DNA of 37,070 nt. It comes from a bacterium (GTDB taxonomy: Bacteria; Patescibacteriota; Patescibacteriia; 2-12-FULL-60-25). The notes below the pieces were generated by a model. That model was given only the letters and a program-made list of their open reading frames with translations. It had not been told where the DNA came from and made no database searches. Every line of letters begins with the position of its first letter. Position 1 is the stretch's first letter. Shown one piece after another: positions 1 to 37,070 of this stretch. Location: NCBI GenBank assembly GCA_021806685.1, contig JAJZQU010000004.1, positions 1 through 37,070 on the forward strand. Direction: 5' to 3'. A program made the position numbers and the translations under genes.

Positions 1-394
1 TTCCCCCTTTATCAAGGGGGTCACCGGCAAACTCTGTAACAACCCCCTTGTCAAAGGGGGGCAGGGGGGATTTTTGCGCCAGCATTTTGATCGTCTCTGC
101 CATAACCACCGAACCAGTAACTCCGTCCGCATCATAATCCCCGTGGATGATGATGTGTTGGCCTTGCTCCAAAGCTGACAATATCCTCTCAACTGCCTTT
201 GGCATTTGGGTAAACAAAAAAGGGTCATGGATACCCTTCTCCCAAGATGGATTTAAAAAAGCTTCAATATCTTCCTGCGAAAAAAAGCCACGCCTGGCCA
301 ACATGTTAGCTGCCACCGGATGCAAGCCTTCGGCCTCTGCGCCAAGCAGTACTGTCTTGTGGTCTGTTTCCATGCACTGCCAGGCTTTAGTCAT
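1..394 (-). CDS. recJ: Single-stranded-DNA exonuclease RecJ, N-terminal part (runs off left edge)
   Basis: The frame is open from an ATG at 394 (minus strand) to the left edge, about 131 codons; the ORF track omits it because it has no stop in the window. The N-terminus reads like RecJ (LARRGFFSQEDIEAFLNPS), and near residues 90-100 comes HGDYDADGVTGS, the DHH-phosphoesterase motif I whose aspartates bind the catalytic metals. RecJ degrades ssDNA 5' to 3' in recombination and mismatch repair. Directly after this motif and helix the frame enters two GC-rich palindromes (SPLPPFDKGV... DPLDKGG) where RecJ normally has a short strand leading to a YYIPHR-like segment, so a repeat seems to be inserted in the coding sequence. 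It lies 10 nt downstream of a small TM ORF and lepA. Whether the gene stays intact beyond the edge cannot be seen. Confidence 0.85.
   Translation of the reverse strand, partial: MTKAWQCMETDHKTVLLGAEAEGLHPVAANMLARRGFFSQEDIEAFLNPSWEKGIHDPFLFTQMPKAVERILSALEQGQHIIIHGDYDADGVTGSVVMAETIKMLAQKSPLPPFDKGVVTEFAGDPLDKGG
3..61. repeat. Pair of GC-rich palindromes inside recJ
   Basis: Two near-identical 18-bp imperfect palindromes, CCCCCTTTATCAAGGGGG (3-20) and CCCCCTTGTCAAAGGGGG (43-60), are separated by 22 bp. A further G-run and the reverse of an AATCCCCCC tail follow to about 70. The whole block is in frame with recJ and adds roughly 24 codons. It looks like a small interspersed palindromic element, not native RecJ sequence. 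Confidence 0.75.
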
Positions 395-404
395 AGCCAA
401 GCAG

Positions 405-503
405 TTAGAAATTCGCAAAAGGTATAACAACGCCCAAAATCATGGTAACAGCAACAAAAATGACCACGACTCTCCAAATTTTCTTGATGGTTTTTTGGTT
501 CAT
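405..503 (-). CDS. 32-aa single-span membrane peptide between lepA and recJ
   Basis: This ORF is too short for the supplied track. It starts at ATG 503, two bases after the lepA stop (TAATTATG), and stops at 405, ten bases before the recJ start. The product begins MNQKTIKKIWR and then has one hydrophobic span of about 19 residues (VVVIFVAVTMILGVVIPF): a Lys/Arg-rich cytoplasmic tip plus one TM helix. The tight spacing suggests translational coupling to lepA. I recall similar tiny TM proteins in CPR genomes but cannot name a family. Function unknown. Confidence 0.6.
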   Translation of the reverse strand: MNQKTIKKIWRVVVIFVAVTMILGVVIPFANF

Positions 504-505
504 AA

Positions 506-2359
506 TTAATTACGTCTCAAAACTTTAACAAAAGTATCGCTTGGAATCTCCACCCGGCCTTTGCCCATGGACATCATGCGCTCTTTGCCTTTTTTCTGTT
601 TTTTCAAAAGCTTGTCTTTGCGTGTACGGTCACCGCCATAAAGCTTGGCCAGCACATCCTTACGATATGCCGAAAGCTTTTCGCTGGCAATAATCTTACT
701 GCCAATGGCTGCCTGGATCTTGATGACGAACTGCTGGCGCGGCAAAGATTCCTTCAAGGTTTCCACCACGTACTTGCCATAACGATAAGCTTCTGACTCG
801 TGGATCAGCGTGGCAAAGGCGGCCACTTGTTCTTCGGCCACCAAAATATCCAACCGGATGATCTTGGAGGGCCTAAACTCTGCGAATTCGTAATTCAGCG
901 AGGCATAACCGGCCGTGGCGCTCTTAAGCTTGTCGTGGAAGTCAACGATGACCGAGGAAAGCGGCATTTCATAATGCAAAACAGCGCGCTGGGCATCAAA
1001 ATATTCGGTATTCTTGTAAACTCCGCGCCTATCTTGCACCAAAGCCATGACATTACCCAGGTAATCGGAAGGCGTGACAATGTCGACCTTGACCCAAGGC
1101 TCACGCGCTTCTTTAAGATGTGAAGGGTCAGGAAAATCCAAAGGTGATTTGATGACTTTTTCATCCCCGTTGGTCAGCGTCACTTCGTAAGCCACAGACG
1201 GCAAAGTGGCAACGATTTCCATGTCGTGTTCGCGCTCCAACCTTTCTTTGACTATTTCCAAATGCAAGATGCCTAAAAACCCGCAACGGAACCCAAAACC
1301 AAGCGCCGTTGAATGTTCCGGCTCAGATTGCAACGCTGCATCCGAAAGCTTGAGCTTCATCAAAGCGTCGCGCAAATGCTCGTACTCATTCCCCTCGCTT
1401 GGGAAAATGCCGGCGTAAACCATTGGCCTGACTTCGCGGTAGCCTTGCAGAGGTTCGACGTCGAGCATTGAGCGGGATGCATCCAAGGCCTCGCGCGACA
1501 TATTGGCCGTGTCTTTTGGCATGCCCAAAGCTACCGTGTCGCCCACGCGGACTGCTGTAATGTCTTTCAGCCCGGAAACAACGTAACCGATTTCGCCTGA
1601 TTCCAAAAAGCCCGTAGCCTTATATTCAGGTTTGAGGTAACCCACTTCCAATGCCTGGCCTTGGGATTGGGTGGCCAAAAAACGAATAGGGTCATTGGTT
1701 TTAACAATGCCATCGAGCACGCGGATATAGGCTACTACTCCTTTGTACTCGTCGTACTTGGAATCAAAAATCAAGGCCCTAAACGGTTTGCCATGATCAC
1801 CATGCGGCGGAGGGATATCACGCACCAAACGTTCCAATAATTCCGGCACGCCCTCCCCTGTCTTGCCAGAAACGCTCAATATTTCTTCGCGTTTGCATCC
1901 GATCAGCTTCATCAACTCTTCAGCGCGGCGTTCGACTTCCGAGTTAGGGAGGTCGATCTTATTCAGGACAGGAATGATAGTCAGGTCTTGCTCAATGGCC
2001 AAATATAAATTTGCAATGGTTTGTGCCTGCACGCCTTGCGTGGAATCTACGAGCAAAACAGCACCTTCCACGGCTGCCAGCGAGCGCGAAACTTCGTAGT
2101 TAAAATCAACGTGTCCCGGAGTATCAATCAAATTGAGTTGATACTCGACGCCGTCCTTGGCCTTGTAAGACATACGCGCCGGTTGCAGTTTGATGGTAAT
2201 GCCGCGCTCGCGTTCCAAATCCATGGTATCCAAAAGCTGTTCTTTCATCTTCCTTTTCTCGACCGTTCCGGTCAATTCCAAAAGCCGGTCCGACAAAGTC
2301 GACTTGCCGTGGTCTATATGCGCTATGATGCAGAAATTCCGGATCAGTGATTGGTCCAT
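506..2359 (-). CDS. lepA: Elongation factor 4 (LepA), ribosome back-translocase GTPase
   Basis: The 617-aa product has the usual LepA length. The G domain shows G1 AHIDHGKST (13-21), the switch I RERGITI, G3 DTPGHVDF and G4 NKIDLP. Domain II, EF-G-like domains III and V (GFRCGFLGILHLEIV) and the LepA-specific C-terminal domain ending in RKDKLLKKQKKGK and FVKVLRRN follow. LepA binds the ribosome and GTP, and remodels or back-translocates stalled post-translocation complexes or helps 30S assembly. The gene heads a minus-strand unit with the 32-aa TM peptide and recJ. The start MDQSLIRNFCIIAH fits the family. Confidence 0.97.
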   Translation of the reverse strand: MDQSLIRNFCIIAHIDHGKSTLSDRLLELTGTVEKRKMKEQLLDTMDLERERGITIKLQPARMSYKAKDGVEYQLNLIDTPGHVDFNYEVSRSLAAVEGAVLLVDSTQGVQAQTIANLYLAIEQDLTIIPVLNKIDLPNSEVERRAEELMKLIGCKREEILSVSGKTGEGVPELLERLVRDIPPPHGDHGKPFRALIFDSKYDEYKGVVAYIRVLDGIVKTNDPIRFLATQSQGQALEVGYLKPEYKATGFLESGEIGYVVSGLKDITAVRVGDTVALGMPKDTANMSREALDASRSMLDVEPLQGYREVRPMVYAGIFPSEGNEYEHLRDALMKLKLSDAALQSEPEHSTALGFGFRCGFLGILHLEIVKERLEREHDMEIVATLPSVAYEVTLTNGDEKVIKSPLDFPDPSHLKEAREPWVKVDIVTPSDYLGNVMALVQDRRGVYKNTEYFDAQRAVLHYEMPLSSVIVDFHDKLKSATAGYASLNYEFAEFRPSKIIRLDILVAEEQVAAFATLIHESEAYRYGKYVVETLKESLPRQQFVIKIQAAIGSKIIASEKLSAYRKDVLAKLYGGDRTRKDKLLKKQKKGKERMMSMGKGRVEIPSDTFVKVLRRN

Positions 2360-2370
2360 AAGGTTAGGCT

Positions 2371-2399
2371 ATTCTGCCTTAAATACGCCTAAGAATCAA
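2371..2399 (-). promoter_or_regulatory. Candidate lepA promoter
   Basis: On the minus strand TTGATT (2394-2399), 17 bp, then CAGAAT (2371-2376), with the lepA ATG 11 nt later. The predicted leader is only about 4-5 nt and no Shine-Dalgarno is visible. Confidence 0.4.
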
Positions 2400-2442
2400 G
2401 CTCACTGGAGTTACCGCTCTTTCCGTTGATTAAAGAATTCAA

Positions 2443-3087
2443 CTATTTTCCCTTTAATGACTTTTTTAGCTTAAAAACACTTTTGCAATTCCCAGGGTAT
2501 TCATCATCTTCGGTATCTTCTTGTTTAAAATTTTCATCGATACTTTTCAAGAAATCCAAAGAAAGAACCCTTGAACGCTCTTTTTGCTCGTCAAAAGTTT
2601 GTTTTTTGTCAATTTCCGGAAAAATTCTTGGATTCAATTGTGGCCAAATCCTCAATTCACCACCTGGTCGTAAGACCCTTTTAGCTTCATCTATTATCGC
2701 ACTAAGTTTTTCCCTAGAATCGGTAACCGTCGCTGCTCCAGCATGAGAGATGATGATGTCAAATGTTTCGTCCCGAAAGGGAAGCCTACCGGCATCGGCT
2801 TTGAAATACTCCAAACCCCGTGCCCGCCCTTTTTCTACGTGGATATCAAATTTTTCTGGATCATTATCAATGGAAATTACTCTAACACCTTGTATTTTCG
2901 CTTCCTGTGCTATCTCCGCCCCTCCAGCTCCAATATCCAACGTCAGCTTATCTCGCATTGCATCCATTCTCAATCCAAGACGCTTTAGAGCAAATTGTGC
3001 ATATGTTTCCTGCGATTCTTCTCCTTCCACTTTCACAGGCAAGTCTTCGTCGTAAGTAAACATTGATTCAGGTCTTCCTATGGGCAT
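2443..3087 (-). CDS. Class I SAM-dependent methyltransferase, substrate unknown
   Basis: 214 aa with a Methyltransf_11-like Rossmann fold. Motif I is LDIGAGGAEIA (about 48-58), the acidic end of strand 2 is VISIDND (ribose contact), motif II/III is the KADAGRLPFRDETFDIIISH stretch, and AKRVLRPGGELRIWPQ follows as the usual post-motif. The C-terminus is Lys/Glu-rich. It is a stand-alone gene with 83 bp to lepA and 74 bp to its upstream neighbour; no terminator stands out. The target could be a small molecule, lipid or protein, and the sequence does not decide. Confidence 0.85.
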   Translation of the reverse strand: MPIGRPESMFTYDEDLPVKVEGEESQETYAQFALKRLGLRMDAMRDKLTLDIGAGGAEIAQEAKIQGVRVISIDNDPEKFDIHVEKGRARGLEYFKADAGRLPFRDETFDIIISHAGAATVTDSREKLSAIIDEAKRVLRPGGELRIWPQLNPRIFPEIDKKQTFDEQKERSRVLSLDFLKSIDENFKQEDTEDDEYPGNCKSVFKLKKSLKGK

Positions 3088-3161
3088 AATTTTAGTAAAA
3101 TATTTGACGTTATCCTAACTCGATTGAAGTGAGTCTTGCAACCATTCAACATTTTCTGACA

Positions 3162-3584
3162 TCAAAGCGAATCAACAATATCCTCAAAACTCTCAAACCT
3201 GATGATTGGATCAAACTTAAACTGTTGGTTAGCTGGGTTTTCGCTATAAAAAGCCTCGGTAAAAGGAATGGACAAAGACTTGTGGATGGCCATAATTGTT
3301 GGTTTGCCCATACCGGCAAACAATCCCACGTCGAAACCTCGGCCTTCGCTGGGATCTTCTGACGTATAGACACATAGTGCTGCATCGCAGTCCTTAACCA
3401 TCCTGTACTGAGCTTGAAGAACTTCTGTCTTGGGTTGCGACTGCCAATCCCAGTTTTGGATATCCTCAACCATAGTCACTACTTCGTGGCCTTTTAACTC
3501 AAGCAGACTCCTCAATTTAGTTAGTTGATTTTTAAGTTCATCCAAATCAGCTCCTCTGAATTTATAGGCCAGCCAAAACTTCAT
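3162..3584 (-). CDS. Nucleoside 2-deoxyribosyltransferase-like protein
   Basis: 140 aa, the length of the family's single-domain members. The N-terminus MKFWLAYKFRGADLDEL resembles the first strand and substrate loop. The C-terminal half has the family pattern of a small acidic strand and glycine-rich motif (DCDAALCVYTSEDPSEGRGFDVGLFAGMGK read in pieces), comparable to the G-x-x-x-E-[LI]-G-x-A loop of NDRTs. Such enzymes cleave or swap the N-glycosidic bond of nucleosides in salvage. Its ATG lies two bases after the FecR-protein stop, so the two genes are probably co-transcribed. Assignment is at fold level; a related lysine-decarboxylase-like or TIR-like Rossmann fold is possible. Confidence 0.6.
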   Translation of the reverse strand: MKFWLAYKFRGADLDELKNQLTKLRSLLELKGHEVVTMVEDIQNWDWQSQPKTEVLQAQYRMVKDCDAALCVYTSEDPSEGRGFDVGLFAGMGKPTIMAIHKSLSIPFTEAFYSENPANQQFKFDPIIRFESFEDIVDSL

Positions 3585-3586
3585 AG

Positions 3587-4654
3587 CTACGCCGACGGAC
3601 CAGCGGCACGCGGTGTGGTAGTTGGAGTGACTTCAAGCAGGTTGATTGACCTCAAGGGCGGTTGAAATTTTATAATTGTTGAAGAGCTGGCCATGTACAA
3701 CTGCTCTGCCCGTAACAACTCCGGCTGTTTTTCTTGCATCCACAGAATTGACCCAAGCCAGCGCTTCATCTGTTCCGGCGTTAAACCTGTATTCCAATAG
3801 TCATCCCAGGCCACCGGTACGCTCCACCTGAACGGGTTTTCCGGGCGCTTGAGCTCTATCGGGTCGATCTTATTGATGCCAAAGATATATCCAGGTTGTT
3901 TGCGTTCAGTCGCGCTTAAGCTGCGGATGTTTTTAAGCATCAAGGCGCGCATGTCAGTTATCTTATCGATGGATGCAGGATCAAGGCGCAGCCCGCTGCC
4001 AGCTGCCAATAAAACTGATTCTGAAACAGTATTACCCGTATTGAGCGCGGTCTGGGTCACAACTTCCACCTGGTGGTCAGCGACAGTCACATCTACTTCC
4101 TTGCCAACATATTGCACGCCAAAACCAGTGCCGCGGACAGTAGCTACTACATTGCTGGCATCAACTGACATGGCTTCGTCCGGGCCAAGCAACCTTTCCA
4201 AACGCGTCCAAATCTTACCTGCCTTCAATATTATTTTTATGCCTACGCCGCCTTCTTTTGGTTCACCGTTTGGCCCAAGCGTTACCTGCGTGCCTTGTTC
4301 CAAAACCGACATGCCTGCATCCGGATATAAGAGACGCGCTTCGCCAGACACGACCTGAATTTGGTCAGCGTAATACAACTCCATATTAGGCACTCCCTGC
4401 CTCTGTTCTACGCCGCGGGTAACTGTGATCTTAGCGTCTTTAGTCATCAAAAGATAGGCCAAGGGTTGCGGTTGGGCGGGTACTATTTCATCGGTTGATG
4501 TCGCAACGCCGGACGTACTCGTCGCCTCCGCCTGTTGTTGGACGTTTGACGTGTCACGTGTCACGTTTGATGCTGGCTTGTTGCACCCCCACCCGAAAAA
4601 AGATATCCCCGCAAGACTGACTGTCAGCGCGAGATAAGTAATGGATTTTTTCAT
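3587..4654 (-). CDS. FecR-domain envelope protein (possible lipoprotein)
   Basis: 355 aa. The N-terminus is a signal segment (MKKSITYLALTVSLAGISFF) ending at GWGC, a poor lipobox because W is at -2. A Thr/Ser/Gln linker holding a short repeat follows, then a FecR domain at about 75-210: ITVTRGVEQ, AGKIWTRLERLL, VVATVRGTGFGV and VTVADHQVEV are typical. The last ~100 residues are helical and Trp/Pro-rich. In Proteobacteria FecR is an anti-sigma factor, but here there is no partner sigma gene and the domain is predicted outside the membrane, so a structural or binding role is more likely. A TATCAT box 8 nt before the ATG is compatible with a near-leaderless mRNA. Confidence 0.8.
   Translation of the reverse strand: MKKSITYLALTVSLAGISFFGWGCNKPASNVTRDTSNVQQQAEATSTSGVATSTDEIVPAQPQPLAYLLMTKDAKITVTRGVEQRQGVPNMELYYADQIQVVSGEARLLYPDAGMSVLEQGTQVTLGPNGEPKEGGVGIKIILKAGKIWTRLERLLGPDEAMSVDASNVVATVRGTGFGVQYVGKEVDVTVADHQVEVVTQTALNTGNTVSESVLLAAGSGLRLDPASIDKITDMRALMLKNIRSLSATERKQPGYIFGINKIDPIELKRPENPFRWSVPVAWDDYWNTGLTPEQMKRWLGSILWMQEKQPELLRAEQLYMASSSTIIKFQPPLRSINLLEVTPTTTPRAAGPSA
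4541..4573. repeat. Short GTCACGT/TTTGAC repeat inside the FecR-protein gene
   Basis: On the plus strand GACGTTTGACGTGTCACG continues into GTGTCACGTTTGATG, a small direct and inverted repeat translated as DTSNV/ASNVTR in the linker behind the signal segment. The 12-mer TGTCACGTTTGA (4559-4570) recurs at 6241-6252 in the start of murJ. Confidence 0.6.
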
Positions 4655-4668
4655 ACTGTTATATGATA

Positions 4669-6291
4669 TCAGATTGAAGCTTTTTCCGCTCCTTCCTCGA
4701 TCTTGGCCTGGCGATAAAGTTTGAGTTTGATGGTATGTATGAAGTCATTCAGCTCTTCGATACGCAACAACCGCGCGACGGCGTAGAATGCCCCACAACC
4801 AACAACAATCGCTGCACCGGCTTGCAAGGCAACCTGCCAAAAAGTCCTAAGCGGGAAAAGAGTGCCCAAAGCCTGGCGAGCAACCCAGCCAAAACCAAAA
4901 AGTGCAATCGAAGCCAAGATGATCTTGGTCAGTGATTTGCCGACGTCCTTGCTGTCCAAATGGCCGAACTTGCCGCGCAGTAAATACCAAAGGAGTAGGA
5001 ACTGCGCAAAAGCATCAATTGAAAAGGCCGTTGCCAAGCCAACTACTCCCAACGGCTTGCGCAACAAATAGGCTAGGCCAGCGTTGGCTGCCAAAGAAAC
5101 AAGGCTCACATAAAACGGCGTCTTGGTGTCTTGCAAGGCATAAAAAACGCGGGCTGCCAGCGGAATCATAGCTTGGGCAATCAGCGAGAGGACAAAAATC
5201 GCCAAAACATCTGACGTGCGGATAGTAGCTTCCCAGTCAAAAGCGCCTGCGCCTAAAACCAAACGCACGATTTGGGCGCGCAATAACAGCATCAAGGCAG
5301 TGCACGGCACGATGAAAAACAAAATCTTACGGGTAGTGGCCAAGAATGCCTGTCTAAGACCTTCCATATCTTTATTGGCCGCCAATTGCGAAAATGATGG
5401 GAAGGCCGCAACGGCGAACGAAATGCCGATAAGCCCAATCGGAACATATTGTAAGTTATTGGCCAAATTAAAAACCGAGATGGAGCCTGACTCAAGCGAT
5501 GACGCAAAAACCAATAAAGCTACCAGGTTGACTTGTTGCGCTGCCAGGCCGGCAATGCGCGGTACCATAAGTTTTAAGATTTGGAGCACGCCGGGGTCTT
5601 TAAAACTCGGCGGCAGGATGCGCCTAAAACCCATGGGCAAAGCCACCAGGGCCTGGACCAAAAAATGCAAACCAGCTCCCAGGACAACGCCATAAGCCAC
5701 GCCCGCGATACCAAAAGAAGGAGTGAAGCCGATGATGCCAATGATTATGCCGACATTATAAAGCACTGGCGCTAGCGAGAATGCGATGAACCGCCTCGTG
5801 GCCTGCAAAACTCCTCCCATGACAGCCGAAAGGCCCAACGTAAAAGTCGAGATGAGCAGGATGCGCGAAAGGGTGATGGTAGTGGCCAGTTTATCTCCAA
5901 CAAAACCAGGCACTGTCCAAGGCACGACTTTGTCTGCAAAAATCGCCAAGACTAAACACACAATGCCAAGTATCAAGGCAATGGTCGTAAAAACTTTTTC
6001 TGCCAACTTCCAAGCTTCAGTATGTCCCTTCTTCTCAAGATATTCCGTAAAAACCGGAATAAAACCTGCGGACAAGGCTCCCAGCACAATTAACTGGTAG
6101 AAGAGGTCGGGCAAACGGAAGGCTGCATAATAAGCATCCAACATGTCGCCCGCGCCAAAATGTCCGGCCAATAACCTGTCACGCAATAAGCCGACGACAC
6201 GCGATGCGAGCGATGCAAAGCCAATCAAAAAAGCCGCCGCTGTCACGTTTGAAGTCTCTTTTTGCCAAAATTTTGTTATGAAGTTGAACAT
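4669..6291 (-). CDS. murJ: Lipid II flippase MurJ (MviN family)
   Basis: About 540 aa with some 14 hydrophobic helices, the length and topology of MurJ. Family signatures include the N-terminal LIGFASLASRVVGLLRDRLLA, GAGDMLDAYYAAFRLPDLFYQL, LSAGFIPVFTEYLEK and the later RVFYALQDTKTPFYVSL. MurJ moves lipid-linked peptidoglycan precursor across the membrane; conserved arginines line the cavity, and R(D)R residues are present in helix 1. I chose ATG 6291 (MFNFITKF) over the TTG at 6315 given in the track: the extra residues come from AT-rich repeat sequence, and AAAAGG sits immediately upstream of the ATG. The glycosyltransferase is upstream and the FecR-protein gene downstream. Confidence 0.95.
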   Translation of the reverse strand: MFNFITKFWQKETSNVTAAAFLIGFASLASRVVGLLRDRLLAGHFGAGDMLDAYYAAFRLPDLFYQLIVLGALSAGFIPVFTEYLEKKGHTEAWKLAEKVFTTIALILGIVCLVLAIFADKVVPWTVPGFVGDKLATTITLSRILLISTFTLGLSAVMGGVLQATRRFIAFSLAPVLYNVGIIIGIIGFTPSFGIAGVAYGVVLGAGLHFLVQALVALPMGFRRILPPSFKDPGVLQILKLMVPRIAGLAAQQVNLVALLVFASSLESGSISVFNLANNLQYVPIGLIGISFAVAAFPSFSQLAANKDMEGLRQAFLATTRKILFFIVPCTALMLLLRAQIVRLVLGAGAFDWEATIRTSDVLAIFVLSLIAQAMIPLAARVFYALQDTKTPFYVSLVSLAANAGLAYLLRKPLGVVGLATAFSIDAFAQFLLLWYLLRGKFGHLDSKDVGKSLTKIILASIALFGFGWVARQALGTLFPLRTFWQVALQAGAAIVVGCGAFYAVARLLRIEELNDFIHTIKLKLYRQAKIEEGAEKASI

Positions 6292-6299
6292 CCTTTTGC

Positions 6300-6400
6300 A
6301 ATTAACAATTAACAAATAACAAATTAATAATTCTTCTAATTTTGGCTATTGAACGTTAATCAAAAATTGTTAATTATTAATTTTAATTATTCATTCTTAA
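6300..6400. repeat. AT-rich repeat block between murJ and glycosyltransferase
   Basis: TTAATT/GTTAATTATTAATT units fill the 95-bp gap. The 17-mer TAATTATTCATTCTTAA (6384-6400) recurs exactly at 32635-32651, before another membrane-protein gene. The block also encodes the last residues and stop of the glycosyltransferase (KNE-stop), so the element supplies that C-terminus. Confidence 0.6.
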
Positions 6401-7112
6401 ACGCGTCCCCTCCCATATCATATCCTCCCTTGGGTAGTTCTTTAAAAGACCCTCCTGTCATCATGCGCAATTCAGCCATGGCATATTTTATCGCAATGCC
6501 CAACCGGCCATCTTTCTCGAGCCGCCTGACAGAAACCGCAATGGGATAAGAACGTAAAATACGGAAACGGTAACCGGCTTTTTCCGCCCGTTGGACATAA
6601 TCATGGTCTTCGGCAAAAACAACTGTTTCGTCAAACCCGCCGATTTCCTCATGCACATGCTTTTTGACAAAGATACAAAAGCCCGGGGCATGCTGCCAAA
6701 CCCTTTCCGTAGCAATGGCATAAGCGTTATAGACCTCATGCAGTGCATGGTCTATCGGATTACGCGTCAAAGGCTTAACTTTAACCGTAGCAACGCAAGC
6801 ACCCTTACGTTTCATCTCATCCAAATTTGCCTGCAAAAATTTCGGGCTGACTAGCAGGACATCGGCATCTAAAAATAAAATTACATGCCCTATAGCAACT
6901 TCAGCTCCCCTGTTCCGCCCAGGTCCCGGCATGCCGCCTCCAACAAGCTTGGCGCCAAAGGATTGTGCAATTTCCCTGGTCTTGTCAGTCGAGTTAGCAT
7001 CGGCCACGATAACTTCGTAATCAGTAAAAGTTTGCGCCTTAATGCTAGCCAACAGTTTTGGTAAATTCACTTCTTCATTTTTCGTCGGTATGACGATCGA
7101 GAGAAACGGCAT
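6387..7112 (-). CDS. Family 2 glycosyltransferase (GT-A fold)
   Basis: 241 aa. It begins with the GT2 signature FLSIVIPTKNEEVNLPKLL, then VIVADANSTDKT (nucleotide-sugar binding) and HVILFLDADVLL, the DxD metal site near residue 80. FAEDHDYVQRAEKAGYRF supplies the ED acid/base motif. A single hydrophobic stretch may give monotopic membrane association; there are no extra TM helices. It transfers a sugar from NDP-sugar to a lipid, glycan or cell-envelope acceptor, which is unknown. AGGATTTCATG provides a short-spaced Shine-Dalgarno, and the ATG is 6 nt after the trmH-type stop, so the two are an operon. Confidence 0.9.
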   Translation of the reverse strand: MPFLSIVIPTKNEEVNLPKLLASIKAQTFTDYEVIVADANSTDKTREIAQSFGAKLVGGGMPGPGRNRGAEVAIGHVILFLDADVLLVSPKFLQANLDEMKRKGACVATVKVKPLTRNPIDHALHEVYNAYAIATERVWQHAPGFCIFVKKHVHEEIGGFDETVVFAEDHDYVQRAEKAGYRFRILRSYPIAVSVRRLEKDGRLGIAIKYAMAELRMMTGGSFKELPKGGYDMGGDAFKNE

Positions 7113-7118
7113 GAAATC

Positions 7119-7586
7119 CTACAATTGTTTTAATTTTAACATAAGTGCATAACAGGCGATACCGGCAGCCACAGATACGTTCAATGATTCCTTAACGCCT
7201 TCCTGCTGGATAAAAACCAGCTCATCACATTGCTCACGCAAATATGGGGTAATGCCCTCAACCTCATTGCCTAACAACAACGCCAACTTATCTTTTGAGG
7301 GTTTGTATCGATCTAGCGCTTGAGCTTTATCGTCAAGCTCTAATCCGACGATGCTAAAGCCCTGAGCTTTGAGTTTTGGCAACAATTCTTCGATATTTAC
7401 CACCTTTTCAAAAGCAACTGATTTTTCTGCACCCAAAGCAGTCTTCTTGACCTTGGCATGGTCAGGCCCGGGCGTGTAACCAGTGAGCCAAAGCTTGGTT
7501 ACGCCTAAAGAGTCGCAGGTCCTAAAAAGCGCGCCAACGTTCTCTGTTGAGCGGATATTATGGGCTATCAGATGTAACTCTTTCAT
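7119..7586 (-). CDS. TrmH/SpoU-family RNA 2'-O-methyltransferase
   Basis: 155 aa, a minimal SPOUT domain. Motif 1 is IRSTENVGALFRTCDSLG (10-27), with the conserved Asn-Gly and catalytic Arg. Motif 2 is LALLLGNEVEGI (about 105-116) and motif 3 is VKESLNVSVAAGIACY (about 131-146), the trefoil-knot SAM pocket. It methylates a ribose 2'-OH in tRNA or rRNA. There is no extra N-terminal RNA-binding domain, so the exact site cannot be assigned; TrmL- or TrmH-like activity is possible. It is the first gene of the minus-strand run towards murJ. Confidence 0.92.
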   Translation of the reverse strand: MKELHLIAHNIRSTENVGALFRTCDSLGVTKLWLTGYTPGPDHAKVKKTALGAEKSVAFEKVVNIEELLPKLKAQGFSIVGLELDDKAQALDRYKPSKDKLALLLGNEVEGITPYLREQCDELVFIQQEGVKESLNVSVAAGIACYALMLKLKQL

Positions 7587-7616
7587 GTGTCCATATGCTA
7601 GTTCTTCGTAGGATTA

Positions 7617-7645
7617 TTGACAATCGGTTGAAATTGGACTAAGAC
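7617..7645 (+). promoter_or_regulatory. Sigma70-type promoter of the 7693 gene
   Basis: TTGACA (7617-7622), exactly 17 bp, TAAGAC (7640-7645). The predicted start of transcription near 7652 gives a leader of about 40 nt before the GTG start. Confidence 0.65.
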
Positions 7646-7692
7646 TGTTAGGCTCAATCATGGGGATTGGGCAAAAAAACCAAGGAGGCAAC

Positions 7693-8325
7693 GTGCAAAC
7701 TACAAAAGCACGCCTTACGCTGTTCCCGCACGGGCCTTCGTCACCGGAGACCCAAGAAAAACTCCGAGAGCTGCTCTTTCATTGCGGCGCCGATCTGAAC
7801 CGCATCATAGATCCGCACCTTCACACCCTCGATAGGTTCGTCAAATTCGTGTCCCGTTCCCGTTTCGATGATTTGGCTGATGAGGAAGGCGCTTCCGCTC
7901 CCATCATGGTCCTGACCAAGACAGAACCAGTCCTTCACAGGGTAGTCTTGGACACCTCTTTCCTCGTCAGGGATTTGCCAGTCACGGCTAAGTCGCTCTG
8001 GGTCGTCTACTTCACCGAGAAGGTTAAGGAACCGTTCTTCGAAGACGAGCTGCGTTCCCTGGGGGAATTCAGTCAAGCTTTGGATGACGAAATACCCTTG
8101 CTAGACCAGGCCCTGATCTGGAAAGACAAGAGGACCCAGCGCAGGTATTTGATCCTGACTCCGGACACGGCAAAAATGAACAGGGTAGAGGAGCGGGTCC
8201 GCTTGCTCGCCCTACCGCAACCCGCGGTCCCCCGCCTCAGAACAGGATTGTCCTCTACCACCCTGAGGACTGTCTACCCTGAGGAAATGATGGAGGAAGC
8301 CCGCGGCCGCGACTCAAAGCCCTGA
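7693..8325 (+). CDS. Hypothetical protein, monocistronic
   Basis: 210 aa from a GTG start. I moved the start from the track's 7660 because AAGGAGG lies 4 nt before GTG 7693 and residues 1-11 of the longer ORF are leader sequence. The product is soluble, acidic and mixed alpha/beta, without signal peptide or TM. It has a VVLDTSFLVRDLPV strand region, an Asp/Glu-rich middle, and an Arg-rich tail (RVEERVRLLALPQPAVPRLR). I do not recognise a family. GC and codon use are higher than in the core genes nearby, similar to the 8409 and 29101 genes. It has its own promoter and terminator and converges on the 8409 gene. Confidence 0.7.
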   Translation: MQTTKARLTLFPHGPSSPETQEKLRELLFHCGADLNRIIDPHLHTLDRFVKFVSRSRFDDLADEEGASAPIMVLTKTEPVLHRVVLDTSFLVRDLPVTAKSLWVVYFTEKVKEPFFEDELRSLGEFSQALDDEIPLLDQALIWKDKRTQRRYLILTPDTAKMNRVEERVRLLALPQPAVPRLRTGLSSTTLRTVYPEEMMEEARGRDSKP

Positions 8326-8353
8326 ACCAACCGGTTCCGGGCTAATTTTTTTT
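8318..8353 (+). terminator. Rho-independent terminator of the 7693 gene
   Basis: AGCCCTGAACC / GGTTCCGGGCT stem (one mismatch, 4-nt loop) followed by AATTTTTTTT. The stop codon lies inside the 5' arm. Confidence 0.85.
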
Positions 8354-8354
8354 G

Positions 8355-8383
8355 TAAAAAAATAGGCACGATAGTTCGTGCCC
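8355..8383 (-). terminator. Rho-independent terminator of the 8409 gene
   Basis: On the minus strand GGCACG-AACTAT-CGTGCC followed by TATTTTTTT. It is back to back with the plus-strand terminator, so the convergent pair is insulated from both sides. Confidence 0.8.
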
Positions 8384-8408
8384 GCCGACATTGCATCGGG
8401 AGTGGGGA

Positions 8409-9578
8409 TCAGACCTTGTAGGTCTCAACCACGATCTGGTTGCCCCTGAGAACGCAGGCCTTGAGAATCTTGGGTGCGGCCTCGGCCTCAAGAACGCTGT
8501 CACAAGTTTTGCTAATAATCTCATCGTCGTAGACCAGGTTCCAGCTGCCTGTTCCCCGAGTGTTTCGAGCGGCAAAAACCGGTTCGCGCTCGAAAACGCG
8601 CAAGGACGCATGATCAATCTCCGAGAAGGGGCGGCAAGTAGAGCCTCCGTAAACTACGAACTCATCGTCATTCCACCCACGAAGATGAAACAACAGTTCG
8701 CCACTCCACACAGACACGTCCCCGACCAGTTCGCCTAGGTGGCCAAACGTTGAAACCGACTGGCCACGCAAGACCCTCCAGATGCCGGGCCTTTCGGAAA
8801 CAAGACAGTGAACGCCATCCCGACGGGCATAGAGGTTGGAGATGTCGAACCCCTTCCACAAGCATTCACTGCCAGTGGTAAGTTCCCATGGCCCTTTCGG
8901 CCAGCGTTGCACCGGAAAGATGAGCTTGTTCTGGGCGAATACCGGCCGACGGTAGGCTACGCAGCTCATCTTGGCTTCTTGCTCGACGCGACCGTCGAAG
9001 CCGTAGATCCTGAGGACACGTTCCACCGGTTCTTGGATCGAAGCTCTGGGACCGTGCGCTATGACCCAGATCTTGCCGCCTATCGTCCAGTAATCTTCAA
9101 GCCCACGGATGCCGCCGATCAGCGGATCGGTTCGCAGGTTCTCAAGGATGTACCCAACGCCATCTTCGTCGCACGCGGCGTAGATCACTCTGGCCGTCTG
9201 AGCGTTGGGAGACGAAGGAGCCGTGAACATCTTCTCGGGCATAAAGACCCGGAGCGGCATGCCTTGCTCATTGGTAACCAGATGCCCGATTCCGCCGACA
9301 TCGAAAAAGTCGACGTCGCCTTCCCCCTCAGGACTCTTGGCCCGATCGACATAGACTGCCAGATCCCGCCCGCTCCATCCGAGCTTGCGGAGAGAGGTCA
9401 GGTATGCCGCCTTACCAGCCAAGGAACAGCTCCATTCGCCCAAGACCACATACCCCGGAGCTTCGGCCACGGCATAGAGCGGCTGGCCGTTGGAAGCTTG
9501 CAGATCAGAACGTTCATACTCGTTGGTCCGCCTGTACTCACGAGGCAGAAGGGCTGACTCACTCGATGTAATGTGCAT
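8409..9578 (-). CDS. Hypothetical protein, probable beta-propeller-like repeats
   Basis: 389 aa from ATG 9578, chosen over the track's 9629 because AAGGAGGTTACGAAAA precedes it. No signal peptide or TM. Roughly 45-55-residue units recur, each with an aromatic strand and turn: PLYAVAEAPGYVVLGEW, RVIYAACDEDGVGYIL, KIWVIAHG, KLIFPVQRWPKGPWEL, DGVHCLVSERPGIWRV, GELLFHLRGWNDDEFVVYGG. Such W/G-rich short strands suggest a beta-propeller (Kelch- or WD-like), but I cannot match it to a named family. It is a monocistron with a consensus promoter and strong terminator, of similar style to the convergent 7693 gene. Confidence 0.7.
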   Translation of the reverse strand: MHITSSESALLPREYRRTNEYERSDLQASNGQPLYAVAEAPGYVVLGEWSCSLAGKAAYLTSLRKLGWSGRDLAVYVDRAKSPEGEGDVDFFDVGGIGHLVTNEQGMPLRVFMPEKMFTAPSSPNAQTARVIYAACDEDGVGYILENLRTDPLIGGIRGLEDYWTIGGKIWVIAHGPRASIQEPVERVLRIYGFDGRVEQEAKMSCVAYRRPVFAQNKLIFPVQRWPKGPWELTTGSECLWKGFDISNLYARRDGVHCLVSERPGIWRVLRGQSVSTFGHLGELVGDVSVWSGELLFHLRGWNDDEFVVYGGSTCRPFSEIDHASLRVFEREPVFAARNTRGTGSWNLVYDDEIISKTCDSVLEAEAAPKILKACVLRGNQIVVETYKV

Positions 9579-9600
9579 TTTTCGTAACCTCCTTGCCCGC

Positions 9601-9629
9601 AAAATAACCAATCCTTTGCTTTTTGTCAA
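9601..9629 (-). promoter_or_regulatory. Consensus-like promoter of the 8409 gene
   Basis: Minus strand TTGACA (9624-9629), 17 bp, TATTTT (9601-9606). The leader before ATG 9578 carries the AAGGAGGT Shine-Dalgarno. Confidence 0.75.
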
Positions 9630-9638
9630 TGCTCTGGC

Positions 9639-9644
9639 TATGAT
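9639..9644 (+). promoter_or_regulatory. -10 box of rlmD, near-leaderless
   Basis: TATGAT ends 8 nt before the rlmD ATG. A possible -35 TTTGCT lies 18 bp upstream. There is no Shine-Dalgarno between, so the mRNA should begin at or next to the start codon. Confidence 0.5.
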
Positions 9645-9652
9645 GGGGCATT

Positions 9653-11020
9653 ATGAAATACGGCCATAAAATCAACATGAAGATTGAGGGATATGACGAG
9701 AAGGGTCGCGGATTAGGGCAGATTGAGATCTTGCCTAATGAAATACGCCAGGTTGTCACACCCTTTACTGCCCAAGGCGACGAAGTTGAAGCGACTTTTG
9801 TTAAACGCGAGTATGGCCTTAAAATCTGCCAGCTGGACAAGGTCATTCAGCCCGGGCCAGACCGAGTAGCAGCCCCCTGCCCGCATGCCGGAGTTTGCGG
9901 GGGTTGCTTATGGCAACACTTGGATTACCGGGCGCAACTAAAAGAAAAAGAACGGGGCGTGCGAGAATTATTCGCCCAACTAAACTTAGACGATAAAATA
10001 AAACCAATCATTCCGGCTGATGAGACTTTAGGCTATCGCAACCGCATGGATTATTGCGTGGGTTGGAACAGCGAAATCGGGCTCAAAGAATATGGGTCAT
10101 GGAACCGTTATGTCGACATCAAGGAATGCTTGCTCCTTAAACCTGGTGTCAAGGACATTTTGCAGATAGTCCGCGACCTGATGAAACAATTTGATTTGCA
10201 ACCCTGGGACGCCAAGTTTCATAAAGGCGACATTCGCTATGTCGTCATCCGTGACGGCCAGAATACTCAACAAAGGATGATTAACTTGGTCATCCAAGAT
10301 GCTTCACGTATCAATCAAGAAGCTCGCCAATTTTTGTCCGACAAACTCAAACCGTTTTGTACGACTTTATTGCTTGGCCAACTCTCAAAGCCGACTGACC
10401 TGTCACTCGCTGAATCATTTGAGACGCTGCTTGGCAACGAATGGCTTGAGGAAAAAGTAAACGACATAACTTACCAAATCCATCCCAATTCTTTTTTCCA
10501 AACCAACTCAGCCATGGCCGCCCATCTTCAACAAGTCGTCTTAAACGAGTTACAAGATACAAAATACAAGATACAAAGTTTGTTAGACCTATATTGCGGC
10601 CTCGGCTTCTTCGGAATTGCGGCTGCCAAACAACAAAAGAAACTGGAAGTCCATGGCTATGAGTTGGATGAGGAAGCGATTAAACTCGCTGGCCGGAACG
10701 CGGATTTGAATGGCGTAAAAACCCAATGCCACTTCTTTTCCGGCAAAGCTGAGGATTTGAGTTGGAAAGACGTTGATGCCCAAGCCGTCATAGTTGATCC
10801 GCCGCGCTCTGGATTGCACCCGCGTGTCATAAAAACTTTGCTGGATGACAGCGGCCATCTCCACCCATCCACCATCATATACGTCAGTTGCAACTATCAC
10901 CGTTTAAAAGACGAGCTCCCCGCCTTTCTCCAAAAATACGAAATTGCCTCAATCCAACCCTTAGATCTTTTCCCGCAAACTCCTCACATCGAAGTCGTGG
11001 TGACCATGATAAAAAAATAG
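9653..11020 (+). CDS. rlmD: 23S rRNA (uracil-5-)-methyltransferase, RlmD/RumA-like
   Basis: 455 aa. An N-terminal TRAM-like beta-barrel (about 1-65) is followed by the iron-sulfur motif CPHAGVCGGC (about 81-90; CX5CX2C). The class I methyltransferase domain has motif I LDLYCGLGFFGIAA, the DPPRSGLHP loop and IIYVSCNYHRLKDEL with the catalytic cysteine. Family members (RlmD, RlmC, RlmCD, TrmA) make m5U in RNA; the [4Fe-4S] motif argues for an RlmD/RlmCD type. A 28-bp tandem repeat is inserted just before motif I. The gene stands alone between opposite-strand neighbours. Confidence 0.92.
   Translation: MKYGHKINMKIEGYDEKGRGLGQIEILPNEIRQVVTPFTAQGDEVEATFVKREYGLKICQLDKVIQPGPDRVAAPCPHAGVCGGCLWQHLDYRAQLKEKERGVRELFAQLNLDDKIKPIIPADETLGYRNRMDYCVGWNSEIGLKEYGSWNRYVDIKECLLLKPGVKDILQIVRDLMKQFDLQPWDAKFHKGDIRYVVIRDGQNTQQRMINLVIQDASRINQEARQFLSDKLKPFCTTLLLGQLSKPTDLSLAESFETLLGNEWLEEKVNDITYQIHPNSFFQTNSAMAAHLQQVVLNELQDTKYKIQSLLDLYCGLGFFGIAAAKQQKKLEVHGYELDEEAIKLAGRNADLNGVKTQCHFFSGKAEDLSWKDVDAQAVIVDPPRSGLHPRVIKTLLDDSGHLHPSTIIYVSCNYHRLKDELPAFLQKYEIASIQPLDLFPQTPHIEVVVTMIKK
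10551..10578. repeat. 14-bp tandem duplication within rlmD
   Basis: TACAAGATACAAAA (10551-10564) is followed directly by TACAAGATACAAAG (10565-10578). In frame it encodes LQDTKYKIQ, placed between the RNA-binding linker and methyltransferase motif I. It looks like a low-complexity element tolerated in a linker. Confidence 0.7.
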
Positions 11021-11041
11021 CGCAGTTTAGTTCTCTGCGCT
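11010..11041 (-). terminator. Rho-independent terminator of the 11027 gene
   Basis: Minus strand AGCGCAG-AGAACTAAA-CTGCGCT followed by ATTTTTTT. The stem contains the stop of the minus-strand gene and the rlmD stop on the other strand. Confidence 0.75.
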
Positions 11042-11443
11042 ACTAGGGTCCACCTCTTCCATCAACTCCGCACTAGTTAAAGACATGTTCGAACGCGAAC
11101 CTCCGCCGTCGAACATGATCGAGCAATGGCAAGGATGAGAAATCTCGCCCAATCTCCTGCGTGCCGAGATTTCTTCGGCTGAAGGAGGCCAGATTGATGT
11201 TACGCGCCCCGTCAACTCCCGAACGATAACCCCGTAATTAAAATCCGTGACCTTTACCCTTTTACCGAAGTATTTGTACTGTATGGCACGCAAGTAGCTT
11301 ATCCTTTCGGCTTCGTTGTTACCATGCGTGCCGTTGCCATGAATCACGAATGCAATCTGTTTTGAACAGGCAGACTTGGTCCTGGCGGGTTCGATGCCGC
11401 GATTTTTAAGAAACGCGATTTGCTTCTGAGTCGGCTTTGCCAT
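11027..11443 (-). CDS. Hypothetical protein with SAP-like N-terminus
   Basis: 138 aa. The start at 11443 is supported by AGAGGTG 5 nt before ATG. The N-terminus TQKQIAFLKNRGIEPARTKSACSKQIAFVI resembles the short helix-turn-helix in proteins that begin 'TeKQ...L..lGi.. ..TK.eAs..I', often attached to nucleic-acid-related proteins. The rest contains paired Cys/His (HPCHCS) and a Ser/Glu-rich tail. I cannot assign a function; DNA or RNA binding is only a guess. It is monocistronic, with its own terminator and a promoter overlapped by an 18-bp inverted repeat. Confidence 0.6.
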   Translation of the reverse strand: MAKPTQKQIAFLKNRGIEPARTKSACSKQIAFVIHGNGTHGNNEAERISYLRAIQYKYFGKRVKVTDFNYGVIVRELTGRVTSIWPPSAEEISARRRLGEISHPCHCSIMFDGGGSRSNMSLTSAELMEEVDPSSAEN

Positions 11444-11478
11444 TTCGCACCTCTAGTTCATCTCATATCAGCTGACGG

Positions 11479-11496
11479 ATGGTACGTCTGTACCAT
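11479..11496. promoter_or_regulatory. 18-bp inverted repeat over the -10 box (operator candidate)
   Basis: ATGGTACGTCTGTACCAT: 7-bp perfect arms ATGGTAC/GTACCAT around 4 bp. It covers the -10 of the 11027 gene and lies 36 bp upstream of the era -10 box, so a bound repressor would block the minus promoter. It could instead form a small RNA hairpin at the 5' end of the leader. Confidence 0.5.
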
Positions 11497-11515
11497 AAAA
11501 GACAACCGCTGTCAA
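11487..11515 (-). promoter_or_regulatory. Promoter of the 11027 gene
   Basis: Minus strand TTGACA (11510-11515), 17 bp ending in TGG, TACAGA (11487-11492). Confidence 0.6.
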
Positions 11516-11531
11516 TCCTGACCATCTCTGA

Positions 11532-11537
11532 TATACT
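11532..11537 (+). promoter_or_regulatory. -10 box of era, leaderless geometry
   Basis: TATACT ends 6 nt before the era ATG (TATACT-ATTACG-ATG), which puts transcription start on the A of the start codon. A weak TGTCAA lies 16 bp upstream. Confidence 0.55.
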
Positions 11538-11543
11538 ATTACG

Positions 11544-12404
11544 ATGAAATCTGGTTTTGTCATGCTCGCCGGGCGCTCAAACGTTGGCAAGTCAACGCTT
11601 TTAAATGCGCTCATAGGGTCAAAAGTCGCCATTGTCACACCCAAACCCCAAACCACGCGCTTGCCCATCCGCGGCATATTGCATGACCCTCGCGGCCAAA
11701 TCGTTTTCGTTGACACGCCAGGAGTCTTTTTGGGTAAACGGGACGCGCTTTCCCAAAGGCTGAACAAGGCGGTCAAAGAGACTCTGGAAGGTATTGATGC
11801 CATTGTTTATGTAGTTGACCCGACCCGCGCCCCGGGCGAAGAAGAAGAGCACATACAAAAGATGCTCAAGGCCACAAAAACCCCAATTTATCTTGCCATT
11901 AACAAGGCTGACATGGTTAAGCAGATAGCCAAAAACCTGCCCACTTACCGCAAGATTGATGTTGGCCAGCTTGGCACGCTCATGGTTTCGGCCGTCAAAC
12001 ACAGCAACCTTAATCGCTTGGTAGATGCTTTATTTGAAATTTTGCCTGAAGGTGAAAAATATTATCCTGATCTTCAAATCACTGACCTTGGCCACCAGCA
12101 ATGGATAGAGGAAGTTATCCGCGAAAAAGTTTTTCTGGCCTTGGACCAAGAGCTCCCTTACACCGTCCGCGTGACGGTTGAGGATGTTAAATTCCGTAAA
12201 ACCGGCGGGCGTTTCATTGAGGCGACCATTTGGACGACTAATGACCGTTATAAAAGGATGATTATTGGCGCAGGCGCAGCCATGATCAAACAGATTGGCA
12301 TGGCCAGCCGCAAGGAATTGGAAGCTGCCCTGAACACGGCCGTCCATCTGGACCTTGAAGTCAAAGTTGATGCCAAGTGGCAAGAAAAATTCGGAGCCCT
12401 ATGA
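11544..12404 (+). CDS. era: GTPase Era, 30S ribosome assembly
   Basis: 286 aa, near the usual 300. G1 is GRSNVGKST (10-18), the effector loop is PKPQTTR, G3 is FVDTPGVF, G4 is NKAD and G5-like MVSAVK. The C-terminal type II KH domain includes EEVIREKVFLAL and AAMIKQIGMASRKELEAAL. Era binds the 3' end of 16S rRNA and acts as a checkpoint in small-subunit maturation. The stop overlaps the start of the next gene (ATGA). The start has a leaderless-type promoter. Confidence 0.96.
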   Translation: MKSGFVMLAGRSNVGKSTLLNALIGSKVAIVTPKPQTTRLPIRGILHDPRGQIVFVDTPGVFLGKRDALSQRLNKAVKETLEGIDAIVYVVDPTRAPGEEEEHIQKMLKATKTPIYLAINKADMVKQIAKNLPTYRKIDVGQLGTLMVSAVKHSNLNRLVDALFEILPEGEKYYPDLQITDLGHQQWIEEVIREKVFLALDQELPYTVRVTVEDVKFRKTGGRFIEATIWTTNDRYKRMIIGAGAAMIKQIGMASRKELEAALNTAVHLDLEVKVDAKWQEKFGAL

Positions 12405-13093
12405 ACCGTTTTGAAAGACCCCAACCTTTTTCCTTGAGAGCAGCGCCCCTCAATCCGTTTCGGCACGTCGATCAAGCTCGGAAAGAAGAAATCCGCCAAG
12501 CCGAGGCACGGCGCCTTTCTGACCATAAGACTGTTTTTGATGTCCAAGATTATTTTAAGTCTACGGGTCGACCGGAACTTTGCCGCGATATCGCGACTTT
12601 TGATAAGGCAAAAGTCGACATGGCGCTCTTGGATGACCTGGCGGAAGCGGAGGCAAAAGAACAAACCCAGCTTGTCCGTGAGCTTCGTGCCCTGTCTTTA
12701 GCTGCCGCTAAAAGGGAAAATCCCAAGCCCGAAGTTACTATCAAACAAATAAAAGGGCTCATCATGAAAGAGTTGACTGACGCTAATACGGAAATTATTG
12801 CCCGCAAAGCGGCCGGCGATGACACGGAGAATGAATCTGCAGAGTTTAAAAATTGGTCACGTTTAATGGCCATGGTCGCTCGCCGCGAAGATTCGCCGGA
12901 ACAAGCGGCTTTAGACGAGCCCGCCATCCGTTTCTTGGAAGGCGAACTGACTCATGCCTATGGCCTTTTCGAGGCCTACCGGCAAAAAGGCTCAAAATTC
13001 CGGCCCCAAGAAATGCTCGATCGACTGAAAAAAATCCGCGAAGCAGTCTACTTTCGCCACCTTCGTCCAGACCTCGGGCTGAGTAACGAGTAA
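12401..13093 (+). CDS. Hypothetical helical protein coupled to era
   Basis: 230 aa from ATG 12401, which overlaps the era stop by 4 nt; the 8 N-terminal residues of the track ORF belong to era. The protein is highly charged and almost wholly helical (Ala, Glu, Lys, Arg and Leu rich), with a likely coiled coil around DDLAEAEAKEQTQLVRELRAL. No TM, signal or Cys pairs. No family recognised. Translational coupling with era suggests a partner in ribosome assembly or RNA handling, but this is inference from position only. The last codons lie in a repeat arm. Confidence 0.75.
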   Translation: MNRFERPQPFSLRAAPLNPFRHVDQARKEEIRQAEARRLSDHKTVFDVQDYFKSTGRPELCRDIATFDKAKVDMALLDDLAEAEAKEQTQLVRELRALSLAAAKRENPKPEVTIKQIKGLIMKELTDANTEIIARKAAGDDTENESAEFKNWSRLMAMVARREDSPEQAALDEPAIRFLEGELTHAYGLFEAYRQKGSKFRPQEMLDRLKKIREAVYFRHLRPDLGLSNE

Positions 13094-13128
13094 AAAGTAA
13101 ATAAGACTCGTTACTCGTTACTTTTTAC
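13081..13128. terminator. GTTACTC inverted repeat, possible terminator after the era unit
   Basis: GAGTAACGAGT (13081-13091) pairs perfectly with ACTCGTTACTC (13106-13116), 14-nt loop, followed closely by TACTTTTTAC. The 5' arm encodes the last residues and stop of the 12401 gene. The same heptamer (GTTACTC) is tandemly repeated inside znuA. Confidence 0.5.
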
Positions 13129-13132
13129 CGTC

Positions 13133-14017
13133 TTATTGTACGTTATCCAACTGCGTAACCTCGTAACCCAAAAGCGTTGAAAGGAAATCATTACCCTTAA
13201 GCAAAGACTTGTCCTGGAGTTTTGGGTTGAAAGTCATCTTGATGACCAGGGGATTTTGCGGGTTATTTAAGACAACGATTTCACCAAACCAATTGCTAGC
13301 CTTGATGACCTGGACTTTAATGTCCTGGCCGTTAACTTTGAGCGTCCAGTCTGAATATTCTTCATCTGCCTTGGCCCAATCCAAATCCGTTGCCTTACTC
13401 GCCTCCTTTACCTGGTCATCCAAAGAAGTGATAGCATCAGCAAATTCCTTAGCAGTTCTCAGGTTTCCAAAGAGTAAGCTGTCAGTCATCCCATAAAATA
13501 ATGTTGCGTGTTTCGTTTTTGTCAGCTCATCAAATGCATCCTTGGTAAGCCAGATCGCACTCGTTTCTTTGGCATCAGTGACTTCGCTTGGCCAGTAAGC
13601 TGGCGGGTAAAGTTTGTGCGAACTTTTCAAATCAATGTTTTCGACCTTGCCTTTGACCGTTTGCATTTCCGTCGAAGTAGCTCCCTGGCTGCTGATCTTC
13701 CAACTCAACTTGGCATAAACCATTGGAGCGAAGCGTTCCAAAGTAATAATTCGTACGCCTTCTTTATTGTCACCGGCCAAGGCAGCGGCACTTTTTGCAT
13801 CAGCACCCAAATAAGTCTGCCTGATTTCTATCTGGCTGCCTGGAACAAAGTTAATACGTTTGGCAGCTTCGGCTGGAGAAGCATTTTCGAAATTTGCCGG
13901 TCTGGGACCAGCCGGGATTATGGATGAAATACCTGGAGCCTTTCCGGCAATCCAACTGCAACCTGCGCCAAAAAGCGCCAAGGCCAAAGCAACAAACAAG
14001 AAACTTTTAGTTTTCAT
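13133..14017 (-). CDS. Lipoprotein of unknown function
   Basis: 294 aa. MKTKSFLFVALALALFGAGCSW is a lipoprotein signal with lipobox FGAGC, so the mature protein is anchored through Cys20. A flexible Pro/Ser region follows, then a soluble domain with alternating strands (QIEIRQTYLGAD, RIITLERFAPMVYAKLSW, DWTLKVNGQDIKVQVIKASNWFGEIVVLNN, LVIKMTFNPKL). The fold may be a DUF3108-like or LolA-like barrel, but no motif is diagnostic. TAATAT 7 nt before the ATG suggests a near-leaderless mRNA. It is divergent from bcp with a DnaA-box-like site between. Confidence 0.75.
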   Translation of the reverse strand: MKTKSFLFVALALALFGAGCSWIAGKAPGISSIIPAGPRPANFENASPAEAAKRINFVPGSQIEIRQTYLGADAKSAAALAGDNKEGVRIITLERFAPMVYAKLSWKISSQGATSTEMQTVKGKVENIDLKSSHKLYPPAYWPSEVTDAKETSAIWLTKDAFDELTKTKHATLFYGMTDSLLFGNLRTAKEFADAITSLDDQVKEASKATDLDWAKADEEYSDWTLKVNGQDIKVQVIKASNWFGEIVVLNNPQNPLVIKMTFNPKLQDKSLLKGNDFLSTLLGYEVTQLDNVQ

Positions 14018-14056
14018 AAAGCATATATTACGTAAAGTCCTTTAATTCGTCCATGG

Positions 14057-14065
14057 TTATCCACA
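14057..14065 (+). promoter_or_regulatory. Perfect DnaA-box 9-mer TTATCCACA
   Basis: Exact match to the consensus DnaA box in the 102-bp divergent intergenic region between the lipoprotein gene and bcp. It is a single box with no AT-rich unwinding element, so a regulatory site or chance match, not an origin. Confidence 0.3.
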
Positions 14066-14102
14066 GCCTACCCTTGACCAATTTCAAACCTGTTGCAAAT
14101 CA

Positions 14103-14111
14103 TGCGATAAT
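14103..14111 (+). promoter_or_regulatory. Extended -10 promoter of bcp
   Basis: TGC-GATAAT, ending 8 nt before the bcp ATG. No Shine-Dalgarno fits, so transcription probably starts at or beside the start codon. Confidence 0.45.
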
Positions 14112-14119
14112 TTAGCCAT

Positions 14120-14572
14120 ATGTTAGACACTGAACTAAAAGTTGGCGACAAGGCGCCGATCTTCACACTCAAAACCCAAGACAACAAAGATATCAACCTA
14201 AGTGACTATATTGGGAAAGAACCTATTATCCTATTTTTTTATCCCGGCGATATGACACCGGGCTGCACTATCCAGCTTTGCAATATCCGCGATGACTGGT
14301 CAAAATTCAAACAAGCCAGAGCTACTGTCTTTGGCATAAACCATGCGGACGCGGACAGCCACAAACGCTTTTCATCCAAATATAACTTCCCTTTCCCGCT
14401 GCTCATAGATACAGATAAAAAAGTCAGTAAAAAATACGGGGCAGTCAAAAAACTTTTTTCAGCTACTGTCATCAAACGCACTGTTGTGGCCATTGGTAAG
14501 GATGGAATAATCAAGTTCTACCGCCACGGAATGCCTAAAGACATCGAAATCCTTAAATCAATCAATAAATAA
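14120..14572 (+). CDS. bcp: Peroxiredoxin, Bcp/PrxQ type
   Basis: 150 aa, the standard PrxQ length. The active site is FFYPGDMTPGCTIQLC: peroxidatic Cys in TPGCT with the resolving Cys five residues later, the intrahelical arrangement of Bcp. The peroxidatic Thr and catalytic Arg (VIKRTVV) are present. It reduces H2O2 and organic hydroperoxides using thioredoxin or glutaredoxin. It is the first of three antioxidant genes in a row on the plus strand (bcp, sod, ahpC). A palindromic repeat separates it from sod. Confidence 0.93.
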   Translation: MLDTELKVGDKAPIFTLKTQDNKDINLSDYIGKEPIILFFYPGDMTPGCTIQLCNIRDDWSKFKQARATVFGINHADADSHKRFSSKYNFPFPLLIDTDKKVSKKYGAVKKLFSATVIKRTVVAIGKDGIIKFYRHGMPKDIEILKSINK

Positions 14573-14581
14573 CTCATCCGT

Positions 14582-14663
14582 GTCATTTCGACCGGAACGA
14601 AGTGAAGTGGAGAAATCTCAGTTAACCAAGATTCCTCGACTCGTCGAACTCCCTCGGAATGAC
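14582..14663. repeat. 82-bp imperfect palindromic repeat between bcp and sod
   Basis: Begins GTCATTTCGACCGGAACGAA and ends CTCCCTCGGAATGAC. The terminal inverted repeat is GTCATTyCGA, with internal GGAGAAATCTC and GATTCCTCGACTCGTCGA arms. The right end contains the first possible ATG of sod. It has the form of a MITE/REP-like interspersed element; a shorter relative (TCATCCTGAACG...GAAGGAT) lies near 30211. Confidence 0.75.
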
Positions 14664-14670
14664 AAACTAT

Positions 14671-15264
14671 ATGACCCCAAAACTCCCTCTCCCCTTCTCC
14701 GGGGCGCAAGGCAACATCAGTGAAAAAACCCTGGCCATCCATCACGATAAGCTTTATGTCGGTTATGTCGATAAAAAGGATGAGATCTCAGAAAAACTCA
14801 AGGCTTTATCGCATGGCGGCGATGTCTCGGCGGCCAACCAAAGCTATTCCGAATTGCGTGCCCTCAAAGACGGGGAGACATTTGCTGTTAATGGGACTTA
14901 CCTGCACGAATGGTATTTCGAAAACCTGGGTGGCGACGGCAAACCCATGGACAAGATCGCCTCTGCCTTGGCAGATAAGTACGGCTCCATGGAAAACTTC
15001 CTCAAATACTTTGCTGCTTGCGGCATGGCAGCCCGCGGCTGGGTGGTGTTGGCCTGGGATACGCATGACAAAGCCTTAAAGATTTATAATGGCGACGCAC
15101 ACAACCAAGGTGGCGTCTGGGGCGCCATCCCATTGTTGGTCTTGGATGTTTATGAACATGCTTACTTTATTGATTTTGGCTCAGACCGCAAGACTTATAT
15201 CCAAGAATTTATCAACCACATAAACTGGTCCGTAGTCGAACAACGTTACCTGGCCGCAATCTAA
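14671..15264 (+). CDS. Superoxide dismutase, Fe/Mn family
   Basis: About 197 aa. The metal ligands can be aligned: His in TLAIHHDK (about residue 22), His in TYLHEWYF, and Asp and His in LDVYEHAYFIDF. GWVVLAWD and the RKTYIQEFINHINW ending are typical. It dismutates superoxide to O2 and H2O2, which the flanking peroxiredoxins can remove. The second-shell pair normally GKHH is DKLY here, so the gateway His is replaced by Leu; an atypical subfamily. I prefer ATG 14671 (MTPKLPLPF aligns with family N-termini); ATG 14659 lies inside the repeat's end. AhpC follows 4 nt after the stop. Confidence 0.92.
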   Translation: MTPKLPLPFSGAQGNISEKTLAIHHDKLYVGYVDKKDEISEKLKALSHGGDVSAANQSYSELRALKDGETFAVNGTYLHEWYFENLGGDGKPMDKIASALADKYGSMENFLKYFAACGMAARGWVVLAWDTHDKALKIYNGDAHNQGGVWGAIPLLVLDVYEHAYFIDFGSDRKTYIQEFINHINWSVVEQRYLAAI

Positions 15265-15268
15265 AAAT

Positions 15269-15793
15269 ATGTTAAACCTCAACCACGCGGCTCCGCCCTT
15301 TAGCGGAATTACCGCCTACCAAAAAGGAGAATTCAAAAAAATCAGTTTATCTGATTATAAAGGGCAATGGCTAATCCTCTTCTTCTATCCAAGAGACTTT
15401 ACCTTTGTTTGCCCAACTGAAATCAAGGCCTTCTCCGCACAGGAGCCTGAGTTCAAAAAGTTCAATGCTTCAATCCTGGCAGCTTCAACCGATTCCGAGT
15501 GGAGCCACAAGGCTTGGTTTGAACGCGATTTGCCCGAGGTAAACTTCCCAATCCTGGCCGACACCTCGCATAGCCTATCAAAGGCTTACGACGTTTTTAA
15601 CGAAGAAGATGGTTCAGCTAACCGTGGACTATTTATTGTCGACCCTGACCAAATGGTCCGCTATGCGCTAATCAGCGCCGGGTCAGTCGGCCGTTCGGTT
15701 ATGGAGACGCTGCGCGTACTAGAAGCCCTGCAGACTGGCGAGCTTTGCCCGGCTGAATGGAAAATAGGCGAAAAAACGTTAGGCAAAGCCTAA
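15269..15793 (+). CDS. ahpC: Alkyl hydroperoxide reductase AhpC, typical 2-Cys peroxiredoxin
   Basis: 174 aa. Peroxidatic Cys in FYPRDFTFVCPTEIKAF (about 50), resolving Cys in TGELCPAEW (about 160), the classic 2-Cys decamer type with GRSVMETLRVLEALQ before the C-terminal arm. It reduces hydroperoxides; no AhpF is visible, so the reductant is probably thioredoxin or a disulfide reductase elsewhere. Start is 4 nt after the sod stop, so the genes are co-transcribed, and a strong hairpin terminator follows. Confidence 0.95.
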   Translation: MLNLNHAAPPFSGITAYQKGEFKKISLSDYKGQWLILFFYPRDFTFVCPTEIKAFSAQEPEFKKFNASILAASTDSEWSHKAWFERDLPEVNFPILADTSHSLSKAYDVFNEEDGSANRGLFIVDPDQMVRYALISAGSVGRSVMETLRVLEALQTGELCPAEWKIGEKTLGKA

Positions 15794-15803
15794 ACCTTTA
15801 ATC

Positions 15804-15833
15804 AAAAACCCCGACGTGATGTCGGGGTTTTTT
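15804..15833 (+). terminator. Bidirectional terminator between ahpC and surface protein gene
   Basis: AAAAACCCCGAC-GTGAT-GTCGGGGTTTTTT: 7-bp GC stem with A-run on one side and T-run on the other, so it serves ahpC on the plus strand and the minus-strand surface gene as well. Confidence 0.9.
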
Positions 15834-15846
15834 ATTTTCTTGATCC

Positions 15847-18800
15847 TTAAGCCTTACCTAGGTTATCACTGATCGTAGCCTCTAAACTCATGGCAGTGCT
15901 CGCGTTGAAGTCAGCGGCGGAGTCGATGTCAGACCCAAATGAGTAGTTAGAGAAGAAGGCATCAGACATGTCATCAATAAACGTGTTCCAGTTGTCACCA
16001 TAGAGGGCCTTGGCAGCAGCTTCTGTCTTGACCCAGCGTAAGACACCATTAGCATCCACGGCATAGACTTTAGGGTCTGTGGTGAACTTAACCATACGGG
16101 AACCAGGCTTATAGCGGACATTGGAGCCTAAGGGAATACTAGCTAACTGTTCAGCTGTAATGATCCGGACGCCTGAGAAGTCCTTATACCAAGTGAAGTA
16201 TATCTTGGAGTTGGGGAAAGCATGGCGTTTGCCATCAGAACCAATGTAATAGACAGCACTGTCCTCTTGGGTGGCACCGTTGTTGTCATCCGGCAGTTTA
16301 ACCAAGGAATTGACTGGCAAACCCATGGAACTCAGGTTATTCAGGTAAGTTGTGCGGTTAGGATCACTGGTTTCTGATTGGAACTGGGTTGTGACCGGAG
16401 GTAAGCCTCCACCACCACCGCCTGGGGGAGTAACCACGCCGGTTGAGTAGGTTAAAGTGGCTGTCGTGGCACCAGTGTCTGTTGCGTCTTGGTTATCAGT
16501 ATAGGTTTCGGTGCCAATGCCGCTGGCTGAGATTATAACCTCTCCATTGCCAGGCACGATTGTTGTGCCAGTATACAAGCCAACAAGCCCTGAACGGAAG
16601 ATGCCTGTGGCTACACCGGTTTCAGTCAGGGTAACTGTTTCGCTATCCCCTCCACCGGCTGCATTAACTACCAAGGGCACTGTCAGGGTCTCTACTGCCG
16701 CACCATTCATGTTGCGGTTGTTATCCTTGACTTCAAGATAAATGGCACCAGGTGTGGTGTATGAAGTCTGGGTTACGCCACTGGCATTAACGAAGTTCTT
16801 ATAGCTGGCTGCATGCTTTATCTTACCTGTGGTACGGGTGACCAAACCAGCGTTCCCATAGTTGCCTGGGGCATAAAAGATCTTATCGGCTACGGCTAAA
16901 GTACCTGCTGTCAGGAGAAAGTTAGTAGTAGACACATTGCCGGTTAGAGTAGCAACTCCAGCCAACTTATTGACTCCAAAATTATAGAAGCTGGCTTCTG
17001 TGCCAATGGATTGGGCACCACCGCCATTAAACTTCACCCCACCACCAACCGGTGTCAGGGTTCCGGTATCTGTCCAATTGCCACCTACGTTCAGCGTTTC
17101 GCCGTTTAACCTGATCGTTCCGGAACTTGTTATCGAACCAGTTGAAGTGGACTCTGCGCCTAGACCAAGCGTACCCGAATTTGTCAGTGAGGTCATTGTA
17201 ATAGGACCTGAACTTGAGCCTAGAGAACCTGCATTATTTACGGCAGCAAAGGCCAAGGTGCCGGAAGTTGATGTCACTGTAGTGCTGGCACGAATAGTGG
17301 TACCACCTGATACAGTAAAGTTAACAGAACCCGCTGAAAGCGTGCCTCCGACATAGGTGTCGAACACATTGGCAACAGTCACGTCGGCCGTGTTAAAAGT
17401 GGCAGTACCAGCAGATTTCCTATTCTCTAAATTATAGAATGCCATGCCGCGGATTGATTGGTTGGCAGTGCCATAGAAGGTGACTGTACAGGTATTGGCA
17501 TTGAACGTGCCGGGAGCCGGACTGATAAAGTTCGCTACGAGTGCAAACTTGCCAGTGTTACAGTTAATAGTGCCTCCTGAGTTATCCAGTGTCCCTGTAG
17601 TTGTAGCCACGCCAGCACCGACGTTCAGGATGCCACTGTTAGCTAAAGTTGAGCCAAACATCGTGTTGCCATCAACCGATCCGATACTGCCTGAGTTGAT
17701 CACAGCTCCGTTGAAAGTCAACGTGCCAGAAGTGGAAGTGGCTGTACCAGCGATAGTTGAGGCACCGGCGACTGTCAATGATCTAATGTCAGCATTTAGC
17801 GTGCTGGCACTGCCAACAAACAATGTTCCATTAACCATACAGTTCGCGCTCAAGGTTGCATCACCTCCAACAGTCTGAATGTTCAGATTATTGTAAGTAT
17901 AAGAACAATTCACACCTTGAGCTCCGGTTGCTCTGGCGTATTTCACAGTTCCAGACTGAGCGTTAAAAGTGGCACCAGTTGGCCAGATAAAATTTACATT
18001 CGCGGTATTTGCCGCAAGAACAATGGTACCGGAATTTCCATTTATAGTTCCATCACCCGGAAAGGTTATCGTCGAAGTGGCCGTCCCATGTCCGATATTT
18101 AAGACACCAGAGGCATTAGCGAATGACAATGAGGGGAAAAGCATGTTTCCATACGAGCTTCCAATGAATCCTGCATTAGCAATACCTGCAAGACTTAGTG
18201 TTCCCGTGGTCGAAGTGACCGTTGATCCAACAATCGAGACGCCATGCAGTGCCGTCAAAGCTCTGTCGGCTGCGTTAAGCGTGCCAGCACCTTCCATGGT
18301 TAAGGTACCATCGAGGGTTACATCAGCAGTTACTATGGTGACCGTACCAGCAGACTTTCTGAACTCGACATTATAGAATGTGACTCCCCGGATGGATTGA
18401 TTAGCCGTTCCATAAAACCAGGTGGTACCTGCCTGACCATTAAATGTTCCTGCACCTGAGTAGTCAGCAATTAGCGCCAATTTACCTGATTCTTGATTAA
18501 TGGTTCCCGTATTAGTCAAAGAGCCTGTTGAAGTTGCCGTACCCGCACCAAGGCTCAACGTACCGCTGTTATCCAAGGTTGAAGCGAATAGCTCACTGCC
18601 CGAAACCGTTCCGATATTGCCTACATTAGTCACAGCCCCTGTGAAAGTGAGGGTACCGGAAGTCGAGGTGACGGTTGTTAAGGCGCCGATGGCTGTGGTT
18701 AAAGCCACGGATAAAGCATTGCCTTGCATGTCCAGAGTTCCGCCACCCGCAGTTGCTAATGTGCCGTCAATCGTGACAGCAGCTGCAGCTGTAACCGTGC

Positions 18801-19239
18801 CTGAGGCTTTGGTGACAGTGACATTGTTAAAGGTTGTGACACTATTGATGGTTTGGGCTGCAGTGCCAGTAAAATCAATAGTACTGGTACCGGCTGTAAA
18901 AGTTCCAGCCTTAGTCCAATTGCCATTAACACTTAAAGTGCTGCCCCAAGGCTTGAGGGTTCCAGTGATAGTGACTGAACCGGCTGTAGCCGCAGTGTTT
19001 GCCAAAATATAAGTCGTGGTTGCCGCAGGGATCACAACTGGTGATGTGCTGGTTGGTACTCCACCGCAACCCCAGTTGGCAGCAACGTGCCAGCTGTTAG
19101 TTGGTTCTGTACTGGCAAAAGTACAAGTACCGGCAGAAGCTGAATGGCCTTGTATTAACCCATAGGCTAATACGACAAAGCAGCCTATCAGTATCTTGCT
19201 AGATATACTGACAAGCCTGTTATTGAAAAGAAGGTTCAT
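15847..19239 (-). CDS. Large exported repeat protein, surface/adhesin-like (paralog 1)
   Basis: 1130 aa from MNLLFNNR, the start shared with its paralog; the track's 19290 start lies in the promoter and leader. Signal peptide about 1-36 with cleavage near SASA-G. Residues ~40-850 are Thr/Ser/Gly/Asn repeats of about 95-110 aa built on TSTSGTLTFxGAV, LxNSGTLNxGxG, GTANQSIRG and YNxExRKSAGTxT, consistent with a beta-helix. Then comes an Ig-like module (GDSETVTLTETGVATG), a Gly-rich hinge and a C-terminal domain of ~130 aa (SAVYYIGSDGKRHAFPNSK, KFTTDPKVYAVDANGVLRWV, DDMSDAFFSNY) that I recall from CPR surface proteins. No LPxTG or TM anchor. Probably a cell-surface or secreted adhesin. Confidence 0.85.
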   Translation of the reverse strand: MNLLFNNRLVSISSKILIGCFVVLAYGLIQGHSASAGTCTFASTEPTNSWHVAANWGCGGVPTSTSPVVIPAATTTYILANTAATAGSVTITGTLKPWGSTLSVNGNWTKAGTFTAGTSTIDFTGTAAQTINSVTTFNNVTVTKASGTVTAAAAVTIDGTLATAGGGTLDMQGNALSVALTTAIGALTTVTSTSGTLTFTGAVTNVGNIGTVSGSELFASTLDNSGTLSLGAGTATSTGSLTNTGTINQESGKLALIADYSGAGTFNGQAGTTWFYGTANQSIRGVTFYNVEFRKSAGTVTIVTADVTLDGTLTMEGAGTLNAADRALTALHGVSIVGSTVTSTTGTLSLAGIANAGFIGSSYGNMLFPSLSFANASGVLNIGHGTATSTITFPGDGTINGNSGTIVLAANTANVNFIWPTGATFNAQSGTVKYARATGAQGVNCSYTYNNLNIQTVGGDATLSANCMVNGTLFVGSASTLNADIRSLTVAGASTIAGTATSTSGTLTFNGAVINSGSIGSVDGNTMFGSTLANSGILNVGAGVATTTGTLDNSGGTINCNTGKFALVANFISPAPGTFNANTCTVTFYGTANQSIRGMAFYNLENRKSAGTATFNTADVTVANVFDTYVGGTLSAGSVNFTVSGGTTIRASTTVTSTSGTLAFAAVNNAGSLGSSSGPITMTSLTNSGTLGLGAESTSTGSITSSGTIRLNGETLNVGGNWTDTGTLTPVGGGVKFNGGGAQSIGTEASFYNFGVNKLAGVATLTGNVSTTNFLLTAGTLAVADKIFYAPGNYGNAGLVTRTTGKIKHAASYKNFVNASGVTQTSYTTPGAIYLEVKDNNRNMNGAAVETLTVPLVVNAAGGGDSETVTLTETGVATGIFRSGLVGLYTGTTIVPGNGEVIISASGIGTETYTDNQDATDTGATTATLTYSTGVVTPPGGGGGGLPPVTTQFQSETSDPNRTTYLNNLSSMGLPVNSLVKLPDDNNGATQEDSAVYYIGSDGKRHAFPNSKIYFTWYKDFSGVRIITAEQLASIPLGSNVRYKPGSRMVKFTTDPKVYAVDANGVLRWVKTEAAAKALYGDNWNTFIDDMSDAFFSNYSFGSDIDSAADFNASTAMSLEATISDNLGKA

Positions 19240-19278
19240 AAATATATAAAAGAATAAATTCTTTTGATTTATGCACAT

Positions 19279-19287
19279 AGTATACCA
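19279..19287 (-). promoter_or_regulatory. Extended -10 promoter of surface gene paralog 1
   Basis: Minus strand TGG-TATACT, 39 bp before ATG 19239. No good -35 at 17 bp, as expected for an extended -10. Confidence 0.5.
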
Positions 19288-19293
19288 CATACT

Positions 19294-19325
19294 AAAAGAG
19301 ACGCCCAGATGGGCGTCTCTTTTTA
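19294..19325 (-). terminator. Terminator between the surface paralogs
   Basis: AAAAGAGACGCCC-AGAT-GGGCGTCTCTTTTT: a 13-bp near-perfect stem with T-run on each strand. It ends paralog 2 just upstream of the paralog 1 promoter, so the two are separate transcription units. Confidence 0.85.
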
Positions 19326-19336
19326 CTTATAATCAC

Positions 19337-21805
19337 CTAGAAGTCTTCACTGATATTCTGTTCACTGGCCATGACTTTGCTCACATCAAAGTCTGCTGAT
19401 GAGTTGATATCAGCCCCAAAGGAGTAGCTGCCAAAGAAAGCATCTGACATGTCGTCAATCTTAGTGTTCCAATCAGCACCATATAATGCTTTGGCTACAT
19501 CTTCACTCTTTATGAAGCGCAGTGTGCCCTTAAGATCAATGGCAAATACCCTAATATCTGTAGTAAATTTGATCATCTTAGAACCTGGCTTATAGCGAAC
19601 ATTAGCGCCCAGTGGGATACTGGCCAATTGGCTGGAAGTTATGACTTTAACTTTGTCGAAATTGCTATACCATGTGAAATATACCTTTGAATTGGGGAAG
19701 GCATGGCGCTTGCCATCACTACTGATGTAGTAAACAGCACTATCCTCTTGGGTGGATATGTTTCCATCATCAGGTAATTTGACCAAGGTGTTGATATCTA
19801 AACCCATGGAACTCAGGTTAGCCAGATTGGCTGAGCGATTTGGGTCGCTGGTTCCTGTTTCATAATGGGTTACAACCGGAGGCAAACCCCCACCGCCACC
19901 TCCACCACCCCGAGGGGCAGCAGCGCCGGTTGAGTAGGTCAAAGTGGCTGTCGTGGCGCCAGTATCTGCCGGATCTTGGTTATCAGTATAGGTTTCTGTG
20001 CCAATGCCGCTGGCTGAGATTACAACTTCCCCATTGCCTGGCACGATTGATGTGCCTGTGTACAAGCCAATAAGTCCAGAACGGAAGACGCCTGTGGCTA
20101 CACCGGTTTCTGTTAAGGTGACTGTTTCGCTGTCACCGCCACCGGCTGCATTAACTACCAATGGAATGGTCAAAGTTTCCGCCAGGGCACCGTTCATGTT
20201 GCGGTTATCATCTTTAACCTCAAGGTAGATGGCGCCAGGTGTGGTGTATGAAGTTTGGGTTACGCCGCTCGCATTAACGAAGTTCTTATAGCTGGCTGCA
20301 TGCTTAATACTGCCTGTGGTGCGGGTGACCAGGCCGTGATTAATATAAGTACCTTGAGCACTGAATATTTTGTTAACTACGGCCAAGGTGCCTGCTGACA
20401 AGGTAAAATTAGTAGTGGTTGCATGACCGTCTAAAGTGGCCGTGCCTGCTGATTTATTAATAACTAAGTTGTTATATATATACTCTCCCCTAACGTCCTG
20501 AGGGGTTGCTCCTACATAGCGCACGGTTCCTGAACCGCGGTTAAAAGTACCGCCCGTGGGCCACGAATCAGTTATAACCAAAGTGCCGCTATTGCCGTTA
20601 ATAATACCAGGAATGGAAAAAATGCTCATGGTAGTCGTAACCGTGCCTGAACCAACATTCAAGGTGCCATTATTTATCAAGTCCGCCTCGAATACAATAT
20701 CGCCTGACGATGAGCCGACATTCCCGGAGTTACCAACTGCGCTAAAAAAGTCCAATAGGCCTGTTGTTGAGGTCACGGTGCCCCCTGGAATGATGGTCGT
20801 ATTATTTAAGACCAATAAATTGGCGGCCCCTGCCGAAAGAGTGCCCCCAGCTACAAATAACGTGCCACCAAATAACGCGTTGGCACCCGTTAACGTGGCC
20901 GTACCACCGGTTTTGAAGACCTCAACATTATTATATTCATACCCCCTTATACTCTGGTCAGCTCCACCACCCAATCTGACTGTACCTGTCCCTGAATTAA
21001 ATGTGCCCGGCGCTGGGCTGACAAAATTAGCTAGTAATATAAGCGTACCCGTATCACCATTGATGGTACCACCGGAGTTATCCAGCGTGCCGGTGGATGT
21101 AGCCACACCTGAACCGATATTTAGGGTACCGCTGTTAGCCAGAGTTGAACCAAACATTTTGCCGCCATCAACCGAGCCGATGGCGCCAGAGTTGGTTACG
21201 GCTCCAGTGAAAGTTAAGGTGCCGGAAGTCGAGGTTACAGTTGTTAGGGCACCAATGGCTGTGGTTAAAGCTACGGATAAAGCATTACCTTGCATGTCCA
21301 GAGTTCCGCCACCCGTAGTTGCCAACGTACCGTTAATCGTGACAGCAGCTGCGGCCGTAACCGTACCCGATGCTTTGGTGACAGTGACATTGTTAAAGGT
21401 CGTAACGCTGTTAATGGTTTGCGCTGCAGTGCCCGTAAAATCGACGGTACTGGTACCGGCTGTAAAAGTTCCGGTTCTTGTCCAATTGCCGTTAATGCTC
21501 AAAGTACTGCCCCAGGGCTTGAGAGTTCCAGTGATGGTGACTGAACCTGCTGTGGCCGCAGCATCCGCCAAAATATATGTTGTGGTTGCCGCAGGAATCA
21601 CTACTGGCGAGGTGCTGGTCGGGACTCCACCGCAACCCCAGTTAGCAGCGATCTTCCAGTTATTAGTCGGCTCTGTACTGGCAAAAGTACAAGTACCGGC
21701 ATAAGCCGAATGGCTCTGTATTAACCCATAGGCTAATACGATAAAGCAGCCTACCAGTATCTTGCTCGCTATACTGAAAGACCGATTATTGAAAAGTAAA
21801 TTCAT
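19337..21805 (-). CDS. Large exported repeat protein, surface/adhesin-like (paralog 2)
   Basis: 822 aa, same architecture as paralog 1 with fewer central repeats. Signal peptide MNLLFNNRSFSIASKILVGC..., then ~270 residues nearly identical to paralog 1, a divergent shorter repeat region (LVITDSWPTGGTFNRGSG, ATPQDVRGEYIYNNLV), a nearly identical Ig-like module (GDSETVTLTETGVATGVF) with Gly8 hinge, and a C-terminal domain about 70% identical by eye (SAVYYISSDGKRHAFPNSK). Long antisense ORFs here are artefacts of GT-rich repeats. Tandem duplication with loss or gain of repeat units is the likely origin. Surface-exposed; anchoring mechanism not visible. Confidence 0.85.
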   Translation of the reverse strand: MNLLFNNRSFSIASKILVGCFIVLAYGLIQSHSAYAGTCTFASTEPTNNWKIAANWGCGGVPTSTSPVVIPAATTTYILADAAATAGSVTITGTLKPWGSTLSINGNWTRTGTFTAGTSTVDFTGTAAQTINSVTTFNNVTVTKASGTVTAAAAVTINGTLATTGGGTLDMQGNALSVALTTAIGALTTVTSTSGTLTFTGAVTNSGAIGSVDGGKMFGSTLANSGTLNIGSGVATSTGTLDNSGGTINGDTGTLILLANFVSPAPGTFNSGTGTVRLGGGADQSIRGYEYNNVEVFKTGGTATLTGANALFGGTLFVAGGTLSAGAANLLVLNNTTIIPGGTVTSTTGLLDFFSAVGNSGNVGSSSGDIVFEADLINNGTLNVGSGTVTTTMSIFSIPGIINGNSGTLVITDSWPTGGTFNRGSGTVRYVGATPQDVRGEYIYNNLVINKSAGTATLDGHATTTNFTLSAGTLAVVNKIFSAQGTYINHGLVTRTTGSIKHAASYKNFVNASGVTQTSYTTPGAIYLEVKDDNRNMNGALAETLTIPLVVNAAGGGDSETVTLTETGVATGVFRSGLIGLYTGTSIVPGNGEVVISASGIGTETYTDNQDPADTGATTATLTYSTGAAAPRGGGGGGGGLPPVVTHYETGTSDPNRSANLANLSSMGLDINTLVKLPDDGNISTQEDSAVYYISSDGKRHAFPNSKVYFTWYSNFDKVKVITSSQLASIPLGANVRYKPGSKMIKFTTDIRVFAIDLKGTLRFIKSEDVAKALYGADWNTKIDDMSDAFFGSYSFGADINSSADFDVSKVMASEQNISEDF

Positions 21806-21848
21806 AAGTACGTACGTATAAAAAGATAATTTTTTGAATTATGCCTGT

Positions 21849-21857
21849 AAGATACCA
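21849..21857 (-). promoter_or_regulatory. Extended -10 promoter of surface gene paralog 2
   Basis: Minus strand TGG-TATCTT, 43 bp before ATG 21805, at a position matching TGG-TATACT of paralog 1. The promoter may have been duplicated with the gene. Confidence 0.45.
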
Positions 21858-21913
21858 CAATTTTGATAACCTAGCTCGCTATCTTGTGTATATATTTTTA
21901 AATTTATAACTAA

Positions 21914-21938
21914 ACACGACCCATCCCCATGGGTCGTT
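21914..21938 (-). terminator. Hairpin after the 21956 gene
   Basis: ACGACCCAT-CCCC-ATGGGTCGT, 9-bp stem. The T-run on the minus strand is weak (GTTTAG); on the plus strand TTTT follows. Confidence 0.5.
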
Positions 21939-21955
21939 TTGACGCAAGTCTGATT

Positions 21956-22144
21956 TTAAAAGTGGGCCGCACTTACTCCCAGCATCATGGCGAACAAGGC
22001 TCCAAGACTCAAGGCACCGGCCATGATCACAAAAACGCTGGTCTTATGCTGCACGAAATCCTGCAGCATGCTTTCCGAAATCTTTTTGTGTTTCGGCTTG
22101 GCGCACTTTACGCACTTTGGCATGGGTTTTTTTGCTGTTGGCAT
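21956..22144 (-). CDS. Small membrane protein with CxxC
   Basis: 62 aa. An N-terminal Lys/Pro-rich segment holds KCVKCAK (a single CxxC), followed by an amphipathic stretch and one TM helix (SVFVIMAGALSLGALFAMMLGV). It might be a half zinc-ribbon tether. It is co-directional with and 30 nt downstream of the glutaredoxin gene. The antisense ORF at 21929-22156 is a shadow. Function unknown; a redox partner role is only suggested by the neighbour and the cysteines. Confidence 0.55.
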   Translation of the reverse strand: MPTAKKPMPKCVKCAKPKHKKISESMLQDFVQHKTSVFVIMAGALSLGALFAMMLGVSAAHF

Positions 22145-22173
22145 ATTTTTTGTTAAGTAAGGTTCGTTGGTTA

Positions 22174-22434
22174 TTAGGCTGCTTCTTTGACTTTTTTCTT
22201 AGTGCCCTGTTCCAGGATATCTTGCAATGCCGCCTGGTTCCAACCTACTACGATCTGGCCATTGATTTCTATAACCGGCACTCCCATCTGGCCTGACTTC
22301 TTAACCATTTCATTGGCTGCCGTTGGGTCAGAGGCCACGTCAATCTCAGTAAAGGTAATCCCCTTTTCTTTGAAAAAATCCTTGGCTAATTTACAGTAAG
22401 GGCAAGTCGGCGTCGTATAAATCGTAACATGCAT
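22174..22434 (-). CDS. Glutaredoxin-like thiol-disulfide protein
   Basis: 86 aa from MHVTIYTTP (ATG 22434); the track's earlier start at 22464 overlaps the -10 box. Active site TPTCPYC near residues 9-15, cis-Pro in MGVPVIEINGQIVVGW, short thioredoxin fold of the NrdH/YruB type, then a Lys-rich tail (KKKVKEAA). It reduces disulfides, possibly for ribonucleotide reductase or the peroxiredoxins at 14-16 kb. It is followed by a small CxxC membrane protein and preceded by pepA with its own promoter. Confidence 0.9.
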   Translation of the reverse strand: MHVTIYTTPTCPYCKLAKDFFKEKGITFTEIDVASDPTAANEMVKKSGQMGVPVIEINGQIVVGWNQAALQDILEQGTKKKVKEAA

Positions 22435-22452
22435 AAAGAAGGGTGCGCCCAT

Positions 22453-22461
22453 AGTATAGCA
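22453..22461 (-). promoter_or_regulatory. Extended -10 promoter of the glutaredoxin gene
   Basis: Minus strand TGC-TATACT, 18 nt before ATG 22434. This is the reason for rejecting the longer ORF start. Confidence 0.5.
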
Positions 22462-22477
22462 CACCCTCTTGACTCAC

Positions 22478-22486
22478 TTATCCACA
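22478..22486 (+). promoter_or_regulatory. Perfect DnaA-box 9-mer TTATCCACA
   Basis: Second exact copy in the window, in the short gap between pepA and the glutaredoxin promoter, about 20-30 bp upstream of its -10 box. Confidence 0.3.
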
Positions 22487-22490
22487 AAAA

Positions 22491-24005
22491 TCACTTAGCT
22501 TGGCGCAAGTAGTTCAAAAGTAACCTGACTCCCCAACCTGTTCCGCCCTGGACCCACTCGGGTTTTGATTCTTTTTCAGCGTAAGCCGTGCCTGCAATAT
22601 CCAAATGCGCCCACGGCACGTCATGCACGAACTTTTCCAAGAATAAAGCTGAGGTAATGACGCCACCTGCCCGGCCACCGACATTTTTCACATCAGCGAT
22701 CTTGGATTTGATGAGTTCTCTGTAGGGTTGGTAAAGCGGGAGCTCCCACATCTGTTCGCCAGAGGTTTGAGCCGCCTCGAACAGAGCTGCCTTAAGCTCC
22801 TTGTTGCCACAGAATAACCCCGTCATGTCACTACCTAAAGCGATGATAACTGCGCCAGTCAGAGTCGCAAGGTCGATAATCGCCTGCGGCTTAATCTTGT
22901 GCGTGGCATAAGATAAAGCATCAGCCAAAGTGACGCGGCCTTCAGCATCAGTGTTATCGACTTCAATGGTTGTGCCGTCCATGGCAGTCACCACATCGCC
23001 CGGACGATAAGCCGAACCGCTTGGCATGTTTTCGACTGCGATGAATACGCCGTGGACTTCGACTGATGGCTTGAGCTGAGACAAGGCCTTGAATACCCCG
23101 AGGACAGCGGCCGCTCCGGCCATATCAATCTTCATGTCAGTCATGTGTTCGGACGGCTTAAGCGAAAGGCCGCCTGAATCAAAAGTCAAAGCCTTGCCAA
23201 CCAAAACAATTTTCTTGGGATGTTTAGGTTTGCTTGGCCTATAAACCAGATGGACAAATTTAGGCTCATGCATTGACCCTTGGCCAACTGCCAGCGAGGC
23301 TTTCATACCTAATTTTTCCATGCCTCCCCTATCCACCACTTTGCAGGTGATGCCAGTACCCCGTCCGGAAAGCGATTGGGCAATCTTGACCATTTGCTCG
23401 GGGTGCATGTCCATAGCCGGCGTGTTAACCATGTCGCGCGCCAAAATAGCTGCTTCAGCCAGTAACTTGCCAAGAGCCATCCCCTTTTCGATCTTAAACT
23501 TTGATTGACGATCAAAAGCCAGCAACAAAATCTCTTCTGCTTGGTGCTTTTTGGTATGCTCCTCGGCTGTACGCTTACGATATGAAGAAAAATGATAACC
23601 ACCCAACTCAATACCCTCGACTAAAGCCTGGGCACCCTCGACTTGGTCTTTAGCGCGCTTCAGCAACTCGGGATGGAAAACAATTTTTTTGGCATGGAAA
23701 CTATTGGCAGCCTTGATGACCTTAGCGCCCATTGACCTTAACTGGTCTTGCTCATAATTCCTTTTCTTGCCAACGCCCACGATAATCAAATGTTTAAAAG
23801 TCCTGTGCCCTAAAAGCGGCAAGACGCAGACATCGCCCTCCTTGGCATCGAACTCGCGACGCTTCAGCTCAGCTAAAATGGCCTTACTCAATTCTGGCGA
23901 CAAGTAACCCTCACCGATTTTTGGCTTATCTTCTTGGAATAAGCCCTCGACAACAGCATCCGCTTGGAGGCCTGAAAACGGTTCAGATAAGATGGAATAT
24001 CGCAT
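22491..24005 (-). CDS. pepA: Leucyl (cytosol) aminopeptidase, M17 family
   Basis: 504 aa, standard length. The C-terminal catalytic domain carries VGKALTFDSGGLSLKP (metal-binding Lys and Asp), KIDMAGAAAVLG, the family signature NTDAEGRVTLADAL with two metal-ligand acidic residues, and the Arg of the active site. The N-terminal domain (about 1-170) is the usual macro-like fold. It removes N-terminal residues from peptides in the cytoplasm, using two divalent ions, and forms hexamers. Stand-alone unit: a promoter-like TATACC precedes the ATG closely, and AAGG lies 10 nt upstream. Confidence 0.95.
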   Translation of the reverse strand: MRYSILSEPFSGLQADAVVEGLFQEDKPKIGEGYLSPELSKAILAELKRREFDAKEGDVCVLPLLGHRTFKHLIIVGVGKKRNYEQDQLRSMGAKVIKAANSFHAKKIVFHPELLKRAKDQVEGAQALVEGIELGGYHFSSYRKRTAEEHTKKHQAEEILLLAFDRQSKFKIEKGMALGKLLAEAAILARDMVNTPAMDMHPEQMVKIAQSLSGRGTGITCKVVDRGGMEKLGMKASLAVGQGSMHEPKFVHLVYRPSKPKHPKKIVLVGKALTFDSGGLSLKPSEHMTDMKIDMAGAAAVLGVFKALSQLKPSVEVHGVFIAVENMPSGSAYRPGDVVTAMDGTTIEVDNTDAEGRVTLADALSYATHKIKPQAIIDLATLTGAVIIALGSDMTGLFCGNKELKAALFEAAQTSGEQMWELPLYQPYRELIKSKIADVKNVGGRAGGVITSALFLEKFVHDVPWAHLDIAGTAYAEKESKPEWVQGGTGWGVRLLLNYLRQAK

Positions 24006-24046
24006 AGTGGGTATACCTTACTAAGGCGCTACCAAAGCGTCAAAGT

Positions 24047-24071
24047 AAAAAAAGACCGACTGGAGAGTCGG
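24047..24071 (-). terminator. Terminator of the HAD gene
   Basis: Minus strand CCGACT-CTCC-AGTCGG followed by TCTTTTTTT. Confidence 0.8.
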
Positions 24072-24075
24072 CTGG

Positions 24076-24987
24076 TCAAAGAGATAGGTGTTCGCCGGGA
24101 AGCATTGGTAAGGCTTCGACAAGATCAGGCGGCAAGAAATCCTTCCTTTCCTGTTCGAACAAGCGGCCGTCGGCAAAAGCCCGATAGAACTGGACGCCTG
24201 TTGAGTGGTGGTCATGCACCCAGACGATGTTGTGGCCTGGATTGCGGCGGATAGCCCCTTGCAGTTCTAACTTGGGGTTGATGGCCCAGCGATACTTTAT
24301 GCAAACCGCCAGTAAGCCAGGCAAGTCAGCTATTGTATCGCCCATATAAATGCTTTCATCAAGGTCGATCCCACAGTCCTCGGCCAAGACTTTGAGGACC
24401 TCGCCTTTCCGGATGGCAGGAGTTTCGTCGCGCTCGCCAGTGAACTGGCCATTTCCATCAACGAAATACTCACAGCCAATTGCCAGGTCGAACTTCAACG
24501 CCTGGCAAAAAGGATCGGCGATGATCTGCGGGGCTCCGGTGATGGACAATATCAGACAACGGTTCTCCGGTGGCTGGACCGAGAGGCCGTCCAAGACAGC
24601 CTTGGGAAACTGGTAGACACGATTCCGATACCTCTTGGCCACTTCAATTGCCAAGTGGCTGACGATCTCAAAATGCAAACCGCGAATAGCATCGGGCAAG
24701 ATCTTGAGAGCCAGCTTGACCACCTCGCCAAACAACAAGCGGCTCTGGTGGTATTCCTGTATAGCTTCTTCCAATGGCTTGATGATCGGTCTTCTCTCGC
24801 TGAACGTCTCACCGACAAAGGTAAGCAAGCTGATCAGGAGTTGCCACTTGCCGACCGTACCGTCAGTGTCTGAGATCATGGCCGGGAGCTTGCCGTTCCC
24901 ACGGCGTTGGAGCTTGCCTTGGGCGATCAAAGAATTGATGACCGCCATGACCATGCACACGATTCGTTCGCGAGCTTTACGTTCCAT
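24076..24987 (-). CDS. HAD-superfamily hydrolase, phosphoserine-phosphatase-like
   Basis: 303 aa. Motif I ISDTDGTVGKW (about 39-49) gives the nucleophile Asp and acid/base Asp; motif II is LILSITGAPQII (Ser/Thr); the motif III Lys is in IRKGEVLKVLAED; motif IV is YMGDTIADLPGL. A helical cap of ~95 residues sits between motifs I and II, as in subfamily IB (PSP, HAD-IB). Substrate unknown; phosphoserine or a small phosphate ester is possible. The start is supported by GAGGTG upstream of ATG 24987. It is a monocistron with consensus-like promoter and terminator, in the same style as the 7693 and 29101 genes. Confidence 0.85.
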   Translation of the reverse strand: MERKARERIVCMVMAVINSLIAQGKLQRRGNGKLPAMISDTDGTVGKWQLLISLLTFVGETFSERRPIIKPLEEAIQEYHQSRLLFGEVVKLALKILPDAIRGLHFEIVSHLAIEVAKRYRNRVYQFPKAVLDGLSVQPPENRCLILSITGAPQIIADPFCQALKFDLAIGCEYFVDGNGQFTGERDETPAIRKGEVLKVLAEDCGIDLDESIYMGDTIADLPGLLAVCIKYRWAINPKLELQGAIRRNPGHNIVWVHDHHSTGVQFYRAFADGRLFEQERKDFLPPDLVEALPMLPGEHLSL

Positions 24988-25016
24988 CTTTACACCTCAA
25001 GGTTCGAGATGACGCC

Positions 25017-25045
25017 ACGCTAGCAAAAAACAAAACTCCGGTCAA
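25017..25045 (-). promoter_or_regulatory. Promoter of the HAD gene, -35 inside a terminator
   Basis: Minus strand TTGACC (25040-25045), 17 bp ending TGC, TAGCGT (25017-25022). The -35 hexamer is part of the 3' arm of the terminator of the upstream lipoprotein gene. Confidence 0.6.
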
Positions 25046-25059
25046 CCCAGTGACCGGAG
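25025..25059 (-). terminator. Terminator of the 25082 lipoprotein gene
   Basis: Minus strand CTCCGGTCA-CTGGGT-TGACCGGAG, 9-bp perfect stem, followed by TTTTGTTTTTT. Confidence 0.9.
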
Positions 25060-25081
25060 CTAATTCTCAATGATTTGAAGC

Positions 25082-26752
25082 TTATTCCATTTGCGCCTGC
25101 CAAGTCCCATCAACTGTCTTGCCATTACCAGTCAGGCTAATCGTACCTTCCAAACCACCCAGGCCGGATGAATTGCCTTCTGCATGGCCGGTGCCTTTGG
25201 CAGAATTGCTTAACTTGGCTTTCATTTCCGGCGGTAGGTAGGCTGCATACTGTGGTGGCAAGTTAACTTTTGCCCAGTTGTTAAAACCGCCCGAGGTCTG
25301 CAGTTTATTGTCAGCCATCTTGCCGGTAAACTCTCCGTCAAAAGTATAATCTGCTGACATTGCTTCGTTGGTACCGGGAATCAAGTAAGGGATATTGCCT
25401 TTATCAGAAAAATTAAATTTCACGTCACCCTGCTTACTGACAGTGACGGTCAAATCAGCTGTTAAGGTAATCTTTTTATCCATGATCATGGTATCGAACT
25501 TGGCCGTGCCCCGATAAACTCCAAAATTGGGGAACATCTTTTTCAACTCGTCGGCTGTTGGATATTTGGGCGGCAGAGACTGATCGGTCGCTACAAGATA
25601 AACCATGTTGTTGGGCAACTGCTTGAGCATGCCGTCCGCATTGAGCGACATGGGCGGCATGTTGTTGCGATAGTCAGCTGAGCCTTTGACCTGGTTCTTG
25701 GCAATGGATACCGTAAAATAATCGTAGCCTGAAGAAAGAACATTGGAACCCAAGTCATAAATAGTATAGAGGTTGCCCGGGTTTTCCATTCCAGACTTAA
25801 GGTCAACAACGCTCAACAAGGTGGTAAGCGGCGAGATGGTATCGCGGGCCTGAGTATACTGCGCTCCCAACTTGTCATTGCCAAAAGCCAAATTGGCAGT
25901 ATTTTCTGAAACCTCAAGCGCCATATCAACGCCATTAACTGCAATCACAGTGCCCCCAACAGCACCGACACTTGAACCAAAACCAGTGGCAACTGCTGCG
26001 CCGGCCGGCATGGTCAGCACGGCAGAGCCGCCGGCCGTGATAACAGCCCCACCAATGAACAAGCCAACTTTACTGGCTGTCTTGATGGCCTGGGCTGTTT
26101 TGGACGCAATATCATAACCTTTGATCCAGTTACCCCAAGCAGCGGCTTCGTCCTGGTAATGCTGTTCCATGATTTTCTGTGCATCCTTGGCCGTAGTCTC
26201 AAACACATTCTGGACTATCTTAACTGTGTTGGCGCTGGGAGCGACCCTGGTAATCATATTAACCTTGTCCCATTTCGGCATATCCAGCTGGACCTCTGTC
26301 TCTTCGGCGTATGCCGGATTGATTAAGACAGCGTCACGTAAAGTGTTAATCAGTGCCTTGGTCGAGAAGGCGCTTGAGATATTTCCAGTATCAACACTGG
26401 TAGTCTTATGTTCCACTGTAAATGGCTCAAGGGCATTGGCATCTTTTTGGACATCTGCCCATTTTTGGACAGCCTTATCGCAAAGCGCCTTGTAATCTTC
26501 TTTTTTGACAGACTGCAGCTTTGTTAACAAAACGGCATTAGTCAAAACTTGCGCCTCTTTATAATCCAAAGCGACTTTGACTAGAGCTTTTTGGAAAGTG
26601 ACCGCCTGCTTGGTGTCCCCTGTGCCTTGGCTGACTTTTATCTCTGCCGGGCCGGTGGGTGCCGGCCTATTTTGGGCCTTATTGCCACAACCTGCCCCGA
26701 CTGTGGCTAACAAAAACAAACCAAGCGTGACTAAAAAATATTTTTTAAACAT
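25082..26752 (-). CDS. Large lipoprotein of unknown function
   Basis: 556 aa from MFKKYFLV (ATG 26752); the upstream codons in the track are leader. Signal MFKKYFLVTLGLFLLATVGAGC with lipobox VGAGC. A helical N-terminal domain (about 50-200) is followed by a Gly/Ala-rich hydrophobic segment (VGLFIGGAVITAGGSAVL..., about 235-290) that could insert in a membrane, in the manner of pore-forming or glycine-zipper proteins. The C-terminal ~180 residues are beta-rich (KFDTMIMDKKITLTADLTV, GLGGLEGTISLTGNGKTVDGTW), resembling lipocalin-like repeats. Not recognised. Downstream of the VKOR-DsbA gene but with a possible own promoter. Confidence 0.75.
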   Translation of the reverse strand: MFKKYFLVTLGLFLLATVGAGCGNKAQNRPAPTGPAEIKVSQGTGDTKQAVTFQKALVKVALDYKEAQVLTNAVLLTKLQSVKKEDYKALCDKAVQKWADVQKDANALEPFTVEHKTTSVDTGNISSAFSTKALINTLRDAVLINPAYAEETEVQLDMPKWDKVNMITRVAPSANTVKIVQNVFETTAKDAQKIMEQHYQDEAAAWGNWIKGYDIASKTAQAIKTASKVGLFIGGAVITAGGSAVLTMPAGAAVATGFGSSVGAVGGTVIAVNGVDMALEVSENTANLAFGNDKLGAQYTQARDTISPLTTLLSVVDLKSGMENPGNLYTIYDLGSNVLSSGYDYFTVSIAKNQVKGSADYRNNMPPMSLNADGMLKQLPNNMVYLVATDQSLPPKYPTADELKKMFPNFGVYRGTAKFDTMIMDKKITLTADLTVTVSKQGDVKFNFSDKGNIPYLIPGTNEAMSADYTFDGEFTGKMADNKLQTSGGFNNWAKVNLPPQYAAYLPPEMKAKLSNSAKGTGHAEGNSSGLGGLEGTISLTGNGKTVDGTWQAQME

Positions 26753-26781
26753 AAAGATAAAATTATTAAAAAGACGGTAAC

Positions 26782-26787
26782 AGTATA
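26782..26787 (-). promoter_or_regulatory. -10 box of the 25082 lipoprotein gene
   Basis: Minus strand TATACT, about 30 nt before ATG 26752. No convincing -35. Confidence 0.35.
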
Positions 26788-26812
26788 CCTTGAGCACTAA
26801 CCTACCGTCTAA

Positions 26813-27973
26813 TTACAGCCTCTCATCAATCAACCGGCTCATGACATCCAGGTTAGGAGAGCCTTCGATTAGGGCGTCGTTGATGATTAAAGTCGGCGTG
26901 GATGAGATGCCAAACGATCGGCCGGCATTATAATCGTTTAAGACTTGGTCTTGCGCTGTTTTGTCATCCAAACATGACTTAAACTTTTCCATATCCATAC
27001 CAAGCGACTGGGCATATTTTTCCAAGTCCGGACGCGTTAAGGCTTTTTGGTTGGCAAACAAAGTATCGTAATACTCAAAAAACTTGCCCTGACGCTGGCT
27101 GCAAACACCCGCGATAGCCGCGCCCATGGCATAAGGATGGACTTCAACCAACGGGAAATTGCGTGGCGCAAACTTTATCCTGCCTTGGTACTTGTCACGC
27201 AAAGGCTTGATGACCAGTTTATGGTAAACGCCGCAAGCCGGGCACTGGAAATCGTAAAACTCAACCAAGGTAACTTTGGAGGTCATGGCGCCTTCGATGG
27301 GAGTTGTGTCAGCGACAATTGGATAGCCTTCCGCAGCAGGCTCGTTAACTTGAGGTGTCGTAGTTGCACCGTCAGGCACATAAAGTTTTTCCGGTGTTCC
27401 TTGGGTCAGAGCCAGGTTGGATGTTTTGGGCGCTGTTGGCTGTAACAGAAAATAAAATCCAACTCCGCCAGCCACTAAACCGATAAACAAGGTTGCAAAA
27501 ACTATTTTTAATTCCTTGGCTGCAGTCTCAATGCCAAACTCAACCTTTTTATCCAGCCAGACAAAAATGAAAAGCCCGGTGGCTGAAGCGGCTGAAACCA
27601 AACACCAAAAACAAAAAGTGTTTAAGACGTAGCGTTGGATCAAGGTCAGGAAGACTGACTCCAAGAAACCGGCCCAAGCCATGAGCAGGATAAAAATGCG
27701 CGTAAGCTTGGCGTTTTTGTGCGGCGCATAAGCGCGATAAATCGAAAGGACGATGACTGCCAGATAAAAAGCCACGCCAAAAGCCGGCGTTGGGATCCCA
27801 AACCAATTGGCCCATTTAGAATTACGCACAACTTCACAGCCGCTCAACGGCCCGCATTTGAGGTCAACCCCCGTGACATAGGTATATAAAAGGTAGGACG
27901 CGGCAAATAGCCCGGCCAACGCAAACCAAAACATGATCCGTCTTGCCCAAGTAATCCTTTGATGTTGAGTCAT
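26813..27973 (-). CDS. VKOR-DsbA fusion, disulfide-forming system
   Basis: 386 aa from MTQHQRITW (ATG 27973, 5 nt after the thermonuclease stop). N-terminal VKOR domain with about four or five TM helices: loop cysteines C40/C46 (KCGPLSGCEVV) and the quinone-side pair in TFCFWC. A further TM helix leads to an extracytoplasmic thioredoxin domain with EFYDFQCPACGVYH (CPAC) and cis-Pro SSTPTLII, the DsbA/Thioredoxin_4 type. The fusion oxidises folding proteins and passes electrons to quinone, combining the DsbA and DsbB roles. Likely clients here are exported proteins with paired Cys. Genes are in the order nuclease, VKOR-DsbA. Confidence 0.93.
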   Translation of the reverse strand: MTQHQRITWARRIMFWFALAGLFAASYLLYTYVTGVDLKCGPLSGCEVVRNSKWANWFGIPTPAFGVAFYLAVIVLSIYRAYAPHKNAKLTRIFILLMAWAGFLESVFLTLIQRYVLNTFCFWCLVSAASATGLFIFVWLDKKVEFGIETAAKELKIVFATLFIGLVAGGVGFYFLLQPTAPKTSNLALTQGTPEKLYVPDGATTTPQVNEPAAEGYPIVADTTPIEGAMTSKVTLVEFYDFQCPACGVYHKLVIKPLRDKYQGRIKFAPRNFPLVEVHPYAMGAAIAGVCSQRQGKFFEYYDTLFANQKALTRPDLEKYAQSLGMDMEKFKSCLDDKTAQDQVLNDYNAGRSFGISSTPTLIINDALIEGSPNLDVMSRLIDERL

Positions 27974-27978
27974 AAATT

Positions 27979-28620
27979 TTATTGACAGGCGCCAGGCGCC
28001 CACATGCCGGCCCCGGCAGCTTTAGCTTCGCTTTCAAGTTTTCTTAATTCGACTTTGCGGGCCGGATTTTGCGGGAATGAGACATAGGCCTGCGCATAGC
28101 CATCTTTGATTAGTAAGGCGTTAAAATCAGTCCCGTCTTCCAATAAGACATTGCGCAACAGACGGTCATATTTGTCCCGCTCGTCAGCTTGGGGGTCAGC
28201 CTCAAGCTTGATACGTTTACCATTTAATGCGTGTTTCGTGAAGTCAGAGGCTTGTTTTCCAAAACACTGCACTGGCCGCCGCGGGTCAACCGTCTCCGGT
28301 GTATTAACACCTAGCAACCTGACTTTATATTCCTTGGCTGGTTCCGTATCTAATTTGACGTCGATTGTATCGCCATCAACCACGCGGACTACCGTGGCAT
28401 TCGTTAAAATTTTGGAGGCCTGAGTCGTCGCGGTTACAACTGACGAAGTCGCGCTGGTTGGGACGCTTGAGGACGTTAAGGACCCGCCCGCATCGCCAGC
28501 GAAGCTTGGCGGGCGCGGCGCTTGAGGACGATTGTCTTTTGCCCTCTCAATATCCCAGATGCCAAAAACGCCGACCAAGGCCAGGATAAAAAGCAGAAAG
28601 AGCAATCTTTGCTTGCCCAT
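27979..28620 (-). CDS. Membrane-tethered thermonuclease (SNase family)
   Basis: 213 aa. An N-terminal signal-anchor helix (LLFLLFILALVGVFGIW), a Pro/Ser/Thr linker with a palindromic repeat, then an SNase domain at ~75-205: VVRVVDGDTIDV, VRLLGVNTPET (catalytic Arg and Glu) and DKYDRLLRNVLLEDG (second catalytic Arg) match the staphylococcal nuclease triad. It cleaves DNA/RNA with Ca2+. Facing outward, it could digest external nucleic acid for nucleotide scavenging. It is first in a unit with VKOR-DsbA. TAAGAT 9 nt before the ATG suggests a near-leaderless mRNA. Confidence 0.92.
   Translation of the reverse strand: MGKQRLLFLLFILALVGVFGIWDIERAKDNRPQAPRPPSFAGDAGGSLTSSSVPTSATSSVVTATTQASKILTNATVVRVVDGDTIDVKLDTEPAKEYKVRLLGVNTPETVDPRRPVQCFGKQASDFTKHALNGKRIKLEADPQADERDKYDRLLRNVLLEDGTDFNALLIKDGYAQAYVSFPQNPARKVELRKLESEAKAAGAGMWAPGACQ
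28464..28530. repeat. Palindrome flanked by 12-bp direct repeats in the nuclease linker
   Basis: The direct repeat CGCTTGAGGACG at 28464-28475 and 28519-28530 flanks a GC palindrome (CCCGCCCGCATCGCCAGCG then AAGCTTGGCGGGCG). The copies are read in different frames (SSSV-side and PQAP on the minus strand). This resembles an inserted element with target duplication. Confidence 0.6.
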
Positions 28621-28629
28621 ATGGCTAGA

Positions 28630-28658
28630 ATCTTATGATAACTGTTGACATTGAGCAA
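28630..28658 (-). promoter_or_regulatory. Promoter of the thermonuclease unit
   Basis: Minus strand TTGCTC (28653-28658), 17 bp, TAAGAT (28630-28635), 9 nt before ATG 28620. Its -35 overlaps the -35 of the divergent Smr promoter. Confidence 0.5.
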
Positions 28659-28679
28659 CCCTTTAGCTTCTGCTATGCT
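28651..28679 (+). promoter_or_regulatory. Promoter of the Smr gene
   Basis: TTGAGC (28651-28656), 17 bp ending TGC, TATGCT (28674-28679). ATG 28689 follows after 9 nt. Confidence 0.5.
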
Positions 28680-28688
28680 GCTGAACGT

Positions 28689-29057
28689 ATGAAATGGAGA
28701 AATGTGGCCAAAATCGATATGCCCTTGCCGGAAAAACCTTCAGATCCGATTGAAATCGCGCTCTTAGCGGCCGAACTAACCCCTGAGACGCCTAAAATCG
28801 ACCTTCACCAAAAAAATGTCAGTGACGCTTTGATTGAAGTTGATGCCTTCTTGAACCATGAGTTCGTTGACCGGCCGCGCAATGAAATTAAGGTCGTTAA
28901 AATAATCCATGGGCGCGGTGAAGGTATCTTGCGCGAAAGAATTGCCCAATACCTGTCCGGTTCAAAATTAGTCGACAAATTCAGGACCAGCCAAGATCCT
29001 TCACAGGCTAACGCCGTGACCCTAGTAGTTTTGGCCCCGAACAAAAAAATGATTTGA
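28689..29057 (+). CDS. Smr-domain protein
   Basis: 122 aa from ATG 28689; the longer ORF start at 28635 lies upstream of the promoter. An alternative is GTG 28704, which has GGAG 4 nt upstream. The Smr domain begins at PKIDLHQKNVSDAL (LDLH motif with variant HQ for HG), followed by VVKIIHGRGEGILRERI (the HGxGxG motif) and VTLVVLAP. Stand-alone Smr domains are nucleases or nucleic-acid binders related to the MutS2 C-terminus and to ribosome-collision endonucleases. There are no other domains. Promoter overlaps that of the divergent nuclease gene. Confidence 0.85.
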   Translation: MKWRNVAKIDMPLPEKPSDPIEIALLAAELTPETPKIDLHQKNVSDALIEVDAFLNHEFVDRPRNEIKVVKIIHGRGEGILRERIAQYLSGSKLVDKFRTSQDPSQANAVTLVVLAPNKKMI

Positions 29058-29082
29058 CTGGCTTTCCAGGCCAGTTTAAGAT
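29054..29082 (+). promoter_or_regulatory. Promoter of the PRPP synthetase gene with hairpin in the spacer
   Basis: TTGACT (29054-29059), 17 bp, TAAGAT (29077-29082). The spacer holds the inverted repeat ACTGGC-CTTTCCAG-like loop-GCCAGT (29057-29062/29070-29075), which could be an operator or the Smr gene's terminator stem. Confidence 0.55.
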
Positions 29083-29100
29083 TGCCGCGAGGAGGTTGGA

Positions 29101-30168
29101 ATGGATGCACCCTACAGTCGAAATGGCGCTTTGACACTGGTGGCCATGCCAGGCTTTGAAAGCATCAGCCAGCGGGTCAAACAAAAAGTGGAGAGCATGT
29201 ATGAGGCGAATCCCGACAGGCGGCCTACGCCAGTGGATATTGTCTTTCCAATCTTTGGCCAACGCGCCAGCGGCGAACCGTACCTTCGGCTTGGTAAAGA
29301 CCACATCGGGGGCCATGACTGCGTAGTCATCACCAGCGGCCCAGGCACGTATGAGATGCTCATGCAGCTCTATATCGTGCTCAAGTACCTGGTAGGCCGA
29401 CGCGCCCACCGGATTGCCGTTGTCTGCGGCTACTTCCCCCTCTCGCGTTCCGACAAGGATGAGGGCGCCCTGGAATTCGCCATGACGCGCCCTACTACGG
29501 ACTTGCTGATGGAAGGAAGTTGCGGTCTGCTTGACCGCATCATCGTAGCCGACCTGCATGCCCAACAAGTCGTGGCTGCCGGACGCATCGGCCTTGTGAC
29601 AGAAGTTTCGCTTGTGCGGAGACTTCTGACTCGCACCATCGAAGATGCGCACAAGGAGACCAGCAAGATCTGCCTAGCTTTGCCTGATGACGGCGCAGCC
29701 AAACGCGTGGAAGGCGCCATGGCCGATGCCCAAGACAAGCTCAAGATCCAGCTGGCCACCGTCTTCGGCGCCAAGCGGCGCAAGTCGAGCCGCTCATCGG
29801 ACATCAAGCAGCTTTTCGGCGACCTGATGGCCCTGCGCGAATCCATTGTCATCTGCCTGGATGATGAGATCGCCACGGGTGGCACCAACATCGACACCGC
29901 CATCTCGCTCAAGAAGGATTACAACGCGGCCAAAGTCTGGGCAGCAGTAACCCATGGCGTGCTCTGCGGTGAAGCGCCCCAACGCTTTTCACTGCCCAAT
30001 TGCCCGGTGGACCGCATCTACGCGATGGACACCATCCCCTTCGAAAGCCGCACCCACCTATCCCCGCTCATTGCAAACAACAAGCTCATTGTCCTCTCAT
30101 GGTGGGAAGATCTCTCTTGGATCATCTATTGCCACCACTGGGATGAATCAATCCGCGAACTACGTTGA
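29101..30168 (+). CDS. Ribose-phosphate pyrophosphokinase (PRPP synthetase), divergent
   Basis: 355 aa, about 40 longer than typical Prs. FGQRASGEPY-type start, GYFPLSRSDKDEG replaces the usual YxxYARQDRK flexible loop, IIVADLHAQQV matches the metal-binding DLHA-Q, LPDDGAAKRV matches the PDxGGxxR loop, and VICLDDEIATGGTNIDTA is the PRPP-binding loop. It makes PRPP from ribose 5-phosphate and ATP for nucleotide synthesis. A Lys/Arg/Ser insert (AKRRKSSRSSDIK) is near residue 230. GAGGAGG 5 nt before the ATG decides the start. GC is visibly higher than in neighbours. The substituted loop makes an altered activity possible. Confidence 0.8.
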   Translation: MDAPYSRNGALTLVAMPGFESISQRVKQKVESMYEANPDRRPTPVDIVFPIFGQRASGEPYLRLGKDHIGGHDCVVITSGPGTYEMLMQLYIVLKYLVGRRAHRIAVVCGYFPLSRSDKDEGALEFAMTRPTTDLLMEGSCGLLDRIIVADLHAQQVVAAGRIGLVTEVSLVRRLLTRTIEDAHKETSKICLALPDDGAAKRVEGAMADAQDKLKIQLATVFGAKRRKSSRSSDIKQLFGDLMALRESIVICLDDEIATGGTNIDTAISLKKDYNAAKVWAAVTHGVLCGEAPQRFSLPNCPVDRIYAMDTIPFESRTHLSPLIANNKLIVLSWWEDLSWIIYCHHWDESIRELR

Positions 30169-30171
30169 TAT

Positions 30172-30208
30172 ACCGCTCGGTTACTGACACACGAGCGGTC
30201 TTTTTTTA
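30172..30208 (+). terminator. Terminator of the PRPP synthetase gene
   Basis: ACCGCTCG (30172-30179) pairs with CGAGCGGT (30192-30199), followed by CTTTTTTT. Confidence 0.9.
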
Positions 30209-30210
30209 TT

Positions 30211-30236
30211 CAGTCATCCTGAACGTAGGTGAAGGA
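30211..30236. repeat. Short GTCATCCTGAACG...GAAGGAT repeat fragment
   Basis: CAGTCATCCTGAACGTAGG then TGAAGGAT resembles half of a GTCATTC-type interspersed palindrome such as the one at 14582-14663. Only one end is present. Confidence 0.4.
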
Positions 30237-30260
30237 TACGCAGAGCTAATTAACTTTCGT

Positions 30261-30294
30261 AAAAAAATGAGCCCCGCTGGAGACGAGCAGAGGC
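30261..30294 (-). terminator. Terminator of the putative ncRNA
   Basis: Minus strand GCCTC-T-GCT-CGTCTCC-AGC-GGGGC followed by TCATTTTTTT: 8 pairs including one G-U that works only on this strand. Confidence 0.5.
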
Positions 30295-30569
30295 GAGGGT
30301 GAGAGAAGGGGGAGAAAAAGAAGGGGCAAAGTGCTGGGACTCTCTGGTATTGGGATACGGATCTCGATTGAGGTCGAGCACTTATTTCTTGACGAAGGTC
30401 AAGAATGAAATTACATGGAGGAGCGTTTTCGTGGGAGGAGTCGGAAGGAAAAGAGGGTTGCACCGATCGGTGGAAAACGCAGCGCATGTAGCAGCATGTA
30501 AAAGGACGTGGTGGCAACCGCTTAGTTTTTTGATGTGCTGTCTGACCGGAGGCACAATGATCTAGCGGC
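30261..30569 (-). ncRNA. Putative structured non-coding RNA, class unknown
   Basis: About 310 nt with no plausible gene on either strand but many nested hairpins: GCGTTTTC/GAAAACGC (30423-30430/30473-30480), CACCGATCGGTG (30461-30472), TTCTTGAC-GAAG-GTCAAGAA (30386-30405), GTGCT/AGCAC (30331/30377) enclosing GTAT-TGGG-ATAC. I prefer the minus strand because it has a promoter just upstream (30576-30603) and a U-run terminator at 30261-30294. Read this way, CCUCC or CUCCC segments sit between or beside helices (30547-30556, 30431-30442, 30414-30425, 30306-30314) and could pair with Shine-Dalgarno sites. Read on the plus strand it has many GGA motifs, as in CsrB-type RNAs, and two helices use G-U pairs. 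It does not match RNase P, tmRNA or SRP RNA landmarks. Confidence 0.4.
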
Positions 30570-30575
30570 AATTAA

Positions 30576-30603
30576 AACATACCATCCAAGACGAGCAGGT
30601 CAA
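30576..30603 (-). promoter_or_regulatory. Promoter of the putative ncRNA
   Basis: Minus strand TTGACC (30598-30603), 16 bp ending TGG, TATGTT (30576-30581), an extended -10. Start expected near 30569. Confidence 0.45.
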
Positions 30604-30641
30604 GGGTCGGATGTGGATATTTTTCAGACATCACTTTTGGC

Positions 30642-30670
30642 TTGACCAAGGCTATAAAGCGTGGCACAAT
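30642..30670 (+). promoter_or_regulatory. tRNA-Gln promoter
   Basis: TTGACC (30642-30647), 17 bp, CACAAT (30665-30670), about 10 bp before the mature tRNA. Confidence 0.5.
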
Positions 30671-30680
30671 GCGCGCGCAT

Positions 30681-30754
30681 TCCGGGATCGTCTAATGGTA
30701 GGACAGCGGCCTTTGAAGCCGTGAATCGGGGTTCGAATCCCTGTCCCGGAACCA
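30681..30754 (+). tRNA. tRNA-Gln (anticodon UUG)
   Basis: Full cloverleaf: acceptor TCCGGGA/TCCCGGA with discriminator A and encoded CCA; D-arm with GGTAGGAC; anticodon arm GCGGC-CTTTGAA-GCCGT, giving anticodon TTG; T-arm CGGGG-TTCGAAT-CCCTG. The short variable loop is normal for class I tRNA. Confidence 0.95.
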
Positions 30755-30786
30755 ACAATAATAACCGCGCAAGCGGTTTTATTGTT
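30755..30786 (+). terminator. tRNA terminator
   Basis: AACAATAATAACCGC-GCAA-GCGGTTTTATTGTT: a GC core of 4 bp with GCAA loop and a long A/U extension. Confidence 0.6.
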
Positions 30787-30860
30787 AGGACAGGGAAGAG
30801 AACCGGAAAGGGTGAAAACGAGAGTTTTTACTTATTGAGGAAAGCGCACGAAAACCCGAA

Positions 30861-31931
30861 CTAGCAACTCACCCAACATATCGGATCTGATTCGTACAGA
30901 TCACCGGTTAGGTGAAAAGCGGCGCTGCGGCATCCATAACAAAAGCTGCTCATCGGACAGGATTTGCATTTACCCTTGATGTGCGTGCGAATGTCGCGCA
31001 GCTGTTTCGTCCGCTGTTTGTCCAAGATATTCCGTAAAGATTCCTGATTAATATTGCCAATTTCGATGGGGACACCAGGACATGGTTGGGTTTTTCCGGA
31101 CGCCTGCACATAAACGGATGTGAAATAATAATTGCATGAAGATGCAACGTGCGGCGGGTGAGGTATCCAGGTATGTCCGTATTCTGTTTCATCAATTTTT
31201 AAAAGTTGATGAAAAATATCTTTTGAAGTTCCGCTATCGATCCGATCCGTGCCATTCTTACCTCTACCTGTCGGCGTAATGAGCTCAATGTATGGGTAAA
31301 TACCGTTCTCTCTAGCAAATCGAAATATCTTTGGAAGCTCAACGATATTTTTTTGACTCATGACCGTCTCGATGCCTAAACGAGTTGGTATTGGCGCATT
31401 AAATTTTTTGTCGATTAATATCTGCAACGTCTTTTTAATTTTTTCAAACGTACCAACAACCCCACCGACCATATCGTCTTGGATGGCCGGATTTTCGTGA
31501 CTGTTGTACTTCACGATAATGGACGCGCCATTTTCATAAAGAAAATCAGCTAGTCCGGGAGTCATGAGTGTACCATTTGTAAAAATGAGAGGCGTCAGAC
31601 CAATAGAATGGACATGCGACACAACGTCTTTGAACTTTGGAAACAATAGCGGTTCTCCGCCCAAAATTGTAATTGTTTGCGCCCCGTTTTCTTTCGCTTC
31701 TTGAATTAAAAGCAAGATTCGTTGAAGAGACAGTTCGTCGTCGGTTTTTGATCCTGCATCAGCATAACAAAATGGGCATCGAAGATTACAAGCCTTCGAT
31801 AGTTCAATCGAACAGCGTAAGATCTGACCATTCCGCAGAGCGATTTCGATTTGATTCTTTGTAAAATCCAACCCTTTTAATCGTGGTGGATCCGTAAAGT
31901 TTTTCATAATACGGAGACCGTGACGTCTCAT
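30861..31931 (-). CDS. Radical SAM protein with SPASM-like C-terminus
   Basis: 356 aa. The radical SAM cluster motif is CNLRCPFCYAD (CxxxCxxC, about 48-55), followed by ITILGGEPLLFPKF (GGEP SAM-binding motif). The C-terminal third has many Cys: SSCNYYF, QPCPGVPIEIGN, CKSCPMSSFCYGC and DPICW, a SPASM/twitch auxiliary-cluster pattern with the GCRSAAFHLTGD ending of heme- or peptide-modifying family members. The reaction is unknown: peptide maturation, cofactor synthesis or heme-precursor decarboxylation are candidates. No precursor peptide gene is evident beside it. The start may be ATG 31931 (10 nt after the -10) or 31907 (MKNFTDPPR). Confidence 0.88.
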   Translation of the reverse strand: MRRHGLRIMKNFTDPPRLKGLDFTKNQIEIALRNGQILRCSIELSKACNLRCPFCYADAGSKTDDELSLQRILLLIQEAKENGAQTITILGGEPLLFPKFKDVVSHVHSIGLTPLIFTNGTLMTPGLADFLYENGASIIVKYNSHENPAIQDDMVGGVVGTFEKIKKTLQILIDKKFNAPIPTRLGIETVMSQKNIVELPKIFRFARENGIYPYIELITPTGRGKNGTDRIDSGTSKDIFHQLLKIDETEYGHTWIPHPPHVASSCNYYFTSVYVQASGKTQPCPGVPIEIGNINQESLRNILDKQRTKQLRDIRTHIKGKCKSCPMSSFCYGCRSAAFHLTGDLYESDPICWVSC

Positions 31932-31941
31932 TCCGCTTCAG

Positions 31942-31970
31942 ACTATACGTCTAGCTCTCCTATGCTTCAA
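31942..31970 (-). promoter_or_regulatory. Promoter of the radical SAM gene
   Basis: Minus strand TTGAAG (31965-31970), 17 bp, TATAGT (31942-31947). The leader before ATG 31931 would be about 4 nt. Confidence 0.55.
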
Positions 31971-32001
31971 GTAAGTAAGGACTTTCGTGACCTAAAAAAA
32001 A

Positions 32002-32541
32002 TTATTTGTAGTACCCTGTTCCAATCACCCAATCGAACGGCTGGAAGTACATGCTAAAAGCCCGCTTAGCCGACGGGGCTGTCTCCCCTTTTTTCGGGAA
32101 ATAATAATCAGTGAAGCCATCCCCTGTCTTGGCAGCTTCAGCAATCTTTTGGACGTAATAGATGCCATTGATATTCGCGCCATGGCGATCCTTGCCTTCA
32201 ACTGACTTGTCACCATAAAGCACGACGTTGACGCCGGCTGAAGTGTCTGCAAAAAAGTAACCGTCTTGGCCATAAGTCATCTGGCGTAACAGGTCAGCGC
32301 CCAACTTCTTGGCATAGCTTGCCTTCAGCTCCCCGCTCTTCACCTTATTATTAAGCTCATTGAGCATGGCATAAGCCGACTGGATCTGACCCTTAATCAA
32401 ATCATCCCTTGAATCGACTTTTTGGGTCCAGGCTGACTTATTGGCAGTCCTCATCTGCCAATACTTGCCCGCATATAGCCCGATCGCCAAACCGGCGATA
32501 CCTATGGCAACCATGGTCAAGATTAAAGTATTTTTTTTCAT
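32002..32541 (-). CDS. Membrane-anchored standalone sCache_2-like sensor domain
   Basis: 179 aa. One N-terminal TM helix (LILTMVAIGIAGLAIGLYAG), a helix of ~40 residues, and then a single Cache domain: LLRQMTYGQDGYFFADTSAG, KDRHGANINGIYYVQKI, TGDGFTDYYFPKKGE and FQPFDWVIGTGYYK correspond to the PYP-like fold of small-molecule sensors in chemoreceptors and kinases. There is no HAMP, kinase, cyclase or MCP module, so it binds a ligand without a visible output. It may act as a partner or binding protein. Promoter is extended -10 TGC-TATAAT. Confidence 0.85.
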   Translation of the reverse strand: MKKNTLILTMVAIGIAGLAIGLYAGKYWQMRTANKSAWTQKVDSRDDLIKGQIQSAYAMLNELNNKVKSGELKASYAKKLGADLLRQMTYGQDGYFFADTSAGVNVVLYGDKSVEGKDRHGANINGIYYVQKIAEAAKTGDGFTDYYFPKKGETAPSAKRAFSMYFQPFDWVIGTGYYK

Positions 32542-32575
32542 GGTACGAAAATTAGAGAATAAAAAAGTTGTTGTT

Positions 32576-32584
32576 ATTATAGCA
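32576..32584 (-). promoter_or_regulatory. Extended -10 promoter of the Cache gene
   Basis: Minus strand TGC-TATAAT (32576-32584), a perfect -10, 34 bp before ATG 32541. Confidence 0.6.
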
Positions 32585-32606
32585 TATTCTCACCTATCAG
32601 CCGGAG

Positions 32607-32615
32607 TGCTATAAT
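32607..32615 (+). promoter_or_regulatory. Extended -10 promoter of the 32674 gene
   Basis: TGC-TATAAT, a mirror of the divergent promoter 23 bp away. Leader of about 50 nt made largely of AT-rich repeat. Confidence 0.6.
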
Positions 32616-32634
32616 TATTTACACTTCTTTTTCG

Positions 32635-32673
32635 TAATTATTCATTCTTAATTATTAATTGTTAATTATTCTT
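32635..32673. repeat. AT-rich repeat upstream of the 32674 gene
   Basis: TAATTATTCATTCTTAA (32635-32651) is an exact copy of 6384-6400, followed by TTATTAATTGTTAATTATT. It makes up the leader of the gene. Confidence 0.6.
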
Positions 32674-33471
32674 ATGACCACAGGCAAAAAAGTCCTGATC
32701 GGTTGCGCTATTGCTCTCGGCGTGTTCGTCGTAGCGATTGTCGCCATCATTGCCATAGCCCTCTTCGCGACCAAGGGTATAGCCGAGGTTGCAGACCAAC
32801 AACTGGTTGCTCTGCGCGCCGGTGATTATGCCAAAGCTTATTCATACACTTCCAAGGATTTCCAAAACTCCACTTCGTTGGACAAGTTTAAGGAGTTTGT
32901 AGACTCTTATCCTTCGCTCAAGAATAACGAATCAAGCTCCTTCTCCACCCGCAAGATGGAAAATGATGTCGGTACGCTCGAAGGCACGCTCAAATCAAAA
33001 GATGGCGGCGTAACTCCTGTCGTATATAAACTGGTTAAGGAAAACAATGAATGGAAAATCCTATCCATACAACTAAATCCGACCGGGGCAGAAGTGAAAT
33101 CCATAGAGTCCACAACCCAGCCTTCCGAAGAAGCCGCCTCCAGCATCTTTGACATCCGCTTGAGCGATAAGGTTGGCAGCCAAGGCTATGTCGAAACCCA
33201 TAAGGCTGAATTTGCCACCGATACACCGGAAATCCAAGTTTCGGCTTACATCAAAGCCGCTAAAAAAGACATGACAGTGCAAGCCGTCCTAGTTTTCACC
33301 AAGACGGGTGATAAAGTCGGCCCGGCCAGCAACACGGTCGAACAAGATGGCGACATTATCAGCAACTTCACATTCACCAAGCCTACCAAGGGTTGGCCGG
33401 CTGGCGATTACCAGGTTGCTGTCAAGCTTTCGACCGGCGAAATCAAAGCCGTTGATTTTAAGGTCAAATAA
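32674..33471 (+). CDS. Membrane-anchored NTF2-like (DUF4864/DUF4878-like) protein
   Basis: 265 aa from ATG 32674; the track start at 32659 is in the repeat. One TM helix (CAIALGVFVVAIVAIIAIALFAT) with short cytoplasmic Lys-rich tip, then an NTF2-like domain: QQLVALRAGDYAKAYSYTS, DFQNSTSLDKFKEFVDSYPSLK and strands to NNEWKILSIQL (about 40-145). The C-terminal ~110 residues form an Ig-like beta domain (TPEIQVSAYIKAA, GDYQVAVKLSTGEIKAVDFKVK). Probably an extracytoplasmic scaffold or binding protein; no catalytic motif. Followed by a cruciform repeat that also acts as terminator. Confidence 0.75.
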   Translation: MTTGKKVLIGCAIALGVFVVAIVAIIAIALFATKGIAEVADQQLVALRAGDYAKAYSYTSKDFQNSTSLDKFKEFVDSYPSLKNNESSSFSTRKMENDVGTLEGTLKSKDGGVTPVVYKLVKENNEWKILSIQLNPTGAEVKSIESTTQPSEEAASSIFDIRLSDKVGSQGYVETHKAEFATDTPEIQVSAYIKAAKKDMTVQAVLVFTKTGDKVGPASNTVEQDGDIISNFTFTKPTKGWPAGDYQVAVKLSTGEIKAVDFKVK

Positions 33472-33478
33472 GTAACTG

Positions 33479-33548
33479 AATACCACCCCCCCCCGCAGTA
33501 CCGCGGGGCTCCCCTCCTATGTAGGAGGGGAAACAAAGGGGTGGTATT
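33479..33548. repeat. Three-stem cruciform repeat after the 32674 gene
   Basis: AATACCACCCC/GGGGTGGTATT outer stem encloses CCCCGC-AGTAC-CGCGGGG-type and CCCCTCCTA-TG-TAGGAGGGG hairpins, followed by TTATTTTC. It contains a C9 run. It could terminate transcription and looks like an interspersed element. Confidence 0.65.
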
Positions 33549-33587
33549 TTATTTTCGCTGGTTTTTAGTTACTATGCACATGTAGCT

Positions 33588-34505
33588 ATGAAAAAATCCT
33601 TGGCTCTAGGTATCTTGATCGGCATAGTTGCCGTCATTGCCGTCTTTATTTTCGTTACTCGTTACTCGTTACTCGTTACTAAGCCCACTTCTGACACGCG
33701 CCTGCAGGCAGCTGCCACCATCAATCCGCTGGCTGATATAGTTAGCCAAATTGGCGGAGAATACGTCAATGTGACAACCATTTTGCCGCCCGGCGCCAGC
33801 CCGCATACTTTTGAACCAGCGCCTGAGCAAATCAGTTCAGCTCAAAACGTTAAACTTTTTTTCGCTATTGGCCATGGGTTAGACAGTTGGCTCAAACCGA
33901 TCGTAGACAGCGTACCAAACTCTTTGACCGTCACGGTTGACCGCAACATCCAATTGCGGGATTTGCCTCTGGACCAGCGCGATGTTGACCAACCAAACCA
34001 GACTGTTGACCCTCATTATTGGTTGACTGTCGCTAATGCCAAAATTATTTCACAAAACATTGCCGATGCTTTAACCCAGGCCGATTCAATCCACAAAGAC
34101 GCTTATGCCGCCAACTTGTCTTCCTATCTGGCTAAGCTCGACCAACTCGACAAAGACATTAAGGCCCAACTCTCTTCCCTTTCCAAACATGAGCTCATCA
34201 CCCACCACAATGCCTGGGGCTATTTTAGCGATGCTTATGGCTTAAAAGTCGTGGGGACGTTTGAAGTTAGCCCGGGCAAAGAGCCAACGCCCCAACAGAT
34301 CGCTGACCTGCAAAGCAAGGTTAAACAATATTCCGTAACCACGATTTTTTCCGAACCCCAGCTTTCCGACCAAAGCCTCAAGCCTTTTGTACAAGACCTT
34401 AACCTGAAAATCGCTGTCTTGGATCCCGAAGGTGGGATCAATAATATGGGATACATTGACCTAATGAGGTATAATGCCAAGACAATCGCCGACGCGTTAA
34501 AGTGA
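33588..34505 (+). CDS. znuA: Zinc/manganese ABC transporter substrate-binding protein
   Basis: 305 aa, cluster A-I solute-binding protein. N-terminal membrane anchor (LGILIGIVAVIAVFIFV) without a lipobox, followed by a 7-bp repeat insert (TRYSLLVTK). Metal ligands: His in PGASPHTFEP, His in TVDPHYWLTV, His in LITHHNAWGY and Asp/Glu in AVLDPEGGINN. The long helix between the lobes is present (AANLSSYLAKLDQLDKDI). It delivers Zn2+ or Mn2+ to the ABC permease encoded next. It lacks the His-rich loop of classic ZnuA. Three nt separate its stop from the ATPase ATG. Confidence 0.92.
   Translation: MKKSLALGILIGIVAVIAVFIFVTRYSLLVTKPTSDTRLQAAATINPLADIVSQIGGEYVNVTTILPPGASPHTFEPAPEQISSAQNVKLFFAIGHGLDSWLKPIVDSVPNSLTVTVDRNIQLRDLPLDQRDVDQPNQTVDPHYWLTVANAKIISQNIADALTQADSIHKDAYAANLSSYLAKLDQLDKDIKAQLSSLSKHELITHHNAWGYFSDAYGLKVVGTFEVSPGKEPTPQQIADLQSKVKQYSVTTIFSEPQLSDQSLKPFVQDLNLKIAVLDPEGGINNMGYIDLMRYNAKTIADALK
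33654..33680. repeat. Heptamer GTTACTC repeated 3.9 times in znuA
   Basis: GTTACTC GTTACTC GTTACTC GTTACT, translated VTRYSLLVT right behind the TM anchor. The same heptamer forms the hairpin at 13081-13128. Confidence 0.8.
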
Positions 34506-34508
34506 GCC

Positions 34509-35210
34509 ATGTCAGCCATCTCTGTTAAAAACCTGACCGTAAAGTACGGAAGTCAGACGGTCTTAAATCGCCTGAGTTTTGACGTAGAGAAAGGCAGCAT
34601 CACGGCCATCATCGGGCCAAACGGTTCCGGCAAGACAACTTTATTCCGTGCCTTACTTTCTCTGATCCCTCACGAAGGCAGTGTCAAAATTTTTCAAAAA
34701 CAAGCCAAAGACGTTTTGTCGCGCATTGGTTATGTGCCGCAAAAATTTGATTTTGACCGGACACTACCCATTACTGTCAACGAATTCTTGTCTTTTGCTT
34801 ATGGCCGGCGCTCGCTCAAGAATAACCAGATATGCCACGAAGTGCGGGTGGATGCGTTAGTCGATAAGTTGATCGGCGAACTCTCAGGCGGCCAGCTGCA
34901 ACGTGTGCTGATTGCCCAGGCCTTGATCAAAACTCCAGACTTGTTGTTATTGGATGAACCTTCGGCCGGCATAGATATCGAAGGTGCCCAAGCCTTCTAT
35001 GACCTCATTCGCCACCTCAATACCGAACACGGCGTGACTGTCCTGCTCATCAGCCACGAAATCAACATGGTCTATAGTTTTGCCGATCAAATCCTATGCT
35101 TGAATCGTGATTTGGTCTGCAATGGCCCACCCCGCGAAGTCTTAACCAAGGAAATCATCGAAAAACTTTACGGTCCTGAAATAGGCTTGCGCGGCCATAA
35201 ACATCTATGA
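34509..35210 (+). CDS. znuC: Zinc/manganese ABC transporter ATP-binding protein
   Basis: 233 aa. Walker A GPNGSGKTTLF, Q-loop YVPQKFDFD, ABC signature LSGGQLQRVLIAQAL, Walker B LLLLDEPSAGID and H-loop LLISHEINMV are all intact. It energises metal import by the ZnuB permease. The C-terminal end GLRGHKHL carries His residues. It begins 3 nt after the znuA stop and overlaps the permease start by 4 nt (ATGA), so the three form one operon. Confidence 0.95.
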   Translation: MSAISVKNLTVKYGSQTVLNRLSFDVEKGSITAIIGPNGSGKTTLFRALLSLIPHEGSVKIFQKQAKDVLSRIGYVPQKFDFDRTLPITVNEFLSFAYGRRSLKNNQICHEVRVDALVDKLIGELSGGQLQRVLIAQALIKTPDLLLLDEPSAGIDIEGAQAFYDLIRHLNTEHGVTVLLISHEINMVYSFADQILCLNRDLVCNGPPREVLTKEIIEKLYGPEIGLRGHKHL

Positions 35211-36016
35211 TGATGCAGCTGCTGGCCATGCCTTTCATGCAAAGAGCCTTACTGGCAGGGGTTTTGTTGGGCGCGCTCTTGGCTTTGCTCGGCATTTTCG
35301 TTGTCCTGAGGCGTATGGCATTTTTCAGCGACGGCATTGCCCATGCCTCACTGGCCGGCGTGGCTGTGGGAGTTCTGACCAATGCCAATCCCCTGTTAAC
35401 AGCCCTTGGTTTGTCTGCCATCTTGGCAGCTGGCATGGCTTGGCTGGAACGTAGAACCAAAATTGCTTCTGACGCCATCGTGGGCCTGATTTTCACGGCT
35501 GGCATGGCCACTGGAGTCATCCTGCTATCCTTCAAACGCGGTTACCAACCGGAGCTGGTGAGCTTTCTCTTTGGCAACATCCTGGCTATCCAATGGTCAG
35601 AGCTGATCCTGATGGCCGTCCTGGCTGTCATTATCATTATTTTCATTATCCTAAAATACAAACGATTGGCGCTCATGATCCTTAATCCTGAAATCGCCTA
35701 TCTTTCCGGAGTGGCTGTGACTGTTTACCACACGCTTCTGTATGTCACGGTAGCCGTGGCTGCCGTCTTAGGACTAAAAATGCTGGGCATTGTCTTGGTC
35801 AGCGCCCTGCTTATAGTGCCTGTCTCAACAGCTAAACTTTTCGCAGGCTCTTTCCGCAGCCTGATGTTCTGGAGCGTGGTTATCGCCGAACTGGCCGTGC
35901 TGGTTGGCATTGTTATTTCTGTTTACCTAAACCTGCCGACAGGCGCAGTTATTGTCCTGGTTGGCATTGGTTTTTTTGCTTTGACACTAGCCTTCCAAAA
36001 ACTAAAAAGAATCTAG
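35207..36016 (+). CDS. znuB: Zinc/manganese ABC transporter permease
   Basis: 269 aa, about eight TM helices, ABC-3 family (ZnuB/MntB). Motifs: LRRMAFFSDGIAHASLAGVA, near residue 35-55, typical of the family (MAFxGDAIxHxxLPG), RTKIASDAIVGLIFTAGMATGVIL, and GILKMLG-type LGLKMLGIVLVSALLIVPVSTAKLF. Forms the translocation path for Zn2+ or Mn2+. The start overlaps the ATPase stop. No regulator (Zur/MntR) is in the window. Confidence 0.95.
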   Translation: MMMQLLAMPFMQRALLAGVLLGALLALLGIFVVLRRMAFFSDGIAHASLAGVAVGVLTNANPLLTALGLSAILAAGMAWLERRTKIASDAIVGLIFTAGMATGVILLSFKRGYQPELVSFLFGNILAIQWSELILMAVLAVIIIIFIILKYKRLALMILNPEIAYLSGVAVTVYHTLLYVTVAVAAVLGLKMLGIVLVSALLIVPVSTAKLFAGSFRSLMFWSVVIAELAVLVGIVISVYLNLPTGAVIVLVGIGFFALTLAFQKLKRI

Positions 36017-36018
36017 TT

Positions 36019-36378
36019 TTATACCAGCTTATGGACAGGCAAATCACGCAGCAAGACTGCCATTTCGTATTTTTTTTGTTGCTCAATATCCATTTGCTGG
36101 ATTTCACTCCAAGCTACCATGGCAGCCAAAGGCATCGTTAAGTGCAGATAACCATGGTCTTGGAGCCACAACAAAAAAGCTTGTTCAAAATCCGGCGCTT
36201 GCATTGTCACGCTTTCATCCAAACCATTAGTCTGCCAATCAGTTATGTGGCTGCCTATCAGATCTTCACCGGCCTGGTTAAGGCTTATCTGGCGACAAGC
36301 GCCTTGGTTAAAAAAAATCTCCCCCAAAGGATTATGCTCCGGGTCAAAAACAATTAAGCACTCTTGGGTACTGGTCAT
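36019..36378 (-). CDS. Hypothetical protein
   Basis: 119 aa, soluble, acidic, rich in Gln, Leu and His. It starts one base after the stop of the 36380 gene, so the two are an operon, and converges with znuB with 2 bp between stops. Secondary structure by eye is mixed: strand-like N-terminus (ECLIVFDPEHNPLGEIFF), then helices (FEQAFLLWLQDHGYLHL, EIQQMDIEQQKKYEMAVLL). No family recognised; a transcription or replication accessory role cannot be supported. Confidence 0.6.
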   Translation of the reverse strand: MTSTQECLIVFDPEHNPLGEIFFNQGACRQISLNQAGEDLIGSHITDWQTNGLDESVTMQAPDFEQAFLLWLQDHGYLHLTMPLAAMVAWSEIQQMDIEQQKKYEMAVLLRDLPVHKLV

Positions 36379-36379
36379 A

Positions 36380-37070
36380 TCAATTAAGCATGGTTGCCAA
36401 GTTACGCAAGGCGATTATTTGGTGGGCATCACCATCCTGGACCAACCTGCTGACTTGCTTTAAAAGCCCGAATGGTACAAGTGTTTGGTCAACCGCCAGA
36501 TCTTCCCCATAAACTCCGCCATCAAAAATCGCCTTTAACAAAGCTGCCCTGACATAAACATCTTTTACCGCATTCTTGATGAGACTTTTGGCTGCTTGTT
36601 GCGCCAGACGCTTGATTATGGCTCTGCGCAATTGGTTGATTTCCCAAACTGCCTGCGGCAAAGCATATGCCGAATCAAGACCATTGAAAGACTCATGGGT
36701 TGCGTGGCAGTGGGCAAGCGCCTGCTCATAGCCATGGCCTTGCGCCCACAAACGGTGCGCCAAAGCCTTCTGCCAATCAGTTTTCTTTTCAGAGCTGGGC
36801 TGGACAGTTAAAGCGTGGATAATCAACTCCGGATCGTCCTGAAGATCGGGATGGTGCTTGATGACGTGGCGCAAAAAGGTCGGCACAAACCGCCCGGCAT
36901 AAGCCAACTGCTCATAATCACCCGCCTCTTTTGAAGGGCCGACTATCACTATACTTTTTCCATCCTGGAGCTTGTCGGATCTTAATTGTTCCGGAGCAAA
37001 CTTACGCCTTTTAAAATCATTTGTTGGTTGGTAAACCACCGAGTCAATATTCTTTGAAAAAGGTTTTGGC
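36380..37070 (-). CDS. Hypothetical protein, 5' end outside window
   Basis: The frame stays open from the stop at 36380 to the right edge. The track's GTG start (37039) has no Shine-Dalgarno, and ten more in-frame codons (ending SKNIDS) lie upstream, so the gene is probably cut. At least 230 aa, soluble and helical in the C-terminal two-thirds (VWEINQLRRAIIKRLAQQAAK, VRAALLKAIFDGGVYGEDL), with KSIVIVGPSKEAGDYEQLA like a nucleotide-binding strand-loop but no Walker motif. I do not recognise it. Operon with the 36019 gene. Confidence 0.6.
   Translation of the reverse strand, partial: PKPFSKNIDSVVYQPTNDFKRRKFAPEQLRSDKLQDGKSIVIVGPSKEAGDYEQLAYAGRFVPTFLRHVIKHHPDLQDDPELIIHALTVQPSSEKKTDWQKALAHRLWAQGHGYEQALAHCHATHESFNGLDSAYALPQAVWEINQLRRAIIKRLAQQAAKSLIKNAVKDVYVRAALLKAIFDGGVYGEDLAVDQTLVPFGLLKQVSRLVQDGDAHQIIALRNLATMLN

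What the first reader, a model, noticed from the sequence alone, without database searches (positions are those of the whole stretch)
15847..21805. Tandem mosaic surface proteins: conserved ends, divergent repeat core
Paralogs 1 and 2 are nearly identical over the first ~270 residues and over the Ig-like module, moderately similar in the C-terminal domain, but differ in number and sequence of central repeats. That pattern suggests gene conversion or repeat shuffling of an exposed adhesin, possibly antigenic or host-specificity variation. Each has its own extended -10 promoter and terminator.
Basis: partly seen in the sequence, partly recalled or inferred. Interest (0 to 1): 0.55.

Follow-up and report, generated by a model that had tools for sequence, protein, structure and literature searches.

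The report
Two mosaic rod-shaped surface protein genes
Two neighbouring genes of a tiny uncultured Patescibacteria bacterium encode secreted rod-shaped surface proteins of different length that swap parts with each other by recombination, and they end in an undescribed domain, carried by nearly every sampled relative, that probably fixes proteins to the cell surface.

Summary
The mosaic is real. Two tandem genes (SMALL 19337-21805, 822 aa; BIG 15847-19239, 1130 aa, both on the - strand) share a signal peptide, an N-terminal cap and an Ig-like module at ~90% protein identity. They differ by two ~152-aa repeat units and have a C-terminal domain only 68% identical. The contrast also shows at synonymous sites (pS 0.41/0.43 versus 0.73), and segment trees conflict: Ig groups BIG with SMALL, while in the C-terminal domain that grouping is disfavoured and BIG lies nearer its positional ortholog in a related species. 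Recombination between paralogs explains this; purifying selection alone does not. A relative's tandem pair shares a 1,166-bp identical tract between ~55% and ~77% identical flanks. The syntenic site in another relative holds one 8-unit gene. AlphaFold gives a beta-helix rod. The Ig-like module matches the Nitrosopumilus S-layer protein by sequence and fold. The C-terminal domain has no Pfam or NCBIfam family, folds confidently as two EccB/PlyCB-like repeats, and sits at a protein end in nearly all members. Nearly all sampled class genomes carry it; SLH was not found there and sortase is patchy. I infer a non-covalent surface anchor. Antigenic or host-specificity variation is untested; cassette and DGR mechanisms are not supported.

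The parts
19337..21805 (-). SMALL paralog, 822 aa secreted beta-helix surface protein with 2 repeat units
15847..19239 (-). BIG paralog, 1130 aa, same architecture with 4 repeat units
21695..21805 (-). SMALL signal peptide (residues 1-37)
   Evidence: n-region positives plus hydrophobic stretch, sequence
21236..21694 (-). SMALL N-terminal cap, weak G8-like similarity (residues 38-190); homogenised with BIG
   Evidence: Pfam G8 E=0.0027 but below the curated cut-off; pS 0.41
20336..21235 (-). SMALL beta-helix units 1-2 (~152 aa each, residues 191-490)
19910..20335 (-). SMALL S-layer-type Ig-like module (residues 491-632); homogenised with BIG
19853..19909 (-). SMALL Gly-rich linker
   Evidence: sequence
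19340..19852 (-). SMALL C-terminal domain (residues 652-822): two EccB/PlyCB-like repeats
19129..19239 (-). BIG signal peptide (residues 1-37)
   Evidence: sequence
18670..19128 (-). BIG N-terminal cap (residues 38-190)
16849..18669 (-). BIG beta-helix units 1-4 (residues 191-797); unit 3 is closest to SMALL unit 1
16423..16848 (-). BIG S-layer-type Ig-like module (residues 798-939)
16372..16422 (-). BIG Gly-rich linker
   Evidence: sequence
15850..16371 (-). BIG C-terminal domain (residues 957-1130), 91% identical to the positional ortholog in relative G004
19279..19287 (-). candidate extended -10 of BIG (TGGTATACT), in a leader homologous to SMALL's
21849..21857 (-). candidate extended -10 of SMALL (TGGTATCTT, weak)
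19294..19323 (-). intrinsic terminator after SMALL
   Evidence: z -5.6
15804..15832 (.). bidirectional terminator shared by BIG and the convergent peroxiredoxin gene

Best explanation
BIG and SMALL are secreted cell-surface rods. A signal peptide exports each protein. The N-terminal cap and repeat units fold into a right-handed beta-helix stalk of variable length, followed by an S-layer-type Ig-like module, a glycine hinge and a C-terminal domain of two EccB/PlyCB-like repeats that holds the protein non-covalently on the envelope. The genes arose by tandem duplication that included the promoter leader. They evolve as mosaics: unequal exchange adds or removes whole ~152-aa units, and gene conversion re-homogenises stretches (N-cap and Ig here; the last stalk unit plus Ig in a relative), while stalk cores and anchors diverge. 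Shown by computation: mosaic, synonymous contrast, conflicting phylogenies, the identical tract, unit-number differences, fold predictions, distribution. Inferred: anchoring to the wall, and a role in contact with other cells or surfaces.
For: Synonymous contrast in BIG/SMALL. Ig tree groups BIG+SMALL (99/93) and disfavours BIG+G004 (p-AU 0.025); C-domain data disfavour BIG+SMALL (p-AU 0.037). BIG C-domain to G004 dS 0.70 lies in the range of flanking genes (0.65-1.07), against 2.85 to SMALL; Ig BIG/SMALL 0.65 against 1.25-1.64 to G004. L018 pair: 1,166 bp identical with ~55% and ~77% flanks. Same site with one 8-unit gene in G002. AF2 pLDDT 87.4 for the rod, Foldseek hits to Ag43, EspC, SepA and other beta-helix passengers at weak E. 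Ig module matches Nitrosopumilus S-layer, profile E 1.6e-7 and fold E 3.8e-5. C-domain: pLDDT 93.8; nine of the ten best PDB fold matches are EccB structures (E 0.04-1.5), whose repeats resemble wall-associated PlyCB (PMC4769845); phage fold matches E 5e-6 and weaker hits to CHAP, amidase and lysin proteins; internal duplication E 0.0013; position at a protein terminus in nearly all members. Present in 37 of 38 genomes of the relatives search, G000 included, and in 18 of 21 sampled same-class genomes against 2 of about 265 outside. No SLH in 24 genomes, sortase in 6 of 24 and not found in this genome.
Against: EccB matches are weak (E >= 0.04, global TM ~0.28, whole-domain arrangement differs), and EccB's own wall binding is unproven. 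AU p-values are only just below 0.05, and the C-domain tree does not resolve BIG+G004 as a clade (that grouping is neither recovered nor rejected). The G001 identical tract comes from a metagenome assembly. No expression, localisation or binding data exist. Lower dS in two segments could partly reflect codon constraint.
Confidence: 0.62

Rival explanations
1. No recombination: an old tandem duplication in which N-cap and Ig are under strong purifying selection while the stalk and C-domain drift or adapt.
For: Conserved segments have low pN (about 0.05); paralogs can differ in constraint by domain.
Against: Synonymous divergence differs sharply between segments, trees of segments conflict, and a 1,166-bp identical tract with sharp edges exists in a relative's pair.
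Confidence: 0.12
2. Antigenic or host-specificity variation system: exchange serves to diversify an exposed ligand-binding stalk within a population, as in vlsE, pilE or MgPa.
For: Surface location, repeat-unit number differences between species and divergent cores; Patescibacteria are inferred to be epibionts; a third paralog in the genome.
Against: Conversion here homogenises constant parts, the core shows no recent exchange in this pair, no silent partial cassettes were found with SMALL as query in an 85% complete genome, and the gene-length differences are between species.
Confidence: 0.15
3. The C-terminal domain is not an anchor but a secretion or sorting signal, or a ligand-binding head, with the protein held otherwise.
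For: C-terminal position in the long rods resembles secretion signals of T1SS or T9SS; domain is well conserved.
Against: The same domain sits right after the signal peptide in other proteins, which argues against a C-terminal secretion signal; no C-terminal hydrophobic segment or LPXTG; fold resembles envelope-located repeats.
Confidence: 0.3

Closest known systems
Beta-helix adhesins of the autotransporter passenger type (Ag43, EspC/SepA, TibA)
   Same: Long right-handed beta-helix exposed outside the cell, weak fold matches.
   Different: No C-terminal translocator barrel; other anchor domain; different phylum. Sequence homology was not found.
Nitrosopumilus maritimus S-layer protein (8c8k, PMC11153153)
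   Same: Ig-like module matches by sequence profile E 1.6e-7 and by fold.
   Different: One module only; the rest of the protein is a beta-helix rod.
EccB repeat domains / PlyCB wall-binding repeats (PMC4769845)
   Same: About 55-65-aa repeats with a beta sheet and two helices, arranged as duplicated units; envelope location.
   Different: No sequence-family match, no transmembrane helix or EccB core domain; two repeats only.
Adhesin gene conversion in small genomes (Mycoplasma genitalium MgPa, PMC2169797; H. pylori outer-membrane adhesins)
   Same: Recombination among paralogous surface genes.
   Different: No silent cassettes found; here the constant parts are homogenised, not the variable core.

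Membership tests
Autotransporter (type Va) adhesins | beta-helical passenger | tested here: met
   AF2 repeated short strands, pLDDT 87.4; weak fold hits to passengers
Autotransporter (type Va) adhesins | C-terminal translocator beta-barrel | tested here: not met
   C-domain is a mixed alpha/beta two-repeat fold; no Pfam barrel
Sortase-anchored surface proteins | LPXTG plus C-terminal hydrophobic segment and sortase | tested here: not met
   No motif or hydrophobic tail; no sortase found in this 85% complete genome
SLH-anchored S-layer proteins | SLH domains (PF00395) | tested here: not met
   Not found in the two proteins nor in 24 genomes, controls positive
EccB (type VII secretion) | EccB family sequence match | tested here: not met
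   No EccB match in Pfam or NCBIfam
EccB (type VII secretion) | EccB-like repeat fold | tested here: inconclusive
   Consistent top fold matches but E 0.04 or worse
G8-domain proteins | G8 domain over the curated cut-off | tested here: inconclusive
   18 bits against cut-off 22.9
Cassette-type antigenic variation loci | silent donor cassettes with exchange into the variable core | tested here: not met
   Only long open frames and C-domain relatives matched in own genome; genome 85% complete, so not final
DGR target genes | variable repeat matching a template repeat with A-specific changes | tested here: not met
   Template repeats of the genome's two DGRs do not match the window
Wall-binding anchor modules | binds peptidoglycan or secondary wall polymer | not testable with these tools
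   Needs biochemistry

The most novel reading that the evidence does not exclude
The C-terminal domain is a major non-covalent surface anchor of a whole class of Patescibacteria, a functional counterpart of SLH and sortase systems built from duplicated EccB/PlyCB-like repeats, and it carries a rapidly recombining set of rod-shaped contact proteins.
Probability: 0.45. Interest if true: 0.68.

Novelty: new variant of a known kind. Interest (0 to 1): 0.5.

Why it matters
How Patescibacteria, which lack much of the usual machinery, hold proteins on their surface and touch their hosts is poorly known. A domain found up to a dozen or so times per genome across a class, with a confident fold and no family entry, gives a searchable tag for their exposed proteins and a simple binding experiment. 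The recombining stalks are natural candidates for host contact, though that is not shown.

Tried and rejected
DGR-driven variation: the genome has two DGRs, but their template repeats do not match this family. Phase variation by short tandem repeats: none found; the Gly linker is not a homopolymer. Sortase/LPXTG and SLH anchoring: rejected. Pfam and NCBIfam gave no family for the C-domain; PHROGs gave only weak unnamed hits; PDB sequence hits were chance antibody matches; tblastn against phages gave only chance hits. Papers: no description of this domain or of beta-helix proteins in Patescibacteria found in the held library. Strain comparison not possible: one genome per species held.

Full report
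Observation. The window lies in contig 13 of a 0.92-Mb, 85% complete genome; close relatives are titled Patescibacteria group bacterium. Two tandem genes on the - strand encode SMALL (19337-21805, 822 aa) and BIG (15847-19239, 1130 aa). Alignment gives 91% identity over residues 1-204, 89% over the Ig-like module and 68% over the C-terminal domain, with a core that does not align one to one. The core is built of units of 147-159 aa starting at a TSTSG-like motif: two in SMALL, four in BIG, eight in the ortholog of relative G002. BIG unit 3 is the closest match of SMALL unit 1. Both genes end in strong terminators and have homologous leaders; the promoter calls themselves are plausible but not beyond chance as patterns.

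Is it recombination? Selection on protein sequence alone would leave synonymous sites alike along the gene. They are not: pS is 0.41 in the N-terminal part and 0.43 in Ig, but 0.73 in the C-terminal domain and saturated in much of the core. The positional ortholog in relative G004, the gene next to peroxiredoxin (the contig ends inside the gene), gives the cross-check. Its C-domain is 91% identical to BIG's, at the synonymous distance of flanking genes (dS 0.70 against 0.65-1.07), whereas its Ig is less like BIG's (dS 1.64) than SMALL's is (0.65). Trees agree in part: BIG+SMALL in Ig with support 99/93, the alternative at p-AU 0.025; BIG+SMALL disfavoured in the C-domain at p-AU 0.037, but BIG+G004 is neither recovered nor rejected there. 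These p-values are modest. In relative G001 (L018) the tandem pair shares 1,166 bp without a difference, covering the last stalk stretch and Ig up to the linker, between flanks of about 55% and 77% identity. Assembly collapse is unlikely to make two very different sequences identical, so near-identity is likely real, but read support is needed.

Locus dynamics. The site between pepA-glutaredoxin and peroxiredoxin-SOD-Bcp-lipoprotein is conserved. It holds two genes here, one 1744-aa gene in G002, and at least one in G004. G000 has a third paralog at a contig end (C21) and further C-domain proteins with other N-terminal parts.

Structure. AF2 of SMALL 38-632 gives a beta-helix followed by an Ig-like region of lower confidence (mean pLDDT 87.4). 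Fold matches are to beta-helix passengers and tailspikes at weak E, and for a ~130-residue stretch, which I take to be the Ig part, to the Nitrosopumilus S-layer at E 3.8e-5, supported independently by a profile match of the Ig alignment at E 1.6e-7. The C-domain model is confident (pLDDT 93.8) and shows two beta-beta-beta-alpha-beta-alpha repeats; profile comparison of the halves supports an internal duplication (E 0.0013, score 20.3 against at most 15.3 in 30 column shuffles). Nine of its ten best PDB fold matches are EccB, with weak E-values. EccB repeats were described as four-stranded sheets with two helices resembling PlyCB, a phage subunit that tethers a lysin to the wall, and the authors note that binding by EccB is not shown (PMC4769845). 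Viral fold matches include short phage proteins at E 5e-6 and, weakly, CHAP, amidase and lysin proteins.

Distribution. Searched with SMALL, 37 of 38 genomes (G000 included) match, mostly through the C-domain, with up to 14 matched stretches per genome. With the C-domain profile, 18 of 21 sampled same-class genomes besides G000 match, against 2 of about 265 other genomes of the phylum, with up to 12 matches per genome. The domain is placed at the extreme C-terminus or near the signal peptide in nearly all listed open frames. The same class shows no SLH in 24 genomes and sortase in 6 of 24. This is what one expects of an anchor module, but it is inference.

Judgement. The evolutionary reading (exchange between paralogs, unit-number change) is well supported between species. 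The functional reading (antigenic or host-specificity variation) has no direct support, and cassette and DGR mechanisms are not supported. The most useful new point is the undescribed, class-wide C-terminal domain.

Noticed in passing
L065 (G000:C14) 3545-5703: Diversity-generating retroelement: RT, Avd-like gene, and a 136-nt repeat pair in which all 23 mismatches are at T (A on the other strand).
   Followed up: partly
L064 (G000:C12) 7681-9400: Second DGR-like locus: RT 7846-8805(-), Avd-like ORF 8877-9224, and an inverted 86% repeat of ~140 nt (about 9241-9379 and 7681-7820).
   Followed up: partly
window 14120-15793: Conserved Bcp-SOD-peroxiredoxin cluster convergent to BIG, kept next to the surface gene in G002 and G004.
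   Followed up: partly
L015 (G000:C3) and relatives: A ~1300-aa protein with the C-domain just after the signal peptide recurs in many relatives; candidate S-layer-like major surface protein.
   Followed up: no
L014:2764-3648 and relatives: A ~290-300-aa protein of one Ig-like domain plus the C-domain, next to a uvrA-like gene in G000, recurs in many relatives.
   Followed up: no
G004:C15 and G004:C17 (L019, L051): C-domains of two different proteins in one genome are 94.7% identical with dS 0.21, suggesting exchange of the anchor domain too.
   Followed up: no
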